Shown here: piece by piece, positions 1 to 64,000 of the stretch
Numbering within the stretch: position 1 is the stretch's first letter
Layout: every line of letters begins with the position of its first letter
From: a virus
Length of the DNA: 64,000 nucleotides
Virus record (IMG/VR): IMGVR_UViG_3300037189_012887
Coordinates: 62,001 to 126,000 of that record
Reading direction: 5' to 3' (one strand)
Notes under the pieces: generated by a model
What the model saw: only the letters and a program-made list of their open reading frames with translations
What the model was told of the DNA's origin: nothing
Databases searched by the model: none
Program-made: the position numbers and the translations under genes

Positions 1-708
1 ACGTATCAGGGCATCAGCCAAGAGGGTCTCGCAAAGATCCATGAGTTCGCCGAGGCCTGGTCCTACTACCTCATCAGCGCGTCGATCGACCTAGCCGAGG
101 AGAAGGGCGCGCCGAGTAAGTCAAACGAGACGAAGTACTCACAGGGAATCTTCCCGATCGACACCTATAAGCGAGAAGTCGACGAACTTGTAACTCCAGT
201 TTACAACTTGGACTGGGAAGCCTTAAGAGAGAGGGCAAAGAAGTATGGCATCCGCAATTCCACGCTCATGGCACTCATGCCCGCGGAGACCTCCGCTCAG
301 ATTTCAAACTCGACCAACGGGATTGAGCCTGCTAGGTCTCTGGTCACGGTTAAACAGAGCAAGGACGGAGTTCTCAAGCAGGTGGTACCCGATATCAGAA
401 AGCTTAAGAAAAAGTACGATCTACTTTGGGACCAAGTATCCCCTGAGGGTTACCTTAAGATCGTCGCCGTCCTACAAAAGTTTATCGATCAAGGCATCTC
501 GGTAAACACCTCTTACAACCCTAAGTTCTACGAGGGCGAGCAGATCCCAATGTCGACCATGCTCCAGCACATCTTGATGTTCTACAAGTACGGCGGCAAG
601 CAGCTCTACTACTTCAACACCAACGACGGCGCCGGCGAGATCGACGTCAAGCCTGAGTTGGCCCTAGGTGAGATGGACGACGAGAACTGTGTGGCATGCG
701 TGATCTAA
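1..708 (+). CDS. nrdA: Ribonucleoside-diphosphate reductase large (alpha) subunit, 3' part
   Basis: The reading frame is open from the first base, so this is the C-terminal part (235 residues) of a class Ia ribonucleotide reductase alpha subunit, which reduces NDPs to dNDPs with NrdB. The stretch LMALMPAETSAQISNSTNG followed by GIEPARSLV is the conserved catalytic-barrel end of NrdA. The protein ends in ENCVACVI, a CxxC pair near the tail that in this family relays electrons from thioredoxin or glutaredoxin. A glutaredoxin gene lies at 4736 and nrdB at 1105. The N-terminal allosteric and catalytic parts are outside the window. Confidence 0.97.
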   Translation, partial: TYQGISQEGLAKIHEFAEAWSYYLISASIDLAEEKGAPSKSNETKYSQGIFPIDTYKREVDELVTPVYNLDWEALRERAKKYGIRNSTLMALMPAETSAQISNSTNGIEPARSLVTVKQSKDGVLKQVVPDIRKLKKKYDLLWDQVSPEGYLKIVAVLQKFIDQGISVNTSYNPKFYEGEQIPMSTMLQHILMFYKYGGKQLYYFNTNDGAGEIDVKPELALGEMDDENCVACVI

Positions 709-896
709 CTATCAAGATTGCTAAATACGCAAGGTGGTCTAGTTTTGACTTGGCGATCCAGTTTAATCCAGTCCGTTGGTGGGTGGTTAGCTGGTTCGCT
801 CAAGGCCCGACCGACATGGATCCGGGTAGTTACTGCTTAAGCATTAGGTTTATCATGTTCAGGTTAAACGTAATCTTAGACGACGGGAGCTACTAA
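696..896 (+). CDS. Small Trp-rich hypothetical protein
   Basis: A 66-residue frame starts inside the last codons of nrdA (13-base overlap) and ends in a TAATG overlap with the next start, the packing typical of coupled phage genes. It is rich in Trp and aromatic residues (RWW, SWF) and has no recognised domain. Position between nrdA and nrdB is a common place for small phage inserts. It could still be a chance frame. Confidence 0.5.
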   Translation: MRDLTIKIAKYARWSSFDLAIQFNPVRWWVVSWFAQGPTDMDPGSYCLSIRFIMFRLNVILDDGSY

Positions 897-1102
897 TGAG
901 CGATCATAAAGTTCTAGAAGAAGCTAACAACGTAATCTTTAGAAAGATGGAGATAGGAGACTACTGCATCGTGCACCTTAAAGAGTCGATGGAACCAAGG
1001 ATATATGACCAAGACTCTAAGACCCTCTACGTACCGCCAGAGGGATACATGAAGTTCGACAACGACAACTTTCAAAGAAGACGCAGGATCGCAGGGATTT
1101 AA
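896..1102 (+). CDS. Small hypothetical protein between nrdA and nrdB
   Basis: A 68-residue protein starts by TAATG overlap with the upstream frame and stops two bases before nrdB. It is mixed charged, with a basic C-terminal cluster QRRRRIAG. No family is recognised. The tight spacing on both sides and lack of any competing frame support it as a real gene cotranscribed with nrdAB. Confidence 0.65.
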   Translation: MSDHKVLEEANNVIFRKMEIGDYCIVHLKESMEPRIYDQDSKTLYVPPEGYMKFDNDNFQRRRRIAGI

Positions 1103-1104
1103 CT

Positions 1105-2190
1105 ATGAGTTTTTCAGTATTCGACGCAACTAACAAGAAGGACTCGACCAAGGTTCGAGCCTTCTTTGACAGCCCTCCAACAATCGCTCGTTATGATAAG
1201 CAGAAGTATCCGTTCCTCGAGAAGTTGACCGAGAAGCAGCTCGGCTTCTTCTGGAGGCCGGAAGAGATCGACGTGTTTCGTGACGGCAAGGACTTTAAGG
1301 CACTGACAGATCATGAGCAGCACATCTTCACTTCTAACCTTAAGCGACAGATCTTACTGGACAGCGTACAGGGTCGCGCTCCTACTGCAGCCTTCGGCCC
1401 AATTTGTAGTCTACCAGAACTAGAGAACTGGATCCTTACATGGGCGTTTAGTGAGTCCATCCACTCGCGCTCCTATACTCACATCATTAGAAACGTATAC
1501 GCTAACCCATCAGTCATCTTCGACGGTATGATGGACATGCAGGAGATCGTCGACTGTGCAGGCGACATCAGCGAGTGCTACGACCAGCTTATCTCCCTCA
1601 ACAACGACGAACTGGTCGGCGGTGGGTACGGACACAAGACAGTCTTGTGGAAGACTCTCATGTCGGTCAACATCCTTGAGGGCGTACGCTTCTACGTCAG
1701 CTTTGCCTGCTCGTGGGCGTTCGCTGAGGTCAAGAAGATGGAGGGCAACGCTAAGATCATCAAGCTGATCGCTCGCGACGAGAATCTCCACCTTGCTGGA
1801 ACCCAGCAGCTGCTCAAGGTACTGCCTACAGACGACCCCGACTTCGCTAAGATCCGCGAGGAGACCAAGGAAGAGTGCATCAATATGTTCATCTCCGCGG
1901 TCGATCAGGAGAAGGCATGGGCTCGCTACCTCTTCAAGGACGGGTCGATGATCGGTCTAAACGAGAAGCTACTGAGTGAATATATAGAGTGGATCGCACA
2001 CAAGAGGATGACCGCCGTGGGACTGCCTTGCCCCTACAAGGTAAATGCCAACCCACTCCCATGGACACAGAAGTGGATCAGCGGATCAGACGTTCAGGTT
2101 GCGCCACAAGAAACTGAGATTACCAGCTACATCGGTGGCGGTGTTAAGAAGGATGTAAACAATGATACTTTCAAGGGCTTTTCTCTATAG
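1105..2190 (+). CDS. nrdB: Ribonucleoside-diphosphate reductase small (beta) subunit
   Basis: This 361-residue protein is the radical-generating class Ia beta subunit. The di-iron ligands can be placed by alignment to the E. coli protein: Asp86 in LLDSVQG, Glu117 and His120 in SESIHSRSY, Glu192 in ILEGVRF, and Glu226/His229 in RDENLH. The radical tyrosine is Tyr124 of SRSY. All key residues are present, so the enzyme should be active with NrdA. It supplies dNDPs for phage replication. The last 29 bases overlap the next gene. Confidence 0.98.
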   Translation: MSFSVFDATNKKDSTKVRAFFDSPPTIARYDKQKYPFLEKLTEKQLGFFWRPEEIDVFRDGKDFKALTDHEQHIFTSNLKRQILLDSVQGRAPTAAFGPICSLPELENWILTWAFSESIHSRSYTHIIRNVYANPSVIFDGMMDMQEIVDCAGDISECYDQLISLNNDELVGGGYGHKTVLWKTLMSVNILEGVRFYVSFACSWAFAEVKKMEGNAKIIKLIARDENLHLAGTQQLLKVLPTDDPDFAKIREETKEECINMFISAVDQEKAWARYLFKDGSMIGLNEKLLSEYIEWIAHKRMTAVGLPCPYKVNANPLPWTQKWISGSDVQVAPQETEITSYIGGGVKKDVNNDTFKGFSL

Positions 2191-2638
2191 TCTAGTACTC
2201 GTAGTCGGGGCTATGGGATCTACGGCGTTTGCCGGAGACCTCCCACAGACTCCTGATTCTAAGCTGACTCCGGGCGCAGTAAATCCGGCTGCGACCAAGG
2301 AGATGATCTGCGTTCCTGGATATACTTCCCAGCCGGGGGTTCGCAACGTCCCTGAGTCTCTCAAGAAGCAGGTGTTCGCCGAGTACCGCATCGACTCGAC
2401 GTCCGATAAGTTCGAGATCGACCACCTGATCTCGCTCGAGCTCGGCGGCGCCAACGACATCAAGAACCTATGGCCTCAGTCATACACGACTACTCCGTAC
2501 AATGCACACATCAAGGACGCTTTAGAGAACAAGCTTCACAAGATGATCTGCGACGGTAAGATCGACATCAAGAAAGCTCAGCAGGAGATCGCTAGGGACT
2601 GGGTCGCTGCTTATAAGAAATACGTGGAGGCAAAGTAA
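2162..2638 (+). CDS. Secreted HNH-like nuclease
   Basis: A 158-residue protein begins with a clear signal peptide (SRAFLYSLVLVVGAMGSTAFA, cleavage after AFA near residue 24). The core FEIDHLISLELGG followed by NDIKNLWPQ is the D-H...N pattern of an HNH/beta-beta-alpha-metal nuclease as seen in small secreted bacterial proteins, many from alphaproteobacteria as I recall. It predicts a periplasmic or exported nuclease, unusual for a phage early region. Its start lies 29 bases inside nrdB. The nuclease call rests on motif only. Confidence 0.75.
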   Translation: MILSRAFLYSLVLVVGAMGSTAFAGDLPQTPDSKLTPGAVNPAATKEMICVPGYTSQPGVRNVPESLKKQVFAEYRIDSTSDKFEIDHLISLELGGANDIKNLWPQSYTTTPYNAHIKDALENKLHKMICDGKIDIKKAQQEIARDWVAAYKKYVEAK

Positions 2639-2907
2639 TGGGGTGGCATGACAGGTTTCTTATAGACCTAGTAGAGGCTATAAAGTTAAACGTATCTGAA
2701 CACGGCGAGAGACGTCCTCTATACGATGAACTGATCAGCCTTATAAACAACAGCGATATCGATCTAGACTTAAAGTCCGCAAAGAAGATCGACAAAGTCT
2801 ACGACATCGCGTACAGTGAGTCGCTCGATGAGGTAGACGATGACGTCACACCTTATATTGAAGATGAGGACGACGGTTGGGACGATCAGGACCGCGATAG
2901 GTTCTAA
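2638..2907 (+). CDS. Hypothetical acidic protein
   Basis: An 89-residue protein starts by TAATG overlap with the HNH-like gene. The N-terminal half looks helical and the last 30 residues are very acidic (EDEDDGWDDQDRDRF). No family is recognised. Coupling to the gene upstream suggests cotranslation. Confidence 0.7.
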   Translation: MGWHDRFLIDLVEAIKLNVSEHGERRPLYDELISLINNSDIDLDLKSAKKIDKVYDIAYSESLDEVDDDVTPYIEDEDDGWDDQDRDRF

Positions 2908-2933
2908 TAAATAGTGGGAGGGAGTCCCACTAT
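2906..2933 (+). promoter_or_regulatory. Late promoter overlapping an RBS-sequestering hairpin
   Basis: AATAAATA at 2906-2913 matches the T4-type late promoter. A perfect 9-bp inverted repeat (2911-2919 with 2925-2933, 5-base loop GGGAG) spans the Shine-Dalgarno sequence and the first two bases of the ATG at 2932. A late transcript would start about six bases past the promoter, near 2919, and so lack the 5' arm. Read-through RNA would fold and hide the start. In T4 this layout is known for I-TevI, gene e and soc. Confidence 0.6.
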
Positions 2934-3342
2934 GTCTTATGATAACCCATGGCTCTACTTCGGAGCACCGCTGACTACAGAGCTGACCGAGGACTATGTT
3001 GGATTCGTGTACGAGATCACGAACGTAGACTCGGGAAAGAAGTACATCGGAAAGAAGCTCTTCAAGTTCTCGAGATCAAAGCAGGTCAAGGGAAAGAAGA
3101 AGAGGTTCAAGATCGACTCCGACTGGAAAGACTACTACGGCTCGAACAACGAGCTAAAGGAAGACGTCGATAGTCTTGGCACAGATAAGTTCAAGAGAGT
3201 AGTCTTGAAGCTCTGTAAGACCAAGGGCGACTGCAACTACTGGGAAGCGAAGTACCAGTTTGACTACAGAGTCCTAGAGAGTGACCTGTACTATAATTCA
3301 TGGATCTCAGTCAAGGTTCACAAGTCACACGTGAAGATATAG
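2932..3342 (+). CDS. GIY-YIG-type endonuclease (putative homing endonuclease)
   Basis: This protein of 136 residues contains a GIY-YIG-like N-terminal core: GFVYEITNVDSGKKYIGKK near residues 24-42, followed by a KDYYGSN element and a Glu (NYWEAKYQ) at the place of the family's metal ligand. ATG 2932 is chosen over the in-frame GTG at 2914 because the latter lies inside the late promoter/hairpin. It is probably a free-standing homing endonuclease of the Seg type. Target unknown. Confidence 0.75.
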   Translation: MSYDNPWLYFGAPLTTELTEDYVGFVYEITNVDSGKKYIGKKLFKFSRSKQVKGKKKRFKIDSDWKDYYGSNNELKEDVDSLGTDKFKRVVLKLCKTKGDCNYWEAKYQFDYRVLESDLYYNSWISVKVHKSHVKI

Positions 3343-3353
3343 TTCTTTATGGG

Positions 3354-3382
3354 TTGACAAAAAATAAGATCCATGATAGATT
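3354..3382 (+). promoter_or_regulatory. Sigma70-type early promoter ahead of tRNA-Leu
   Basis: TTGACA (3354-3359), 17-base spacer, TAGATT (3377-3382). Transcription would begin at about 3389, just before the tRNA at 3391. It shares the GGGTTGACAA -35 context with three other promoters in this window. Confidence 0.8.
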
Positions 3383-3390
3383 AGAGATAT

Positions 3391-3467
3391 GCCCACGTAA
3401 CCCAATAGGCAGAGGTACAAGACTTAAAATTTTGGAAGTGTGGGTTCGACCCCCACCGTGGGCACCA
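3391..3467 (+). tRNA. tRNA-Leu (anticodon UAA), with encoded CCA
   Basis: The cloverleaf folds well: acceptor GCCCACG/CGTGGGC, discriminator A, encoded CCA; anticodon arm CAAGA-CTTAAAA-TTTTG; T arm GTGGG-TTCGACC-CCCAC. The anticodon TAA reads Leu UUA/UUG. The variable region is only about five bases (GAAGT), whereas cellular tRNA-Leu is class II with a long variable arm. The D stem has one C-A mismatch. It likely supplies a codon rare in a host richer in GC. Confidence 0.9.
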
Positions 3468-3484
3468 ACTTTGGAGAGTATACA

Positions 3485-3802
3485 ATGAAAGACTTCTTTA
3501 GTGCGGTCGGAGCGTTCATCGTGTTTGTCGCTGTGATCATGTTATTCAGCCTCCTCAGCTACGAGGGTTATAAGTTCTTTGCTCCTCGCTACGAGCAAGT
3601 CCGCTACGACACCTTCAAGCAGAGTCAGGCATACAACGACGGGATGCTCCGTGACCTCTACGACCTGCAGCGTGAGTACAACTCTGCCGACGCCGAACAC
3701 AAGGGCGCCATGAAGGCACTCATCATTCATCGCTTCGAGATCTTTGACAAGAACCGCTTGCCGGCAGATCTTCAGACCTTCTACTTCTCAGTCGCAAACT
3801 AA
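3485..3802 (+). CDS. Small single-pass membrane protein
   Basis: A 105-residue protein has one strong N-terminal membrane segment (about residues 6-28, GAFIVFVAVIMLFSLLSY) followed by a charged, helical, probably periplasmic domain. ATG 3485 is chosen because GGAGAG stands seven to ten bases upstream and longer frames run into the tRNA. No family recognised. It sits next to a lipoprotein gene, suggesting a cell-envelope role. Confidence 0.75.
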   Translation: MKDFFSAVGAFIVFVAVIMLFSLLSYEGYKFFAPRYEQVRYDTFKQSQAYNDGMLRDLYDLQREYNSADAEHKGAMKALIIHRFEIFDKNRLPADLQTFYFSVAN

Positions 3803-3813
3803 CAGGTGAAACT

Positions 3814-4314
3814 ATGAATAAGTATATCATGATCGGCATCATGTCTCTCGGCCTCGCGGGATGTGAGCCTCCAGGTCCATCTTCTGACCAAGTACAGCGT
3901 CAGGCACAGGAAGCACTCTCTCAGCAGAGCAACATGTCGGTGGGAATGCCCGCCATCACGAAGTTCGCCGAGAAGCGTATCCTCAAGGACATCCTCGAGC
4001 TTCGTGACAAGATGCTTCCTACATACACCTACCTTGCGGGTGACATGAACGGAAACATTGGTGAGAAGGTATGCGACAGCCTCGGTTACGGCATCTCGTC
4101 TGCTACTCAGTACACCAACCCACAGAAGATCGTAGACCGCTCTCAAGCTGGCTACGCTATCCTGCCTCAGGCAGATCCAAATGGACTGTTTAGCCCAGCA
4201 TCGGCTGAGGGCACTTGGATCCTCTGCAAGGTTCCTGGATCTGACAAGGTAGAGCCGCAGTACATCGAGCCCCGTATCATCGTGCTGACCTACCCAAAAG
4301 AGGCACGGAAATAA
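3814..4314 (+). CDS. Putative phage lipoprotein
   Basis: A 166-residue protein starts with a lipoprotein signal, MNKYIMIGIMSLGLAGC, with a lipobox LAGC so that Cys17 would be lipidated. The mature part carries two further Cys (EKVCDSLG, WILCKVPG) that could pair in the periplasm. It lies 11 bases after the membrane protein and 8 bases before a tRNA. Phage lipoproteins often act in superinfection exclusion; that role is only a guess here. Confidence 0.8.
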   Translation: MNKYIMIGIMSLGLAGCEPPGPSSDQVQRQAQEALSQQSNMSVGMPAITKFAEKRILKDILELRDKMLPTYTYLAGDMNGNIGEKVCDSLGYGISSATQYTNPQKIVDRSQAGYAILPQADPNGLFSPASAEGTWILCKVPGSDKVEPQYIEPRIIVLTYPKEARK

Positions 4315-4321
4315 GTAATAG

Positions 4322-4396
4322 GGACCTGTAGCTTAAAGGTGAAGCCGGCCGCTCATAACGGTCTGAGTGTAGGTTCGAGTCCTACTGGGTCCACCA
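4322..4396 (+). tRNA. tRNA with CAU anticodon (elongator Met or Ile2), encoded CCA
   Basis: Acceptor GGACCTG pairs with TGGGTCC (two G-U pairs), discriminator A and CCA are encoded. D stem GCTT/AAGC, anticodon arm GGCCG-CTCATAA-CGGTC, T arm GTAGG-TTCGAGT-CCTAC. The 1-72 pair is G-C, so it is not an initiator. Whether C34 is modified to lysidine (Ile2, reading AUA) or it is Met cannot be told from sequence. Confidence 0.92.
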
Positions 4397-4411
4397 AACA
4401 AGGAAGATCAG

Positions 4412-4612
4412 ATGTGGTTTGAACAGTTTATCGGCGACTTCTACAACGCTGCAGCGGACAAGCTGCAGCATGAGGCCGGCAAGCGAGGCCTTACCATCAA
4501 TCTGATCTTCGACAACTATCACAGCATCAAGTACGAAGAGGCTGAGAACCATGCCAAGCTCAACGTCTTCATCGACTTCATAACCTATAAGATCTACAGG
4601 ATAGAAGAATGA
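4412..4612 (+). CDS. Hypothetical protein
   Basis: A 66-residue protein starts after GGAAG and 15 bases after the tRNA. It is mixed, probably helical at the N terminus with a beta-like C-terminal half (LNVFIDFITYKIYRIEE). The stop overlaps the next ATG (ATGA). No family recognised. Confidence 0.65.
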   Translation: MWFEQFIGDFYNAAADKLQHEAGKRGLTINLIFDNYHSIKYEEAENHAKLNVFIDFITYKIYRIEE

Positions 4613-4812
4613 TTTTCGGAACCTACAGCGATCTTGAGATTCTGGTAATGAGAGACATGGAGGAGCTAGGCTTTGATCCTCACAACAGCTACAGCGTCGA
4701 GATGTATTGGGAATATAAACTAGGAGAATACGAAGATGATAGAGATCTACAGTCGGGATGGGTGTCAGTACTGCAAGATGGCAGCGGAGCTGCTGAAGCA
4801 GAAGAACATTGA
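4609..4812 (+). CDS. Hypothetical protein overlapping glutaredoxin
   Basis: A 67-residue frame starts by ATGA overlap with the gene before it. The last 77 bases overlap the glutaredoxin gene in another frame, so the C-terminal third is constrained by that gene. The non-overlapping part (residues 1-42) is acidic and looks like a genuine small phage protein. No family recognised. Confidence 0.5.
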   Translation: MIFGTYSDLEILVMRDMEELGFDPHNSYSVEMYWEYKLGEYEDDRDLQSGWVSVLQDGSGAAEAEEH

Positions 4813-4993
4813 CTTCCTTGAACATAAGCTCGACGTGAACTTTACTCGCGAATATCTGCTTGAGAAGTTTCCGTCAGCCAAGACTTTTCCGGTCATCGTG
4901 GTCGACGGGTACAACATCGGCGGCTACAGCCAGCTCACCGAGCACCTAAAGAGCACTGAGACTAACCAGCAACTGTTGAACGAAGGAATTTAA
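4736..4993 (+). CDS. Glutaredoxin
   Basis: An 85-residue glutaredoxin with the redox motif CQYC at residues 10-13, the cis-proline stretch TFPVIVVDG and the glycine-rich GGYSQL that binds glutathione. It would reduce phage ribonucleotide reductase (NrdA end lies 4 kb upstream), the role of T4 nrdC. It starts inside the preceding frame and shares the base at 4993 with the next ATG. Confidence 0.93.
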   Translation: MIEIYSRDGCQYCKMAAELLKQKNIDFLEHKLDVNFTREYLLEKFPSAKTFPVIVVDGYNIGGYSQLTEHLKSTETNQQLLNEGI

Positions 4994-5271
4994 TGATGGA
5001 AGGATTAACTGCCGAGGGCCGCACCAACCTGCTCGTCGACCTCAAGCGCGGCGTGGTAGAGGTTCACTTTACAAAGGTAGACGGCTCAAATCGCGTAATG
5101 CGATGCACGCTGATGCCAGACTTACTTCCGCCTAACCACAACGTCAACGAGGAGAAAGAGTTCCATACAAAGAACCCGGACGTCCTCGCCGTATGGGATA
5201 CTCAGAAGGGTGGCTGGCGCTCGTTCCGTATCGATACCGTGCAGTATGTTCAGTTCTTGGACAACTACTGA
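4993..5271 (+). CDS. SH3-barrel (WYL_2-like) phage protein
   Basis: A 92-residue protein with VEVHFTKVDGSNRVMRCTLMP followed after a loop by VLAVWDTQKGGWRSFRIDTV, a pattern I recognise from the small Sm/SH3-barrel family found widely in T4-like phages (often labelled WYL_2 or DUF2693). Such barrels may bind nucleic acid or ligands; function is not established. It is coupled to both neighbours (TAATG, TGATG overlaps). Confidence 0.7.
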   Translation: MMEGLTAEGRTNLLVDLKRGVVEVHFTKVDGSNRVMRCTLMPDLLPPNHNVNEEKEFHTKNPDVLAVWDTQKGGWRSFRIDTVQYVQFLDNY

Positions 5272-5471
5272 TGTCCTACGATCGTCGTGAAGACGACGAT
5301 GAGTGGAACACGATCAGGGTTACCATGTCCGAGGCCGACAATGACTTTGAATACTATATCCAGTTGGTCGAGCGTGACAAGAAGAAAGTGATCATTACTA
5401 GGGAGGGCAAGGACTTTGCAGTTCTCGTCCCCCATGAGATAAATAAGACGTCAGAAGACAAATCCCCTTAA
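5271..5471 (+). CDS. Phd/YefM-like antitoxin homologue (orphan)
   Basis: A 66-residue protein; start 5271 is chosen for its TGATG overlap with the gene upstream, although the frame is open farther. The layout VTMSEADNDFEYYIQLVERDKKKVIITREGKDFAVLVPHE matches Phd/YefM antitoxins: N-terminal strand, SEA-helix, then a VIITR-GK-AVLVP beta hairpin. The C-terminal toxin-neutralising part is short. No toxin gene is adjacent. It may act as a DNA-binding regulator or as a decoy antitoxin against host toxins. Confidence 0.55.
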   Translation: MSYDRREDDDEWNTIRVTMSEADNDFEYYIQLVERDKKKVIITREGKDFAVLVPHEINKTSEDKSP

Positions 5472-5489
5472 AATTTGGAGTGAAATATA

Positions 5490-5852
5490 ATGGAAGATGT
5501 TCAGCCTTGGGGCTACCACCTCATCCTTGACTGCTCGGGTGCCGACCATGAGTCGATCACGAGTCATGATAATGTCTACAACTTTACTAAAGAAGTAGTC
5601 GAGAAGATCGACATGGTCGCCTACGGCGAGCCACAGATCGTTAAGTTTGGTTCCGGTAACAAGGCCGGCTTCACGCTCGTCCAGCTCATCGAGACCTCTA
5701 ACATCTGCGCTCACTTCTGTGACGACACAGATACTTTCTACCTAGACGTCTTCTCGTGCAAGACCTTCGACCCTCAGATAGTCCTCGATCTCTGTATCAA
5801 GTACTTCAAGGTCACGGGTCACAAGGCAGCGTTCATTAACAGACAGGCTTGA
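5490..5852 (+). CDS. speD: S-adenosylmethionine decarboxylase-like proenzyme
   Basis: A 120-residue protein of the short bacterial SpeD type, a pyruvoyl enzyme that self-cleaves at a serine. WGYHLILDCSG opens the fold, ETSNICAH (residues 68-75) corresponds to the ESH cleavage region, with Ser70 as the predicted pyruvoyl precursor and His75, and Cys90 in DVFSC as the processing/proton-donor cysteine. The Glu before and His after the serine are replaced (Thr69, Asn71). SpeD homologues of this size can also be ornithine or arginine decarboxylases, so the substrate is open. Confidence 0.8.
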   Translation: MEDVQPWGYHLILDCSGADHESITSHDNVYNFTKEVVEKIDMVAYGEPQIVKFGSGNKAGFTLVQLIETSNICAHFCDDTDTFYLDVFSCKTFDPQIVLDLCIKYFKVTGHKAAFINRQA

Positions 5853-5855
5853 TCC

Positions 5856-6827
5856 ATGGCGATCGCGATTGATGAAGTCTCAGCCAACGCCATGGGCGGA
5901 ACTGAGTTGATGAAGTTCGGGCTTCAGGATCGCATTGATCCTGAGCTCCTTAAAGAGTTCCAGATCATCGCCTCGCGAGTCCGTGATCTAGACGATACCA
6001 AGGTACGAATCCTCTGGTGTCACGACCTTCCAGGAGATCCAGAATCTGACCACCTCAAGAATGGTGGGTGGAACAAGTTCCACAAGATCGTCTTCGTGTC
6101 TAACTGGCAGATGCAGGCATACATTAACCACTACAATATCCCATGGTCTAAGTGCATCGTCATCCAGAATGCTGTTGACCCTCTACGGATGATGCAGAAG
6201 CCTAGTGATAAGATCAAGCTGATCTATACACCGACTCCTCACCGCGGTCTCGACATCCTCTATCCTGTCTTTGATAAGCTCTGTGAGAAGTACGACAACC
6301 TCGAGCTCGACGTCTTCTCATCGTTCAAGCTCTACGGATGGCCTGACAGGGATAAGCAGTTCGAGCCTCTGTTTGAAGCCCTTAGGAACCATCCTAAGAT
6401 CAACTACCACGGGACACAGCCAAACTCTGTAGTCCGCGAGGCAGTCGAGAACGCCCACATCTTTGCATACCCGTCGACTTGGGTCGAGACCTCGTGTCTA
6501 TGTCTCATCGAGGCGATGTCTGCTGGGCTGGTGTGCGTACATCCTAACCTTGGAGCTCTCTATGAGACCGCTGCGAACTGGACCTTCATGTATCAGTTCA
6601 GTGAGAACAAGAACGAGCATGCCAAGATGTTCTATACGGTCCTCGAGTCAGCAATCGAGGAATACCATCGCAATGAGATGGACGTTCGTCTGGTTAACCA
6701 GAAAGGATATACCGATGCCTTCTATAACTGGCAGAACCGCTCCAGTCAGTGGACGGCTTTGTTAAAGAGCCTGCTGAACGAGCCGAGGGCCCTGCCATCG
6801 CAGACGTTCTCATATAGAACAAATTAA
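5856..6827 (+). CDS. Glycosyltransferase, GT-B fold (family 4/1-like)
   Basis: A 323-residue GT-B enzyme. It opens with AMGGTELM (nucleotide-sugar transferase GGxE-like start), has VFVSNWQ, IQNAVDP and LIYTPTPHRGLDIL at the start of the second domain, and the C-terminal donor-binding signature STWVETSCLCLIEAMSAGL. It should transfer a sugar to DNA, protein or surface glycan; many marine T4-like phages carry a close relative. Ends in AT-rich bases before the promoter at 6844. Confidence 0.88.
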   Translation: MAIAIDEVSANAMGGTELMKFGLQDRIDPELLKEFQIIASRVRDLDDTKVRILWCHDLPGDPESDHLKNGGWNKFHKIVFVSNWQMQAYINHYNIPWSKCIVIQNAVDPLRMMQKPSDKIKLIYTPTPHRGLDILYPVFDKLCEKYDNLELDVFSSFKLYGWPDRDKQFEPLFEALRNHPKINYHGTQPNSVVREAVENAHIFAYPSTWVETSCLCLIEAMSAGLVCVHPNLGALYETAANWTFMYQFSENKNEHAKMFYTVLESAIEEYHRNEMDVRLVNQKGYTDAFYNWQNRSSQWTALLKSLLNEPRALPSQTFSYRTN

Positions 6828-6843
6828 AAATGCGAGGGCGGGG

Positions 6844-6872
6844 TTGACAAGATCTCGCTCTCGTGTTATATT
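6844..6872 (+). promoter_or_regulatory. Sigma70-type early promoter
   Basis: TTGACA (6844-6849), 17-base spacer, TATATT (6867-6872), in the GGGTTGACAA context. It lies in the only gap between the glycosyltransferase and the following gene and sets that gene's start to 6887, downstream of the -10 box. Confidence 0.85.
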
Positions 6873-6886
6873 GGGATATAACAAAA

Positions 6887-7288
6887 ATGGAATCTAACAA
6901 CGTAATCACGTTTCCCAAGGCATCTAAGGTGTCCCCTCCTATCACGAGGGAACAGATAAGCAATAACATGGATCTAATTCGTCACGTACACGTCTCTGAG
7001 ACTCTATCTACGATAGCACCGATGCTGTTCGAGCAGCTCTCACTAGCCGGCTTTGACTTCACCGAGGACAGCGAAGACTTGAAGTACGGAGCGTTCATCG
7101 TCGAGTCGATTAGGTCGATGCTGATGAGAAGCTATGACATGCCACACCCATTTCAAGAACTGGCTGGGGCTGTGTTTCAAGAAGACGCTGAGACCGGTGG
7201 CCTCAGGATAGTCGAAGAACTTAACATAAAGTTCGCCTCTAAGTTTGAGTTTGATGGACCTGAAGAAGATATTGAAGAAGAGGAATAA
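6887..7288 (+). CDS. Conserved phage protein, acidic C terminus
   Basis: A 133-residue protein. Start 6887 is chosen over the upstream in-frame codon at 6863 because that one overlaps the promoter -10. The body is helical (IRHVHVSETLSTIAPMLFEQL; FIVESIRSMLMRSY) and it ends EEDIEEEE. Similar small proteins sit beside RNase H in marine T4-like phages, but no function is known to me. Confidence 0.75.
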   Translation: MESNNVITFPKASKVSPPITREQISNNMDLIRHVHVSETLSTIAPMLFEQLSLAGFDFTEDSEDLKYGAFIVESIRSMLMRSYDMPHPFQELAGAVFQEDAETGGLRIVEELNIKFASKFEFDGPEEDIEEEE

Positions 7289-7291
7289 TAC

Positions 7292-8143
7292 GTGATCATT
7301 CTAGACCTATCACAGGTGATGATTTCTAATCTTATGGTGCAGATAGGCAACCACACCAACACGAAGATCGAGGAGAACATGGTTCGACACATGGTGCTCA
7401 ACTCGATTCGAGCCTACCGCTCAAGGTTCTTCTCTGAGTTCGGCGAGATCGTGATTGCGTGTGACAACAAGAACTACTGGCGTCGTAAGCTGTTCCCCTA
7501 CTACAAGGCAAACCGCAAGAAGAACATCGAGAAGTCGGAACTCGACTGGGCCTCGATCTTTGAGTGCATGAACAAGATCCGCGCAGAGCTCAAGGAGTTC
7601 TTTCCCTACAAGGTGATCGACGTCGAGACAGCCGAGGCTGACGACATCATCGCGACCTTGACTAAGATGGTCATCGGTACCGGCGAGAAAGTACTGATCT
7701 TGTCTGGTGACAAGGACTTTATCCAGCTACATAAGTATCCTCACGTCACTCAGTACGATCCAGTGCGTAAGAAGAACATCACGAACGACAACCCAGAGCG
7801 CTACCTTGAAGAGCACATTCTCAAGGGTGACTCAGGCGACGGCATCCCAAACATCCTGTCATCAGATAACTGCTTCGTAGTCGGTGAGCGTCAGAAGCCC
7901 ATGACCCAGAAGAAGATCGACGCGTTCATTGAGCTGGGAATAATTGGTAAGTTCGACCACCCTAACTTCCGCAACTACGTCCGCAACGACACTCTCATCA
8001 ACCTCGATAGGATTCCTGAAGAAGTCTCAGTGAAGATCCAGGAATCATATATAGACCAGAAAGATAAAGATAGATCAAAGCTGTTTGACTACTTTATGAC
8101 TAATAAACTGAAGCTGCTTACAGAACACTTAGGGGAGTTCTAA
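7292..8143 (+). CDS. rnh: RNase H / 5'-3' exonuclease (FEN family)
   Basis: A 283-residue protein matching T4 RNase H, which removes RNA primers from Okazaki fragments. Acidic metal-site motifs are visible: MIILDLSQ at the start, TAEADDIIATL, ILSGDKDFIQL, and KGDSGDGIPN for the helix-hairpin-helix DNA clamp. The start is GTG at 7292 with GAGGA about eight bases upstream. It ends in a TAATG overlap with the next gene. Confidence 0.93.
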   Translation: MIILDLSQVMISNLMVQIGNHTNTKIEENMVRHMVLNSIRAYRSRFFSEFGEIVIACDNKNYWRRKLFPYYKANRKKNIEKSELDWASIFECMNKIRAELKEFFPYKVIDVETAEADDIIATLTKMVIGTGEKVLILSGDKDFIQLHKYPHVTQYDPVRKKNITNDNPERYLEEHILKGDSGDGIPNILSSDNCFVVGERQKPMTQKKIDAFIELGIIGKFDHPNFRNYVRNDTLINLDRIPEEVSVKIQESYIDQKDKDRSKLFDYFMTNKLKLLTEHLGEF

Positions 8144-8571
8144 TGAAACTAGGCATAGCCGAGATCTTACAGAAGATCGCAGGACTGAAGAATAAAGACG
8201 AGAAGATCAACGCTCTTAGACAGGTCGACTCGTTCGCTATCAGGACCGTCTTACAAGGAGCCTTTGATCCGCGAATCAAGTGGCTCTTACCTCCAGGCGA
8301 GGTACCTTATAAGAAGAGCGATCTTCCCGACCTTCAAAGTGCTCTCTACAATGAGATCAGGAAGCTGTACCTCTTCGTCGAAGGCGGCAACTCTAACCTC
8401 AAGCAGCTGAGACGAGAGACCCTCTTCATTCAACTTCTCGAGTCTGTATCTCCTGAAGACGCTGAGCTCCTTGCTGCTATCAAGGACAAGAAGCTTCCCT
8501 ACAAGGGAATCACTTCGGCAATCGTGAAAGAAGCATATCCTGGGCTTATCGATGAGCAAGACAAAGCATAA
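8143..8571 (+). CDS. Conserved T4-like phage protein (DUF6433 type)
   Basis: A 142-residue helical protein with the stretch KWLLPPGEVPYK and LYNEIRKLYLFVEGG that I recognise as a conserved family in marine T4-like phages (recalled as DUF6433). It always sits near replication genes, but function is unknown. It begins by TAATG overlap with RNase H and overlaps the next gene by 20 bases. Confidence 0.75.
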   Translation: MKLGIAEILQKIAGLKNKDEKINALRQVDSFAIRTVLQGAFDPRIKWLLPPGEVPYKKSDLPDLQSALYNEIRKLYLFVEGGNSNLKQLRRETLFIQLLESVSPEDAELLAAIKDKKLPYKGITSAIVKEAYPGLIDEQDKA

Positions 8572-8743
8572 CTATTCTCTACGCCAGAACGACTTCCGCC
8601 TCGACAACGAAGACTTCCTGTTCGCACAGGCAGTCAAGGAAGACCGTAGAAAGAAGAAGATGAAGAGACTTCAGAACGCAGCTAAGACAAAAAATGTTGA
8701 CAAGCTGGATGAATATGACGAATATGACCGAGAGTATGACTGA
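8552..8743 (+). CDS. Small highly charged hypothetical protein
   Basis: A 63-residue protein with a lysine/arginine-rich centre (KEDRRKKKMKRL) and an acidic Asp/Glu/Tyr tail (KLDEYDEYDREYD). No family recognised. Overlaps both neighbours by a few bases, as expected for coupled phage genes. Confidence 0.65.
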   Translation: MSKTKHNYSLRQNDFRLDNEDFLFAQAVKEDRRKKKMKRLQNAAKTKNVDKLDEYDEYDREYD

Positions 8744-8994
8744 TGCCAACTTATCTTTTCCTAAATAATGAGACGGGTGAAGAATTCACCGAGTTCATGA
8801 TGATATCACAGTTGGATGACTACCTCAAGGAAAATCCAAACTTAACGCAACAGGTATATGGAGCGCCTATGATTGGTACAAACATTCTCGTCGGCAGGTC
8901 TAGCAAGCCCGAGAATGGATTTCGAGACGTCTTGAGGGAGATCAAGAAGAAAAACTCAAGGGGTCTGACGAGGTCTACCGTTAATACTTTCTAA
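8743..8994 (+). CDS. Conserved small phage protein, FmdB-like without zinc ligands
   Basis: An 83-residue protein starting MPTYLFLNNETGEEFTEFM, which resembles FmdB regulatory proteins (MPTYEYxCxxCG...) but has lost all cysteines, so it cannot form their zinc ribbon. The central GAPMIG and C-terminal FRDVLREIKKK are typical of this phage group. Role unknown. Start shares a base with the previous stop. Confidence 0.7.
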   Translation: MPTYLFLNNETGEEFTEFMMISQLDDYLKENPNLTQQVYGAPMIGTNILVGRSSKPENGFRDVLREIKKKNSRGLTRSTVNTF

Positions 8995-9025
8995 GGCGCT
9001 CTTCAATAATAAGAAAGAGCATTTA

Positions 9026-9820
9026 ATGCCACTAACCGCCGGTCAGAGACTAACGAAAAAGCAGAGAAGGCAGCTACGACAGGAAGGAGTACTAGGCACT
9101 CAGGAGAATACATTTAAGTCCAATTTTCAAATCAAGCATTTTAGTCCTCTTACTGAGAATCAAAGAAAGACTTATGAAGCGTTTGAAGATGGGCAGAACC
9201 TCCTGCTCCATGGAATTGCCGGTACCGGTAAGACTTTTCTATCTCTGTATCTCTCAACCAGAGAAGTCTTAAAGAGTGAATCACCTTATAAGAAAGTAAT
9301 CATCGTTAGGTCTGCGGTCCCGACGCGTGACATGGGTTTCCTTCCAGGAAACAATGCCGAGAAGGCAAAGGTCTACGAGGCCCCATACATGGCAATCGCC
9401 ACCGAGCTCTTCGGTCGAGGCGACGCATACGACGTTCTAAAGAACAAGAACATGGTCGAGTTCATCTCGACGTCCTACGTCAGAGGTATCACCCTCTCAG
9501 ACTGCATCATCATAGTCGACGAAGTACAGAACATGACTTATCATGAGATCGACTCGATCATTACCCGCGTCGGCGAGAACTGCCGAATCATATTCTCAGG
9601 CGACTTTAGACAGACCGACTTTACAAGAGAGCAGGAGAAGTCCGGTCTCAGGGACTTCATTAAGATCATTAAGTCCATGGAATCGTTTGAGTTCATTGAG
9701 TTTGAGATACAAGACATCGTAAGATCACGAATGGTGAAGGAATATATCATTGCTAAGGACAGACACGAGCGCAACAAGGATCGAAGGGAAGATCTTCGAC
9801 CACAGGTTCTTGCCGAGTGA
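9026..9820 (+). CDS. phoH: PhoH-like ATPase
   Basis: A 264-residue PhoH-family ATPase. Walker A is GIAGTGKT at residues 63-70 and Walker B is IIIVDEVQN around 162-169. FSGDFRQTDF and the C-terminal IVRSRMVKEYI complete the family core. PhoH is frequent in marine phages; its cellular role is not settled (RNA-related helicase/ATPase). A short AT-rich gap upstream contains a 6-bp inverted repeat GCTCTT/AAGAGC of doubtful meaning. The 3' end overlaps the nuclease gene by 71 bases. Confidence 0.93.
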   Translation: MPLTAGQRLTKKQRRQLRQEGVLGTQENTFKSNFQIKHFSPLTENQRKTYEAFEDGQNLLLHGIAGTGKTFLSLYLSTREVLKSESPYKKVIIVRSAVPTRDMGFLPGNNAEKAKVYEAPYMAIATELFGRGDAYDVLKNKNMVEFISTSYVRGITLSDCIIIVDEVQNMTYHEIDSIITRVGENCRIIFSGDFRQTDFTREQEKSGLRDFIKIIKSMESFEFIEFEIQDIVRSRMVKEYIIAKDRHERNKDRREDLRPQVLAE

Positions 9821-10436
9821 GAAGCTCGAGAGAGTCGAGATAGAGGGTAAGCGACACTACATCACACCAGAGGGTGCCGCTTATAAGTCAGTCACTACCA
9901 TCCTAGGTGAAAAGCTCAACAAGGATGGTCTTGAGAAGTGGAAGAAGCGGGTAGGCGAGGAAGAGGCCAAGAAGGTCTCACTCCTCGCCGCTCGTCGTGG
10001 CACGGCGGTCCATGACATCGCTGAGAAGTACCTCTTAAACGAGGAAGGTTGGTCTAGAGGCGCGATGCCCGCCAACGTCGAGACTTTTAAGATGGCCAAG
10101 AAGGTACTCGACGAGCACGTCGACGTAGTCTACGGCATCGAGCTATTCTTGTACTCAGACGAGCTGATGACAGCCGGGGCCACCGACGTGGTCGCCGAGT
10201 ACGACGGCATCAAGTCCATCATCGACTTCAAGACGTCTAAGAACGTCAAGACCGAGGCCATGATCGAGAGCTACTTCTTACAGGCTACCTGCTACGCCCT
10301 CATGGCCGAGGAGAGGTACGGGATCGAGGTACCCCAGATCGTCATCATCATCATGGTGGACGACGCCCCAGAGCCCCTGGTCTTCCGTAAAGACAAGTCC
10401 CAGTACGTGGACAGGGTAAGAGAGATATTCAGCTAA
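9750..10436 (+). CDS. RecB/Cas4-family PD-(D/E)XK exonuclease
   Basis: A 228-residue nuclease. Motifs of the RecB-like family are in order: RGTAVHDIAE (His88), Glu131, GATDVVAEYDG (Asp146) and IIDFKTSK (Asp159, Lys161). The start is uncertain: TTG 9750 has AAGGA eight bases upstream, which supports it despite the 71-base overlap with phoH, but a later TTG at 9810 is possible. It probably degrades or processes DNA during replication/recombination. Confidence 0.85.
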   Translation: MLRTDTSATRIEGKIFDHRFLPSEKLERVEIEGKRHYITPEGAAYKSVTTILGEKLNKDGLEKWKKRVGEEEAKKVSLLAARRGTAVHDIAEKYLLNEEGWSRGAMPANVETFKMAKKVLDEHVDVVYGIELFLYSDELMTAGATDVVAEYDGIKSIIDFKTSKNVKTEAMIESYFLQATCYALMAEERYGIEVPQIVIIIMVDDAPEPLVFRKDKSQYVDRVREIFS

Positions 10437-10465
10437 ATAGCCTTATAATTATCATAAAATAGGGG

Positions 10466-10494
10466 TTGACAATAATTGATCCCTGTGGTATAAT
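10466..10494 (+). promoter_or_regulatory. Consensus sigma70 promoter
   Basis: A perfect TTGACA (10466-10471), 17-base spacer, TATAAT (10489-10494). It lies between the exonuclease and SprT-like genes and should start RNA near 10501. Among the strongest early promoters in the window by consensus. Confidence 0.93.
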
Positions 10495-10520
10495 AATCTT
10501 ATGATAGGAAAGGAAGCCGA

Positions 10521-11000
10521 ATGTCAGTCGTAGTCCGAGGTTCTAGAACAGGTAGCGCTACACCTTCCGAGATTCGGAAGGCTACAGAGTTCTTTGCCAA
10601 GAAGCTTCTCGGCGAGCGACTCAGCCGAAACGTATGCATCGACGTCATCGTCAAGCGCAAGCTTGCACGTAAGACCGGTGCCCTAGGTTGGTGCGACTTC
10701 GTCGACAGCCAGTCTCGCCCTCGTTTCTTTGAGATCGAGCTGGACGACGAGCAGGGTCCTATCCGCCTCATCCGTACCCTAGCACACGAGATGGTCCACG
10801 TCAAGCAGTGGGCAAAGGGTGACCTCAAAGAATATTCCCGCAAGCCAGACAAGTGGTGTGGCAAGTCCGTCGACCGTGACATGCCCTACCGCGACCGCCC
10901 GTGGGAGATCGAAGCGTACGAACTCGAGAAGACCCTCTCGAAAGAGTTCTTCTCTTGGAGACGTGATCAAAAAAAGTTAGCCCGAAGGGTTGACAAATAA
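10521..11000 (+). CDS. SprT-like zinc metalloprotease
   Basis: A 159-residue protein with the zinc motif HEMVH (His89, Glu90, His93) and a downstream PWEIEAYELE that supplies the third ligand, as in SprT/Spartan-like proteases. The HExxH is complete. In cells such enzymes cleave DNA-protein crosslinks; in phage the target is unknown. It is the first gene behind the consensus promoter at 10466. Its 3' end contains the next promoter. Confidence 0.85.
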   Translation: MSVVVRGSRTGSATPSEIRKATEFFAKKLLGERLSRNVCIDVIVKRKLARKTGALGWCDFVDSQSRPRFFEIELDDEQGPIRLIRTLAHEMVHVKQWAKGDLKEYSRKPDKWCGKSVDRDMPYRDRPWEIEAYELEKTLSKEFFSWRRDQKKLARRVDK

Positions 11001-11020
11001 GTAGAATATGTTATTATAAG
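10990..11020 (+). promoter_or_regulatory. Sigma70-type promoter ahead of the DUF932 gene
   Basis: TTGACA at 10990-10995 in the GGGTTGACAA context; the -10 is TTATAA (18-base spacer) or TATAAG (19-base spacer). The -35 box overlaps the end of the protease gene. A very strong Shine-Dalgarno (AAGGAGGAA) follows ahead of 11074. Confidence 0.75.
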
Positions 11021-11073
11021 AATATAAGCTGAATACGACAAAGACCCAACCAACCTAAGGAGGAACCTACACT

Positions 11074-12063
11074 ATGGCACACATGATTGAAGAGATCAAC
11101 GGCAAGGCTCAGATGGCGTACGCTGGCGAGAAGCCTTGGCACGGACTCGGTACTCAGGTACCAGCCGACCTCACACCTGCACAGATGCTCGAGGCTGCTG
11201 GCCTCAACTGGACCGTCACTAAGGTCCCTGCCTACGCCGAGATCAATGGCAAGAAGATCGCCGTCGGTAAGTCGGCCCTCGTCCGCTCTTTCGATGACTC
11301 GATGCTCGACGTCGTGTCCGATGACTGGAACCCTATCCAGAACGACGAGGCCTTTGAGTTCTTCAATGACTTCGTGATGGCCGGTGACATGGCTATGGAG
11401 ACTGCCGGTTCGCTCCGTGACGGCCAGATCGTCTGGGGCTTGGCGAAGGTCAAGGAGTCCTTTGAGCTCTTCAACGGCAAGGACGTCGTCGACTCTTACC
11501 TCCTCTTCACCAACTTCCACCGCTTCGGCTTCGCCACCGACGTCCGGTTCTCCCCTATCCGCGTCGTGTGCAACAACACCTTGACCGCCTCGCTCAATGC
11601 CAAGGTCCAGAACATGGTGAAGATCTCTCACCGCAAGAAGTTCGACCCTGAGAACGTCAAGGTAATGCTCGGCGTGGCACACGAGAAGATGGCTAAGTAC
11701 AAGGAGATGGCTCAGTACCTCTCGACCAAGCGCTACAACGGCGAGAACATCGTCGAGTATTTCAAGCGTGTCTTCCCTGCCGGCAGCGCCAAGACCGCTG
11801 AGTCGTCAGTCGACGGCGTGATCGTCGGAGCTACCGAGCTGTCGCGCAACGCAAAGCAGGCACTCAACGTCATGTACACACAGCCGGGTGCAGAGCTCGG
11901 TGAGGGTACTTGGTGGCAGGCCTTCAACACGGTCACCTACATGACCGACCACACCCTCGGTCGCTCGGCCGATACCCGACTCCAGTCGGCATGGTACGGC
12001 GCCAGCAAGAACATGAAGATCAAGGCTCTGGAGACGGCGATTGAGTTCGCCGACGCCGCATGA
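11074..12063 (+). CDS. DUF932 phage/plasmid-like protein (TIGR03299 type)
   Basis: A 329-residue protein with the family hallmarks EKPWHGLGTQVP near the N terminus, a central FHRFGFATDVRFSPIRVVCNNTL and a C-terminal NTVTYMTDHTLGR. The family occurs on plasmids and phages; function is unproven. Its own promoter, an ideal Shine-Dalgarno (AAGGAGG) and a codon choice rich in C/G-ending triplets suggest strong early expression. It overlaps a tiny membrane gene at the stop. Confidence 0.88.
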   Translation: MAHMIEEINGKAQMAYAGEKPWHGLGTQVPADLTPAQMLEAAGLNWTVTKVPAYAEINGKKIAVGKSALVRSFDDSMLDVVSDDWNPIQNDEAFEFFNDFVMAGDMAMETAGSLRDGQIVWGLAKVKESFELFNGKDVVDSYLLFTNFHRFGFATDVRFSPIRVVCNNTLTASLNAKVQNMVKISHRKKFDPENVKVMLGVAHEKMAKYKEMAQYLSTKRYNGENIVEYFKRVFPAGSAKTAESSVDGVIVGATELSRNAKQALNVMYTQPGAELGEGTWWQAFNTVTYMTDHTLGRSADTRLQSAWYGASKNMKIKALETAIEFADAA

Positions 12064-12191
12064 AGGAGTTCTTGGAAGACGCCTACGCCTTCGTGATGCT
12101 TCGAATCCTCGTAGTCCTCATGGGACTCATCATCATCACGAGTGGTCTCATCGCCCCTGAATGGACGTTCACTAATCTGATCAAGGACTAA
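12060..12191 (+). CDS. 43-residue membrane peptide
   Basis: A short frame starting by ATGA overlap with the DUF932 gene. It encodes one hydrophobic segment (MLRILVVLMGLIIITSGLIA) flanked by an acidic N terminus and a short polar tail. It fills the gap exactly and ends 5 bases before the next gene, so it is likely real. Function unknown; could act on the membrane. Confidence 0.6.
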   Translation: MKEFLEDAYAFVMLRILVVLMGLIIITSGLIAPEWTFTNLIKD

Positions 12192-12196
12192 TTGAA

Positions 12197-13303
12197 ATGG
12201 CAAAGAGTCTCCTCTCCGTACGTACTAAGAAGAAGCCCAAGGTCACTCGCTCAGAGGCCTACTTGGTCAACGTCAAGTACCTAGGAGAGGAGCCTGACGT
12301 CAACAAGTTCAAGACTAAAGCCGACTACATCAGGGCACTGAGCTGGTACGGCTCAATGTGCGACACCAAGGATGCTCGCGAGTATCTCAAGGACTACCTG
12401 ACTCACAACAAAGAGTTCGAGAAGGCAAAGCGCGTCGACAAGATCCCGGACAACTGGGTACCTCTGACGGCAGCGTGGCAGGTTCGCATCTTGATGAACC
12501 AGAAAGCTAAGTTTGATCTTGAGCCATACGTGAAGTTCATGGCGACTCTCGACGAGGCCTTCACACACATCAAGGAAGAGAAGTCAGAAGAAAAGAAGTC
12601 TGACAAGCCTTCTATCCAAGACCGTATCAAGGACCGTCTCAGCGACATCATCGGCGACATCGAGGAGATGATCGACTCGGGTGTCCCGTTCTCCCTGTAT
12701 GACTGGCTCAAGAAGAACGAGATCCCAGTCATGTACGCCACGAAGATCGGCGACTACTATGGTCCGATCTGGAACGAGATGGTGCAGGCACATGCCGGCA
12801 AGCTCGACGGCTATGAGAAGTGGACCAAGGCCCAGCTCAAGGCCCGCGTCGAGTTCTACAACTCTCTCGTGACGGACGCCGAGCGATACGGCAGCGTCGC
12901 CAAGAAGACTCGGGCAGTCCGCAAGCCTCGTCCGGTCTCAGTCGAGAAGCAGCTCAAGGGACTCAAGTACCAGAAGGAGTCGGCTGAGTACAAGCTGGCA
13001 TCCATCGATCCACAGAAGATCATCGGCGCTCAGGAGCTCTGGACCTTCAATACCAAGTACGGCAACATCACTATCTTCCGCGCGCTCGACCGTGGAGGCC
13101 TCAAGGTAAAGGGTACTTCCATTACCGGCTTCGACGAGAAGCAGTCCTTCAGTTACAAGACGGGACGTAAGACCGGCGACGTGGTAGATCGCTTCAGCAA
13201 GGCAACCAAGGCCGGTGTCAAGAAGGCAGTCGAGATACTCAAGCCTCACGCATTCAACGCTCGCATCAACGAGAACACGATCCTAATCAAGGTGCTCCCA
13301 TGA
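12197..13303 (+). CDS. Conserved hypothetical protein, Lys-rich
   Basis: A 368-residue protein, basic, with a helical N-terminal half containing a charged linker (EEKSEEKKSDKPS near residue 126), and a beta-rich C-terminal domain (ELWTFNTKYGNITIFRALD, ITGFDEKQSFSYKTGRK). I recall similar proteins of unknown function in other T4-like marine phages. Tight spacing with both neighbours (ATGA overlap at 13300). Confidence 0.8.
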   Translation: MAKSLLSVRTKKKPKVTRSEAYLVNVKYLGEEPDVNKFKTKADYIRALSWYGSMCDTKDAREYLKDYLTHNKEFEKAKRVDKIPDNWVPLTAAWQVRILMNQKAKFDLEPYVKFMATLDEAFTHIKEEKSEEKKSDKPSIQDRIKDRLSDIIGDIEEMIDSGVPFSLYDWLKKNEIPVMYATKIGDYYGPIWNEMVQAHAGKLDGYEKWTKAQLKARVEFYNSLVTDAERYGSVAKKTRAVRKPRPVSVEKQLKGLKYQKESAEYKLASIDPQKIIGAQELWTFNTKYGNITIFRALDRGGLKVKGTSITGFDEKQSFSYKTGRKTGDVVDRFSKATKAGVKKAVEILKPHAFNARINENTILIKVLP

Positions 13304-13731
13304 TCAAGAACGAGTCTATCCTCTTCTCTGAAGATACCATCTCACGTCTCGAAGAGGTATACAGAGCCGTGTACGTCTGCGACTCCCAGCTCAAGACAAA
13401 GAACGGTTGGTCCGAGAACCCCGTCGCTGTCTTCTATACGGTCCATCCCCATCCCGAAGGCTCCAACTACTTCGGCATCTTCGTACGCGACAAGGTCCCG
13501 ATGATCTGCAACGCAGAGACAGCTCTAGAACCCTTCACTGGCGCGGTCAAGAAGAACGGCGACATCGTCTACAGCCGCTTCAGACACGACTACGTCGAGT
13601 TCGACGGGGCTTACTCCATCGACGGCGGTCGCGACTACGTCCGTCTAGGCGGGCCAGAGATGCCACAGACAGTTAAACTCAAGATAGAAGGTCCTATCGT
13701 CACGGTGGTCGAAGCACAGGAAGCAGCATGA
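13300..13731 (+). CDS. Hypothetical protein
   Basis: A 143-residue protein of mixed beta character (VAVFYTVHPHPEGSNYFGIFV; VYSRFRHDYVEFDG). No family recognised. It overlaps the gene before (ATGA) and the gene after by four bases, so it belongs to one early operon running from 11.0 to 14.2 kb. Confidence 0.75.
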   Translation: MIKNESILFSEDTISRLEEVYRAVYVCDSQLKTKNGWSENPVAVFYTVHPHPEGSNYFGIFVRDKVPMICNAETALEPFTGAVKKNGDIVYSRFRHDYVEFDGAYSIDGGRDYVRLGGPEMPQTVKLKIEGPIVTVVEAQEAA

Positions 13732-14219
13732 AAGACAACTACTTTAGATTCCACTTTCCACACATCCACCTTCAGAGCCCCTTCGGCGACGACGGCTTTG
13801 CCATCATGGCCGAGAGGTTCGCCCGTTTCTTCGGCACCCCGATCTTCTTGATAATCCAGACAGCCTTAGTGCTTATCTGGATGGGACTCAACGTCTTTGG
13901 ATACACTGCCTTCGACGTCTATCCATTCATTCTTCTCAACCTAGCCTTCTCGACTCAGGCAGCATACGCTGCACCCCTGATCCTCTTGGCACAGACTCGA
14001 CAGGCTGACCGAGACAAGGCCCACGCCGAGGCAGACGCCCAGCACCGTGAAGACCTAGCCATGGCAGCTGCACAGCGGCAGCAGATCGCAGCAGAGCAGA
14101 CGGCCATCCTTCTCGAGATGCTTCACGAGAACAACAAGCTAGTCAAGAAGATCGAGAAGCTGACTAAAGAGATCCACACGATCACGACAAAGGGTGTTGA
14201 CAAAAATAGCAAGTCGTGA
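13728..14219 (+). CDS. DUF1003 membrane protein
   Basis: A 163-residue protein with two membrane segments (about 36-57, TPIFLIIQTALVLIWMGLNV; 65-86, YPFILLNLAFSTQAAYAAPL) followed by QTRQADRDKAHAEADAQH and a helical coil, the pattern of bacterial DUF1003 proteins. The family is common in bacteria, including alphaproteobacteria, and uncommon in phages as far as I recall. Function unknown. The tmRNA promoter lies inside its last 25 bases. Confidence 0.85.
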   Translation: MKDNYFRFHFPHIHLQSPFGDDGFAIMAERFARFFGTPIFLIIQTALVLIWMGLNVFGYTAFDVYPFILLNLAFSTQAAYAAPLILLAQTRQADRDKAHAEADAQHREDLAMAAAQRQQIAAEQTAILLEMLHENNKLVKKIEKLTKEIHTITTKGVDKNSKS

Positions 14220-14225
14220 TATAAA
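14197..14225 (+). promoter_or_regulatory. Sigma70-type promoter for the tmRNA gene
   Basis: TTGACA (14197-14202), 17-base spacer, TATAAA (14220-14225). It sits within the end of the DUF1003 gene. RNA would begin near 14232, right before the acceptor piece of the tmRNA. TATAAATA at 14220-14227 also matches the late promoter, so the tmRNA may be made early and late. Confidence 0.85.
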
Positions 14226-14231
14226 TAGTAT

Positions 14232-14525
14232 ATGCTGATGTCGATGACGAAAGCGAAATAGACATGCTGGACGCGGGGGCGGTACCCGCCGCCTCCACCA
14301 CAGATACATCGGTCGCCATAGTCGGAACAAATATGGTGTAATAGGTTTCTCCGAACATCCGATGTATCTTTGATGGGGGCGAAATAGGATCGACAGGTGT
14401 GTTAAAGGCGGACCGAGACAGAAGCATAAATAAGTTATCTGCAAACGATAATTCACTTCTTGAGATGCGCCTAGCGGCTTAATCTCTTGGGTATGGGTTC
14501 CACCTCGAAACAGAACGGGCCCACT
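14232..14525 (+). ncRNA. ssrA: Circularly permuted (two-piece) tmRNA precursor
   Basis: The acceptor piece comes first and ends with CGCCTCC-A-CCA at 14300. The coding piece begins GGGGGCG at 14375, and GGGGGCG pairs with CGCCTCC over seven base pairs (one G-U) to make the alanine-type acceptor stem. Just before the acceptor is a 5-bp stem with 7-base loop (14273-14289) placed as the T arm. The coding piece has GGATCGACAGG (D-loop analogue) and a tag frame from GCA 14441 to TAA 14482 encoding ANDNSLLEMRLAA. The final pseudoknot uses GTTC/GAAC near 14497-14516. Exact ends of mature pieces are not visible. Permuted ssrA is typical of alphaproteobacteria and some cyanobacteria. Confidence 0.9.
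14302..14369 (+). repeat. Inverted repeat closing the tmRNA intervening segment
   Basis: AGATACATCGG (14302-14312) pairs perfectly with CCGATGTATCT (14359-14369). It joins the 3' end of the acceptor piece to the 5' end of the coding piece and extends the acceptor stem in the precursor. The segment 14301-14374 would be excised during maturation by host RNases. Confidence 0.85.
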
Positions 14526-14550
14526 TCACACATCACACAGGAGAACTAAA

Positions 14551-14754
14551 ATGACTAAGACACCTTACGAGATCCGTCTCGACGTTCTGAACTTCGCACA
14601 GAATCAGCTGCAGGGAGAATACTTTGCTCAGATGGAGCGTATTCGCATGCAGAAAGATCTCAACTTACCCGTCGAATCAATTCCTAGCTATCCGACCAAG
14701 GATGACATCATCTTTCTAGCTGAAAGCCTTAAGAACTTCGTCGACACGAAGTAA
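14551..14754 (+). CDS. Conserved small T4-like phage protein
   Basis: A 67-residue protein (MTKTPYEIRLDVLNFAQNQL...) that I recognise as common in marine T4-like phages, usually near tRNA and gene 33. Mostly helical; function unknown. Good Shine-Dalgarno AGGAGA eight bases ahead of the start. Confidence 0.8.
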   Translation: MTKTPYEIRLDVLNFAQNQLQGEYFAQMERIRMQKDLNLPVESIPSYPTKDDIIFLAESLKNFVDTK

Positions 14755-14762
14755 GCTATAAC

Positions 14763-14839
14763 GGTCTCATAGCTCAGCTGTATAGAGCAGCCGCCTTCTA
14801 AGCGGCAGGTCGTTGGTTAGAGTCCAACTGAGATCACCA
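14763..14839 (+). tRNA. tRNA-Arg (anticodon UCU), encoded CCA, altered elbow pair
   Basis: Acceptor GGTCTCA/TGAGATC (one G-U), discriminator A, CCA encoded. D stem GCTC/GAGC, anticodon arm GCCGC-CTTCTAA-GCGGC, T arm GTTGG-TTAGAGT-CCAAC. The T loop has A at position 56 in place of the near-universal C, and the D loop has U at 19 in place of G, so a U-A pair can replace the G19-C56 tertiary pair. It reads AGA/AGG, which this phage uses often. Confidence 0.92.
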
Positions 14840-14855
14840 ATCAAGGAGTGGGCTA

Positions 14856-15047
14856 TTGGATATGAAGATCGTACCCGTTTGGGTTGTCTACCTCGTAGCG
14901 GTCGTAGTTCTGATAGCTCACGACTTCCTTATCAAAGACTACATCTTTGGATTCTTGGCTTTCATGGCTTTTGCCGGAGCCTTAGTTATGAAGAACACCT
15001 ATCAGTTGGTGTTTATGGATAAGACGGAAGATGATGCTGACCAATGA
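14856..15047 (+). CDS. Small membrane protein
   Basis: A 63-residue protein with two hydrophobic segments (VWVVYLVAVVVLIAHDFLI; YIFGFLAFMAFAGALVM) and an acidic tail. TTG 14856 is the better start because AAGGAG stands seven bases before it; the in-frame ATG at 14862 would be 13 bases away. Family unknown. Overlaps gene 33 by four bases. Confidence 0.7.
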   Translation: MDMKIVPVWVVYLVAVVVLIAHDFLIKDYIFGFLAFMAFAGALVMKNTYQLVFMDKTEDDADQ

Positions 15048-15280
15048 ATATTTTTGGAATCGTTAACTCAAACTCGACCTTCTCGAGTGAGATTGAAAAG
15101 CTAGTAAGCACTAAGAACATCGACTACATCGACGCCATCGTTCTCTGGTGCGAGCGCAACAACCTAGAAGTCGAGTACGCCGCGGGCATGATCAAGAAGG
15201 ATCCCGTGCTCAAGTCTAAGGTTCAGGTCGAGGCCGAGAACATCAACGTCTTGAAGAAGGGCGCGAGACTGCCGATATGA
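15044..15280 (+). CDS. 33: Late-transcription coactivator gp33
   Basis: A 78-residue protein matching the T4 gp33 family of marine phages: YIDAIVLWCERNNLEVEYAAGMIKK, then AENINVLKKGARLPI at the C terminus. In T4, gp33 bridges RNA polymerase and the gp45 clamp and, with sigma gp55, activates late promoters. The many NATAAATA boxes upstream of late genes in this window fit this role. ATGA overlaps with both neighbours. Confidence 0.85.
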   Translation: MNIFGIVNSNSTFSSEIEKLVSTKNIDYIDAIVLWCERNNLEVEYAAGMIKKDPVLKSKVQVEAENINVLKKGARLPI

Positions 15281-15870
15281 TGGTGAGGAAGAGCGTGTCA
15301 CCCTTTGAATGCTACCAAGACTACCTTGCACTAAAGCAGCACTTCAGCCGCCCAGACTACGACTACGTAAAGTACAACGGCAAGGTCAACGCCAGACTAT
15401 CAAGCTTCGAGGGACGGCGAGACAAGATCTTCTTTGCCAAGCTCTCAAAGCATCCAGATCCTCACAACTTCCTCCTGTCCAATATGGTCAAGAACCCCAA
15501 GGTCTGGATCAAGGACATCGCGTACAACGAGTCAGCCCATCGTGTATACGAGGACTGGATGAAGAAGAACCAGTCCCTCACGTACCTCTTTAAGAACGAG
15601 GTCGGTAAGCTCAGGGACGACTTCGACAGCAACTTTAAGGTGCTCGACAACGAGCATCCCTACGCCCTCAAGCTGTACATGCAGGGTGAGATATCTCTTG
15701 AGACACTCGTCATCTTAGTAAACTTGACTAAGTGCCTAAAGCACTGGAGCAAGAAGATGGCTGACGATCCGGTCTGGGAAGAGATCAAGCTTCTAATCGT
15801 CAAGTATAATGCGTTCTTGAAATATGACGAGGAGAAGATGAAGAACATCGTAGTTGACAAGTATCAATGA
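15277..15870 (+). CDS. 59: Replicative helicase loader gp59
   Basis: A 197-residue protein matching T4 gp59, which loads gp41 helicase on forks and contacts gp32. The N terminus VSPFECYQDYLALKQHFS and the following DYDYVKYNGKVNA are characteristic. Start ATG 15277 overlaps the gp33 stop (ATGATGG); a second ATG at 15280 is equally placed. The gp32 promoter sits in its last codons. Confidence 0.9.
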   Translation: MMVRKSVSPFECYQDYLALKQHFSRPDYDYVKYNGKVNARLSSFEGRRDKIFFAKLSKHPDPHNFLLSNMVKNPKVWIKDIAYNESAHRVYEDWMKKNQSLTYLFKNEVGKLRDDFDSNFKVLDNEHPYALKLYMQGEISLETLVILVNLTKCLKHWSKKMADDPVWEEIKLLIVKYNAFLKYDEEKMKNIVVDKYQ

Positions 15871-15882
15871 AAGTGTTATTAT
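15854..15882 (+). promoter_or_regulatory. Sigma70-type promoter of gene 32
   Basis: TTGACA (15854-15859), 17-base spacer, TATTAT (15877-15882). The -35 box is inside the end of gene 59. It gives gene 32 its own early promoter and a leader of about 60 bases. Confidence 0.82.
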
Positions 15883-15951
15883 ATATAGTATGGGCGAATC
15901 ATCCAGCCCAATACGATATACATCGCAATATTAAACATACGGAGAATACAC

Positions 15952-16875
15952 ATGGACTTTTCACAGCTTAAGAAGCAGTCGGGTAAATCATCTCTTGAGA
16001 AGATCGCGTCAGATCTCAGCAAGATGAATTCCAATCAACAGGAGCGTAAGTCCGACGACCGCTTCTGGTCCCCTACGGTTGACAAGGCCGGCAACGGCTA
16101 CGCAGTCATCCGCTTCCTCCCATCGCCTGCTGGCGAGGACATGCCGTTCGTCCGAGTATGGGACCACGGCTTCCAGGGCCCAACCGGTACTTGGTACATC
16201 GAGAACTCCCTCACGACAATCGGCAAGAACGATCCGGTCTCCGAGCACAACTCGAAGCTCTGGAACTCCGGCCTTGAGTCTGACAAGGAGATCGCCCGTA
16301 AGCAGAAGCGTCGCCTTCACTTCGTGAGCAACGTCTACATCGTCAACGATCCGGGTAACCCCGAGAACGAGGGCAAGGTGTTCCTCTACAAGTACGGCAA
16401 GAAGATCTTTGACAAGCTCAACGAGCTCATGAACCCACAGTTCCAGGACGAAGAGGCGATCAACCCATTCGACTTCTGGGCCGGTGCCAACTTCAAGTTG
16501 AAGATCCGTCAGGTCGAAGGCTACCGCAACTACGACAAGTCTGAGTTCGCAAAGCCTAGCCCTCTGCTGGACGACGACAAGGAACTTGAGAACGTATGGA
16601 AGAAGGAGCACTCTCTTCAGGAGTTCCTCTCACCTTCCAACTTCAAGACCTACGAGGAGCTCTCTGCGAAGCTCGCCAAGGTACTCGGCACTGACGGCTC
16701 GTCTTCGGGCGCCCGTGCAAACGCTAAGGCTAAGGCAGCCGACGAGGACGACGCTCCATGGGCCGAGGAGACCGAGGCACCTAAGGCTCGCTCGACTCCA
16801 GCTCCGCGTCAGGCTGCTACCGACGATGACGAGGACGATGGACTCGACTTCTTTAAGAGTCTTGCAAATCGCTAA
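15952..16875 (+). CDS. 32: Single-stranded DNA-binding protein gp32
   Basis: A 307-residue protein with the gp32 layout: basic LKKQSGKSSLEKI N-terminal region for cooperativity, OB-fold core (YAVIRFLPSP, WDHGF, WYIENSLTT, ENEGKVFLYKYGKKIFDK), and an Ala/Asp/Glu-rich acidic C terminus ending LDFFKSLANR. There is no cysteine anywhere, so the zinc site of T4 gp32 is absent, as recalled for cyanophage gp32. It coats ssDNA and recruits gp59. Followed by a strong terminator. Confidence 0.96.
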   Translation: MDFSQLKKQSGKSSLEKIASDLSKMNSNQQERKSDDRFWSPTVDKAGNGYAVIRFLPSPAGEDMPFVRVWDHGFQGPTGTWYIENSLTTIGKNDPVSEHNSKLWNSGLESDKEIARKQKRRLHFVSNVYIVNDPGNPENEGKVFLYKYGKKIFDKLNELMNPQFQDEEAINPFDFWAGANFKLKIRQVEGYRNYDKSEFAKPSPLLDDDKELENVWKKEHSLQEFLSPSNFKTYEELSAKLAKVLGTDGSSSGARANAKAKAADEDDAPWAEETEAPKARSTPAPRQAATDDDEDDGLDFFKSLANR

Positions 16876-16881
16876 AATAAA

Positions 16882-16903
16882 AAAGGGGGCTTCGGCCCCC
16901 TTT
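16882..16903. terminator. Bidirectional rho-independent terminator
   Basis: AAAGGGGGC-TTCG-GCCCCCTTT: a 9-bp stem with a stable UUCG tetraloop, A-rich on the left and T-rich on the right. It separates gene 32 (+) from the convergent 1013-residue gene (-) and can stop both. Confidence 0.93.
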
Positions 16904-16906
16904 CTC

Positions 16907-19900
16907 TTATGCCGCGAAGGCCCTCGAGTCGAACATCTTAGCGATGACTTGGTCAGATGGCCTGACTGATGGGACCTCTTTGTTGTCCATGAGGTTGGTA
17001 CCGCCGCTGCTTCCGCCGCCTGAAGATGCGCTCGGCGAGGCAGTCCCTGAGCTCGACGCGGAAGGAGTCTTGATGTCGGGTGCTGATGTCTCTTGTGACT
17101 TGCTCATGAGAGTAGATCCAGTAGTCGGTTGAGCCATGGCCATCGTAGCCCCGCCCTGACCGCTCTTGTCTGCGAGCTTGTCTCCGGTCTTTGCAGAGTC
17201 ACCTCCACCGGTCGCAGTCACCGCACTCCCTGTCGCCTCGCCCGCTTCGATCTGACCATTTCTTGGTATGTTGACCGAGCCGTACTCTTCTTTTGCTATC
17301 GAGAAGTGCATCGGGTCTGGAGTCTTCTTGAAGTTCATTCCCCAACCTAGGCCATACTTAGCAGCGATGGCTCCGATGTTTGAAGGAAGATCGGTCTTTC
17401 TTGAGTTGTTAGGGTTGGTGTCGTCGTTGATGTCGATCGCCGCTCCTGAGGCGTGATAGCTCTTTACCTTTGGATTGTTTACGTTTGCCCTGTCTGCGTA
17501 CCCGCCGAGTCTCCTGATGTTGTAGCCCGTAGCTTCCAACTCGTCGATGAATCCTTGGAAGTTCTTAGCATAGGCCCCAGCGACCTCGACTGACTTTCCA
17601 CTCTTAGTCTTGATCCTAGTCAGGTTAGGCTTTGTAGGAGTCTTTTTTCCTCCAGGAGTAGTAGGACCGCCGGGAGCTGCAGGCGTCGCACCTGCTGGAG
17701 CAGAGCCGCTAGGAGTCGAGGTAGACGGTGCAGATCCAGGTGTAGCCGGTGAGGGGCCGGTCGCGGGAGATGTACTCACCGAGGGAGCAGTTCCTCCTTG
17801 ACGATCACGATCTTGCTTTGCATCGTATGGCGCTACGTCTCCAGGAGTAACTGATCCACCACCGCTAGCTGAAGGACCAGCGGCTGTTCCAGGAGTAGCT
17901 GCCGTCGCCGCTGTCTGTTCAAACGTTATCTTCTCTGCTGAGAACTTAATCTCTTTAGACGTAAACGATAGTGTATCCGCGTTTATGAGTTTGTCGCTTA
18001 CTCCAGCGACTCCCGATGCACTCTGAAGTCGATTGAGATCGCCTGAAGACTCAGTAGTATCCGTATCTTCCGGATTGTCGTATGACTCTTCGGCCATAGC
18101 ATCGGTCGGAAGAGTTGGTCTCACTCCATTTACTGCAGTCTCTTTAGATAGAGATGAAGCCGAAGACTGCTGGTCTCGATCTTCTCTTCCACCACCTCTG
18201 TTCTTCTTTGGATCCTGTACGTTAGAAGGTACGTTTAGAGTCTTTTCTATTACCTTATTGTATAGAGCTGTGATGGCTCCAGGATTAAACGAGTACTCAC
18301 CGATCTTGAGAGACGAGTCTTTGTTAGCCCCTCCCCCGAGTTTCTGAAGTTCGTCTATGGTGTAGCCCGCATTGATGAGGGCCTCGACCATCTGTATGGA
18401 GTCTTCTAGCTCAGTACCAAAAGAAGCTGCGCTTCTATCCATGCCATAGTTGTCTTTGCCGAGCTTGTCCTTGCCGGTAGCGCCCCTGATTCTAGCCTTG
18501 TTGTAGATATCAGTCTTCTTAGATCTAGCCTCGTACTCTGCAGCTTGAAGTTCTTTGTACTTCTTTTGAGTCTCAGGGTCGCTGTATGTCTTGATCTTAG
18601 CATAAGAGTAGTCGTCTTCTTGCTCGGTGAATTTAGACCCGCTCTTTGTCTGCTCTTCTTCGAATGCCTTTAGGCTATCTTCAGCCGAAGACTGGTCTTT
18701 AGTACTCTGCTGATACTCGGATCTAAGATCAGACAGACCAGTTGTCTTATTGGTCTGCTGGTCTCTGTCTTCTCTTCCTTTTTTCTGAGCGATAGCTGGA
18801 GTCTGTCCTGGAGGAGCGGCTGGACTCTTGCTCTCAGGCTTTGAGCCGCTGATGTAGCTCATGACGTATTCTTTAACTTGACTGTATACCTCAGACATCC
18901 TCTCACCTGACTGAGGGTCGTCTTCAGGGAATACGCCGTACACGGCTTGGTATACGTCTCTTGCTAAAAGACCGATGTCGATTCCAATAGACGCCGCAGT
19001 TCCAGCTCCTGGCAAAGTACTGGCCGCGCCGCCGGCTACCTCTGCAGTCGCGCCTTTCCAGTCACCATCGGCGAACAGCCTCCACGCGCCGAAAGCTACT
19101 CCCGCTGCTAGACCTACTAGAGGTATCTTTGAAGCTACAGACTTTGCAATCTTTGGACTTATTACTTTCGCGATCGCTTCCTTGATCGCTACTTTTCCAC
19201 CCTTCTTAGCCGCAGCCTCGACGCTTTCTTTTGCGGCGAGTGCACCCTCTTTTACTTCAGGCTTAGCTCCAGAGCCGAGGCCTCTCGCGTCTGCGGCTAC
19301 TGCGGCGGCGTTCTTTCCGACTGTAGTCTCAGCCTTGACTACACCCTCAGCCCCGATCTTGGCAGCTGAAGCTGCGGCTTTTCTCTCTCCGCTCTTAGCG
19401 AGTCTGTTGGCTATCGACTTAGCTCCGCCGACGGCCGTTGCTCCTCCAACGTATAGGCCAAGACCTTCGAGAAGATTCTTTAGTAGACCTCCGCCTTCAC
19501 CGCCTCCTCCGCCGCCACCTGCTTCACTACCTCGCGGACCTCCCCTACCTCCCTTGAGACTGGAGTTGGCTTCATTTCTAGCTAGGTTCTCGATACCGTA
19601 CTTGATGTCGCCGAGTACGTCGATCGCTTCTCCGAGCTTTGTTACCTGCTGACGCGATACCTGTAAGTTCTGTCTAGACACTCTGTTGGTGTCTAGTAAG
19701 ATCTCTCTTATCCCGGCGTTTACGGGAGGGTTTCCTACGCCGCTGGTAGTAGTCCCGGAGCCGCCGACCGGTGCAGACCTTACTCTCTGTGAACCTTCGC
19801 CACCGCCTTCATTGGACATACTCTTATAGATGCCCTGAGCTTTCGAGACGTTGTCTCCGCCAAAGATGTACTTAGCAGCCTCTAGCGCAGCAAACTCGCC

Positions 19901-19948
19901 TGCCACTCTGCCTCCAGCCTTAAAGAGTCCGCCTGGTAATTTTGCCAT
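16907..19948 (-). CDS. Large virion protein with C-terminal M15 peptidase domain; tape-measure candidate
   Basis: A 1013-residue protein. N-terminal part is Gly-rich with coiled segments; residues about 270-345 hold hydrophobic stretches (IPLVGLAAGVAFGAWRLF, AASTLPGAGTAASIGID). A long Ser/Gln/Lys and Pro/Gly/Thr-rich linker leads to a VanY/M15-like peptidase near residues 800-890, with YHASGAAIDIND and DPMHFSI giving the zinc ligands. It ends in Ser/Gly-rich tail. It lies downstream of the tail chaperone genes, where tape measures usually lie. It could be the tape measure with cell-wall activity or an endolysin partner of the holin. Confidence 0.65.
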   Translation of the reverse strand: MAKLPGGLFKAGGRVAGEFAALEAAKYIFGGDNVSKAQGIYKSMSNEGGGEGSQRVRSAPVGGSGTTTSGVGNPPVNAGIREILLDTNRVSRQNLQVSRQQVTKLGEAIDVLGDIKYGIENLARNEANSSLKGGRGGPRGSEAGGGGGGGEGGGLLKNLLEGLGLYVGGATAVGGAKSIANRLAKSGERKAAASAAKIGAEGVVKAETTVGKNAAAVAADARGLGSGAKPEVKEGALAAKESVEAAAKKGGKVAIKEAIAKVISPKIAKSVASKIPLVGLAAGVAFGAWRLFADGDWKGATAEVAGGAASTLPGAGTAASIGIDIGLLARDVYQAVYGVFPEDDPQSGERMSEVYSQVKEYVMSYISGSKPESKSPAAPPGQTPAIAQKKGREDRDQQTNKTTGLSDLRSEYQQSTKDQSSAEDSLKAFEEEQTKSGSKFTEQEDDYSYAKIKTYSDPETQKKYKELQAAEYEARSKKTDIYNKARIRGATGKDKLGKDNYGMDRSAASFGTELEDSIQMVEALINAGYTIDELQKLGGGANKDSSLKIGEYSFNPGAITALYNKVIEKTLNVPSNVQDPKKNRGGGREDRDQQSSASSLSKETAVNGVRPTLPTDAMAEESYDNPEDTDTTESSGDLNRLQSASGVAGVSDKLINADTLSFTSKEIKFSAEKITFEQTAATAATPGTAAGPSASGGGSVTPGDVAPYDAKQDRDRQGGTAPSVSTSPATGPSPATPGSAPSTSTPSGSAPAGATPAAPGGPTTPGGKKTPTKPNLTRIKTKSGKSVEVAGAYAKNFQGFIDELEATGYNIRRLGGYADRANVNNPKVKSYHASGAAIDINDDTNPNNSRKTDLPSNIGAIAAKYGLGWGMNFKKTPDPMHFSIAKEEYGSVNIPRNGQIEAGEATGSAVTATGGGDSAKTGDKLADKSGQGGATMAMAQPTTGSTLMSKSQETSAPDIKTPSASSSGTASPSASSGGGSSGGTNLMDNKEVPSVRPSDQVIAKMFDSRAFAA

Positions 19949-19950
19949 CT

Positions 19951-20424
19951 TTAGTTATTCCCTAACGCTGCTATCTTTTCCTGTCCGCGGGTCCAAGCAG
20001 AGATGCCTAGGATGCCGCCGAAGGCGAGGTGGATGAGACCGCCGTTTGAGAGTGTAAGTGGGACCCATGGCGTATAGCCTATGGAGATTCCGAAACTCTT
20101 CTCTATCACGGGAAGAAACATTGTGAGGGCGGGAAATATTATGAAGTCGAACGCACATATGGCCATGTACAAGAAAGCCATCGATGGGCGCCAGTAAGAC
20201 TTCATCCAAGGTTCTTCTTGGGTCTTCAGCTGAGTGTCGACGATCTTACTCTCGACCGCGACCTGCGACAGACCGACCGACGCTTGGGCCTTGGCGGTCG
20301 TAGCCATGCTCTCAGCTAATATGTTTGGATTAGCAGCTACGACAACCGGTGTGACTACCTGCTGAGAAGCTGTAGACAGAATCTTTGCAGGAGTATCATC
20401 CCAGTTGTCGTTGAACTTAGCCAT
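19951..20424 (-). CDS. Holin-like membrane protein
   Basis: A 157-residue protein with a polar 75-residue N-terminal part, then two membrane segments (about 78-105, MAFLYMAICAFDFIIFPALTM; 118-140, LSNGGLIHLAFGGILGISAW) ending in charged TRGQEK. The pattern WRP...FPALTMFLP...WVPLTLSNG matches the 3TM holins of gene transfer agents and phages. It lies two bases ahead of the M15-domain gene, which it may release. It begins within the stop of the frameshift extension. Confidence 0.78.
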   Translation of the reverse strand: MAKFNDNWDDTPAKILSTASQQVVTPVVVAANPNILAESMATTAKAQASVGLSQVAVESKIVDTQLKTQEEPWMKSYWRPSMAFLYMAICAFDFIIFPALTMFLPVIEKSFGISIGYTPWVPLTLSNGGLIHLAFGGILGISAWTRGQEKIAALGNN

Positions 20425-20612
20425 TTGCCAGTAGTCTCTGCTTTTCTTCTAGTTCTTTCAAGTGTTGTATCAGCATCTCCACGTAGATGTCTCGCTCGAA
20501 GACGATCAAATTCTCAACTTCACTGATAGGATATTTATGGTACTGAGTCAGAGAGAATACAGTCTTATAGTAGTTCTCTAGGGTGTTGTGACTCAGACAA
20601 ACGTAAAAAAAT
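20417..20612 (-). CDS. Tail-chaperone C-terminal extension (gp51-like), -1 frame of gene 26
   Basis: In the -1 frame relative to gene 26 an open frame runs from the slippery T7 run (20605-20611) to TAA at 20417-20419, overlapping the holin start. It encodes about 62 residues: YVCLSHNTLENYYKTVFSL, then a helical HKYPISEVENLIVFERDIYV and LIQHLKELEEKQRLLANG. No ATG, GTG or TTG occurs at its beginning, so expression needs a frameshift from gene 26. Similar sequences are fused to or follow gp26 in marine T4-like phages as I recall. Confidence 0.7.
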
Positions 20613-21306
20613 CAGTTAACGTTGTCAGGTTGATGGTCTTCTCTGTGCCGAGCTTGTTCTTATATGTGATGACGTGCTTGATGTAAGGCGTGGTCGATAA
20701 GAACTCCTTAATCTTCTCGAACGTCTTGATGTCTAGAGACTGGACAAACTCGACGAGCTCTTCCTTGGTCGACAGGGCAGCGTCGGTAGCCTCGTCGCCG
20801 TCGTATACCTTGTCAATGCAGCCGGCTACTAGGTCTTCAAAGTTAGCGGCCTCGTTGCCGAATACTTTCTCGTCATCGTAGACTCGACCGGTCGGATAGT
20901 TCAGGGTGAAGCCGATCTGATCGTTTACCTTGATGACGTTGGAAGGGGCGTCCTCGGGAAACTCTACCTGAATAGTATCGAGTGGGATGTCGAAGTCGTA
21001 GACCTCATTGTCGTCTAGATCCCTATATGAGACCTTAGATACGTTGTTGATCGATGCGGCCCTGATCTTGATGAACAGATACTCGATGTCGAAGATAGGC
21101 GTCTTGTCGATGTTGAAGTCCTTGGTGATCACGCAGTTGTTGACCACTTGCTTGATAGCCTTAAAGATGTCAGCCTGTGACTCGGCCTGCTTGGCCATGA
21201 GAAGGATCTTCTCATCTTTTACCAGCATCTGTCTGAACTCGATCTTCCTCTTGGTCGAGGGGACGACGCAGTCCATAATAGGGTATTCAATCTTAGGCAA
21301 TGCCAT
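20593..21306 (-). CDS. 26: Baseplate hub/tail assembly protein gp26
   Basis: A 237-residue protein of the T4_baseplate (gp26) family: IEYPIMDCVVPSTKRKIEFRQ, LVKDEKILLMAKQ, and C-terminal INLTTLTDFFTFV. In T4 it is a hub assembly factor; its place next to a frameshifted extension suggests the tail tape-measure chaperone role played by lambda G/GT. The frame ends with TGA at 20593 unless ribosomes shift at the T run. Confidence 0.85.
   Translation of the reverse strand: MALPKIEYPIMDCVVPSTKRKIEFRQMLVKDEKILLMAKQAESQADIFKAIKQVVNNCVITKDFNIDKTPIFDIEYLFIKIRAASINNVSKVSYRDLDDNEVYDFDIPLDTIQVEFPEDAPSNVIKVNDQIGFTLNYPTGRVYDDEKVFGNEAANFEDLVAGCIDKVYDGDEATDAALSTKEELVEFVQSLDIKTFEKIKEFLSTTPYIKHVITYKNKLGTEKTINLTTLTDFFTFV
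20605..20611 (-). promoter_or_regulatory. Predicted -1 frameshift slippery site
   Basis: On the minus strand gene 26 reads GAT TTT TTT ACG, giving the heptamer T TTT TTT ten codons or fewer from its stop. A one-base slip back reads TAC GTT TGT CTG and continues through the extension. A homopolymer sequencing error would give the same picture and must be excluded. Confidence 0.6.
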
Positions 21307-21327
21307 TATATCACTCCACGGTTGTTA

Positions 21328-22020
21328 TTAAATTCTACCAGCAGGTCCATTGTTGTTCGTGACAATGTCTGGGATGTCTTTCGGCTTTGTTGTATAGTTA
21401 CTCTTGTCTATGTATAGCTCGTCTACGTACCAGTTCTTATAAGCGAACGTGACCGGTATTCTCATGATGGTGTTGTTGTCGGCCCAGCTCAGGTTGAGGT
21501 CGTTGACGAAGATCGGATAGCAGTCTATGAGGAACACCTTGTGAGTCAATAGACCTGCTTGGTTGTAGACTTCAATGTTCATGTCGACGGCGTAGTCGTT
21601 CTTGTATCCGAGCTCATAGGGACCCTGCGATGGAAGCAGACCCGTCGCGTCGAATAGGTTTCCCGTTCTATTATCATAGTTCATTATGATCTTCATCCAA
21701 GCTTGGAAGAATCTCAAGATCACTCCCTCTGCGTCGGAGTGTACCGACGTAGTCAAGTCTGCGAACGCTAGACCGTAGGGTCTCTTCTGAACGATACCAT
21801 AGCCGTACCTGAAGACGTCGCTCGTGCTTAGCTGGATTCCAGGAAGGTTAGATGACTCGATAAAGAACTGCAGCCCGCTCGTCAGCTCTGAGAACTCATT
21901 TACTGCGACCGAGTTGTTCATTCCTGCTGGAAGCTTTGGTACATTGACGAGGAACCTGTTATTGGTCAGGTAGCCCTTATCATTGATCTTTGCCCTGAAG
22001 TTATTAAGTGCTATTGCCAT
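21328..22020 (-). CDS. 54: Baseplate tail-tube initiator gp54
   Basis: A 230-residue tube-like protein. MAIALNNFRAKINDKGYL at 22020 is the start because it overlaps the previous stop (TAATG). The C-terminal CYPIFVNDLNLSWADNNTI and IPVTFAYKNWY align with T4 gp54 (...ELSYEDNNTI...VTFAYRV). gp54 caps the baseplate and nucleates the gp19 tube. Confidence 0.82.
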   Translation of the reverse strand: MAIALNNFRAKINDKGYLTNNRFLVNVPKLPAGMNNSVAVNEFSELTSGLQFFIESSNLPGIQLSTSDVFRYGYGIVQKRPYGLAFADLTTSVHSDAEGVILRFFQAWMKIIMNYDNRTGNLFDATGLLPSQGPYELGYKNDYAVDMNIEVYNQAGLLTHKVFLIDCYPIFVNDLNLSWADNNTIMRIPVTFAYKNWYVDELYIDKSNYTTKPKDIPDIVTNNNGPAGRI

Positions 22021-22625
22021 TATCGTCCAACCATCTTTGATGACGCTCCATGTGCGGTCGACTTTGGTGAACCGACGAATCTCTCGGTAGGAAGCATGAG
22101 AGCCATGTCCCACTCCTTTGGGCTTATGTACATAAACTTAGACCTTACTTGACTGTTTAGATATCTCTTGACACAGGGCTCGAAGAGCTTGAACCTGCTC
22201 GACCCCTTTAGGATCTTATAAGATGCTATGAGGCGAGTAGTCTCATCACCCTTGTTGTTATTGACGAGGGAGTACAGAGAGTCCATCAGCCTAGCCCTGA
22301 GAAGAGGCGGGAGATAGTGGAGGTTGATCCCGAGAAACCCGTCGCCGTAGATCTCGATCGGAAATATAAGCGGGTACCTGTCCCAGTATGGGAGGGTAGC
22401 CTTACCCTTGGCGTCGTAGAAGAACGAGTACATCCTGCCTATAGACCTAGCGTTGATGCTGGATTCTAGACGAAAAGGCTGGTCTGACTGTAGCCTGTTG
22501 ACGTTGACGCTCGTAACGTTCTGGGCTACGTCTCTGAACCACCCTCTGGCGTCTAAGATGTTCTTTGAGACATCGATGCCGTTCAAGGATGCCTGCTTTG
22601 CCAGTGTCTGAAAGATGTAGGCCAT
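22020..22625 (-). CDS. Conserved T4-like virion-associated protein, unnamed
   Basis: A 201-residue protein with MYSFFYDAKGKATLPYWDRYP followed by LIFPIEIYGDGFLGINLHY and LPPLLRARLMDSLY. I recall this family as conserved beside gene 4 in marine T4-like phages, without a firm name. The position between gene 4 and gene 54 suggests a head-completion, DNA end-protector or baseplate role. Not resolved. Confidence 0.75.
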   Translation of the reverse strand: MAYIFQTLAKQASLNGIDVSKNILDARGWFRDVAQNVTSVNVNRLQSDQPFRLESSINARSIGRMYSFFYDAKGKATLPYWDRYPLIFPIEIYGDGFLGINLHYLPPLLRARLMDSLYSLVNNNKGDETTRLIASYKILKGSSRFKLFEPCVKRYLNSQVRSKFMYISPKEWDMALMLPTERFVGSPKSTAHGASSKMVGR

Positions 22626-22640
22626 TAGTCGTCCTAGAAG

Positions 22641-23075
22641 TTAAATGTTGAGCTCGCGCTCTGTGAATATCTTAAACTTCCAGCCTCGGTCTTCGCAGTA
22701 GTCTTCCGCGGCCTTCCACTTCGAACTATTTATTCCCCAAGTCATAACCTCGTTTAGGTACTTCTTGGTTACTTTAGACTGCTTCTTTGGCTCTTTAGTC
22801 TGCGCTGCGGGCTTGACCTCGATTATCAGGGTCTCGACTTTTCCATCAGCCCCTCGCCTCTTTACATAGAAGTCTGGGAAGTATCTATGGACTCGACCGT
22901 CGATAGGACTCCTGTAAGGGATGAAGAACTCTTCTGAACCCCACTCAATCACGTCTCTGTGTTGATCAAGCCACATCATTAGCTTGAGCTCCCAGCTTGA
23001 CCTATAAATAATGTTAGATGGATCTCCGCGGTACTTCGACGGATTCCTTGGTTTGAAGTATCCCCTGTAGGCCAT
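22641..23075 (-). CDS. 4: Head completion nuclease gp4
   Basis: A 144-residue protein. Start 23075 (MAYRGYFKPRNPSKYRGD) matches T4 gp4 N termini; the frame is open for 19 more codons but these would run into gene 48. PD-(D/E)XK nuclease residues are visible: Glu29 (SSWELK), Asp68 (YFPDFYV) and Glu86-Lys88 (IIEVKP). In T4 gp4 is needed for head completion. A GATAAATA box lies only six bases upstream (23081-23088), so a late transcript from it would be nearly leaderless. Confidence 0.88.
   Translation of the reverse strand: MAYRGYFKPRNPSKYRGDPSNIIYRSSWELKLMMWLDQHRDVIEWGSEEFFIPYRSPIDGRVHRYFPDFYVKRRGADGKVETLIIEVKPAAQTKEPKKQSKVTKKYLNEVMTWGINSSKWKAAEDYCEDRGWKFKIFTERELNI
23003..23010 (+). promoter_or_regulatory. 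Late promoter for gene 48, inside gene 4
   Basis: TATAAATA in the context CCTATAAATAAT, 89 bases before the gene 48 ATG and on the opposite strand within gene 4. It matches the late promoter ahead of gene 13 (CCTATAAATAGC). No other late box precedes gene 48. Confidence 0.7.
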
Positions 23076-23098
23076 AACCCTATTTATCCGAGAGACGC

Positions 23099-24100
23099 AT
23101 GCCCGATCAAGAAAAGCTGAATCAAGCAGCAAACAACATCGCTAGTCCAGTAGACCCTGTGATCGCAGCTAGACAGAATGCGCGTAATCAAGGACCTAAC
23201 TACACCTCGGCTCGCTCGGTTCTCTCATCAAAGAATCCAGATATCATTATCAACGGAAACAAGAACCCAACTTCGTCAGTCCTTAGATATCCGACTGACC
23301 TCGGTAAGTACTACATCACGTTTACGTTCAGTAAGTATCAGAGACCGAGTCAGTTTGCCCCTCTCAAGTTCTTACCAGCTGGCGCTACCCTCGCTCTTCC
23401 GGTTCCCGCAAATCTAGTCGACAGCTACAACCTCACTTACTCGACACAGGCTAGCGGACCTGCAGCCGATGCTGCTACCGCTGCTGCTAGAGGTACAATT
23501 TCACAAGATCAAGCTTCACAGACAGCTGGCGGAACAGATGTACTCTCACTCGCTTCTGATGTCTTTGGCGCAAAACTTGCAGGACTGCTTGGTGGTACGG
23601 GTGGACAAGCCGCTCTTCAATATCAAGGACTTGCATCTAACCCGTTCCTCACCGTCCTCTTCCAGCAAGTCGAGTTTAAGACCCACTCGTTCAAGTGGAA
23701 GTTCATGCCTGAGACTTTTCAAGAATCAATTGCCCTTAAAGAGATCATTGACCAGTTTAGAAAGTCAAGTCTCCCAGGATTCACAGGATCTCTATTCACC
23801 GTTCCTGACATCGTCATCCCTAAGCTCTATCCAAACGACGCGTATCTATATGAGTTCAAGCCATGTGTAGTAAAGAGCATCTCTTTCAACTATGCGCCAA
23901 ACACCCCGTCATTCTTTGCTTCATCGAACGCTCCTACTGGAATTGAGTTCTCGGTCGAGCTTCAAGAGATTGAGATCTGGACTCAAGACAACATCACAAG
24001 CTCAACTGCTGTCAATGCGACCAATGCGGCGTATAATAAAAAGTCACCTGCACCTGCTTTTGAAGAGATTCCACCTACTTACACTACTCAGGGATCGTAA
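23099..24100 (+). CDS. 48: Baseplate tail-tube cap gp48
   Basis: A 333-residue protein with LRYPTDLGKYYITFTFSKYQ, TLALPVPANLVDSYNLTYS and NPFLTVLFQQVEFKTHSFKW followed by FMPETFQESIALKEIIDQF, typical of gp48. It joins the baseplate hub to the tail tube via gp54. It has an Ala/Gly/Gln-rich insert around residues 120-165. First gene of the rightward late region. Confidence 0.87.
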   Translation: MPDQEKLNQAANNIASPVDPVIAARQNARNQGPNYTSARSVLSSKNPDIIINGNKNPTSSVLRYPTDLGKYYITFTFSKYQRPSQFAPLKFLPAGATLALPVPANLVDSYNLTYSTQASGPAADAATAAARGTISQDQASQTAGGTDVLSLASDVFGAKLAGLLGGTGGQAALQYQGLASNPFLTVLFQQVEFKTHSFKWKFMPETFQESIALKEIIDQFRKSSLPGFTGSLFTVPDIVIPKLYPNDAYLYEFKPCVVKSISFNYAPNTPSFFASSNAPTGIEFSVELQEIEIWTQDNITSSTAVNATNAAYNKKSPAPAFEEIPPTYTTQGS

Positions 24101-24997
24101 ATGACCGAGAGATACTTCGAGAAGTTTCAGACTATTAACTACAACGGTTTCAGGGCTCTCAACCTCCTGAGTCGAGTTGTCGTCTCTAGGAACACGACGA
24201 ACAACCCGTACAACTACTACGACTACGAGGTGCAAAACGGTCAGCGCGCCGACTACATCGCGTACAAGTACTACGACGATACGTTTGCTAGCTGGATCAT
24301 CTATCTAGGAAACAACATTATCGACCCATACTATGGGTGGAAGCTTGACTGGGACTCGTTTAATAAGTTCATTGTCGACGCGTATGGAAGCATAAGCGCG
24401 GCTACCAGCAAGATAGCTTTCTATAGAGTGAACTGGTACACTGACGAGTCAGTCATCTCGACAGCAGCGTTCAATAACCTAGCTTGTTCCAGCAACGCCA
24501 ACACCGCGCTAAACGTCGATCTCAAGAAGTACTGGATGCCGATATTTGACGGCAACGGTATCACACAGTACTACGTACGAAAGCCGATAGACTGGACCGT
24601 CGAGACGAACTCTATAGTAAACATGAAGACTGCCAACAGCACAGTCTTTACCTATGGCGAGGTCGTTAAGTTCTATTCGGACCAGAGACTCGGAAACCTA
24701 ATAGGTTCTTCTGAGGTCACTCACTCGAACACTTCATTTACGGTCCTTAAGAACAACCAAGGGTTCGCTAACTCGACGACGTACGCCGTCGGCACTACTT
24801 CAAACTTAGTCGACACCGTGACCACATACACCTACGTAGCTAACTCGATCCCAAACAACGGTGAGCAGGTCTACTGGTCTCCGGTCTCATGCTACGACTA
24901 TGAACTCGAGAAGAACTCTAATCTAACGAACATCAAGATCATCAATTCAGGTCTCTACAACCAAGCCGTAAACATGCTGAAGACGGAGCTGGCATAA
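24101..24997 (+). CDS. 53: Baseplate wedge protein gp53
   Basis: A 298-residue protein; YFEKFQTINYNGFRALNLL and the LysM-like DYEVQNGQRADYIAYKYYDD with SWIIYLGNNIIDPYYGWKL are hallmarks of gp53, which links baseplate wedges to the hub. The C-terminal half after residue 150 is Asn/Thr-rich and probably beta. It abuts genes 48 and 27. Confidence 0.9.
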   Translation: MTERYFEKFQTINYNGFRALNLLSRVVVSRNTTNNPYNYYDYEVQNGQRADYIAYKYYDDTFASWIIYLGNNIIDPYYGWKLDWDSFNKFIVDAYGSISAATSKIAFYRVNWYTDESVISTAAFNNLACSSNANTALNVDLKKYWMPIFDGNGITQYYVRKPIDWTVETNSIVNMKTANSTVFTYGEVVKFYSDQRLGNLIGSSEVTHSNTSFTVLKNNQGFANSTTYAVGTTSNLVDTVTTYTYVANSIPNNGEQVYWSPVSCYDYELEKNSNLTNIKIINSGLYNQAVNMLKTELA

Positions 24998-24998
24998 T

Positions 24999-26228
24999 AT
25001 GGCAGCAGTCAATCCGGGCGAAGTAGAGATCAAGACGATAAGCCTTCATACTCCAAAGGGTACGCTCAACGCGACGGAGTTGACTCTCAGCTTCGACGTC
25101 TACGAGAGCGTCTTTATGCCCGGAATCATCGCTGAGCTTATTATCAGGGATGACGGGTCACTGGCAAACTACCTTCCACTGGTCGGAGAAGAGAAAGTAA
25201 ACATTGAGTTTGCTACTCCTGGAAGGGGCACGGCTAAGTATGAGCTTATCGTAGTAGAGCTGAAAGACGGTGAGACCGAGAAGAACCTCAGGACAAAGAA
25301 CTACATCCTCAGGTGCACCTCACCGGAAGTCTACGTTCACAAGACGTCCATCATACAGAAGTCATACAACACCAACATCTCTGACATGATCAAGGACATC
25401 TGTACAAAGTATCTCAAGACCAAGAAGAGCGTCGACGTAGAGGACACCAAGGGGATTCAGCCGATCATCGTACCGAGCCTGAAGCCCTACGAGGCGATCG
25501 ACATGCTTAGACGCAGGAGCGTTTCTGACAGTAATAAGTCGTCGACCTACTTGTTCTTTGAGAACCAGAAAGGCTTGAACTTCAAGACAATCGAGAAGAT
25601 GTTCTCGGAAGGCGACGTCGGCGACAGGGTGTTCACCAACGATCACACTCCAAAGACCGACTATACTCAGACTGGATACAGAAACGTCTTGTCTTTCAAC
25701 CAGCCAAAGCAGTATGACAGCGCGTCTAAGCTAGGTGGAGGCGGGCTCAATGTTCAGACTAAGGTCCTCGACTTTAAAGACCTAAGCTACAAGAAGAACG
25801 ACAACAAAAACACTGACAACGCTAAGTTCAAGAGCGCAGACGGTAAGTTTAACCCGACAAACAGCAGTGAGTTCAACGATCAGTTCTCAAAGACTGCGGG
25901 ACTCCACACCATGATGCCGACCGACGGCTCAAAGCCAAAGACCTTTATTCCAGACTCTACAGCTGACCAGAAGTCTTTCGTGTCTCAGCTCGCACAGGGC
26001 GCACTTCACCTACAGGTCATGGGCGACTCCGAGATCACTGCTGGAATACTGATCCAGAGCAACTTGACCGGACCCTCTTCAGCTAATCAGCCAGGGGAAG
26101 ACACGCTGTTAGCCGGTAAGTACCTCGTAGCCTCAGTGAGACACATCATCGGCGTCGAAGGTAAGAAGCCTAGATATACTTGTGCGATCGAAGCGCTCAA
26201 GGGTGGATATAAGGAGAGTCCAGTATGA
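24999..26228 (+). CDS. 27: Baseplate central hub protein gp27-like
   Basis: A 409-residue protein with a gp27-type fold: ELTLSFDVYESVFMPGIIAEL, the RTKNYILRCTSPEVY...SYNTNISDMIKDIC stretch, and the C-terminal GKYLVASVRHIIG. gp27 forms the trimeric hub ring on which gp5 stands. Its stop overlaps the start of the gp5 OB-domain gene (ATGA), fitting a joint complex. Confidence 0.88.
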   Translation: MAAVNPGEVEIKTISLHTPKGTLNATELTLSFDVYESVFMPGIIAELIIRDDGSLANYLPLVGEEKVNIEFATPGRGTAKYELIVVELKDGETEKNLRTKNYILRCTSPEVYVHKTSIIQKSYNTNISDMIKDICTKYLKTKKSVDVEDTKGIQPIIVPSLKPYEAIDMLRRRSVSDSNKSSTYLFFENQKGLNFKTIEKMFSEGDVGDRVFTNDHTPKTDYTQTGYRNVLSFNQPKQYDSASKLGGGGLNVQTKVLDFKDLSYKKNDNKNTDNAKFKSADGKFNPTNSSEFNDQFSKTAGLHTMMPTDGSKPKTFIPDSTADQKSFVSQLAQGALHLQVMGDSEITAGILIQSNLTGPSSANQPGEDTLLAGKYLVASVRHIIGVEGKKPRYTCAIEALKGGYKESPV

Positions 26229-26575
26229 CCGAAAGAGATATGGGAAGTAACTTCCAATGGTTCTTTGGTAAAGTCGTGAATAGAAAAGATGATCCCTCTA
26301 AGTCTGGAAAAGTTCAAGTCAGGATCTACGGTATCCACGACAACGAGTCAGACATCCCGGACACGGACCTTCCTTGGGCATACCCTATGATGCCCATCAC
26401 CAGTGCTAGCTTCGAGCACGTCGGACAGAGCCCGACCGGAGTCACTGAGGGTGCTACTGTTTTTGGGTTCTTTGTTGATCATGAGAAACAGATCCCAGTA
26501 GTGATGGGAACTATTCACAGGTCAGCGCTTCCCGATAAGAACGATGAGTCTACAGGAACTACAGTAAACCCATAA
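26225..26575 (+). CDS. 5: Baseplate hub gp5, N-terminal OB-fold domain only
   Basis: A 116-residue protein equal to the gp5 OB domain: FFGKVVNRKDDPSKSGKVQV, RIYGIHDNESDIPDTDLPWA, then GVTEGATVFGFFVDHEKQ and PVVMGTIH. There is no lysozyme domain and no needle; the needle repeats occur in a separate gene at 28130. It binds gp27 and starts the spike. Confidence 0.87.
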   Translation: MTERDMGSNFQWFFGKVVNRKDDPSKSGKVQVRIYGIHDNESDIPDTDLPWAYPMMPITSASFEHVGQSPTGVTEGATVFGFFVDHEKQIPVVMGTIHRSALPDKNDESTGTTVNP

Positions 26576-26585
26576 GGTAAGTATA

Positions 26586-28130
26586 ATGGATCTAGTCAAC
26601 GACATCAGTTTTATAGCTCGTGAAACCGATAAGATAAAGAACTTCAATAGAAGCATTATCGAGGTAGCGGGCGAAGGCATCAAGTCTGGACACCTTCCGA
26701 CCGTCGGCAACGTCCCGTTTAACAGTGGCGAGAAGCTGCTGAGCCTTATGCAGAGGATCGACCCGTGTAACTCTTCTGGAGCCATCTCTGCTGCTCTCAA
26801 TGCGATGCACTCGATTCAGAGTCTAATGCAGGCCCTGACTTCCGTAGCGTCTATGGCATCTATCCAGAACTTCCTATCTTCGGGAATAGCCGACGCACTG
26901 AATGGAATAGCTGGAGGACTCTTAGGCGGAGCCGCGTCTGTTCTATCTTCACTTCAGAACGCAGCATCTTTGTTGTCTGGTATCCAGTCAGTTCTCTCTG
27001 ACGCTGCAGGGTCGGTAGCCGGCCTAGTAAACGACCTCTCTACTTCTATTGGGTCAATATCTGGTCTATTGAACGGGCTAGCGCAGGCTGCAGAGTCAGC
27101 ACTTTTCGCGGCCATCTGCTCTTCGCCGTGCGGTGACTCTATGGGCAGAGGAGGTGTACTCTCTCCTCTAGCAGCGCTCGCACAGCTGGCAGGCATGTCT
27201 CTCACCGAGCTCTCTGGAATAACTGAGATACCTCTTCTCATAGAGGAGATAGCTAACACAGCAGCCTACATTCGTACCAATGGTCAGCACAATGGATTCT
27301 CACAAGAGTGTCTGAGAAGACTTCTCGATAGACTCATGGGTAATAACAATCCCTGTGGTCTTCTCGGAGCCCTCATCGGCGCAATCACGGCTATACTGGG
27401 ACAAGAATCTTTCGTTGGCGATCCAAATAAACCAGACGGCATCAAGATGCCTTCGGGAACCGGATCGTTCAGCTTCATGATGACTATCATGAATATGATA
27501 AAGAAGATCAGATCAGTCCTGAGCAACGTTCTAGGTACTCTCGACGCTTTGGCCGCTCTCGACGAGGCACTCTCCTGTTCAGGATACACTCCCTATGTCC
27601 AGCGTGACTATACTCCTCCAGTCTATCTCAGCAACAACTACGTCCCTAAAGGTGTCAACGGAGGTCCCGGAGGCTCAGGCGGAGACGTCGGGGGTGGTGG
27701 AGGCTTTGATGGCGTCATCTCTAATAACTTTATAGCCAATACTGCTAGAACAATAGCCAATACTGCTAGAATAAATGGATCAGTATTAAGTCCATATAGT
27801 ACCAATATTTCTACGAATAACCTAGCAAACAACGTTCCTAGAAACATGGAAGTCGTAGTCAAATTAAACTCGGCGGCGACTCCTCTAGATACAACACAAT
27901 TTGGAGTCGGTGGAACAGGTACTGGATCAGGTGGTGGAACAATTGGAACTGGTACTGGAACAGGTACTGGATCTGGTGGTGGAACAATTGGAACTGGTAC
28001 TGGATCAGGTGGTAGAATAACTGGAACAGGGATGCCAGTTCAAGTTACTTCCAGTAGAGTTGAAATAGTAGATACTATTCAGTTTGGATCAAACATCCTC
28101 TTTACCAACATTCCGAGGAAGAATAGATAA
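26586..28130 (+). CDS. Unknown hub/spike-associated structural protein
   Basis: A 514-residue protein between the two gp5 pieces. Residues about 65-180 are Ala/Gly/Ser/Leu-rich amphipathic helices (SIQSLMQALTSVASMASIQN), with Cys pairs (CSSPCGDS; NPCGLL). After residue 360 comes a Gly-rich linker, Asn/Thr-rich segment and tandem GTGTGSGGGTIG repeats. No family recognised. Base composition turns AT-rich after 27720, suggesting later addition of the C terminus. The placement suggests a component of the spike complex. Confidence 0.7.
   Translation: MDLVNDISFIARETDKIKNFNRSIIEVAGEGIKSGHLPTVGNVPFNSGEKLLSLMQRIDPCNSSGAISAALNAMHSIQSLMQALTSVASMASIQNFLSSGIADALNGIAGGLLGGAASVLSSLQNAASLLSGIQSVLSDAAGSVAGLVNDLSTSIGSISGLLNGLAQAAESALFAAICSSPCGDSMGRGGVLSPLAALAQLAGMSLTELSGITEIPLLIEEIANTAAYIRTNGQHNGFSQECLRRLLDRLMGNNNPCGLLGALIGAITAILGQESFVGDPNKPDGIKMPSGTGSFSFMMTIMNMIKKIRSVLSNVLGTLDALAALDEALSCSGYTPYVQRDYTPPVYLSNNYVPKGVNGGPGGSGGDVGGGGGFDGVISNNFIANTARTIANTARINGSVLSPYSTNISTNNLANNVPRNMEVVVKLNSAATPLDTTQFGVGGTGTGSGGGTIGTGTGTGTGSGGGTIGTGTGSGGRITGTGMPVQVTSSRVEIVDTIQFGSNILFTNIPRKNR
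27911..28030 (+). repeat. Tandem Gly-Thr repeats in the 514-residue gene
   Basis: Imperfect direct repeats built on GGTACTGGATCAGGTGGTGG and AACAATTGGAACT, two full copies and a variant third, encoding GTGTGSGGGTIG. Nearby, 27736-27772 has a doubled AATACTGCTAGAA unit. Likely a flexible linker prone to length change. Confidence 0.8.
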
Positions 28131-28891
28131 TGGCCGACACTAGACACCCTAAGACGACTTATAATGCGCAGTATCCCTACAATAAGACATTCACGACTGA
28201 GAGCGGTCACTCGACAGAGTACGACGATACTCCTGGACATGAGAGGATAAGACACTCTCACAAGTCAGGCACTTACTGGGAAGTATCTTCCGACGGCAAG
28301 AAAGTCGAGCTAATCAGGGGCGACAGCTATGAGTACGTTAAAGGCGGCTTAACTATCTCGGTCGACAACAACGGCGATATCAAGATCTCTGGACATACCA
28401 GAATATCAATCGGAGGAGACGCCCACATCGAAGTAAAGGGTGACGTCTCAGCTGCAATCGGCGGTAACTTGTTCTCGGACGTCAATGGAAACATGGTCTC
28501 CTCGATCGCAAAAGACGTCTACCAGTCAGTCGATGGAAACTCATTCTCGTTGGTCTCTGGAAACATGAACGCCCTAGTAAACGGCGACATGGCATCGACC
28601 ATCAAGGGCACTCTCAGATCTTACGTCGGCGGTGACTCTATCACTCAGGTGAACGGCAAGACGAACATCAGGTCTAAGGGTGAGGTAAACCTACTCGCCG
28701 AGAGTAACGTCAGTGCTAGGATCTTAGGAAACCTCTCGGCTAAAGTCAACGGCAGCGCAAACGTTCAGGTGTTAGGCACTACCAGCGTCTACAGCAAGGG
28801 TAACATGAACATCAGCACCGATGGTGCCATGAACATAACTTCTAAGGGTGCAATGGTTCTAAAAGGTCAGACCATCAATCTGAACCCATAA
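28130..28891 (+). CDS. 5C: gp5 C-terminal needle-like protein
   Basis: A 253-residue protein whose C-terminal two thirds are short beta repeats (GGDAHIEVKGDVSAAIGGN, GDMASTIKGTLRSYVGGDS, KGNMNISTDGAMNI), the pattern of the triple-stranded beta-helix needle of T4 gp5C and VgrG. The N-terminal domain (TYWEVSSDGKKVELIRGDSY) is the usual adaptor. It would form the membrane-piercing needle and carries the PAAR tip encoded next. Confidence 0.9.
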   Translation: MADTRHPKTTYNAQYPYNKTFTTESGHSTEYDDTPGHERIRHSHKSGTYWEVSSDGKKVELIRGDSYEYVKGGLTISVDNNGDIKISGHTRISIGGDAHIEVKGDVSAAIGGNLFSDVNGNMVSSIAKDVYQSVDGNSFSLVSGNMNALVNGDMASTIKGTLRSYVGGDSITQVNGKTNIRSKGEVNLLAESNVSARILGNLSAKVNGSANVQVLGTTSVYSKGNMNISTDGAMNITSKGAMVLKGQTINLNP

Positions 28892-28894
28892 ATA
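28887..28894 (+). promoter_or_regulatory. Late promoter ahead of the PAAR gene
   Basis: CATAAATA in the context ACCCATAAATAC, the same ten bases as ahead of gene 18. It lies at the very end of the needle gene, 23 bases before the PAAR start, which has a GGGGGGAG Shine-Dalgarno. Confidence 0.7.
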
Positions 28895-28916
28895 CTTTGA
28901 TAGTGAGGGGGGAGAT

Positions 28917-29261
28917 ATGGCACAGGCGGTGGCTAGAAAAAACAATACGGATACCGTGTTCTCTCCTGACGGAACGGTGAGTGGAGAGTGCTCTCCTGGC
29001 GTTCCACAGTGTGATGCCCCAAGTATCCAGAGCACTCTAGAAGGTTCTAGTAATGTGTTCATAAACGGAATAGGTGCAGTGAGAATCGGTGATGCTATGA
29101 AAACACATACTCATGGCTGTGGGTGCGTGAATCACAGCCCTACTTTATCTACGAGCTCCTCCACCGTATTCGTTAACGGCAAAGGATTAGGAAGACTTGG
29201 TGATGCCTACGACGGAAACCATAGAATCTCTTCAGGCTCGTCAAACGTATTAGCAGGTTAG
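28917..29261 (+). CDS. 5.4: PAAR spike-tip protein (gp5.4-like)
   Basis: A 114-residue protein with the PAAR layout: SSNVFINGIGAVRIGDAMKTH, HGCGCVNHSPTLSTSSSTVF, VNGKGLGRLGDAYDG. The His and Cys residues around HTHGCGC...H fit the metal site at the tip of the cone. It sharpens the needle formed by the gene upstream. Confidence 0.93.
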   Translation: MAQAVARKNNTDTVFSPDGTVSGECSPGVPQCDAPSIQSTLEGSSNVFINGIGAVRIGDAMKTHTHGCGCVNHSPTLSTSSSTVFVNGKGLGRLGDAYDGNHRISSGSSNVLAG

Positions 29262-29265
29262 TTAG

Positions 29266-29694
29266 ATGTCGATACTTACAAGAGCGGATAGAAATACATC
29301 GGTATCAAAGAGAGAAGTCAGGTACTCAGACTTCCTTACTAACTTTGATCTCAACCCTATCACGGACGAGCTATCTCGAGCCACCAACGAAGAAGCGGTA
29401 AAGCAGTCTATAAGGAACTTAATCCTTACTGCTCCAGGAGAAAGACCTTATCAGCCCGATATCGGATCTGGAATCAAGAACATCTTATTTGAGCCGATGG
29501 ATGAGATTACATCTATAGCTCTGACAAATGAGATAAAGAATACTATCAATAACCACGAACCGAGAGCAAACCTTGAAGACGTCTCGATCATCGCAAACGA
29601 GATCGATCAGTCATACTATGTGAATATCTTGTTCTCCATGATAAATAGCACGCAAGTCTCACAGATGAGCTTCGTTCTCAACAAAGTAAGATAA
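29266..29694 (+). CDS. 25: Baseplate wedge protein gp25
   Basis: A 142-residue protein of the gp25/TssE family. YSDFLTNFDLNPITDELSRA and the conserved TAPGERPYQPDIGSGIKNILFEP are diagnostic. It joins the sheath to the wedge and starts sheath assembly. A GATAAATA box within its end (29640-29647) might help gene 6 expression. Confidence 0.95.
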   Translation: MSILTRADRNTSVSKREVRYSDFLTNFDLNPITDELSRATNEEAVKQSIRNLILTAPGERPYQPDIGSGIKNILFEPMDEITSIALTNEIKNTINNHEPRANLEDVSIIANEIDQSYYVNILFSMINSTQVSQMSFVLNKVR

Positions 29695-29695
29695 A

Positions 29696-31498
29696 ATGGC
29701 AGCAAACTCATCAATAGATCTTACCTCGCTAGATACCGATCTTATCGCGAGTAGTCTCAAGACTTACTTCAATAATCAGGTCGCGTTTAAGGACTACAAC
29801 TTCGACGGTTCAAACCTCGGCGTCTTGATCAACCTGCTGTCATATAACACGTTCCTCAACTCTTTCTATCTCAACATGATAGCGTCTGAGTCATTTCTCG
29901 ACACGGCACAGCTCGACACCAGCACCTACTCACACGCTAAAGCACTAAACTATACTCCAAAGAGCGCGACCTCCTCTAAGGCTACCGTTACCCTTAAGTT
30001 CTCTACTTCTCCGGTAAGCAACGTCTCGACTATCATCCTGCCAAAGGGAACCGGCTTTACCGCCAAGGTCGGCACGAACAGCTACAGCTTCTATACAGAC
30101 GCTACTCAGGTATTCCATTCAAGTAACAATACTTGGACTATCCCGAACATCGACATATATGAAGGCTCATACGTCACTGACACGTTCATTATGAACTACT
30201 CTGACACCAATCAGAGATTTATCCTTACAAACGACACAGTCGATATCTCGACCATAGCAGTCACGCTGATCGAAGACGGATCGACTTATCTCTCATATCT
30301 CAAGAAGCAGACCCTTCTCGACGTCACAGATCAGTCCAAAGTATTCTTCGTACAGGGCTCTGAGAACGGGATGTTTGAAGTAGTCTTTGGCGACGGGATC
30401 TCGGGCCGTCGCCCTAAAGACGGCGCCATCATCTCGATCAACTATAGAATCTCGAGTGGCACTGGTCCAAACGGAGCTTCTAAGTTTACTCTGAACTCAG
30501 ACATCACCGGCGGCGCTCTTCTAGGCTCGGCCACGGTCACTACTCAGTCCTCAGCTATCGGAGGAAGCATTAAAGAGACCGCCAGCTCGGTCAAGTTCAA
30601 CGCGCCTAGATACTTCCAGACTCAAGAGCGCGCAGTCACGCCGACCGACTATGAGACTCTAATAAAGATCCAGTTTCCCGAGATCAAGAACATCGCGATC
30701 TACGGCGGTGAGACGGTCAACCCTCCTAGATACGGCAAGGTGTTCGTCTCAGTAGATATCTCAAACGTGCAAGGCTTTCCGGACTCTAAGAAGACTCTGT
30801 ACTATAACTTCTTAAAGCCTAAGATGCCGCTCACACACGAGCCTATATTCGTATCGCCTACATATATCTATTATAGCATCAACTCTCTAGTGAGATACAA
30901 CGTTAACTTGACTAACATGACTCCGACAGAGGTCGCCACCATCGTCAAGAACTCAGTTGTAAACTTTGATTCTACGTATCTTGGAAAGTTTAACTCGATC
31001 TTGAGATACAGCCAGCTTACCAAAGCCATCGACGCATCAGATACTTCTATTATTGGCAACGAGACCGAAGTATACGCTTACAAGAAGATCTATCCAAAGC
31101 TGAACACTTCTCAGAATATCAAGATCAACTTTAACCTACCTATCCTCGATACTCTCTTCCCTATTGGAAAAGTTCATCCGATCGCCGACCTTCATGCGAT
31201 CTACTCTTCCGAGATTTTCTACAATGGCGAGGCCTGCTACCTCGAAGACGACGCTAACGGCATCATCAGGATAGTTAAGTCGTCAGGCAATAACCACATT
31301 GTAGTCAAAGAAGTTGGAACCATTGACTATGCATCTGGAGTCGTTAATCTAGTGAACTTTAGCATCGACTACTACAGTGGCCCAGAGCTCAAGATATACG
31401 CGATCACAGCAGAGAAAGACATCTATGCTGGGCAGAACGATATTCTACAGCTAGAGCCGAGTGAGATCAACTTAACAATTCAAGCTATAAGGGAGTAA
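29696..31498 (+). CDS. 6: Baseplate wedge protein gp6
   Basis: A 600-residue gp6 (baseplate J family): DLTSLDTDLIASSLKTYFNNQ, LSYNTFLNSFYLNMIASESFLD, FGDGISGRRPKDGAIISINY and the mid-protein ERAVTPTDYETLIK...FPEI. It dimerises to form the inner ring of the baseplate. Length is near the usual 600-660. Confidence 0.95.
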   Translation: MAANSSIDLTSLDTDLIASSLKTYFNNQVAFKDYNFDGSNLGVLINLLSYNTFLNSFYLNMIASESFLDTAQLDTSTYSHAKALNYTPKSATSSKATVTLKFSTSPVSNVSTIILPKGTGFTAKVGTNSYSFYTDATQVFHSSNNTWTIPNIDIYEGSYVTDTFIMNYSDTNQRFILTNDTVDISTIAVTLIEDGSTYLSYLKKQTLLDVTDQSKVFFVQGSENGMFEVVFGDGISGRRPKDGAIISINYRISSGTGPNGASKFTLNSDITGGALLGSATVTTQSSAIGGSIKETASSVKFNAPRYFQTQERAVTPTDYETLIKIQFPEIKNIAIYGGETVNPPRYGKVFVSVDISNVQGFPDSKKTLYYNFLKPKMPLTHEPIFVSPTYIYYSINSLVRYNVNLTNMTPTEVATIVKNSVVNFDSTYLGKFNSILRYSQLTKAIDASDTSIIGNETEVYAYKKIYPKLNTSQNIKINFNLPILDTLFPIGKVHPIADLHAIYSSEIFYNGEACYLEDDANGIIRIVKSSGNNHIVVKEVGTIDYASGVVNLVNFSIDYYSGPELKIYAITAEKDIYAGQNDILQLEPSEINLTIQAIRE

Positions 31499-31501
31499 GA
31501 C

Positions 31502-34054
31502 ATGGCTGCTCCCAACAGCTACCCTCTGATCTCGACCCTCATCCCTTCTCAGTTCCCAGCTGTCTATAGGGAAGACGGACCGCTCTTTGTTGAGTTCGTC
31601 AAGCAGTACTATGAGTGGATGGAGTCTCAGGGGCCAGTCTACTATTCTAGAAAACTTCAGAACTTTCAAGACATCGACACGACCGAAGAATCGTTCTTAG
31701 TTCACTTCAAAGAGAAGTACCTCAAGAACATCCAGTTCCAGACCGCTACCAACACGCGACTCCTCGTCAAGCACAGTCTAGACCTGTATAGATCAAAGGG
31801 TACCGAGAGGGCCATCAACTTATTCTTCAGACTCGTGTTCGGTGAAGACGCTCAGGTCTACTATCCTGGACTCGACGTCATGAGGTCTTCTGATGCCAAG
31901 TGGTACAGCCCGACTTATCTCGAGGTAACGCAGAACGATGGTAACAGGTTCTTTGTAAACAAAGAGATCATCGGACTAAACTCAGGAGCTACCGCGTTCG
32001 TCGACGGCGTGGTTACCAGAAGGTTTCAGGGAAAGTACATCGACGTATTCTACATCTCGGGAATAACCAAGGACTTCATCACCGGTGAGACGATTACCCT
32101 TGCAACTGCAGACTCTACAGTCAGCTACGTTAACCCGATCGTTGTCGGCTCGCTTACTTCGGCTATCATATCCGATGGCGGCGCTGGATTTAGTATAGGT
32201 GAGATTGTAAACATCTATAGCAGCAGCGGAAGAGGAAAGCAGGGACTTGGACGAGTATCTTCTCTAGCCTCGATCTCAGGCGCAGCGCAGATCACACTGC
32301 TGGACGGCGGATGGGGATACAGCACCAACTCATCGTATAACCTAGTCTCCTCTAACGTGCTGAGACTTGGTAACGTCAACATCGTTCCAATCGATCTCAA
32401 TACTTTTACTTTTACCGTCGGCAAAGTAATTCAGCCACTAGCTAATATCCAGATGAGCTATGGCAAGTACGTATCAAACTCAGCTTCTGCTATGTTTGCC
32501 GTAGGCGACATAATCAGCACTTATTCAGGCGGAGTCGTCAACTCGACCGGTCGCGTCATCTCGATCTCGCTTTCTGGTACGCCAAACTCAGCCTACATCC
32601 TAGCTTCTATACTTACAGGTAACCTTCAATCTAACAGCGTATACTATAATCAGAGTAACTCGATAACCGCTAACTCTGCGTCATACGTCGACGTCTCTGC
32701 TACGGGTACTGGCGTCGGCTTATCTTCCAACGGTTACGTTAACTACAGCGGGATTGGTGGGTCTTTCTCGATTGCCGACCAGATATATCAGGTCAACCCA
32801 CTTGGCGTAGAGACAGCCAACGCTATAGTAAAGTCGGTAGTCGCTAACGGTCTAATTGGAAACCTATACGTCACCAACAGCATCGGACTCTTTATCAGCG
32901 GATACTCTATCTATAATAGATCAAACACAGCTATCGCTACAGTAAACTCAATAGCCATCGACGTCGGCATAATCCAGACCAGTAACAGCGGATTTGTAAG
33001 CTTTCCTGGCAACTTCGTCTATGAACCGAAGTACGGATCAAACGGTCAGGTATATAGCGTGTCTTCGGGTTCAGGAGCTAACTTCAACGTCGCTACTATC
33101 TCGTATACCGACGACGTCTATCTAGCTGACTTGATACTTCCGTTCAAGTCAGTAAGTCTCAACTCAGCGACTTACGTTGGTACCGGCGGAGTAACTTTCA
33201 AGCTAGCTTCTGCTAATCATGCCACAAAGCTGAGCGACGCTCTAAACAATACTGCAATTACAGTCGGTACTATCTCGACTATAACGGCAGTGAATCCAGG
33301 AATAAACTACACGTATGCTCCGTTCATCACAACGATCGAGCCGAGAATCTATAACTTCAGAAAGAGAGACTTCATCTTTACTCTCTCGAATACTAACGGA
33401 AGCTTTATTCCAGGCGAGATAGTGACGCAGGATACGACGAACGGCAGAGGTATCGTCCAGACCTCGAACAGCACCACGCTGTATGTAAGAAGGACTACCT
33501 TCTATGATAAGTTCGTGCAGGCAAACAGCACGGTAGACTATAAGATCAGAGGGACGACCTCACTCGCAAACTCAAGTCTCTTTACACTGCAGCCTCAGGC
33601 AAGTGCTTTTGCTGGATTCAACGACGTCGTTCAGACCAAGGCTGTCAGCGCTACCGGCTCAGTAGCTTCCATGGACATCGTCGACTCAGGATTTGGATAC
33701 ATCGATGGCGATACAGTCAACTTCTCTTCACTCGACGGCACGAGAACTGGAACGATCAAAGTAAGCCTTGGAAAGCAAGGCAGAGGCTCAGGTAAGTACT
33801 TGACTCAGAGTGGCTTCTTGAGCGCTGATAAATACTTATTCGATGGCGACTACTATCAAGACTTCTCGTACGTGATCAACACCGCGGTCTCTTCAGAGAA
33901 GTATTCTGACATGATAGACAAGGTCCTTCACTTGTCCGGTACTAAGCACTTCTATGGTATCTCAAAGAAGGCTTTCTCAAATACTCAGATGGTAGTGGCA
34001 AACGCTAAGATCGTCGTGAGTAACTCTTCATATTCTAACAGTATTCAACTATAA
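31502..34054 (+). CDS. 7: Baseplate wedge initiator, gp7-like
   Basis: An 850-residue protein. The helical N terminus (FPAVYREDGPLFVEFVKQYY, LLVKHSLDLYRSKGTERAIN) is followed by many beta repeats with SGGAGFSIGEIVNIYSSSG-type turns. The position between 6 and 8 and the N-terminal pattern fit gp7 of marine T4-like phages. Similarity to T4 gp7 itself is not evident by eye. Confidence 0.75.
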   Translation: MAAPNSYPLISTLIPSQFPAVYREDGPLFVEFVKQYYEWMESQGPVYYSRKLQNFQDIDTTEESFLVHFKEKYLKNIQFQTATNTRLLVKHSLDLYRSKGTERAINLFFRLVFGEDAQVYYPGLDVMRSSDAKWYSPTYLEVTQNDGNRFFVNKEIIGLNSGATAFVDGVVTRRFQGKYIDVFYISGITKDFITGETITLATADSTVSYVNPIVVGSLTSAIISDGGAGFSIGEIVNIYSSSGRGKQGLGRVSSLASISGAAQITLLDGGWGYSTNSSYNLVSSNVLRLGNVNIVPIDLNTFTFTVGKVIQPLANIQMSYGKYVSNSASAMFAVGDIISTYSGGVVNSTGRVISISLSGTPNSAYILASILTGNLQSNSVYYNQSNSITANSASYVDVSATGTGVGLSSNGYVNYSGIGGSFSIADQIYQVNPLGVETANAIVKSVVANGLIGNLYVTNSIGLFISGYSIYNRSNTAIATVNSIAIDVGIIQTSNSGFVSFPGNFVYEPKYGSNGQVYSVSSGSGANFNVATISYTDDVYLADLILPFKSVSLNSATYVGTGGVTFKLASANHATKLSDALNNTAITVGTISTITAVNPGINYTYAPFITTIEPRIYNFRKRDFIFTLSNTNGSFIPGEIVTQDTTNGRGIVQTSNSTTLYVRRTTFYDKFVQANSTVDYKIRGTTSLANSSLFTLQPQASAFAGFNDVVQTKAVSATGSVASMDIVDSGFGYIDGDTVNFSSLDGTRTGTIKVSLGKQGRGSGKYLTQSGFLSADKYLFDGDYYQDFSYVINTAVSSEKYSDMIDKVLHLSGTKHFYGISKKAFSNTQMVVANAKIVVSNSSYSNSIQL

Positions 34055-34068
34055 GCTCGGGCATCATA

Positions 34069-36132
34069 ATGGCAAATAGGCTGATAACAACCAACTACAG
34101 TATCAACAACGCTAAGTCTTTCTTGGACTCATTTAACTCTTCTGGGGAGTCATCTGTTTCAGGAGATAACAGATACTACTTCTTCGTTGGATACAGTAAT
34201 AGGGTCGGCTCTACTCCACCCGTTCCAAACGACGATACGTATGATACTCTGTCCGATGCATATAGAAACATGTTGTTTGGAAAGAAGATTGCAAATACCG
34301 ATGTCAGTCTCTGCATTCCTAGATACGACTACACAGCAAACTCGGTGTATGCTCAGTATGATGATCGAGACCCACTGCTCTTTACTAAAGCCTTCTTTGT
34401 AAACAACGGCGGCAACATCTTCAAGTGTCTCTTCAACAACTCAAACAATGCTTCAACAGTCCCTCCCGACGTAGCGCAGATCGACATCAATGATGAGATC
34501 TTTATCACCAGTGACGGATATGTATGGAAGTACATGTACTCTATTGATTCGGGATCCAACACTAAATTCACGACTTCTCAGTATCTACCGGTAGTCCCAA
34601 ACAGTTCGGTGATAGCTGTATCAGTTCCAGGCTCTATCGATGTCGTTTCTGTCGACAGCGGTGGTTCCGGATATAGTAACTACATCGCGAGTGGTACCTT
34701 TAAAGTTTTCAGCGACTACGTCGGCGGTACTATTCCGCTCAACTTGACAGGAAGCCCGACCTACTACGGCATAACCGGCGGCGTAGCGACTCCTAACTTC
34801 TATGTCGGCTGCTATATCCACATCACTGGGAGCACGGCGAGCTCACCATCGGTTGGACAGTATAGAAAGATCATAGCCTCTTCTACTACAGGAAGCACGG
34901 TATACGTCCAGCTTCAGAGCGCTTTCAATCCAGTTCCGGACAACACCTGCAGCTTTGAGATCTACCCTTCAGTAGACATCGTCGGAGATTCTACCGAGAC
35001 GATCACTGCAGTCGCTATCGCCGTCATCAATGCATCGTCGAGCAACACGATCAGTCGAGTCAAGATGCTCGAACGCGGCAAGGATTATAAGTATGCTACC
35101 GCGACTGTAAACGCTCCTATTATCGTCTCGCAGCAGCCTGGATTCTCAGCGGCCTCTGTCAGGCCGATTCTCCCTCCAAGAGGGGGTCATGGCGCCAACC
35201 CATACGAGGAGCTCGGAGCCAAGTACGTAGGAGTCAGCGTCACTCTAGCTAACTCTGAAGCTAACTCCATCATAGCCAACAACACGTACTCTCAGTACGG
35301 AATACTTAAAGACCCGCTGTTCGCGAACGTCTCGCTCAACGTCAACAACAAGATCGGTACCTTTGCTCCTGCAGAGAACATCTATAAGTTCAAGCCTTAC
35401 GCTCTTTCAGGAACAATCACTACACAGACAGGAAACTCGGTCATAGTGGGTTTCGGCACCAGCTTTAATAAGTCATATGCTGCGGGCGACTATATCTACA
35501 TCACAAACAGCTCAAACACAATATATCAGTTCGCAAAAGTCTCAAGCGTTACGAACTCTGTATATCTCACCCTAAACACTGGAGCTACCTTTACTGACTC
35601 TCTAGGCATCTATGGTGAGTCAGACGTAGTCAGCACCGGCGTCGTCGTAAGTCAGGCCCTCAACAACATTGTCGTGACTAATACATATGGTACCTTTGCT
35701 ACCAGCGATCAAGTCATCGGACTTACTACGGGAGCTGTAGCTACGGTCAACTCGGTGTCTAGAAGCAATCAGACTAAGGGTTTCCAGACCTTCGTCCAGA
35801 TGTTCTCATATGACGGCACCCTTACTTCTGGAACGTTCATCGCTGACGAGCAAGTAGTACCCTCAGATAATCAGTATGCCAACGCTACGTTCCACTCCCT
35901 TGTAGACTATGGTACCTACAAGAGGATATACTTGACAGATCAGACCGGCGCTATCACTGCTGGTGGTGGATATTTACTTGGTCAGACCAGCGGCGCGAAG
36001 TTCACCATGTCTAATAAATACTATCCGGAGCTAGTGTATGGTTCTGGACAAGTTCTATACATTGAGAACATAGATCCAATTACTCGAAAGAGTGATCAAT
36101 CAGAGAATTTTAAGCTCATCCTCGAGTTTTAA
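34069..36132 (+). CDS. 8: Baseplate wedge protein gp8
   Basis: A 687-residue protein with the gp8 N-terminal features: YYFFVGYSNRVGSTPPVPND, IPRYDYTANSVYAQYDDRD, and DEIFITSDGYVWKYMYSID. The middle and C-terminal parts carry extra beta repeats, making it about twice as long as T4 gp8 (334). It forms the wedge with 6, 7 and 10. Confidence 0.85.
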   Translation: MANRLITTNYSINNAKSFLDSFNSSGESSVSGDNRYYFFVGYSNRVGSTPPVPNDDTYDTLSDAYRNMLFGKKIANTDVSLCIPRYDYTANSVYAQYDDRDPLLFTKAFFVNNGGNIFKCLFNNSNNASTVPPDVAQIDINDEIFITSDGYVWKYMYSIDSGSNTKFTTSQYLPVVPNSSVIAVSVPGSIDVVSVDSGGSGYSNYIASGTFKVFSDYVGGTIPLNLTGSPTYYGITGGVATPNFYVGCYIHITGSTASSPSVGQYRKIIASSTTGSTVYVQLQSAFNPVPDNTCSFEIYPSVDIVGDSTETITAVAIAVINASSSNTISRVKMLERGKDYKYATATVNAPIIVSQQPGFSAASVRPILPPRGGHGANPYEELGAKYVGVSVTLANSEANSIIANNTYSQYGILKDPLFANVSLNVNNKIGTFAPAENIYKFKPYALSGTITTQTGNSVIVGFGTSFNKSYAAGDYIYITNSSNTIYQFAKVSSVTNSVYLTLNTGATFTDSLGIYGESDVVSTGVVVSQALNNIVVTNTYGTFATSDQVIGLTTGAVATVNSVSRSNQTKGFQTFVQMFSYDGTLTSGTFIADEQVVPSDNQYANATFHSLVDYGTYKRIYLTDQTGAITAGGGYLLGQTSGAKFTMSNKYYPELVYGSGQVLYIENIDPITRKSDQSENFKLILEF

Positions 36133-36144
36133 CAGGGATAGAAT

Positions 36145-39100
36145 ATGCCTATTACCACGAACCTCAGCGTCTCTCCATATTTTGATGACTTCGATCCGGC
36201 GAAAGAGTACTACAAGATCTTGTTTAAGCCCTCAGTGGCTGTCCAGACTCGAGAGCTCAATCAGCTGCAGACGACTCTTCAGAACCAGATCGAGCGCTTT
36301 GGTAACAACATCTACAAGCGCGGCACGATCATCGACGGCTGTAACTTCGTATTCTACAGCAACTATCCCTATGCTAAGCTCGTCGACCAAGAGCTAGATG
36401 GAACTCCTACAAATCCAGCTAACTATCTAAACCACTTCGTTAAGAACAGCGCCAACCTTATGGCCTATGTTCTCAACTACACCGTAGGCTATGAGTCAAC
36501 CAATCCAGACCTTAGCACCCTATATGTTCGATACATCAACAGCGGTACTTCTGGAAACTCCTCGGCTTTCTCGGTAGGTGACACTCTTACCGTATACGAA
36601 AGCAACAACTCGATCGGCAAGACACAGATCGTCAACGGCGGAGGCAACTTCAGCAACGCCGACAGTCTCGTCTTTGTCTCGTCTATCTTGGTAACTCCTA
36701 CGTCGACAGCTGCGTTCACGGTCGGTGAGAAGATCACTCAGTCTACCACCGCGAGCAGGGCGACGATCGTCTCGGTAGATACCTCTACGATTCAGGGCAG
36801 CGTCATCCTCGGTCTCAAGCCGTTCTCAAACAGCACGCAGAACGACTTAACAAACTTAGCGACGCCGGTATCTACTTGGCAGTTCTCAAACAACTTTGGC
36901 ATCACTGGATCGAGCAGCGGCGCTACCGGCACGGTCTCCGACATCATCGGTTCCGGAGCAGCAGGCTATCTCACGACCGATACGCAGAACGGAACAGTAC
37001 AGCAGCTGACTATAACCAGTGGCGGATCAAACTACTACTCGGCTCCTTACCTGACCATTCGTCAGTCCTCAGCGTCTGCCGCAGGCAACTACTCTGCCCT
37101 GAACCTATCTGCGTTCAACTACATCGCACAGGTCAAGGTATCGAGCAACATCGACGCCATCGGCAACGGCTACGCCTTCGGCGTCACCAGCGGCATCATC
37201 TACAAGAACGGCTACTTCTTAAACGTCGATCCGCAGACCGTAATCGTAACCAAGTACAGCAACTCTCCGAATAACATCTCAATCGGCTTCACGGCCGTAG
37301 AGTCGATCGTAAACTACAACGTCGACCCTTCTCTGCTAGACAACGCAACGGGCACCTTCAACGAGGTAGCTCCTGGCGCCGATCGTCTCAAGATCGTCCC
37401 TACCCTTCTAGTAGTAAACACAGACGTGGCTCAGGCAAACGCAGAGTTTCTAAGCATCGTTTCTTTCTCGGAAGGTTACCCTTACAAGCAGAACCAGCAG
37501 ACTCAGTTCAACTCGATCTCTGACGAGATGGCTCGCAGGACTGCCGAGTCAGCTGGCAACTTTGCAACCAATAGGTTCCAGTCTACCTCTAGGTCGCCCC
37601 TCAACTCAAGCGTCGAAGCTAATACGTTCTCAGTCATCGTCGATCCAGGACAGGGATACATCTCAGGCTACAGGGTAGAGACCCTGAGCAACTATTCTGC
37701 CGACATTAAAAAAGGTATCGACTACGATTACTCATATGGGGCAGGAATCACCGCTACATACGGTAACTACATCGACGTCATACAGCTCGGCGGCGTGTTC
37801 CAGTTCAGCACGGGCGATCAGGTAACTCTATACGATACCCCTGCTTACTTCGCCAACAGCAGCTACTCTACGGGAACTATATCACCTGTAGGCAACCCGA
37901 TCGGTACAGCTAACATTCGTCAGCTTATCCACATCTCCGGCGCTCAGGGAGACCCGCTAGCTAAGTACAGGATGTTCCTTTTCAACGTCAAGATGAATAC
38001 TGGCATCTCTTTCTCGACAATAAAGAGCGTATACTATAACAACGTATCAGCCGGTTATAAGGGCATCGCCGACGTAGTGACCGTATCTATCAGCAGCCAA
38101 GCTGGTCAGACTCTTGCGAACAGCGCAGTCCTATCTTCTAACAGCAAGCTTATATTCCAGTCTGGATTCAAGTCACTTCGTGCCGCTAACAACATCACAT
38201 ATCTAGCAAGGTCTCTTTCGAACAGCTCATTAACTATCGGCAACAGCAGCTCGAGTGTCACGACCATCACTCTGACTAGCCCTGAAAAGTTCCCTTACCA
38301 GAACAACTATACCCTGTCGTATGATGATAAGAACGACATCACCATCGTACCTCTCAATGCCGGTCTAACAGTCACTCCTTCGCTCGGCGGAACGGTATCG
38401 GCTAACAGCTCTAACTTGATCATGGTCGGTACGAGCACTACGTTCACCGCACAGAATGCAGACGGTCTAGCTACTGGAGACTACGTCTCAATCTCTGCCA
38501 ACTCAACCGGCGGTGTCTCGATCAGAAAAGTCGTGTCTGTAAACAGCGACACGTCTATCACCCTCGACGCTGCCCCTGCCTTCACCAACTCTTCAGCGGT
38601 GATCAGCAGGTACTATCCGCGGAACGTTCCTTTCCCTATCGCGAGCGCTAATGCGCGTGACAACTTCGTAATCAATACGAACTCGACTGCTACTAGCCTC
38701 AACATCTATCTAAATATGAACTTTACTGCGACTGGTAGCTCAAACGTCGTGATTACGTATCCTGTATTCAGGAACGGTGTTCAGCCTACGTCTAAGGTCA
38801 CTAACCGCGACATCTTCGTTAAGCTGAGCCTCGCAAACAACGTAGCAGGTGTAGCGGGTCCTTGGTGTCTCGGCATCCCAGATATCTTTAGACTCAAGAA
38901 AGTCTACATGAGTGACAACTTCTCAGTGTCAGACTCTGACTCGGACGTCACTGATCAGTTCTATATCGATCATAACCAGAACACCGACTTCTACGATCAT
39001 GGATTCTTGTATCTCAAGAGCAAGGCGTCTCTAGCTCTCTCGACCGCTAACTGGCTTCTAGTGCAGCTCGACGCGTTCACTGCGTCTGGTGCGTCACTCT

Positions 39101-40701
39101 ACACTGTTTCTTCTTATGTAAATCCTGATCTAGCAACTAGGTTCACCAACGACTCACTCCCTCTCTCGAGTCTAGTAAGCGGAAGCGCGCCGAACACACT
39201 CGAGATTCCTGAGATGTTCTCGGATACTGGCGGGTACTATGATCTGATCGATACTATCGACTTCAGGCCTCGCGTAGTCAACACCGCGGTACTTACTACG
39301 ATTCAGGCTAACTCGACGATTAACCCAGCCTATACCACTAACTTTGGAACGACCAGCGATCCTACTAATGATAAGAAGTTTCCAGTGTCTGGAACTGGCG
39401 TCAACTTTGACGCGTCGTTCTTCATGGGAAGAGCCGACCTTGTCTTAGTAAATACCAATAACCAGATATCGATACTTGCAGGCAAGGCATCATCTGGTGC
39501 TACCTATAAAGTCCCATCTACACCGAAGAACAGCATGCCTATCAATGTCATGGTCGTGCCTCCGTATCCTGGACTTCCATTCCAGAGGTCTCAGCAGATT
39601 GCAGACATCTTGTCGACGGGCGTAGCTAGCGAGAAGTTTAGTTTCCAGAGAAATAACAAGCATACCATCACTACCAAGTACAGCGACTCTGTTATCCAAA
39701 GCTATCAGCCGGCTGGATATACGATGGCTAACATCGGAACGCTTGAGAGGAGGATCTCTGCTCTCGAGTACTACGTCGCGTTGTCTTCTCTTGAAGGAAG
39801 CATTAAAGATCTAACGATTCCAAGCTCTGTATCTTTTGGAATCAATAGGTTCAAGTTCGGCTTCTTTGTCGACGACTTCTCTACTACAAAGTACTCTGAT
39901 CTAAAGAACCCAGAGTTCTATGCAGCCGTATCCAACAGCTTCGTGACGCCTCCGGTAGACACTCACATCGTTAAGTGGAAGCCTACCTGGCCAGTCGCTT
40001 ATACGGAATACAGTCTCGTAAGTCAGTCACTCGCTACCGTGACAAACGTCGTCTCAAATGTTCAGCCTATCATCTACAACGGGATAGTTACTCTACTTGA
40101 TCCTGACTATCTTGAAGTAAACACGTACTCTAAGCTACACAAGATGGTCCAACAGATCTGGCAGGGTAATCGCGTCCACGTCAAGATTAAGGGTCTAAAG
40201 CCTTCTACTGTACATTCTATTAAGTTAGATGACAAAGATGTGGCAAATAATATAATCGTGGTCAACTCAGGTTTCTACCCTAATACATACAGGTGTGGCG
40301 TGCTCGGTGGAACTTTCCTGACAGACACTAAGGGGCAGATTGAGTTCTACATGAACATAAAGCTTGATGAGACAGTACTCCTAGCAGACAGCGTTCTAGT
40401 GATGCACATGAAGGGAGCTACAGTAGATCCTGGTAACAAGCTGTTCAAAGTATTCAACACAGACAATACGTCACTCGCATCGTTCTTCTTGAAGCCTAAA
40501 AGAGCAGTTGCCCAGCCTGCTGATAGTGACGACAGAGATCGAGGAGGGGACCGCGACAATCGCGGACCAGAAGTATCTTCTGAACCTAGTTCTGAAAAAT
40601 CTGAATCTAGCTCTGATAGCTCAAGCGGCTCAAAAAGTACAGGTACGAAAGAAGCTGGTGGAAACTACGGAGCTACTTCTGATGGTAATGCTTTCGCTTA
40701 A
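36145..40701 (+). CDS. Large baseplate/virion protein, DUF4815 N terminus
   Basis: A 1518-residue protein starting SPYFDDFDPAKEYYKILFKP, VQTRELNQLQTTLQNQIERF, YKRGTIIDG: the DUF4815 domain of marine T4-like phages. The centre is repetitive beta structure; the C terminus is a low-complexity charged tail (DDRDRGGDRDNRG, then SSEPSSEKSESSSD). By position it is in the gp9/gp10 place and may carry fibres. Not homologous by eye to T4 gp10. Confidence 0.8.
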   Translation: MPITTNLSVSPYFDDFDPAKEYYKILFKPSVAVQTRELNQLQTTLQNQIERFGNNIYKRGTIIDGCNFVFYSNYPYAKLVDQELDGTPTNPANYLNHFVKNSANLMAYVLNYTVGYESTNPDLSTLYVRYINSGTSGNSSAFSVGDTLTVYESNNSIGKTQIVNGGGNFSNADSLVFVSSILVTPTSTAAFTVGEKITQSTTASRATIVSVDTSTIQGSVILGLKPFSNSTQNDLTNLATPVSTWQFSNNFGITGSSSGATGTVSDIIGSGAAGYLTTDTQNGTVQQLTITSGGSNYYSAPYLTIRQSSASAAGNYSALNLSAFNYIAQVKVSSNIDAIGNGYAFGVTSGIIYKNGYFLNVDPQTVIVTKYSNSPNNISIGFTAVESIVNYNVDPSLLDNATGTFNEVAPGADRLKIVPTLLVVNTDVAQANAEFLSIVSFSEGYPYKQNQQTQFNSISDEMARRTAESAGNFATNRFQSTSRSPLNSSVEANTFSVIVDPGQGYISGYRVETLSNYSADIKKGIDYDYSYGAGITATYGNYIDVIQLGGVFQFSTGDQVTLYDTPAYFANSSYSTGTISPVGNPIGTANIRQLIHISGAQGDPLAKYRMFLFNVKMNTGISFSTIKSVYYNNVSAGYKGIADVVTVSISSQAGQTLANSAVLSSNSKLIFQSGFKSLRAANNITYLARSLSNSSLTIGNSSSSVTTITLTSPEKFPYQNNYTLSYDDKNDITIVPLNAGLTVTPSLGGTVSANSSNLIMVGTSTTFTAQNADGLATGDYVSISANSTGGVSIRKVVSVNSDTSITLDAAPAFTNSSAVISRYYPRNVPFPIASANARDNFVINTNSTATSLNIYLNMNFTATGSSNVVITYPVFRNGVQPTSKVTNRDIFVKLSLANNVAGVAGPWCLGIPDIFRLKKVYMSDNFSVSDSDSDVTDQFYIDHNQNTDFYDHGFLYLKSKASLALSTANWLLVQLDAFTASGASLYTVSSYVNPDLATRFTNDSLPLSSLVSGSAPNTLEIPEMFSDTGGYYDLIDTIDFRPRVVNTAVLTTIQANSTINPAYTTNFGTTSDPTNDKKFPVSGTGVNFDASFFMGRADLVLVNTNNQISILAGKASSGATYKVPSTPKNSMPINVMVVPPYPGLPFQRSQQIADILSTGVASEKFSFQRNNKHTITTKYSDSVIQSYQPAGYTMANIGTLERRISALEYYVALSSLEGSIKDLTIPSSVSFGINRFKFGFFVDDFSTTKYSDLKNPEFYAAVSNSFVTPPVDTHIVKWKPTWPVAYTEYSLVSQSLATVTNVVSNVQPIIYNGIVTLLDPDYLEVNTYSKLHKMVQQIWQGNRVHVKIKGLKPSTVHSIKLDDKDVANNIIVVNSGFYPNTYRCGVLGGTFLTDTKGQIEFYMNIKLDETVLLADSVLVMHMKGATVDPGNKLFKVFNTDNTSLASFFLKPKRAVAQPADSDDRDRGGDRDNRGPEVSSEPSSEKSESSSDSSSGSKSTGTKEAGGNYGATSDGNAFA

Positions 40702-40707
40702 TGTGTG

Positions 40708-40715
40708 AATAAATA
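40708..40715 (+). promoter_or_regulatory. Candidate late promoter
   Basis: AATAAATA right after the DUF4815 gene stop and 32 bases before the next ATG. It lies in a short AT-rich gap with AAGGA at 40735. Confidence 0.6.
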
Positions 40716-40746
40716 TACTAAGAATTAAAATTAAAAGGAATCGTTG

Positions 40747-43700
40747 ATGCTGTTCAATCTGGCTCAGACTTTCTACGTTGATGGTGACGCTGTCGCAAAG
40801 TCCGATAACATTGTTCTGACAAGTATAAATCTCTACTTCAAGAGCGTACCTAAGGCTACTAACAACAAGTCAGGAATCAACAACCCTGGCGTTACCGTTA
40901 CCATCTCCAAGGTGCTGCCTGATGGGTCGCCAAACATTAATGGTCTCGTAGATAGAGCCGTATCGAGACTCGAGTACAGCGATATAGCTGCGTCGACTGA
41001 TGCTTCTACGGGTACTAAATTCTATTTCTCAAGCTACCCTATCATCCTCCAGACTAATCAGACCTATGCCATCCTTGTAAAGTACGACGGTGACGAGGAC
41101 TTCGTGCTCTGGTCGGCTCGTGAGAACGACATCATCGTCGGAACTAACCAGACAGCAGCTGGCGCATTTGCAAAGAACGTCGTAGCTTACTATGAGCTAG
41201 CAGAAGCCCTTATAAGCTCTGCTCCTCCAAGTTCTTCTAACAGCGGCTCAATAGGCTACTCGAGCGGTACTCAATCGTACTGGAAGTCACTTAAGAACAT
41301 GGACTTAAAGTTCACTGTCTTCTGTGCTAGGTTTAATGTCTCTTCTGTGGTTTCAAACGCTGCTATCTCTGGATACAGCGCTGTCTACAACAACGTCAAG
41401 AATCGTCAAGAGTTTATCACCTTCGATAAGCTTAACTCATATGCCATATACGGTGGACGCTACAGCAAGCGCGGCGGCTCTTCATCGATCCTTCATACTA
41501 TCGGCTGGGACGACTATTCAAACAAGGGTGAGCTCGTATATCAAGTCACTCCTATGCTCAACGGAACCCTTACCGTAAACTCGAGCTCCACTACCATCAG
41601 ATCAAATGATACCAGTAAGATCAACTTTACCAATGTGTATAAGCAGAACGGTACAGACGACATGTACATCGTTCTCATCTCTAACAACTACATGGACACC
41701 GATACCAGAAACTTCCTAGCTCGTCCAAAGATCAAGTACCCTACCGGCTCGAACCAGTATGATCCGTTCAGAAGCGATACCGACGTCAGAAAGATCGTGT
41801 CTATCGTAAACGCGTCGGCAATCATAGTCGATAACAACCCGACTTTCAGTGATACTACGGCGAGGATGTCGATCTCTCCTGTCGGTGTCTTGTCTCTAAT
41901 GGATAATAGAAATCATCTTCTTCCTGACTCTGATGGTGACTACGATGATACCGACGTTTTCAGGACAAAGAATCAGAACATAGTTCATCTTGATAACTCA
42001 AATGCAAACTCGGTAGTTAGATTCGTCAATAACGCCATCGAGTACATTGCTCTCAACCTGCCACAGGTAAGCTACAACGGGATATTCTCGATCTCAAACA
42101 GCTCGATAACTACTCCGATGTACGGAATCACCGTAGGCACTCAAGCCTCGGTCAATGCGATCGTCTCCGTTGGTGAGAAGCAGACTATTCAGTCGTCTAC
42201 CGATGCTATCAACTGGACTACAAAGTTCTCGAACTCTTCATCTAATGCCGCTCTATACTCCGTCATCAGTGGAAACAACATTTTCGTCGCTGTTGGAAAC
42301 AACTCGCTGGCGCTGTATTCGAACGCTTCTCTAAGCACTTGGTACAAGTCGGTGACTCCTCAGATCGACGGACAGTATGCTCTCAGAGGCGTAGCATACG
42401 GCGGTGGTACGTTTGTCGCGGTCGGCAGGTATAAGTCTGACAAGACCGGAGCATACATCCTCGTATCTAACAGCACACTTATCACAAACAGCACTGCTGG
42501 GTGGACGCAGAAGACTTTCTCCGGTTCAACTTCGAGCGGCGCTCTCAGGTCCGTGACTTATGGAGCGGCCGGAACGTTCGTTGCCGTCGGTGATAATACG
42601 TTCGCCATCTCTACCGACTACGGAGCTACGTGGAGTGCAGTATCGCAGAACAGTGTAGGCAAGGGCCAGTACTTCGATGTCACATACGGCAACAGCGTCT
42701 ATGTCGCAGTCGGAAGCTCTGGCGTCCAGACATCTACTGACGGACTGAACTGGGTCTACAGACCAATCGACAGCTCCCATGTCGGTCAGTATATCTTCAG
42801 CGTATCCTACGGCAATGGAAACTTTGTAGCTGTCGGAGGCAGGGGATCTAAGAGAGACCACTACATCGCGGTATCTTCGGACAACGGTACGACCTGGACA
42901 TACAGAGACGCCCCTAAGACTCTCAAGAGATACCTCGACCGTCAGGGCTCTTTCCGTCAGATCGGATACGGTGTCATCAACTCAACGTTTGACGTCTTCG
43001 CTGCCACGTCGATGCCGCGCGATCGCAGGATCGGCGATAGGTTCAACTACGGCTACGGTCAGTTCATATACGCTACTTCCGCCACAGTCGCCAGCATGGC
43101 TCCGGGTGCCAACGTCGAGAGCTCTACCGGAACTGGCTACTCATCTTCTGACTACATCGAGATCTCTACTGCAAATACTCAGTATCCAAGCTATGGAAAT
43201 ACTCGATGCTATGCCTATGCTAACATCGCCGTAAACGGCTCGGGCGGCATCACCTCGGTCACTATTTCAAATACGGGTTATGGTTTTCCAGGAGTCAACA
43301 CCCTTAACAATATCAAGTATAGGATCTTAAACTCGGGTGGTTCCCTCTCTTCTGGTTCAGGCGCCAACTTGAGCTTCTTTGTCGGCTCGACTGTTAGGAC
43401 TGAGCACAGCGGTCTCGTATTCAGTAACACTACAGTAATCGACATTCCGATCAGCAAGGTAGTCCCTGCTATTCGCTTAACTAGGTCTATCCACGATAGA
43501 AGCTACGATCTCAAGATGGTCTTGAACTGGACTAGGGATGCTTTGACCGGAAAGTCAAGACTAGCCAGCTCAATAAATGCCGTCCCGCTTGCGATTTATT
43601 CAAATACTCATCTTGAATCAAACAGCGTCTATGTGATGATGTCTCGCTCAAACGAGGTCCTTGGTTCAAGTTCTAACAGCGTATTGGTAGTAAACGCCGT

Positions 43701-44544
43701 CTCGAACAGCGACTTCAGCTATCCATACCCCGTCTTTACGGACGTGTTCAACGAGACCTATGTCATCAACAACGACTACAGCAACGAGAATACTCGTCAC
43801 GGAAACGCTCTAGCAAAGCATATCTCTACCAAGATCAACTTTGCTCAGGGTAAGATGGCCGAGGACATCGTAGTATACATCGACGCGTACAGGCCTGTCG
43901 GTACCGACATTCAAGTATTTGCTAAGATCTACAACAGCGCAGACTTTGACTCGTTTGACGACAAAGACTGGACGAGACTTACATACACCAACGCCGCTAT
44001 GTCCTCGGTCTATTCTGGACAGGGTAACTACTCGGATGTCAAGGAATATACGTATGGGTTCCAAGCGCAGCCGAACACAGTATTCACTTCGACTGGAACG
44101 GTTCAGACGACTCTCAGCAACTCGACGATTACTGGCTCCGGAACTACTTTCTCACTCGACTATAAGCCAGGCGACCTGATCAAGATCCAGAGTCCACTGT
44201 TCTCTAACAACTACCAGATCTCGGTAGTCAACAGCGTCGCGAACGACACCTCACTTATCTTGACTGACGTCGTCGCAAACAACAACTTAGTCGGAAGCGG
44301 TTTCAACATCGCCCTTCTCGGCCGTGCCCCGATCATTCAGTCTTCGGGTGCGATCATCTCGAGCGGATATCCATATCAGGCATTCAACAACATCACGAAC
44401 GGAAACGTCATCAGGTACTACAACTCATCTATGGTACCGTTTGATACCTACGATACTTTCCAGATCAAGATGGTCCTGCTATCTAACAGCGTCGCAGTAG
44501 CTCCTATGGTAAACAACATCAGGGCGATCGGTGTGTCTGCATGA
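40747..44544 (+). CDS. Virion structural protein with Asp-box beta-propeller
   Basis: A 1265-residue protein. ATG 40747 is preferred to TTG 40744 because AAGGA is seven bases ahead. The N terminus (LFNLAQTFYVDGDAVAKSDN, LTSINLYFKSVPKA) is typical of a marine T4-like structural family. Residues about 457-760 are sialidase-like blades with Asp boxes STDYGATW and SSDNGTTW and repeated YGNGNFVAVG motifs. The C terminus (from 43430) is another beta domain. The propeller may bind a surface glycan. Confidence 0.8.
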   Translation: MLFNLAQTFYVDGDAVAKSDNIVLTSINLYFKSVPKATNNKSGINNPGVTVTISKVLPDGSPNINGLVDRAVSRLEYSDIAASTDASTGTKFYFSSYPIILQTNQTYAILVKYDGDEDFVLWSARENDIIVGTNQTAAGAFAKNVVAYYELAEALISSAPPSSSNSGSIGYSSGTQSYWKSLKNMDLKFTVFCARFNVSSVVSNAAISGYSAVYNNVKNRQEFITFDKLNSYAIYGGRYSKRGGSSSILHTIGWDDYSNKGELVYQVTPMLNGTLTVNSSSTTIRSNDTSKINFTNVYKQNGTDDMYIVLISNNYMDTDTRNFLARPKIKYPTGSNQYDPFRSDTDVRKIVSIVNASAIIVDNNPTFSDTTARMSISPVGVLSLMDNRNHLLPDSDGDYDDTDVFRTKNQNIVHLDNSNANSVVRFVNNAIEYIALNLPQVSYNGIFSISNSSITTPMYGITVGTQASVNAIVSVGEKQTIQSSTDAINWTTKFSNSSSNAALYSVISGNNIFVAVGNNSLALYSNASLSTWYKSVTPQIDGQYALRGVAYGGGTFVAVGRYKSDKTGAYILVSNSTLITNSTAGWTQKTFSGSTSSGALRSVTYGAAGTFVAVGDNTFAISTDYGATWSAVSQNSVGKGQYFDVTYGNSVYVAVGSSGVQTSTDGLNWVYRPIDSSHVGQYIFSVSYGNGNFVAVGGRGSKRDHYIAVSSDNGTTWTYRDAPKTLKRYLDRQGSFRQIGYGVINSTFDVFAATSMPRDRRIGDRFNYGYGQFIYATSATVASMAPGANVESSTGTGYSSSDYIEISTANTQYPSYGNTRCYAYANIAVNGSGGITSVTISNTGYGFPGVNTLNNIKYRILNSGGSLSSGSGANLSFFVGSTVRTEHSGLVFSNTTVIDIPISKVVPAIRLTRSIHDRSYDLKMVLNWTRDALTGKSRLASSINAVPLAIYSNTHLESNSVYVMMSRSNEVLGSSSNSVLVVNAVSNSDFSYPYPVFTDVFNETYVINNDYSNENTRHGNALAKHISTKINFAQGKMAEDIVVYIDAYRPVGTDIQVFAKIYNSADFDSFDDKDWTRLTYTNAAMSSVYSGQGNYSDVKEYTYGFQAQPNTVFTSTGTVQTTLSNSTITGSGTTFSLDYKPGDLIKIQSPLFSNNYQISVVNSVANDTSLILTDVVANNNLVGSGFNIALLGRAPIIQSSGAIISSGYPYQAFNNITNGNVIRYYNSSMVPFDTYDTFQIKMVLLSNSVAVAPMVNNIRAIGVSA

Positions 44545-44762
44545 TTGATCTAGAAAAGACAAACGCTGCTGGACTGATGCGAGACAAGTCTACAGGCGCA
44601 ATTATAAATACGAATGAGTCAGAGTATCTCACGTATAGAGAACAGGTCGCTAGGGCTAAAGAGGTAAACTCTCTTAAGAACCAAGTCGACGATATAAGAG
44701 GCGAAGTAAGTGAGATCAAAGACATGCTCAAGTCAATCCTGCAGGCGGTAAAGAATGGCTAA
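44541..44762 (+). CDS. Small coiled-coil structural protein
   Basis: A 73-residue protein, coupled to the gene upstream by ATGA overlap. N-terminal LMRDKSTGAIINTNESEYLTY then a coiled coil (KEVNSLKNQVDDIRGEVSEI). I recall such short proteins ahead of fibre genes in cyanophages. Probably a trimeric adaptor. Confidence 0.75.
   Translation: MIDLEKTNAAGLMRDKSTGAIINTNESEYLTYREQVARAKEVNSLKNQVDDIRGEVSEIKDMLKSILQAVKNG
44603..44610 (+). promoter_or_regulatory. Candidate late promoter
   Basis: A full TATAAATA inside the small coiled-coil gene, 145 bases ahead of the structural gene at 44755. The match is exact but its position in coding sequence lowers certainty. Confidence 0.5.
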
Positions 44763-45384
44763 TACATATCTACCAACGGTCAACGTCTCTTCAGATACTT
44801 TCGACTCATGGATAGCCGCGACCAACAGCGCCATCTATGCGCTGCAGAGCATAGTAGTTACCGCTTCCCCTACCGGCGCCGGTGACTACACTTACGGCAA
44901 CGGCTACGTTCAGGGCATCCTCGGTGCAAACACCCTAGTCGCTACCAACATCAGGTCGGGTAACGTACAGGGAGCAAACTCTACTCTGTACATCCAGTCA
45001 AACACCGCTTTCTCTGGTAACTCGGTCAGCGTAAACGGTTACGTCTCAGTTGGACAGGGACTCTCGGTATATCAGTCAGCTAACTTAGTCGTCAACTCTT
45101 CTGCTGGACAAGTCATCGACACGTTCTCGAACTCGTCTTTCAGGACCGTCAAGTACGTCATAAGCATCAAGGACAACAACGCCAACAACTATCAGGCTAC
45201 CGAGATAATGCTCCTCCAGAGCGGAGGCAACGTGTACGTGACGGAGTACGCCACGCTCATCAGCAACAGCTCACTCGCTCAGTTCTCGGCCAACGTCGCT
45301 TCGGGTAACGTAAACCTTCTCTATACTCCTGGCGTCTCTACGAATAGCACCATCAACATCGTCAAGACAATGGTATCGGTGTAA
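44755..45384 (+). CDS. Phage structural protein (fibre-associated)
   Basis: A 209-residue protein. The N terminus (TFDSWIAATNSAIYALQSIV) is helical; the C-terminal domain FRTVKYVISIKDNNANNYQA, TEIMLLQSGGNVYVTEYATL is a beta domain I know from cyanophage virion proteins. Asn/Ser-rich centre resembles the large fibre. Eight-base overlap with the gene ahead. Confidence 0.75.
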   Translation: MANTYLPTVNVSSDTFDSWIAATNSAIYALQSIVVTASPTGAGDYTYGNGYVQGILGANTLVATNIRSGNVQGANSTLYIQSNTAFSGNSVSVNGYVSVGQGLSVYQSANLVVNSSAGQVIDTFSNSSFRTVKYVISIKDNNANNYQATEIMLLQSGGNVYVTEYATLISNSSLAQFSANVASGNVNLLYTPGVSTNSTINIVKTMVSV

Positions 45385-45385
45385 C

Positions 45386-45718
45386 ATGGCCGTCAAGTCG
45401 AACCTAGTCATAGATCAGGGAAGTACCTTCAGCGCTACCCTCACCGTGACCGACGTAAACAACGACCCGATCGACCTCACCAACTACACCGCGTCGGCTA
45501 AGCTCAGGAAGTGGTACACGTCTAACAGCTCAGTCTCTTTCTCGACCTCTTCAGGAAACAGTTCGGGTCTGATCACCCTCTCACTCGACTACGTCACTAC
45601 TGGATCTCTTGACTCAGGAAGGTACGTCTACGACGTCGAGCTTACCGACACTGTAGCCAACTCGGTCTACAGGGTAATCGAGGGCATAGCTACCGTGACT
45701 CCACAGGTCACTAGGTAG
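45386..45718 (+). CDS. Small beta-sandwich structural protein
   Basis: A 110-residue protein: KSNLVIDQGSTFSATLTVTD, PIDLTNYTASAKLRKWY, GRYVYDVELTDTVANSVYRV, EGIATVTPQVTR. This is the BppU/Ig-like small domain seen in many marine T4-like phages beside fibres. Likely decorates fibre or baseplate. Confidence 0.78.
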   Translation: MAVKSNLVIDQGSTFSATLTVTDVNNDPIDLTNYTASAKLRKWYTSNSSVSFSTSSGNSSGLITLSLDYVTTGSLDSGRYVYDVELTDTVANSVYRVIEGIATVTPQVTR

Positions 45719-45921
45719 TGGTCAACAACAGCATAGTACAGTCGAGCTTCGACTCAAGTTCTTCTATAAAGACTTCGGTCTCGGCTAGGTCTTCTAACCT
45801 CACTTCTCGAGTATTCCCACACTCGGTATCTATCGCTGCGTCTAGCCCGTTTAGGTCTTCTATAACCGTCTCAAATACTTCTTCTAAGACAACAATTTCT
45901 CAGAAATCCATACCCGTCTGA
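45718..45921 (+). CDS. Ser-rich small protein, uncertain
   Basis: A 67-residue frame with GTG start sharing a base with the previous TAG stop. About a third of residues are serine, with little other signal. No competing gene on either strand and tight coupling make it plausible; low complexity makes it uncertain. Confidence 0.4.
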   Translation: MVNNSIVQSSFDSSSSIKTSVSARSSNLTSRVFPHSVSIAASSPFRSSITVSNTSSKTTISQKSIPV

Positions 45922-45932
45922 TCTCTTCTTTT

Positions 45933-45940
45933 TATAAATA
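45933..45940 (+). promoter_or_regulatory. Late promoter of the large fibre gene
   Basis: TATAAATA in TTTTTATAAATAAAAG, 36 bases before the ATG at 45976, in a non-coding gap. Flanking TTCTTTT and AAAAGAA form an inverted repeat around it. Confidence 0.82.
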
Positions 45941-45975
45941 AAAGAAAAAGAGCCAACCGGGAAAGGGAACGGAGA

Positions 45976-48900
45976 ATGGCGGATAAAGACTTTGTCGTCA
46001 AGAACGGCATCGTGGTCAATTCCACACTCATTGTTGCGACTGCTGGATCAGTAGGTATCAACAGCGCGTCTGCCGACGCGACCCTCGCCGTAGTAGGCAC
46101 AGCCAACGTCTCCGGCAACGTCAAGTTCGCTTCCAATCTCACAGTCATCGGTACGTCGAACTCTGCTAACTTAAACGTCAGTGGACTCGCTAACGTCGCC
46201 AACCTAAACACCAACGTCGCCAACTCGGTGTCGGTAATTACCTCGACGGTCAACTCGATCTCGGTAAACTCCGCGACGGTAAACGCTACCACCTCGGTAG
46301 TAGTCGGCGCTAACTCTACGCTGAACACCTCTGCCATTCAAGTCGGCACCGCCGCTCAGCAGTTCACGGCGAACGCCTCGACGATCTCGGTCGGTAACTC
46401 TACCGTCAACACATATTCAAACTCGACTCACTTCTTCTCGGGTAACTCTACCTACTACGGCTTCGGTAACAACACCGCAGAAGTAGTAGTGAACCCGCTC
46501 GGCAACACGGCTATATTCGCTACCGGCGTCACCGTCAACTCGACGTCTGGTCTGGTCATCGTCGGTACCGCAGCCAACGCTACTGCTATAAACACCACTG
46601 CGATCTCGGTAGGTAACTCTACCGTCAACTCGGTAGTAGGAAGCGGCGTAGTCAATACGGTAACGATCAATACGACTACCATGTATGGTAACTCGGTCGG
46701 CCTACATACCGGTAACGTCTTAGCTGTAATCGTCAACGCCGTTACGGTCAATACCTCGACTGTAAATGCTGTCTCGGTCAACTCTACTTCGTTTACCTCT
46801 ACCGGTCTAGCAAACGTAGCCAACCTCAACACGAACGTGGCCAACTCGTCTACGCTGAACGTGACTGGTCTAGCGAACGTTGGCAACCTTAATACCAGCG
46901 TCGTAAACTCTTCTTCGCTCAACGTCACGGGTCTGGCTACGCTAGGTAACTCGACTGCCAACGTATCAAACTCTACTACTCTGAACGTTACCGGACTCGC
47001 AAACGTCGGTAACCTCAACACGTCAGTAGCGAACTCTTCTTCGCTCAACGTTACCGGACTCGCAAACGTCGGCAACGTCAATACGACTACGGTCAACTCG
47101 ACGTCGATCAACGTCACTGGGACGGTAAATGCCGTAACCGTCAACACGTCTACAGTAAACGCAGCGTCGGTCAACTCCGCTACCGTGAACGCTACTACGA
47201 GCGCGGTAGTCGGCTCAAACGTCACAGTAAACACCTCGGCGGTGTTCATCGGCAACAGCACTCAGCAGCTGATAGCAAACAGCTTCGCTGTATCGGTCGG
47301 TAACACTACCGTCAATACTTTCTCGAACTCGACTCACTTCTTCTCTGGTAACTCTACGGTATACGGCTTTGTCAATAACGTATCAGAGGTAATAGCGAGC
47401 CCTTCGGGTAACACGACGGTAAACTCTACTGCGATCTCTGTCAACTCTACTTCTGGACAGATCATCGTCGGTACAGCTGCTAACGCTTCCGTTATCAATA
47501 CAACCGCCATCTCTGTCGGCAACTCTACTGTAAACTCAGTAGTAGGAAGTGGCGTCGTCAACACCGTCACGATCAACGTCACCACAGTCAACGGCAACAC
47601 CGTCGGCCTACATACCGGTAACGTCAACTCGACAGTCGTCAACTCGACCTCGATCAACACGACCGGTCTAGTCACCGCGGCCAACCTCAACACCAACGTC
47701 GCCAACACTACCAACGTAAACGCGACTACGGTTAACGCCCTAGCGAACGTCCAGACGAACACGGTCTTTGCGACTAACGTCTACGCGACCTTCGCCAACG
47801 CCGCTACAGTAAACTCGGTCACCATCAACACGTCGACGGTCAACGCGGTATCTGTCAACTCGACTACGGTGAACGCGGCTACCTCTGTCGTGGTCGGCTC
47901 GAACGTTACCCTGAATACCTCGACTCTGTCGATCGGCAACAGCACTGTCAACTCGGCTATCAACAACGGTAACTTGGTAGTTACAGGTCTAGCCAACGTA
48001 GGAAGTGCGAACATCGTCGGCAACCTGTTTGTCGGCGGTAACTTCACGGTCACCGGTACCTTGTCATATAACGGTACGGGCAACTCGTCGATCTTCCCGT
48101 CAAGTAACAGCCTGCAGCTAGGTAACTCTACCGCAAGGTGGATCGTGTACGGCATGACCGGCGACTTTGCAAACGGCTTGAACGTAACCAGCGCCGGCAT
48201 GATCTCGACGTTCGGTAACACGATCAACGTGACTTCCGGTAACGTCAACATCCTTGCGGGTAACTTCAGCGTCTCTAACTCAGCTTCTGCCAACAGCATA
48301 TCGGTCGGCAACAGCACGGTCAACGCGTCCATCAACAGCACGTCGTTCTCCGGCACCGCTGCCAACGCTGCTTTGCTCAACGCAAAGACTGAAGGTAACC
48401 TAAACGTCAACTCGGCAGCGTATCTCGGCTCGATCGCTGCTTCTGGATACCAGACGACCGCTGGCTTGTCGGGCAACGTAGCTACCCTTACGTCGAACTC
48501 GACTACGTACTTCGGTGGTCAGCTCGCCGCATACTTCGCTGCCAACTCGGTAGTCTACTCGACGTTCGCCACGAACACTTACGTCAATCAGACGTTCGCG
48601 AACATCACTACCCCTATAGTCGCAACCTCAGTGACCGTAGGCAACTCGACAGTCAACTCGGTAGTGAACAGTACGGCCTTCACCGGCACCGCGAACAACG
48701 CTACCTACGCTTTCGGTAAGACTGAGGGTAACTTAAACGCTAACTCATCTAACTATCTCGGCGGCGTGTCAGCTGCGGGATACCAGCTGACGAGTACACT
48801 ATCTTCTAACGTGGCTACCCTAGCGTCAAACTCTGCATCGTACTTTGGCGGACAGCTTCCTACTTACTTCGCATCTAACTCCGCTGTATACTCTACGTTT

Positions 48901-50601
48901 GCGCAGAACTCTGCAGTATACTCGATATTCGCTCAGAACTCTGCAGTGTATGCTACTTTTGCTCAGAACACCGCTGTCTACACTACGTTCGCTCAGAACT
49001 CTGCTGTCTACGCTGCTTTTGCTCAGAACACCAGCGTCTACTCAACGTTTGCACAGAATACCGCAATCTATGGATACGCTGCCTCCAATGCCTATGTCAA
49101 CTCGACATTTGCTCAGAACACCGCTGTCTACACTACGTTCGCTCAGAACTCTGCTGTCTACGCTACCTTCGCTCAGAACTCAGCGATATATGCGTATGCC
49201 GCTTCAAATACATACGTTAACAGCACATTTGCACAGAACACTAGCGTCTATGCTACCTTTGCCCAGAACTCAGCGATCTATGCATACGCTGCTTCTAACA
49301 CTTATGTAAACGGTAACTTCGCAAACATTACTACCCCTATTATCTCGACTTCTGTCACAGTCGGCAACAGCACAGTCAACTCGGTCATCAACTCGACCTC
49401 GTTCGTAGGCACGCACACGGGTAACGTCGTCGGAGCTACCTCGGTCAACACCGTATCTCTCAACACGACCGGTCTGGCTAACGTAGCCAACCTCAACACA
49501 AACGTGGCTAACTCGACTACTCTTAACGTTACGGGTCTCGCTACAGTAGGTAACTTGACCGCCAATGTCGCCAACGCCGTCACAGTAAACGCGTCGACAA
49601 TCAATGCTGCATCGGTCAACTCCGCTAGCGTCAACGCTACTACTTCAGTCATAGTCGGCGCCAACGTCTATATCAACACTTCATCGATTGCAGTCGGTAA
49701 CTCTACCGTCAACTCAGTCATCGGCAGCGGTACGCTTACAGTCAACAGTCTAGCGATCGTCGGTAACCTCAATACCAACGTAGCTAACTCAATCAACTTA
49801 AACGTGACTGGTACGACCAACGTAGCGACATTTAACACTTCTGGACTTGCAAACGTAGCCAACTTGAACACCAACGTGGCCAACTCGACCACGCTGAACG
49901 TCACAGGCCTCGCTACGGTAGGTAACGTCAACGCCAACGTAGCGAACGCGGTCACCGTTAACGCGTCTACCGTGAACGCTATCTCTGTCAACTCAGCTAG
50001 CGTCAACGCTACTACGTCGATAGTAGTCGGTGCCAACGTATTCATCAATACCTCAGCGATAGCAGTAGGTAACTCTACAGTCAACTCGGTAATTGGTAGT
50101 GGTACGCTTACAGTCAACAGTCTAGCGATCGTCGGTAACCTCAATACCAACGTCGCCAACTCGACCACTCTTAACGTGACTGGTCTGGCTACCATAGGTA
50201 ACGTCAACGCCAACGTAGCAAACGTTACATCCCTGAACGCTAATAGCACCGGTACCATCGCGGTATTCTCGAACTCGACGGTTAGGTCTGTAACGATCAA
50301 CTCGTCTGCCGTATTCCTAGCTAACTCGACGGGTATTGTAGCCAACAGCTCTCTCGGCAACGCTGGTCAGGTACTGACGTCGAACGGTTCTGGTCTATAC
50401 TGGGCCAACTCGACGGCGGTCGGCAGCAGCGGTACGGGTACGGGTAACTCGAGCGGTACCGACACAGCGTTCTTCATCAACGGCCAGACGGTCAACAGCG
50501 ACTATACCACGGTAGCTACATCTAACTACCTTTCGGCTGGTCCAATTACCGTCAACGGCAACGTAGTCATCACGACCGGCTCACGCTGGGCCATCGTCTA
50601 A
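45976..50601 (+). CDS. Large repetitive tail fibre protein
   Basis: A 1541-residue fibre made almost wholly of Asn/Ser/Thr/Val repeats: LNVTGLANVGNLNTSVANSS units, ISVGNSTVNSVV units, VNAVTVNTSTVNA units, then a block of decapeptides (48868-49327). The N terminus ADKDFVVKNGIVVN is a known virion attachment type; the C-terminal NAGQVLTSNGSGLYWANS and SRWAIV is the usual end of these marine fibres. It should form a trimeric beta-helical or coiled shaft. Confidence 0.88.
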   Translation: MADKDFVVKNGIVVNSTLIVATAGSVGINSASADATLAVVGTANVSGNVKFASNLTVIGTSNSANLNVSGLANVANLNTNVANSVSVITSTVNSISVNSATVNATTSVVVGANSTLNTSAIQVGTAAQQFTANASTISVGNSTVNTYSNSTHFFSGNSTYYGFGNNTAEVVVNPLGNTAIFATGVTVNSTSGLVIVGTAANATAINTTAISVGNSTVNSVVGSGVVNTVTINTTTMYGNSVGLHTGNVLAVIVNAVTVNTSTVNAVSVNSTSFTSTGLANVANLNTNVANSSTLNVTGLANVGNLNTSVVNSSSLNVTGLATLGNSTANVSNSTTLNVTGLANVGNLNTSVANSSSLNVTGLANVGNVNTTTVNSTSINVTGTVNAVTVNTSTVNAASVNSATVNATTSAVVGSNVTVNTSAVFIGNSTQQLIANSFAVSVGNTTVNTFSNSTHFFSGNSTVYGFVNNVSEVIASPSGNTTVNSTAISVNSTSGQIIVGTAANASVINTTAISVGNSTVNSVVGSGVVNTVTINVTTVNGNTVGLHTGNVNSTVVNSTSINTTGLVTAANLNTNVANTTNVNATTVNALANVQTNTVFATNVYATFANAATVNSVTINTSTVNAVSVNSTTVNAATSVVVGSNVTLNTSTLSIGNSTVNSAINNGNLVVTGLANVGSANIVGNLFVGGNFTVTGTLSYNGTGNSSIFPSSNSLQLGNSTARWIVYGMTGDFANGLNVTSAGMISTFGNTINVTSGNVNILAGNFSVSNSASANSISVGNSTVNASINSTSFSGTAANAALLNAKTEGNLNVNSAAYLGSIAASGYQTTAGLSGNVATLTSNSTTYFGGQLAAYFAANSVVYSTFATNTYVNQTFANITTPIVATSVTVGNSTVNSVVNSTAFTGTANNATYAFGKTEGNLNANSSNYLGGVSAAGYQLTSTLSSNVATLASNSASYFGGQLPTYFASNSAVYSTFAQNSAVYSIFAQNSAVYATFAQNTAVYTTFAQNSAVYAAFAQNTSVYSTFAQNTAIYGYAASNAYVNSTFAQNTAVYTTFAQNSAVYATFAQNSAIYAYAASNTYVNSTFAQNTSVYATFAQNSAIYAYAASNTYVNGNFANITTPIISTSVTVGNSTVNSVINSTSFVGTHTGNVVGATSVNTVSLNTTGLANVANLNTNVANSTTLNVTGLATVGNLTANVANAVTVNASTINAASVNSASVNATTSVIVGANVYINTSSIAVGNSTVNSVIGSGTLTVNSLAIVGNLNTNVANSINLNVTGTTNVATFNTSGLANVANLNTNVANSTTLNVTGLATVGNVNANVANAVTVNASTVNAISVNSASVNATTSIVVGANVFINTSAIAVGNSTVNSVIGSGTLTVNSLAIVGNLNTNVANSTTLNVTGLATIGNVNANVANVTSLNANSTGTIAVFSNSTVRSVTINSSAVFLANSTGIVANSSLGNAGQVLTSNGSGLYWANSTAVGSSGTGTGNSSGTDTAFFINGQTVNSDYTTVATSNYLSAGPITVNGNVVITTGSRWAIV
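48868..49327 (+). repeat. Decapeptide repeat block in the large fibre
   Basis: About 15 consecutive 30-base units encoding variants of YATFAQNSAV, with every few units replaced by YAYAASNTYV. Codons differ between units with the same residues, so DNA identity is kept lower than protein identity. Confidence 0.9.
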
Positions 50602-50615
50602 GGAGCATCTAGAAT

Positions 50616-51362
50616 ATGTCAGTCTTAAGCGTAACTACAATTCAAACCGCAAACGGAACTACAGACCTTACGATCACTACCGGCAACAGCTCAGGACCGT
50701 CTATTGTAATGTCTTCTACTACCGGTGTAACTACTTTTGGCAATACAAATTTTACTAATACTGCTGTTCGAGGATTTTCTAGTACCTCAAATGGTGTCTA
50801 TGGACTATCTAATTCAGGAATTGGTGTTCTTGGATCTTCAAACTCTTCTGCTGGTGTACAAGGCAACGCAAACAATGGTTATGCAGTACTTGGATATGGT
50901 GGTTTATCTGGCGGAACTGGTATCGGCGGAGCATTTTATTCAAACTCAAGCACAGGTATCTATGCTCAGTCAAACACGGGTACAATAGCACAGTTCGCTA
51001 ACTCTACAGCTACGATCGCGACCGTAACGCAGGCTGGCATGAACGTGCAGACTAACACGTTCAACCTCGGCACCTCGTCAGTCGTGGCAAACGGCTACTC
51101 TCGCCTACCGAACGGCCTGCTGATGCAGTGGGGAACACAGACGGCAACTGTAAATAACGCGTCTGCAGCTACAGCTACTTTCTCTGTCCCGTTTACTTCT
51201 CTCTATTCGGTAACTGTTACTCTGCTGCAAGCAAACGCAACAGCCGCGACCGCGCTAGTAGCTGTCGCTAATACTTCAAACAGCACTTCGGTTACTTGGA
51301 AGACTACTGCAGCAGCGGCTGCTTCTTCACAGACCATGAACTATCTGGCAATAGGAGTCTAA
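50616..51362 (+). CDS. Tail fibre protein, gp53-like C-terminal domain
   Basis: A 248-residue fibre. The middle has hyalin-like repeats GVYGLSNSGIGVLGSSNSSA, GVQGNANNGYAVLGYGG; the C terminus ANGYSRLPNGLLMQWGTQT is the knob of many tail fibres. The central part (about 50730-50990) is AT-richer than both ends, a sign of domain exchange. Confidence 0.82.
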   Translation: MSVLSVTTIQTANGTTDLTITTGNSSGPSIVMSSTTGVTTFGNTNFTNTAVRGFSSTSNGVYGLSNSGIGVLGSSNSSAGVQGNANNGYAVLGYGGLSGGTGIGGAFYSNSSTGIYAQSNTGTIAQFANSTATIATVTQAGMNVQTNTFNLGTSSVVANGYSRLPNGLLMQWGTQTATVNNASAATATFSVPFTSLYSVTVTLLQANATAATALVAVANTSNSTSVTWKTTAAAAASSQTMNYLAIGV

Positions 51363-51365
51363 TTC

Positions 51366-52115
51366 ATGTCAACACTACAGGTTGCAAACGTCTGGCTCGA
51401 GTCTACTGCCAACAACCGTATCCAGATGGGTGCGAGCAACAACTACGTATTTTATGCCGGCGGCCAGTCGGTCATGTCGGTCAACAGCTCATCGGTCGTT
51501 GCTGGCGCTCTAGTCGCCAACGCTACCGGCGTCGTACTTCCTCCGATCTACGCCAACGGCTCTATAGGCACGGCAGGTCAGGCACTGCTGTCGAACAGCT
51601 CGGGTACTTTCTGGGGATCTCCAAGCTACACCGGCGCGAACGTCTTTACTTCCAACAGCACCTTCACGGTCCCAGCGGGCGTCACTAGGGTCAGGGCACA
51701 GGTGCTCGGTGGCGCCGGCGGCACCGGCAGCGCCATGTCTAACTATATTACTACTTCTTTTGGAGCGTATATAACCGGTACGGTCGGCTCTGTGGGCGCT
51801 ACGGGCACAGCCTCTGGCGCATCCGGAGGCGCAGGCGGTACCGGTACCAGTGGAGACGTAAATATCTCCGGAGGAGCTGGCACTCGTACCTTCGGCACTC
51901 AGGGCAGCGTAGGACAGGGAGGTCAGCCGGCATACTTCGGTGGAGTCTATGCTGGAGAAGTTGGGAGTTGGTCGGCTGCGGGCTGTATGTGTACCGGTAG
52001 TTCACAGGGTGGTGGTGGCGCGGGCGGTTATGCCATGAAGGTCATCACGGGCCTCACGCCCGGATCTACTATCGCCGTCACGGTCAGGGGCGGCATCTGT
52101 GTCGTTGAATGGTAA
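51366..52115 (+). CDS. Glycine-rich tail fibre/adhesin 1
   Basis: A 249-residue fibre. N-terminal ANVWLESTANNRIQMGASN, linker VVLPPIYANGSIGTAGQALL, then NVFTSNSTFTVPAGVTRVRA and Gly-rich loops (GGAGGTGSA, SQGGGGAGGYA). The Gly-rich motifs resemble polyglycine sandwich adhesins that bind receptors. Differs from the three later paralogues in its N terminus. Confidence 0.82.
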   Translation: MSTLQVANVWLESTANNRIQMGASNNYVFYAGGQSVMSVNSSSVVAGALVANATGVVLPPIYANGSIGTAGQALLSNSSGTFWGSPSYTGANVFTSNSTFTVPAGVTRVRAQVLGGAGGTGSAMSNYITTSFGAYITGTVGSVGATGTASGASGGAGGTGTSGDVNISGGAGTRTFGTQGSVGQGGQPAYFGGVYAGEVGSWSAAGCMCTGSSQGGGGAGGYAMKVITGLTPGSTIAVTVRGGICVVEW

Positions 52116-52130
52116 CAAGGAGAGTATAAG

Positions 52131-52388
52131 ATGAGATGGGCTTTAATTTCACCTAATGAAGAGATCTATGACCTTGACGAGACTACAGTTCTCGGTTCTA
52201 GGATATGCGACGTCGTCGACGAGAAGTTCGACGTAGCCGAGCCTCTGTTCTGGGAGCAGGTCGGGACCGATATATTCCGTGATATATACTACTGGGATGG
52301 TACCGGCCCTGCCGAGAATCCAGTGTACAAGAAAGTGACTTCTGTCACGGTAAACGCTATGCCCGGAGGACCTACAATTGTTAATTGA
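52131..52388 (+). CDS. Conserved small protein of the fibre cluster
   Basis: An 85-residue protein, RWALISPNEEIYDLDETTV, EPLFWEQVGTDIFRDIYYWD, that I recall following fibre genes in cyanophages. Function unknown; could be a fibre assembly helper. Overlaps the cupin gene by 11 bases. Confidence 0.7.
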   Translation: MRWALISPNEEIYDLDETTVLGSRICDVVDEKFDVAEPLFWEQVGTDIFRDIYYWDGTGPAENPVYKKVTSVTVNAMPGGPTIVN

Positions 52389-52680
52389 TAATGAATTTCT
52401 ATATGGAAAGCTAAAGGGCGTCATCTATGACTTCAAGGAAGTAGGCGACGTTCTGAACCGCCACGCACACGACGCGGACACAGTACACATCAGCATCATA
52501 GCGAAGGGAAGCTTCAAGGTGTCTGGGGACGGCTGGGAGTACACACTTAACTCCGGCGCGCTCCTAGACTGGGAGCCTGGAGTATATCATGAGTTCGAGG
52601 CTCTCGAGCCTGACTCTAGACTCTATAACATCTTGAAGAACTATACTCCTCGACAAGTACTAGGTAACACCGTTGAATGA
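52378..52680 (+). CDS. Cupin-like small protein
   Basis: A 100-residue protein with a cupin fold pattern: LNRHAHDADTVHISIIAKG (metal-site His cluster), FKVSGDGWEYTLNSGALLDW, EPGVYHEFEALE. Start is TTG 52378, fixed by GGAGGA seven bases upstream. Cupins may bind metal or sugar; in a fibre cluster it may modify the fibre or bind host glycan. Coupled to the methyltransferase gene. Confidence 0.72.
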   Translation: MLIDNEFLYGKLKGVIYDFKEVGDVLNRHAHDADTVHISIIAKGSFKVSGDGWEYTLNSGALLDWEPGVYHEFEALEPDSRLYNILKNYTPRQVLGNTVE

Positions 52681-53266
52681 TCTGTTTGATGAGATAAAGA
52701 GGCTTACAGTTATAAAGTCTCCGATATTCGTACCGGAGATCAAGCTCTACAGCGTGCAGCCGTTCGCTATAAAGTATCCGTACGACGTAGACGACTTTAA
52801 CGCGATGTTCGGCTACCCTACCTGGAGCGGTATAGCACTCTCTAGGTTCATACTCGACAACCCGTCGATGCTGAAGGACAGGGTAGTCGCTGACATAGGC
52901 TGTGGATCTGGGGTCGTCGGAATCGCGGCAGCGAAGACTGGGGCTAAGGTGACGTGCATTGATAGGGACGTCTCCTCTCTGTACTTTACCGAGCTCAACT
53001 TCAAGCTGAACGGTACCGAGGCCGATATAATGTGGGGTAACTTCAACGATGCTCTGAACTACGACGTCGTCCTGATGTCTTCTCTGTTCTATAGGTCTGC
53101 AAACTTTACATCTATAAAGACTGTGATGGAGACCAAGAAGTTCATGATAGGTTCTATCGACGACAACGTCGAAGAGTATCTTGAGAAAGAATACGTCAGG
53201 GGCCTCACTAAGGTCTCGCTGGGAAGAGACGACACAAGAAGGTATTATGTATATCATAATATGTAG
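52673..53266 (+). CDS. SAM-dependent methyltransferase, protein-lysine type
   Basis: A 197-residue methyltransferase. Motif I is VVADIGCGSGVVGIAA (residues 71-86), with acidic Asp97 in TCIDRD binding the ribose. The GYPTWSGIALSRFILDNP before motif I resembles PYWA..WPxGxALARYLLDNP of ETFB-lysine and METTL20-like methyltransferases, which alphaproteobacteria have. Start is TTG 52673, eight bases inside the cupin gene. The substrate could be fibre, coat or a host protein. Confidence 0.8.
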   Translation: MNDLFDEIKRLTVIKSPIFVPEIKLYSVQPFAIKYPYDVDDFNAMFGYPTWSGIALSRFILDNPSMLKDRVVADIGCGSGVVGIAAAKTGAKVTCIDRDVSSLYFTELNFKLNGTEADIMWGNFNDALNYDVVLMSSLFYRSANFTSIKTVMETKKFMIGSIDDNVEEYLEKEYVRGLTKVSLGRDDTRRYYVYHNM

Positions 53267-53279
53267 GAGAGACTAGAAT

Positions 53280-54251
53280 ATGTCGACTATCAAGGTAACG
53301 GGTCTGCAGGTCAACGGTACGCTGACTGCGAATACCATAACGAACAGCAGGACAGGGACGTCGATCAACTCGACGATGCTGGTGTTCGGTAACAGCTCAC
53401 TCACAGCCAACTACGCGGTCGTCAACTCCTCGTCTGTATCGGTCGGGACTTCCGGCGCCAACACTATCTTGCAGGCAACCATCAGCGAGGGAAACATAAC
53501 GGTCGGCGGCAACACCGTTACTTCTCTTCCGACAGGCAGCAGTGAGATCTGCAACGTTCAGATCTTCACCGCGAACGGTACATGGACTAAGCCTTCATGG
53601 GCCACTACCGGCTACGAGCTGGTGTTCGTTCACATGTGGGGCGGCGGTGGCGGTAGCAATACTGGTGGTACTACTCTGAATGGTGGCGGAGGCGGGGCGT
53701 TCGTATACGGCATCTATATGGGAAGTCAGGTCAACTCAACCGCTAACGTAGTAGTAGGTCTTGGTGGAACTTTAGGCGTAAACGGTGGTAACAGCTCTTT
53801 CGCTAATAGCACTGGCGGTTTGCTAACCGCATACGGCGGAGGCGCTGCTAACACAACATCCAGCGGTGGCGGTGGCGGTTGGCTTGGCGTAGGAGCTCCT
53901 ATTAATGGCGGTGGCCCGCTCGGTGGAAACTCTACAATCAATGCTTCCACTTTTGGAGGAGGCGGAATGGGCGTTAACAGTCAAAATCCAGGATCTTCGA
54001 TATATGGTGGTGGGGCAGGTGGTTATTTTAACAATACTGCGGGATCTTCAATATATGGTGGCGGTGGAGGTGGAGGTGCTAATGCATCAGGTAATGCTGG
54101 AATATCAATTTATGGTGGATTTGGAGCTAATTCTACAGTAGCTGCTGGTATTCCAGGTGGAGGAGGAGCTTTGGCAAATAGTACATTTGCAAACAACACA
54201 GCGGGTGCTCGCGGTGAAGTAAGAGTCTACACACTAAGGAAGACCGCATGA
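53280..54251 (+). CDS. Glycine-rich tail fibre/adhesin 2
   Basis: A 323-residue fibre: N-terminal STIKVTGLQVNGTLTANTIT, NVQIFTANGTWTKPSWATTG, then poly-Gly loops (WGGGGGSNTGG, SIYGGGAGG). The same plan as the genes at 55019 and 56016. The 3' half from 53940 is more AT-rich than the rest. Probably a receptor-binding tip. Confidence 0.83.
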   Translation: MSTIKVTGLQVNGTLTANTITNSRTGTSINSTMLVFGNSSLTANYAVVNSSSVSVGTSGANTILQATISEGNITVGGNTVTSLPTGSSEICNVQIFTANGTWTKPSWATTGYELVFVHMWGGGGGSNTGGTTLNGGGGGAFVYGIYMGSQVNSTANVVVGLGGTLGVNGGNSSFANSTGGLLTAYGGGAANTTSSGGGGGWLGVGAPINGGGPLGGNSTINASTFGGGGMGVNSQNPGSSIYGGGAGGYFNNTAGSSIYGGGGGGGANASGNAGISIYGGFGANSTVAAGIPGGGGALANSTFANNTAGARGEVRVYTLRKTA

Positions 54252-54263
54252 AAATATACTTTT

Positions 54264-54291
54264 TATAAATACTCTCAAATATAGGAGTATT
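54264..54291 (+). promoter_or_regulatory. Late promoter overlapping an RBS-sequestering hairpin (second case)
   Basis: TATAAATA at 54264-54271. A 7-bp inverted repeat AATACTC (54268-54274) with GAGTATT (54285-54291) pairs the Shine-Dalgarno AGGAG (54283-54287) into a stem. A late transcript starting near 54277 would lack the 5' arm, freeing the site for the ATG at 54296. Same logic as at 2906-2933. Confidence 0.6.
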
Positions 54292-54295
54292 ATCT

Positions 54296-55018
54296 ATGGA
54301 AAGTTACGGTTTCATTTATCTTTGGTATGATAGAAAACATAAAAGATATTATGTCGGATGTCATTGGGGAAGAGAAGATGATGGGTATGTATGTAGCTCA
54401 TACTGGATGATGCAAGCTTATAAACGTAGACCTGAAGACTTCAAACGTCGTATGCTAAAAACAAACATCTTAGACAGAACATGTCTTTTAGATGAAGAGT
54501 ATAAGTTTCTGTCTCTTATAAAAAAAGAAGAGTTAGGTAAAAAATACTATAACATACAAAATAATCACTTCGGTCATTGGTCAAATGATCCAAATAATAG
54601 AGACAACGCTATAGAAAAGATGAGACAAAAGCTCATCGGCAAGAGTCTATCAGAAGAACACAAAAAGAAGATCAGTAAAAGTAATAAAGGAAAGAAGAAA
54701 GCTCCATTTACTGAAGATCATCGAAAGAATATAAGTATATCAGCTATTGGAAGAGTTCCAACGGAAGAGACACTTAAGAAAAGATCTATAGCTATGAAAG
54801 GTGAAAATAACCCTAATTGGGGTAAGAAGTTTACTGAAGAGCATAGACATAAGTTGTCTATAGCTAGAAGAAAAAGAGTCATCAGCGAAGAGACCAAACA
54901 AAAGACCAGAGAATCTATGAAGAAAGTAGTTCCTAGACGTGGTCATAAACTGACTGAAGAACACAAGGCCAAGATTAGTCTTGGAATGAAGAAGAACAAA
55001 GAAAGTCTGAGTAACTAA
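54296..55018 (+). CDS. GIY-YIG homing endonuclease with NUMOD3 repeats
   Basis: A 240-residue protein. GFIYLWYDRKHKRYYVGCHWG is the GIY-YIG start (residues 5-25), SSYWMMQAY and an acidic LLDEEYKFL follow. The C-terminal half has about five NUMOD3 DNA-binding motifs (GKSLSEEHKKKISKSNKGKK, PFTEDHRKNIS, KKFTEEHRHKLSIAR, HKLTEEHKAKIS). Codons are strongly AT-rich compared with all neighbours, so it is a recent arrival. It sits between two related fibre genes. Confidence 0.92.
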   Translation: MESYGFIYLWYDRKHKRYYVGCHWGREDDGYVCSSYWMMQAYKRRPEDFKRRMLKTNILDRTCLLDEEYKFLSLIKKEELGKKYYNIQNNHFGHWSNDPNNRDNAIEKMRQKLIGKSLSEEHKKKISKSNKGKKKAPFTEDHRKNISISAIGRVPTEETLKKRSIAMKGENNPNWGKKFTEEHRHKLSIARRKRVISEETKQKTRESMKKVVPRRGHKLTEEHKAKISLGMKKNKESLSN

Positions 55019-56014
55019 ATGGGAACGATCAACGCAACTACCGTCTTCGCAGACGACTACCTAGTAGCAAACTCAATAGTAGTCGGTAACTCGACTAGCA
55101 ACCAGACGATCTCTGCTAACTCGACTCGCTTCTCTGTAGGCTCTAACGTCGTCATCAACTCGACCGCGATCTCTGTAGGCAACTCGACTGTCAACTCGGT
55201 ACTCACGTCTACTGGTCTGACCACTAACAGCATCACGATCAATGGTACTACCTACACCACCTTAACCAAATATGGTAACGTATACAACTATCAGGTGTTT
55301 ACTGCTAACGGCACTTGGACTAAACCCGCAGGTGCTGGTCCTAACGACCTCGTCACAGTCATAGCTTGGGGCGGCGGTGGCGGTGGAACTAACATTCCGG
55401 CGCTTGACGCCGGCGGCGGGGGAGGTGGTGCCTGCGTTATAGTTAACTTACTGGCCTCACAGTGCAACTCGGTCTGCAACGTAGTGGTCGGACTCGGCGG
55501 GACAGGTGGCGCTTCGAGCGCCAACGGAGCGAACGGAACTTCCTCTATATTCTATGCAAACTCAACCGTTCCAATTACGATAACATCATACGGTGGAGGT
55601 GGGTCTTTTGCTAACGCTTCTCTAGCAGTTGGTGGTCCAGGTGGAGGCTGGTTTGGACAAGGAGTCTTAAACGGCAACGGCGGCGGTCCCCTAGGCGGCA
55701 CGATCGGCAATCCTGGATCTAGTTCTACTTTCGGCGGCGGCGGCGGGGCTAACTCAGCAGCTGGCGGTGATGCATGGGGCGGTTCTTCGGTATACGGAGG
55801 TGGTGGAGGCGGTAAGTTTACCTTTGGAGGCGGTGGAAACAGCGTCTTCGGGGGCGGTGGCGGTAGCTACCAAGGCTTAGGCGGGGTCTCTATCTTTGGT
55901 GGACAGGGAGGAAACGCAACTAATAGCTCAACTGCTCCTGGCGGCGGAGGCGGCGCTGGTTCGGGAAATGGTGCTCGCGGAGAAGTACGCGTCTGGGTTC
56001 AGAAGGTAGGCTAA
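55019..56014 (+). CDS. Glycine-rich tail fibre/adhesin 3
   Basis: A 331-residue fibre: ATTVFADDYLVANSIVVGNS, VFTANGTWTKPAGAG, then LLASQCNSVCNVVVGLGG with two cysteines and long poly-Gly loops (FGGGGGANSA, GSSVYGGGGGG). It ends GARGEVRVWVQKVG, like its paralogues. Starts directly after the endonuclease stop. Confidence 0.84.
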   Translation: MGTINATTVFADDYLVANSIVVGNSTSNQTISANSTRFSVGSNVVINSTAISVGNSTVNSVLTSTGLTTNSITINGTTYTTLTKYGNVYNYQVFTANGTWTKPAGAGPNDLVTVIAWGGGGGGTNIPALDAGGGGGGACVIVNLLASQCNSVCNVVVGLGGTGGASSANGANGTSSIFYANSTVPITITSYGGGGSFANASLAVGGPGGGWFGQGVLNGNGGGPLGGTIGNPGSSSTFGGGGGANSAAGGDAWGGSSVYGGGGGGKFTFGGGGNSVFGGGGGSYQGLGGVSIFGGQGGNATNSSTAPGGGGGAGSGNGARGEVRVWVQKVG

Positions 56015-56015
56015 C

Positions 56016-56954
56016 ATGATAAACTTAAATGTAAGCAACTCAAGCGTATCAAACGCGATAGTGACTCAGTCAGTCACCGTCAACAGCGTATACATCGACG
56101 ACTCGCTAACGGTAGGCGCAGTCTCAGTCAACTCTTCACAGATCACCGTAGGTTCTTCGGTCGCTAACTCTTCTGTGTTCTCTGTACCACAGCTGACTCT
56201 AGGTGGAGTCGCTTGGATTGGTAGTTCATATGGTGCGATCGTCAACACTCAGATCTTCACGGCCAACGGTACGTGGACAAACCCAATATCAAACTCTTCA
56301 CTGGGTCTTACTGGCAGTGAGCAGGTCTTAGTCATGATGTGGGGTGGCGGCGGAGGTGGCTATAACGCAAGTGGTCCTGCAGGTGCTGCGGGCGCCGGCG
56401 GTGCGTGTGTTGTTGTAAACTTACTGGCGTCTCAGTGTAATTCCGTGTGTAACGTCGTAGTTGGAGCTGGAGGTGGCGCCAATACAAATGGAAGTAATAG
56501 TATATTTTACGCTAATAGCAGTGTTCCAATAACTATAACCGCTTACGGTGGTGGTGCTGCTATAAGTGGCGTTGGCGGTGGCGGCGGAGGATGGTTTGGT
56601 GTCGGATCTGCTGGAACTGGCGGTGGACCTCTAGGCGGAGCTACTGGAAGTCCTGGCGGTGTATCTACGTTTGGAGGCGGCGGAGGAGGTGGATCTACTG
56701 GAGCTGTTGCAGGGGGGAGTTCAGTGTATGGAGGCGGAGGTGGCGCGAGAGACTCTGCTGCTGGTGGTTCATCAATATATGGCGGTGCTGGCGGTACAAG
56801 AGCATTAGCAGTAGCTAATTCTGTTTTTGGCGGAAATGGTGCTAATAACACAACAGCTGCAACTGCACCAGGAGGCGGTGGCGGTGCGGGCGCAGACGTA
56901 ACCACTTACATTGCAGGAGCGCGCGGTGAGGTCCGCGTCTGGGTGATCAAGTGA
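56016..56954 (+). CDS. Glycine-rich tail fibre/adhesin 4
   Basis: A 312-residue paralogue of the gene upstream: IFTANGTWTNPISNSSLG, LLASQCNSVCNVVVGAGG, NSIFYANSSVPITITAYGGG and poly-Gly loops, ending GARGEVRVWVIK. Protein identity to adhesin 3 in the CNSVCNVVVG block is near complete while codons differ, so the copies are not very recent. N termini differ. Confidence 0.84.
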   Translation: MINLNVSNSSVSNAIVTQSVTVNSVYIDDSLTVGAVSVNSSQITVGSSVANSSVFSVPQLTLGGVAWIGSSYGAIVNTQIFTANGTWTNPISNSSLGLTGSEQVLVMMWGGGGGGYNASGPAGAAGAGGACVVVNLLASQCNSVCNVVVGAGGGANTNGSNSIFYANSSVPITITAYGGGAAISGVGGGGGGWFGVGSAGTGGGPLGGATGSPGGVSTFGGGGGGGSTGAVAGGSSVYGGGGGARDSAAGGSSIYGGAGGTRALAVANSVFGGNGANNTTAATAPGGGGGAGADVTTYIAGARGEVRVWVIK

Positions 56955-57017
56955 AATATATACTTTAAATGAAAATTGCAGGCTCTTTGAAACAGTATTT
57001 TGCTAACCAAGTAAGCC

Positions 57018-57025
57018 TATAAATA
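57018..57025 (+). promoter_or_regulatory. Late promoter of the neck/terminase operon
   Basis: TATAAATA in CCTATAAATAGC, 20 bases before the gene 13 ATG, in a 90-base AT-rich gap after the fibre cluster. A good Shine-Dalgarno (TAGGAG) follows. Confidence 0.85.
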
Positions 57026-57044
57026 GCTAAAATAGGAGTTACCC

Positions 57045-57785
57045 ATGGCGATACCCAACAGCCGCTCGTCTTTCAAGGAGTACTGCCTGCGCAAGCTAGG
57101 TAAGCCCGTCATCGAGATCAACGTCGACGACGACCAAGTAGACGACCGCATCGACGAGGCGCTGCTGTACTTTGCCGACTACCACTTCGATGGTACAGAC
57201 AAGACGTACTACAAGTACCCGATCACGCAGCAGGACATGGCTAACAAGTACATCCAGCTGCCGGACAACATCATCGGTGCCGTGAACATCTTCGACGTCG
57301 GCGACGCCATGAACACCAACAACCTGTTCAACATCCGCTACCAGATCGCCCTCAACGACCTCTACACGCTCACGTCGGTCTCGATGGTGCCCTACGTCAT
57401 GGCCCTCACCCACGTCCAGTTCCTTGAGCAGATCCTCGTCGGCAAGCAGCCCATCCGCTACAACCGCCACGTCAACAAGCTCTACATCGACATGGACTGG
57501 ACCAAGCTACAGGTAGGCAACTACCTAATCGTCGAGTGCTATCAGGTAATCGACCCCGACGTCTACACAAAGACATGGGGCGACCGCTGGCTCGCTCGCT
57601 ACGCCACCTGCATCATCAAGCAGCAGTGGGGCGAGAACATCAAGAAGTATCAGGGCATGCAGCTTCCAGGCGGAATGACATTCAACGGTCAGAAGATCTA
57701 CGACGAGGCCATCGAGGAGAGGGCGGCGCTCGAGAAGGAGATGATCGAGAGCTACAGCATCCCAGTCTCAGACATGATCTACTGA
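57045..57785 (+). CDS. 13: Neck protein gp13
   Basis: A 246-residue protein matching gp13: SRSSFKEYCLRKLGKPVIEI, DDRIDEALLYFADYHFDGTD, CYQVIDPDVYTKTWGDRWLA and the C-terminal LPGGMTFNGQKIYDEAIEE. gp13 and gp14 close the portal after packaging and join head and tail. High GC with C-ending codons. Confidence 0.94.
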   Translation: MAIPNSRSSFKEYCLRKLGKPVIEINVDDDQVDDRIDEALLYFADYHFDGTDKTYYKYPITQQDMANKYIQLPDNIIGAVNIFDVGDAMNTNNLFNIRYQIALNDLYTLTSVSMVPYVMALTHVQFLEQILVGKQPIRYNRHVNKLYIDMDWTKLQVGNYLIVECYQVIDPDVYTKTWGDRWLARYATCIIKQQWGENIKKYQGMQLPGGMTFNGQKIYDEAIEERAALEKEMIESYSIPVSDMIY

Positions 57786-57786
57786 C

Positions 57787-58512
57787 ATGGCAACTAACTT
57801 CTTCTTCAACAACTTTAAGTCGTCTCAGGAACAGCTTCTCATCGAGAATTTGATCATCGAGGCTATAAAAATTTACGGAGAAGACATGTACTATCTGCCT
57901 AGGACGCTAGGCAACCTAGACAAGATCTACGGCGCCGACGACTCTTCAAGCTATGACAAGGCAGTCTTGATCGAGATGTACATCAAGTCAGTCGACGGCT
58001 TCGGCGGCGACGGAAACTTCATGTCGAAGTTCGGTCTCGAGATCAGGGACCAAGTGGTGTTCTCGGTCGCCAGAAGGGTGTTCAATGAGGAGGTCGCATC
58101 CCTCACCGCTCAGATCAGGCCTAACGAAGGCGACCTCATATACTTCCCACTGAACAGCAAGTGCTTCCAGATCAAGTACGTCAACAAGTTCGAGATGTTC
58201 TACCAGCTCGGTGGACTCCAGACTTGGGAGCTTACGTGTGAGCTCTTTGAGTACTCAGGCGAGGTGTTCAACACCGGCATCTCTGAGATCGACAGCATCC
58301 AGGTCAAGTACAGCGAGAACATCTTTGACTACGAGATCCTCGACGAGGACGGCGTGGCACTGGCTACTGAGGACCTCGACTACCTCGTCGTCGAGTCGTT
58401 CAATCCAGCTACCATCGACCCTCTCGCAGAAAATGACGAGATACAGACACAGTCAGATAAGTTCGTTGACTTCTCCGAACACGACCCATTCTCTGAGACA
58501 GGAACCTTCTGA
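57787..58512 (+). CDS. 14: Neck protein gp14
   Basis: A 241-residue gp14: NFFFNNFKSSQEQLLIENLI, MYYLPRTLGNLDKIYGADDS, LIYFPLNSKCFQIKYVNKFE. One base separates it from gene 13, its partner in the neck ring. Confidence 0.93.
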   Translation: MATNFFFNNFKSSQEQLLIENLIIEAIKIYGEDMYYLPRTLGNLDKIYGADDSSSYDKAVLIEMYIKSVDGFGGDGNFMSKFGLEIRDQVVFSVARRVFNEEVASLTAQIRPNEGDLIYFPLNSKCFQIKYVNKFEMFYQLGGLQTWELTCELFEYSGEVFNTGISEIDSIQVKYSENIFDYEILDEDGVALATEDLDYLVVESFNPATIDPLAENDEIQTQSDKFVDFSEHDPFSETGTF

Positions 58513-59342
58513 TGTTCGGACAGTCATTCTACTTCAGCAGCATCAAGAAGTACGTCGTGCTATTCGGCACGCTCTTCAACGACATATACATCATCAGGAC
58601 CAACAGCAGCACCGGAGACGAGACAGCGATACTCAAGGTCCCTCTGACCTACGGACCACGCGACAAGATGCTCGCCCGAGTCGAGGCAGACCCCGACATC
58701 AGCCGTCCTACTGCCATCTCTCTTCCTACTATGACTTTCGAGCTCAAGAGGCTGAGCTACGACGGCAACAGGAAGCTGCCTACCATCAACACACGAGTCA
58801 CCGCAAACAGCACGACTGCCGACTCAGTAAACTACCAGTACAATCCGGTAGCCTATAACTTTGACTTCGAGCTGACTATCCTAGTAAAGAACGCTGAGGA
58901 CGGGTCTAAGATAATCGAGCAGATCCTTCCGTTCTTTACTCCTGACTGGACAAGTACTGTTAAGCTCATCCCTGAAATGAACGTAGTCGTCGACATCCCA
59001 GTGATCCTGAACAACGTCACCCTCAACGACGTATACGACGGCGACTTCAAGCAGAGGAGGACTCTGACTTGGACCCTCGACTTCACGATGAAGGGCTACA
59101 TCTATGGGCCTGTCAAGCAGCACAAGACCATCAAGTTCGCCAACACGAACTTCTACATCGCGAACACCGCAAATATAGCGGACGCGGTCGGTAAGGTAGT
59201 CAGTCAAGTCTTTATCCAGACACAGCCTGGACTCACCGCCGACGGCAAGCCTACTTCTAACACCGCCAACTCAGTCGACCCTCACACGATCTTAGCGACC
59301 GACGACTTTGGATACGTCATCAGCGTGACGGAGGAACAATGA
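58512..59342 (+). CDS. 15: Tail sheath stabiliser/completion protein gp15
   Basis: A 276-residue gp15: FYFSSIKKYVVLFGTLFNDI, YIIRTNSSTGDETAILKVPL, TYGPRDKMLARVEADPD, RPTAISLPTMTFELKRLSYD. gp15 caps the tail and connects it to the head neck. ATGA-type overlap with gene 14 and four-base overlap with gene 16. Confidence 0.93.
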   Translation: MFGQSFYFSSIKKYVVLFGTLFNDIYIIRTNSSTGDETAILKVPLTYGPRDKMLARVEADPDISRPTAISLPTMTFELKRLSYDGNRKLPTINTRVTANSTTADSVNYQYNPVAYNFDFELTILVKNAEDGSKIIEQILPFFTPDWTSTVKLIPEMNVVVDIPVILNNVTLNDVYDGDFKQRRTLTWTLDFTMKGYIYGPVKQHKTIKFANTNFYIANTANIADAVGKVVSQVFIQTQPGLTADGKPTSNTANSVDPHTILATDDFGYVISVTEEQ

Positions 59343-59761
59343 GTGATGAGAAGAAAGACCCAATAGCAGACGCCTTTGGAATGATTCCAATGTCTACTTC
59401 GAGTCAGGTCTCTGAGATAATCGCCAAGGCACACAGCGACAGCGCCAAGGATGACTTTGAGACGGCGCGAGCAAACATCTACAAGGTGATCGAGGGTGGA
59501 GTCGAGGCTCTAGACCAGCTCGGTCAGATCGCCGACCAGTCACAGAACCCTAGGGCGTACGAGGTCTACTCTACCCTGATGAAGACCATCGTCGACGCCA
59601 ACAAGGACCTGCTCGACATACAGAAGAAGATCCGAGACCTCAGCGGCGCGGACACGCCCATCAACGCCGCGGCCAAGACCATAAACAATAACCTGTTCGT
59701 CGGCTCGACTGCCGAGCTTCAAAAAGTGATTGAGAACTTAAAGAATGGCGGAGCAGAGTAA
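59339..59761 (+). CDS. 16: Terminase small subunit gp16
   Basis: A 140-residue gp16: DPIADAFGMIPMSTSSQVSE, YEVYSTLMKTIVDANKDLLD, IQKKIRDLSG. Small helical DNA-recognition subunit of the packaging motor. The last 17 bases overlap gene 17. Confidence 0.92.
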   Translation: MSDEKKDPIADAFGMIPMSTSSQVSEIIAKAHSDSAKDDFETARANIYKVIEGGVEALDQLGQIADQSQNPRAYEVYSTLMKTIVDANKDLLDIQKKIRDLSGADTPINAAAKTINNNLFVGSTAELQKVIENLKNGGAE

Positions 59762-61385
59762 CATAACCTCGTTCAAGGGGTACAACGGCAACCCGAACAT
59801 CAAGCGCTCGGGCATAGCCGTCGACTGGACTCCAGACCTAGTCAGCGAGTACATGAAGTGCTCACAGGACGTGGTGTACTTCACCGAGAAGTACATGAAG
59901 ATCATCAACGTCGACAAGGGTCTCATCAGCTTCAAGCTATATCCTTATCAAAAAGAAATGCTCAAGTCGATGGCCGACAACCGATACACGGTAATCGGTA
60001 CGGCTCGTCAGGCCGGCAAGTCGACTACTACCTGCGCGTTCATCCTGTGGTACATCATCTTCCATGCAGAGAAGACCGTAGCCCTACTGGCCAACAAGGG
60101 CGATACCGCCCGAGAGATCCTAGGCAGGATCCAGCTGGCCTACCAGCACCTTCCTAAGTGGCTCCAGCAGGGCGTCGTGGAGTGGAACAAGGGATCGTTT
60201 GAGCTTGAGAACAACTCGCGAGTCATCGCAGGAGCTACCTCTGCCGACTCCATCCGCGGCTACTCCATCAACATGCTGTTCATCGACGAGGCAGCATTCA
60301 TCGACAACTGGGATGAGTTCTTCACCTCGGTATTCCCGACCGTGTCTTCTGGTCAGACGACAAAGATCGTGCTCGTGTCTACTCCAAACGGGCTGAATCA
60401 CTTCTACAAGACTTGGGTCGGAGCTGAGGAGGGCAGGAACGGCTACAACCCGATCAAGGTAGTGTGGCAGGACGTTCCGGGGCGCGACGAAGAGTGGATG
60501 AAGAACACCCTCGCCGCTATGAACAACGACACCGAGAAGTTCGCACAGGAATACTGTGTCGAGTTCCTTGGTTCTTCCGGTACTCTAATCGACGGATGGA
60601 AGCTCAAGGAGCTGGTGTACCAGCAGCCCGTAGCATACCACGAGGGTCTGTACCAGTACAAGAGACCCGAACGAGGCAGGAACTACGTACTAGTAGTCGA
60701 CGTCTCAAGGGGCAAGGGTCTCGACTACTCGGCTTTTCAAGTGATCGACATCACAGGGATGCCCTATGAGCAGGTCTGCACCTACAGAAGCAACACCATC
60801 ACTCCTATGGACTACGCCGACGTCGTCAACAGGATAGGTAAGATCTACAACTCAGCTGGCGTGCTCGTCGAGATCAACGACATCGGAGAACAGGTATCCA
60901 CCTCTCTGCAGTACGACTTTGAGTACGACAACCTCCTCTATACCGAGAGCTTCGGTAGGTCTGGAAAGAGGATCACTACCGGCTTCGGCGGAGGCAACGC
61001 CGACCGAGGAGTCAGGACCACTAAGTCGGTCAAGGCCATCGGCTGCTCGATGCTCAAGATGCTGGTAGAGCAGAACCAGCTCATCATCAACGACTTCAAC
61101 ACCATCAACGAGCTGTCCACTTTCTCGAGAAAGGCACAGTCCTACGAGGCCGAGGCAGGCTGTCACGACGACTTAGTCATGCCTCTGGTCTTGTTTGGAT
61201 GGATGTCTGACCAGAACTACTTTAAAGACTTCACCAACATAAATACACTGATGAAGCTTAGAGAAAAGTCTGATGAAGATCTCTTAAGTGAGCTGATGCC
61301 TTTTGGATTCATGGACTTTGGCTCTGAAGAGATTGACTCGAGAGAAGTCATCGACGGTGACGAAGGCAATTGGCTCCTCAGATAA
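59745..61385 (+). CDS. 17: Terminase large subunit gp17
   Basis: A 546-residue packaging motor. ATPase: Walker A TARQAGKS (residues 86-93), Walker B MLFIDEAAFI with Asp181 and Glu182. C-terminal RNase H-like nuclease: VLVVDVSRGKGLDYSAFQ (Asp), VLVEINDIGEQ and GCHDDLVMPLVL. No truncation compared with T4 (610). Strongly conserved anchor for the T4-superfamily identification. Confidence 0.98.
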   Translation: MAEQSNITSFKGYNGNPNIKRSGIAVDWTPDLVSEYMKCSQDVVYFTEKYMKIINVDKGLISFKLYPYQKEMLKSMADNRYTVIGTARQAGKSTTTCAFILWYIIFHAEKTVALLANKGDTAREILGRIQLAYQHLPKWLQQGVVEWNKGSFELENNSRVIAGATSADSIRGYSINMLFIDEAAFIDNWDEFFTSVFPTVSSGQTTKIVLVSTPNGLNHFYKTWVGAEEGRNGYNPIKVVWQDVPGRDEEWMKNTLAAMNNDTEKFAQEYCVEFLGSSGTLIDGWKLKELVYQQPVAYHEGLYQYKRPERGRNYVLVVDVSRGKGLDYSAFQVIDITGMPYEQVCTYRSNTITPMDYADVVNRIGKIYNSAGVLVEINDIGEQVSTSLQYDFEYDNLLYTESFGRSGKRITTGFGGGNADRGVRTTKSVKAIGCSMLKMLVEQNQLIINDFNTINELSTFSRKAQSYEAEAGCHDDLVMPLVLFGWMSDQNYFKDFTNINTLMKLREKSDEDLLSELMPFGFMDFGSEEIDSREVIDGDEGNWLLR

Positions 61386-61397
61386 GAAGCACAAACC

Positions 61398-61405
61398 CAT
61401 AAATA
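61398..61405 (+). promoter_or_regulatory. Late promoter of gene 18
   Basis: CATAAATA in ACCCATAAATAC, 52 bases ahead of the sheath gene, which also has AAAGGAG seven bases before its ATG. Non-coding position. Confidence 0.82.
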
Positions 61406-61456
61406 CATCAAAGCTTCTCGCAATAATATCTTTCGGAGTCATGAAAGGAGACAAAC

Positions 61457-63547
61457 ATGGGATTCCAAGTCAGTCCAGGAGTAAGTGTTACTGAGATCGA
61501 TCTAACGACGATCGTCCCTGCAGTAGCGACTACTCAAGGCGCCGTCGCTGGCGTTTTCCGCTGGGGTCCGGTCGAACAGCGCGTTCTCGTAGACACAGAG
61601 GCAACCCTAGCAGCACGCTTCGGTAAGCCTAATTCAAATACCGCCGAGACTTGGTTCACAGCAGCCAACTTCCTCGGATACGGTAACATCCTCTACGTGA
61701 CCCGTGCAGCTAACACGACCGACGCCAATACCGCTAACAACAACGCTTCTTACAACGCCCTCGCACTAGCGAACACTCTCGCTGTCAACTCGAGCTCGGC
61801 TAACCTCCTCCTTTCGGTGGTAAAGAACCAAGACGACTATAACTCAAAGAGTTCCTTCCCAGCCGACGTAAACTTCGTCGCTAAGTATCCTGGAGCCATC
61901 GGTAACTCACTCAGGATCTCGATGTGCTTGAGCCCTAACGCGTTCAGCAACACGATCTCGCTTACATCGAACTCAACCGGTGCACTCGGTAACTCGTCTG
62001 TCTGCGCCATCGCTTTCTCGCTTAACACGAACACCGCTACCGTCACGATCCAGTCGGCTGACGGTACACAGGGTGTCACGAACTCAATCTCTGACTTCAT
62101 TAAGTCAAAGCTCACACTCGGTGACTACATCACCGCAGGTAACAACCTCATCGGCACACAGAACCTAAAGATCTCGAGTTTCAGCAACACGACATATCCT
62201 GGATCTGCTGGTAACCCTGCCACATTCACCATTAACTTCTATGACACTTATCGTCTCTCTACCGCTTACTCTTCAAACTCTGTAAGCCGTAAGTGGGAGT
62301 ACTTCAACATCGTCGACTCGGCTCCGACTCAGTCGAGCTACGTCAACCAGTTCGGCAACTCGGCTGCGATCGACGAAGTACACTTAGTAGTCGTCGACGA
62401 GAACGGCGACTTCTCAGGCGTTCCTGGAACGGTACTCGAGCGCTTCGCTCACCTCTCACGCGCTACAGACGCAAAGTCGCCCGACGGCGCTACACTCTAC
62501 TACAAGACTGTCCTAAACAACCAGTCCCAGTACGTATGGTACGCGAACGACGGTCAGGCGACCTCGGCTAACTCGCAGACAATCGCGAGCGTCTCTTCTA
62601 CGATCGCACCTTACACGGTGTCTTTCTATCAGGGCGCAGACGGTCAGTCTGAGTCGAATATAGCTATCGGTGATCTAACCCGCGCATACAACAAGTACGC
62701 CTCAGTAGAAGACATCGACGTATCGATGATCCTTGCAGGTAAGTCAAACGGCTATACCCTAGTCAACTGGCTCATCGACAACATCGCCGAGCAGAGAAAA
62801 GACTGCATGGTGTTCTTCTCGCCTCAGTACACTGACGTCGTCAACAACGTCGGTAACGAGCGCGACGCGATCCTTGCTTTCCGCAACAACATGAACAGGT
62901 CGTCTTCTTACGCCGTGATGGATTCAGGCTACAAGCAGATGTACGACCGCTACAACGACTTGTATCGCTTCATACCTCTCAACGGCGACGTTGCAGGCCT
63001 CTGTGTCCGCACAGAAGTCCAGCGCGACGCTTGGTTCTCACCAGCCGGCTTCAACCGTGGTCAGATCAAGAACATCGTCAAGCTCGCCTACAACCCAACC
63101 AAGTCAGATCGCGACATTCTCTATCCACAGGGTGTCAACCCAGTCGTATCGTTCCCAGGACAGGGCACGGTCCTCTACGGAGACAAGACCCTTCTCTCCA
63201 AGCCATCTGCCTTCGACCGCATCAACGTTCGCAGGCTCTTCATCGTCCTTGAGAAGGCCATCTCGACTGCGTCGAAGTTCACGCTATTCGAACTCAACGA
63301 TCAGTTCACTCGTGCACAGTTCGTCAGTCTCGTCACTCCTTTCCTGAGAGACATCAAGGGTCGCCGTGGAATCACTGACTTCCTCGTAGTCTGCGACGAC
63401 ACAAATAATACTCCTGAGAGGATTGACCGTAACGAGTTCTGGGGTGACATCTACATCAAGCCAGCTCGCTCGATCAACTTCATCCAGCTTAACTTCGTGG
63501 CTGTCAGGACTGGCGTTCAGTTCTCAACGGTCGTCGGCCAGTTCTAA
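61457..63547 (+). CDS. 18: Tail sheath protein gp18
   Basis: A 696-residue contractile sheath protein. FQVSPGVSVTEIDLTTIVPA, GAVAGVFRWGPVEQRVLVDT at the N terminus and NVRRLFIVLEKAISTASKFT, LFELNDQFTRAQFVSLV near the C terminus are diagnostic. Residues about 115-290 form an inserted protease-resistant domain rich in Asn/Ser. Length is close to the T4 value of 659. Confidence 0.97.
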   Translation: MGFQVSPGVSVTEIDLTTIVPAVATTQGAVAGVFRWGPVEQRVLVDTEATLAARFGKPNSNTAETWFTAANFLGYGNILYVTRAANTTDANTANNNASYNALALANTLAVNSSSANLLLSVVKNQDDYNSKSSFPADVNFVAKYPGAIGNSLRISMCLSPNAFSNTISLTSNSTGALGNSSVCAIAFSLNTNTATVTIQSADGTQGVTNSISDFIKSKLTLGDYITAGNNLIGTQNLKISSFSNTTYPGSAGNPATFTINFYDTYRLSTAYSSNSVSRKWEYFNIVDSAPTQSSYVNQFGNSAAIDEVHLVVVDENGDFSGVPGTVLERFAHLSRATDAKSPDGATLYYKTVLNNQSQYVWYANDGQATSANSQTIASVSSTIAPYTVSFYQGADGQSESNIAIGDLTRAYNKYASVEDIDVSMILAGKSNGYTLVNWLIDNIAEQRKDCMVFFSPQYTDVVNNVGNERDAILAFRNNMNRSSSYAVMDSGYKQMYDRYNDLYRFIPLNGDVAGLCVRTEVQRDAWFSPAGFNRGQIKNIVKLAYNPTKSDRDILYPQGVNPVVSFPGQGTVLYGDKTLLSKPSAFDRINVRRLFIVLEKAISTASKFTLFELNDQFTRAQFVSLVTPFLRDIKGRRGITDFLVVCDDTNNTPERIDRNEFWGDIYIKPARSINFIQLNFVAVRTGVQFSTVVGQF

Positions 63548-63553
63548 TAAATA
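63546..63553 (+). promoter_or_regulatory. Late promoter of gene 19
   Basis: AATAAATA in GTTCTAATAAATAG, overlapping the gene 18 stop and 25 bases before the tube gene ATG. The same ten-base context occurs at 2902-2914. Confidence 0.75.
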
Positions 63554-63578
63554 GAAGAAAAGCACAGGAGTAACTTAG

Positions 63579-64000
63579 ATGGCTTTTAATATCGACAACT
63601 TCAAGAGCTACGGCCTAACTAAGGGGGGAGCTCGTCCTTCCCTCTTCGAGATCCAGTTCGCCGCACCTCCTTCTATCTCTCTCAACAACTTGGCAGTGGG
63701 TAACAAGTTTACCCTACTCGCCGAGGCTGCTGAGCTACCAGCATCATCGGTCGCCGCCGTCCAGGTTCCCTACTTCGGTAGGAACATCAAGGTCGCCGGC
63801 GATCGTACCTTCGCCGACTGGACCGTAACGATCCTGAACGACGAAGACTTCGCGATCCGCGCCATGCTTGAAAAGTGGCACAACGATCTCAACACTATAG
63901 TCTCGAACGTTCGTCTCCATAGCCGTCCATTCGCCTACAAGGCTGACAACGTCATCGTTACTCAGTTCGCTAAGAGTGGTCAGAGACTTAGGTCTTACGA
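63579..64000 (+). CDS. 19: Tail tube protein gp19, 5' part
   Basis: The frame starts MAFNIDNFKSYGLTKGGARP after CAGGAG and runs off the window after 140 codons. VPYFGRNIKVAGDRTFADWT and ILNDEDFAIRAMLEKWHNDL are typical of gp19, which forms the inner tail tube on gp54/gp48. The last residues lie outside the window. Confidence 0.95.
   Translation, partial: MAFNIDNFKSYGLTKGGARPSLFEIQFAAPPSISLNNLAVGNKFTLLAEAAELPASSVAAVQVPYFGRNIKVAGDRTFADWTVTILNDEDFAIRAMLEKWHNDLNTIVSNVRLHSRPFAYKADNVIVTQFAKSGQRLRSY

Follow-up and report, generated by a model that had tools for sequence, protein, structure and literature searches.

A permuted two-piece tmRNA gene with a putative composite promoter in a T4-like phage

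The locus described here raises the question of whether a tmRNA-like sequence in a viral genome is a gene that the phage maintains and uses, and how it might be expressed. It is located in a stretch of 64,000 nucleotides, here called the window, which corresponds to positions 62001-126000 of the 150,648 bp virus record IMGVR_UViG_3300037189_012887; coordinates without a locus name refer to the window, and all features of the locus lie on its plus strand. A first-pass annotation, made from the sequence alone, had described the locus as a phage-borne permuted two-piece tmRNA and had named a search with the alpha-tmRNA covariance model as a check. This search gave a significant match of the Rfam model RF01849 (alpha_tmRNA) to positions 14193-14525 with 113.6 bits and an E-value of 3.3e-30 (gathering cut-off 50). 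The assignment was further borne out by RF04321 (tmRNA_permuted; 14240-14482, 94.2 bits, E-value 6e-17, cut-off 47) and by ARAGORN, which called a permuted tmRNA at 14207-14573 with the tag ANDNSLLEMRLAA. The score of ~114 bits under the alpha model compares with 235-316 bits for bacterial copies.

The anatomy of the gene follows the permuted order, with the acceptor part 5′ of the coding part and the two ends pairing across an intervening sequence. The acceptor piece (14233-14300), whose 5′-end was placed according to the promoter position, comprises the P2 5′ side, the T arm (14273-14289, loop GGCGGTA), the acceptor 3′ strand CGCCTCC (14290-14296), A73 (14297) and CCA (14298-14300). It is followed by an intervening sequence of 74 nt (14301-14374), which is predicted to be removed in processing and which is closed by a perfect 11-bp hairpin (AGATACATCGG at 14302-14312 and CCGATGTATCT at 14359-14369). 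The coding piece (14375-14525) contains the acceptor 5′ strand GGGGGCG (14375-14381), the D-like region GGATCGAC, the P2 3′ side, the tag reading frame and a 3′ structured region. The two acceptor strands form 7 of 7 pairs, the third of which is G3-U70, and together with A73 and CCA this completes the alanine identity set. The minimum-energy fold of the single strand likewise gives the acceptor stem, the T arm and the hairpin. According to ARAGORN, the tag frame (14441-14482) runs from the resume codon GCA to GCT and the stop codon TAA and encodes ANDNSLLEMRLAA; it is complete, with a degron-like end. The order of the pieces, the 7-bp end pairing, the 11-bp hairpin and the tag frame ending in LAA had all been read correctly in the first-pass annotation, and its positions were exact on re-reading.

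Its view that a phage copy is rare, however, was wrong. A count of 2021 found 53 two-piece tmRNAs (Melnitz and 52 others) in 18,146 phage genomes (PMC9004378), a tmRNA database of 2025 holds 79 bacteriophage sequences (PMC11915505), and at least 119 stretches of IMG/VR matched a degenerate pattern scan. Phage two-piece tmRNAs are already known and fairly common, and the window holds one more of them.

The virus itself is, as judged from its gene content, a T4-like myovirus distant from the cultured ones. This assignment is based on the genes for a gp33-like late-transcription coactivator (15044-15280, PF16805), the gp59 helicase loader (15277-15870) and the gp32 single-stranded DNA-binding protein (15952-16875) downstream of the tmRNA, on gp6, whose best match is Caulobacter phage Cr30 (39%), and on searches with Cr30 queries, which found gp55, gp45, gp47, the major capsid protein, the terminase, the tail sheath and RegA. 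The T4-type genes identified in the virus thus include gp32, gp33, gp59, gp55, gp45, gp23 and terminase. An alphaproteobacterial host is likely. Between the tmRNA and the gp33-gp59-gp32 genes, which follow it on the same strand as in the Melnitz-type ssrA locus of T4-like phages, there are a 67-aa ORF without family match directly 3′ of the tmRNA (14551-14754) and a tRNA-Arg(TCT) gene (14763-14839, ARAGORN and Rfam). The virus record yielded no SmpB gene, and the tmRNA therefore presumably depends on host SmpB. A set of 80 viral loci was collected around gp32 as the anchor gene. In these kin 28 tmRNAs were found, each of them on the same strand as gp32 and 0.9-4.3 kb upstream of that gene. Among the 30 kin loci with at least 4.9 kb of upstream sequence, 19 carried a tmRNA and 11 had none that ARAGORN could find, so that the gene is dispensable in this virus group.

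Upstream of the acceptor piece, the T4-type late promoter motif TATAAATA (14220-14227) doubles as a sigma-70-like -10 box (TATAAA), and 17 bp before it TTGACA (14197-14202), a candidate sigma-70 -35 box, lies inside the end of a DUF1003 ORF. The window contains six copies of TATAAATA against 0.97 expected, all on the plus strand, and several of the others stand before baseplate, head-tail and tail genes. This position before late genes, together with the gp33 gene adjoining the tmRNA region and the gp55 and gp45 homologues elsewhere in the virus, points to a promoter of the T4 late type. Of the 17 TATAAATA sites of the virus, the tmRNA site alone has a perfect -35 box at 17 bp; at the remaining 16 no -35 box has fewer than two mismatches. 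In the kin, TATAAATA was found 45-53 nt before the T arm, exactly in 14 of 23 copies (0.27 expected from shuffles) and with at most one mismatch in 21 of 23, as compared to 0 of 9 non-T4 phages and 1 of 97 bacterial tmRNAs. TTGACA with at most one mismatch was present exactly 17 bp upstream of the TATAAATA position in 33 of 60 phage copies, while other spacings tried gave 0-3. The composite TTGACA-N17-TATAAATA precedes at least 30 phage tmRNAs, that of Melnitz among them, and none of 95 bacterial tmRNAs.

A sole sigma-70 reading of this element was rejected, since at baseplate, tail and head-tail genes TATAAATA occurs without a -35 box, and since it persists in kin without TTGACA; a purely late reading is weakened by TTGACA at exactly 17 bp. 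We read the element as a composite promoter that host sigma-70 as well as the phage late sigma would recognize; its early use is uncertain because the last T of the sigma-70 -10 box is missing from TATAAA. Neither the composite promoter nor its recurrence was found in the literature searched, in which subscription journals were thinly covered. The authors of the Melnitz study discuss only an early promoter for the tmRNA gene (PMC9004378), and the composite promoter qualifies the published proposal that this copy acts only early. We tentatively raise, as a serious possibility, that in a wide clade of T4-like phages a dedicated two-piece tmRNA is expressed under a promoter that host sigma-70 and the phage late sigma can both read. 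If true, the clade would have its own trans-translation RNA throughout infection, with -LAA-tuned tags unlike those of the host, and this would amount to a phage-specific quality-control programme and not to a stray tRNA-like gene. As a separate observation on TATAAATA, three homing-endonuclease-like ORFs (phrog_314) are each located directly 3′ of this motif: at 54296-55018 in the window, at 7680-8300 on the minus strand of L218 and at 15629-16201 in L222.

In order to assess the conservation of the RNA, 106 distinct phage copies were parsed, for which CCA and at least 6 of 7 acceptor pairs were demanded. G3-U70, A73 and CCA were kept in 106 of 106 copies, CCA being required by the parser. 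Acceptor pair 5 was G-C in 65 copies, C-G in 19, A-U in 17 and U-A in 4, and pair 6 was U-A in 57 and C-G in 47; like these, pairs 1 and 2 of the T arm alternate between G-C, C-G, A-U and U-A. Due to the fact that the parser required pairs, the always-paired figures arise partly by construction, which does not hold for the double-sided changes. The compensatory changes across the split acceptor stem, together with the constant G3-U70 and A73, therefore indicate that the phage tmRNA is a maintained RNA.

The tmRNAs closest to the window copy are phage copies (L149 with 94% and L132/L087 with 90.5% identity), and the best bacterial tmRNA of the pattern sample reaches 65%. A search of 289 alphaproteobacterial genomes gave matches that were confined to the start of the coding piece and covered at most its first ~39 nt. 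Recent capture from a host was therefore rejected for the bacteria sampled; the window tmRNA had no match in plasmids either. The tmRNA genes look mosaic: the window copy has its intervening sequence in common with L132 and its tag type with L149; L138 and L143 agree in the tag half but not in the acceptor stem and T loop, and L134 and L142 form a further such pair. Recombination inside the tmRNA gene is likely.

Taken as a whole, the window gene is probably a functional, phage-maintained two-piece tmRNA of the alpha type that is transcribed early and late and that rescues ribosomes in dependence on the host. A single precursor would be transcribed from TTGACA-N17-TATAAATA, early by the host sigma-70 RNA polymerase and late from the same TATAAATA by the gp55/gp33/gp45 machinery. 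Host tRNA-processing enzymes would excise the hairpin-closed intervening sequence, and the acceptor RNA and the coding RNA would stay joined by the acceptor stem and P2. Charging is expected by the host alanyl-tRNA synthetase via G3-U70 and A73, and host SmpB would bring the charged tmRNA to ribosomes stuck on broken mRNAs. There the ribosome would resume at GCA, append ANDNSLLEMRLAA and be freed, and the -LAA end would route the tagged product to host ClpXP or a similar protease. The phage would thus supply the RNA alone, with processing, charging and delivery left to the host. The likely benefit is the recycling of ribosomes and amino acids while host and phage mRNAs are cut in infection. 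A phage-owned ribosome-rescue RNA suggests that stalled ribosomes limit infection, as would be expected if host mRNA is degraded or RNA is cleaved by defence nucleases, and the recurring locus, the covarying stem and the composite promoter point to a maintained, testable function.

Ribosome rescue and the steering of proteolysis are both plausible roles for a phage tmRNA, and it has been proposed that host proteins are selectively tagged and degraded (PMC9004378). Reprogrammed proteolysis could accordingly be the main job, with the phage tag competing with the host tag and unfinished (host) proteins being sent to a phage-chosen protease, by which amino acids are freed. The window tag indeed has no identical counterpart among the bacterial tags sampled, and the 98 distinct phage tags lean to -LAA (83 of 98, with -AA ends in 96 and -VAA in one) as compared to 24 of 49 -LAA and 17 of 49 -VAA in bacterial tags, although the bacterial sample, which was defined by a T-loop pattern, contains many Rhizobiales, and the counts ignore kinship. 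The scarcity of -VAA in phage tags possibly reflects either selection for the degron or sampling. Moreover, tags shift fast among close kin, the window copy and L132 having the same intervening sequence and different tags, and a specific tag message therefore seems unlikely. As the main job, reprogrammed proteolysis is regarded as unlikely.

Still less probable is that the phage carries the gene as a mere passenger, which was acquired from an alphaproteobacterial host and is in slow decay. Its patchy presence (19 of the 30 long kin loci) and a model score that is low beside bacterial copies would fit such a fate, but the compensatory changes in the split stem, the open tag frames, the constant place and strand and the phage-type promoter speak against it. 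Highly improbable, finally, is a decoy that sequesters SmpB or ribosomes and thereby blocks trans-translation in the host, for which the phage's want of an SmpB gene and the inhibitor precedent of the tag-less tmRNA-like RNA of mycobacteriophage DS6A (PMC11915505, PMC4131195) could be cited, since the DS6A RNA comprises little beyond the tRNA-like domain, whereas here nearly all of the 98 distinct phage tags retain the reading frame, the resume codon and the C-terminal degron.

Several known systems come close to the window copy. Alphaproteobacterial tmRNAs (RF01849; Caulobacter ssrA) share with it the permutation, the split acceptor stem with G3-U70, the GGCRGTA-type T loop and an ANDN...LAA tag; they differ from phage copies in a shorter intervening sequence (median 32 vs 70 nt) and from the window copy in the absence of the composite TATAAATA promoter. 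Mycobacteriophage tmRNAs (Bxz1 type, DS6A) are likewise phage-borne ssrA and are not known to be two-piece. Alpha-type two-piece tmRNAs also occur in the large non-T4 alphaproteobacterial phages DSS3P8, vB_RpoS-V10, MD18, DSS3_MAL1, RcXuper, vB_EliS-L02 and Cp1R7A-A1, which represent other lineages with other gene neighbours and whose copies show ~61-64% identity to that of the window. In four roseophages (L122, L123, L128 and L131) a GOLLD RNA (RF02032) was seen upstream of the two-piece tmRNA, at a distance of a few hundred bases, its match overlapping tRNA-Arg in L122 and L128. Among T4-like phages, a permuted tmRNA is present in Melnitz, Stenotrophomonas phage DLP_6 and Rhizobium phage RHph_I1_18, and none was found in Cr30 and phiM12. 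The DLP_6 copy (L339, positions 102838-103059 of the record) scored 136.8 bits and carries the tag ANDDSFAPMAIAA. DLP_6 infects a gammaproteobacterium whose own tmRNA is expected to be one-piece, and the type of a phage tmRNA therefore does not tell the host. Melnitz (Methylophilales phage, MZ577097) resembles the virus studied here as a T4-like myovirus with a permuted tmRNA near a gp33-type coactivator gene and with the TTGACA-N17-TATAAATA promoter; it differs in its tag, ANDNYVPVDYALAA, and in an intervening sequence of 142 nt with a candidate small ORF. A glutamine riboswitch, which was reported next to ssrA for Melnitz and described as common but not defining (PMC9004378), was not found around the tmRNA of the window (14100-14900).

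Regarding the intervening sequence of the window copy, no Rfam riboswitch family matched positions 14100-14900 at E-values up to 5, and a riboswitch was rejected on this ground. It contains an inner hairpin, CGCCATA/TATGGTG, and a pseudoknot TCGGA/TCCGA across this hairpin was unsupported: one of the inner pairs is disrupted in L132, the intervening sequences of other kin are unrelated, and the folding z-score was -0.72. In L155 (1177-1490, identical to L343) the intervening sequence has shrunk to a few bases (CATCTCCACAACGACGGGGATG) with no full CCA, while the sister L157 is normal; this is either an assembly fault or an altered form of the gene. The intervening sequences of L133, for which no Rfam match was obtained, and L208 have an element of ~45 nt, GCATTAGCTGCACCAGAAATGNCGYATGCNGGGGAATGTAAGTCG, in common, although these phage tmRNAs are otherwise different. 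Small ORFs of 38-58 codons are located in the intervening sequences of L201 (tmRNA 2175-2610; no Pfam match above cut-off), Melnitz (L340, 1564-1705) and L173 (tmRNA 272-732; spotted by eye). Those of L201 and Melnitz have a Shine-Dalgarno-like site (2 of 111 copies vs 0.25 expected from shuffles), and the region separating the two RNA pieces may carry extra genes.
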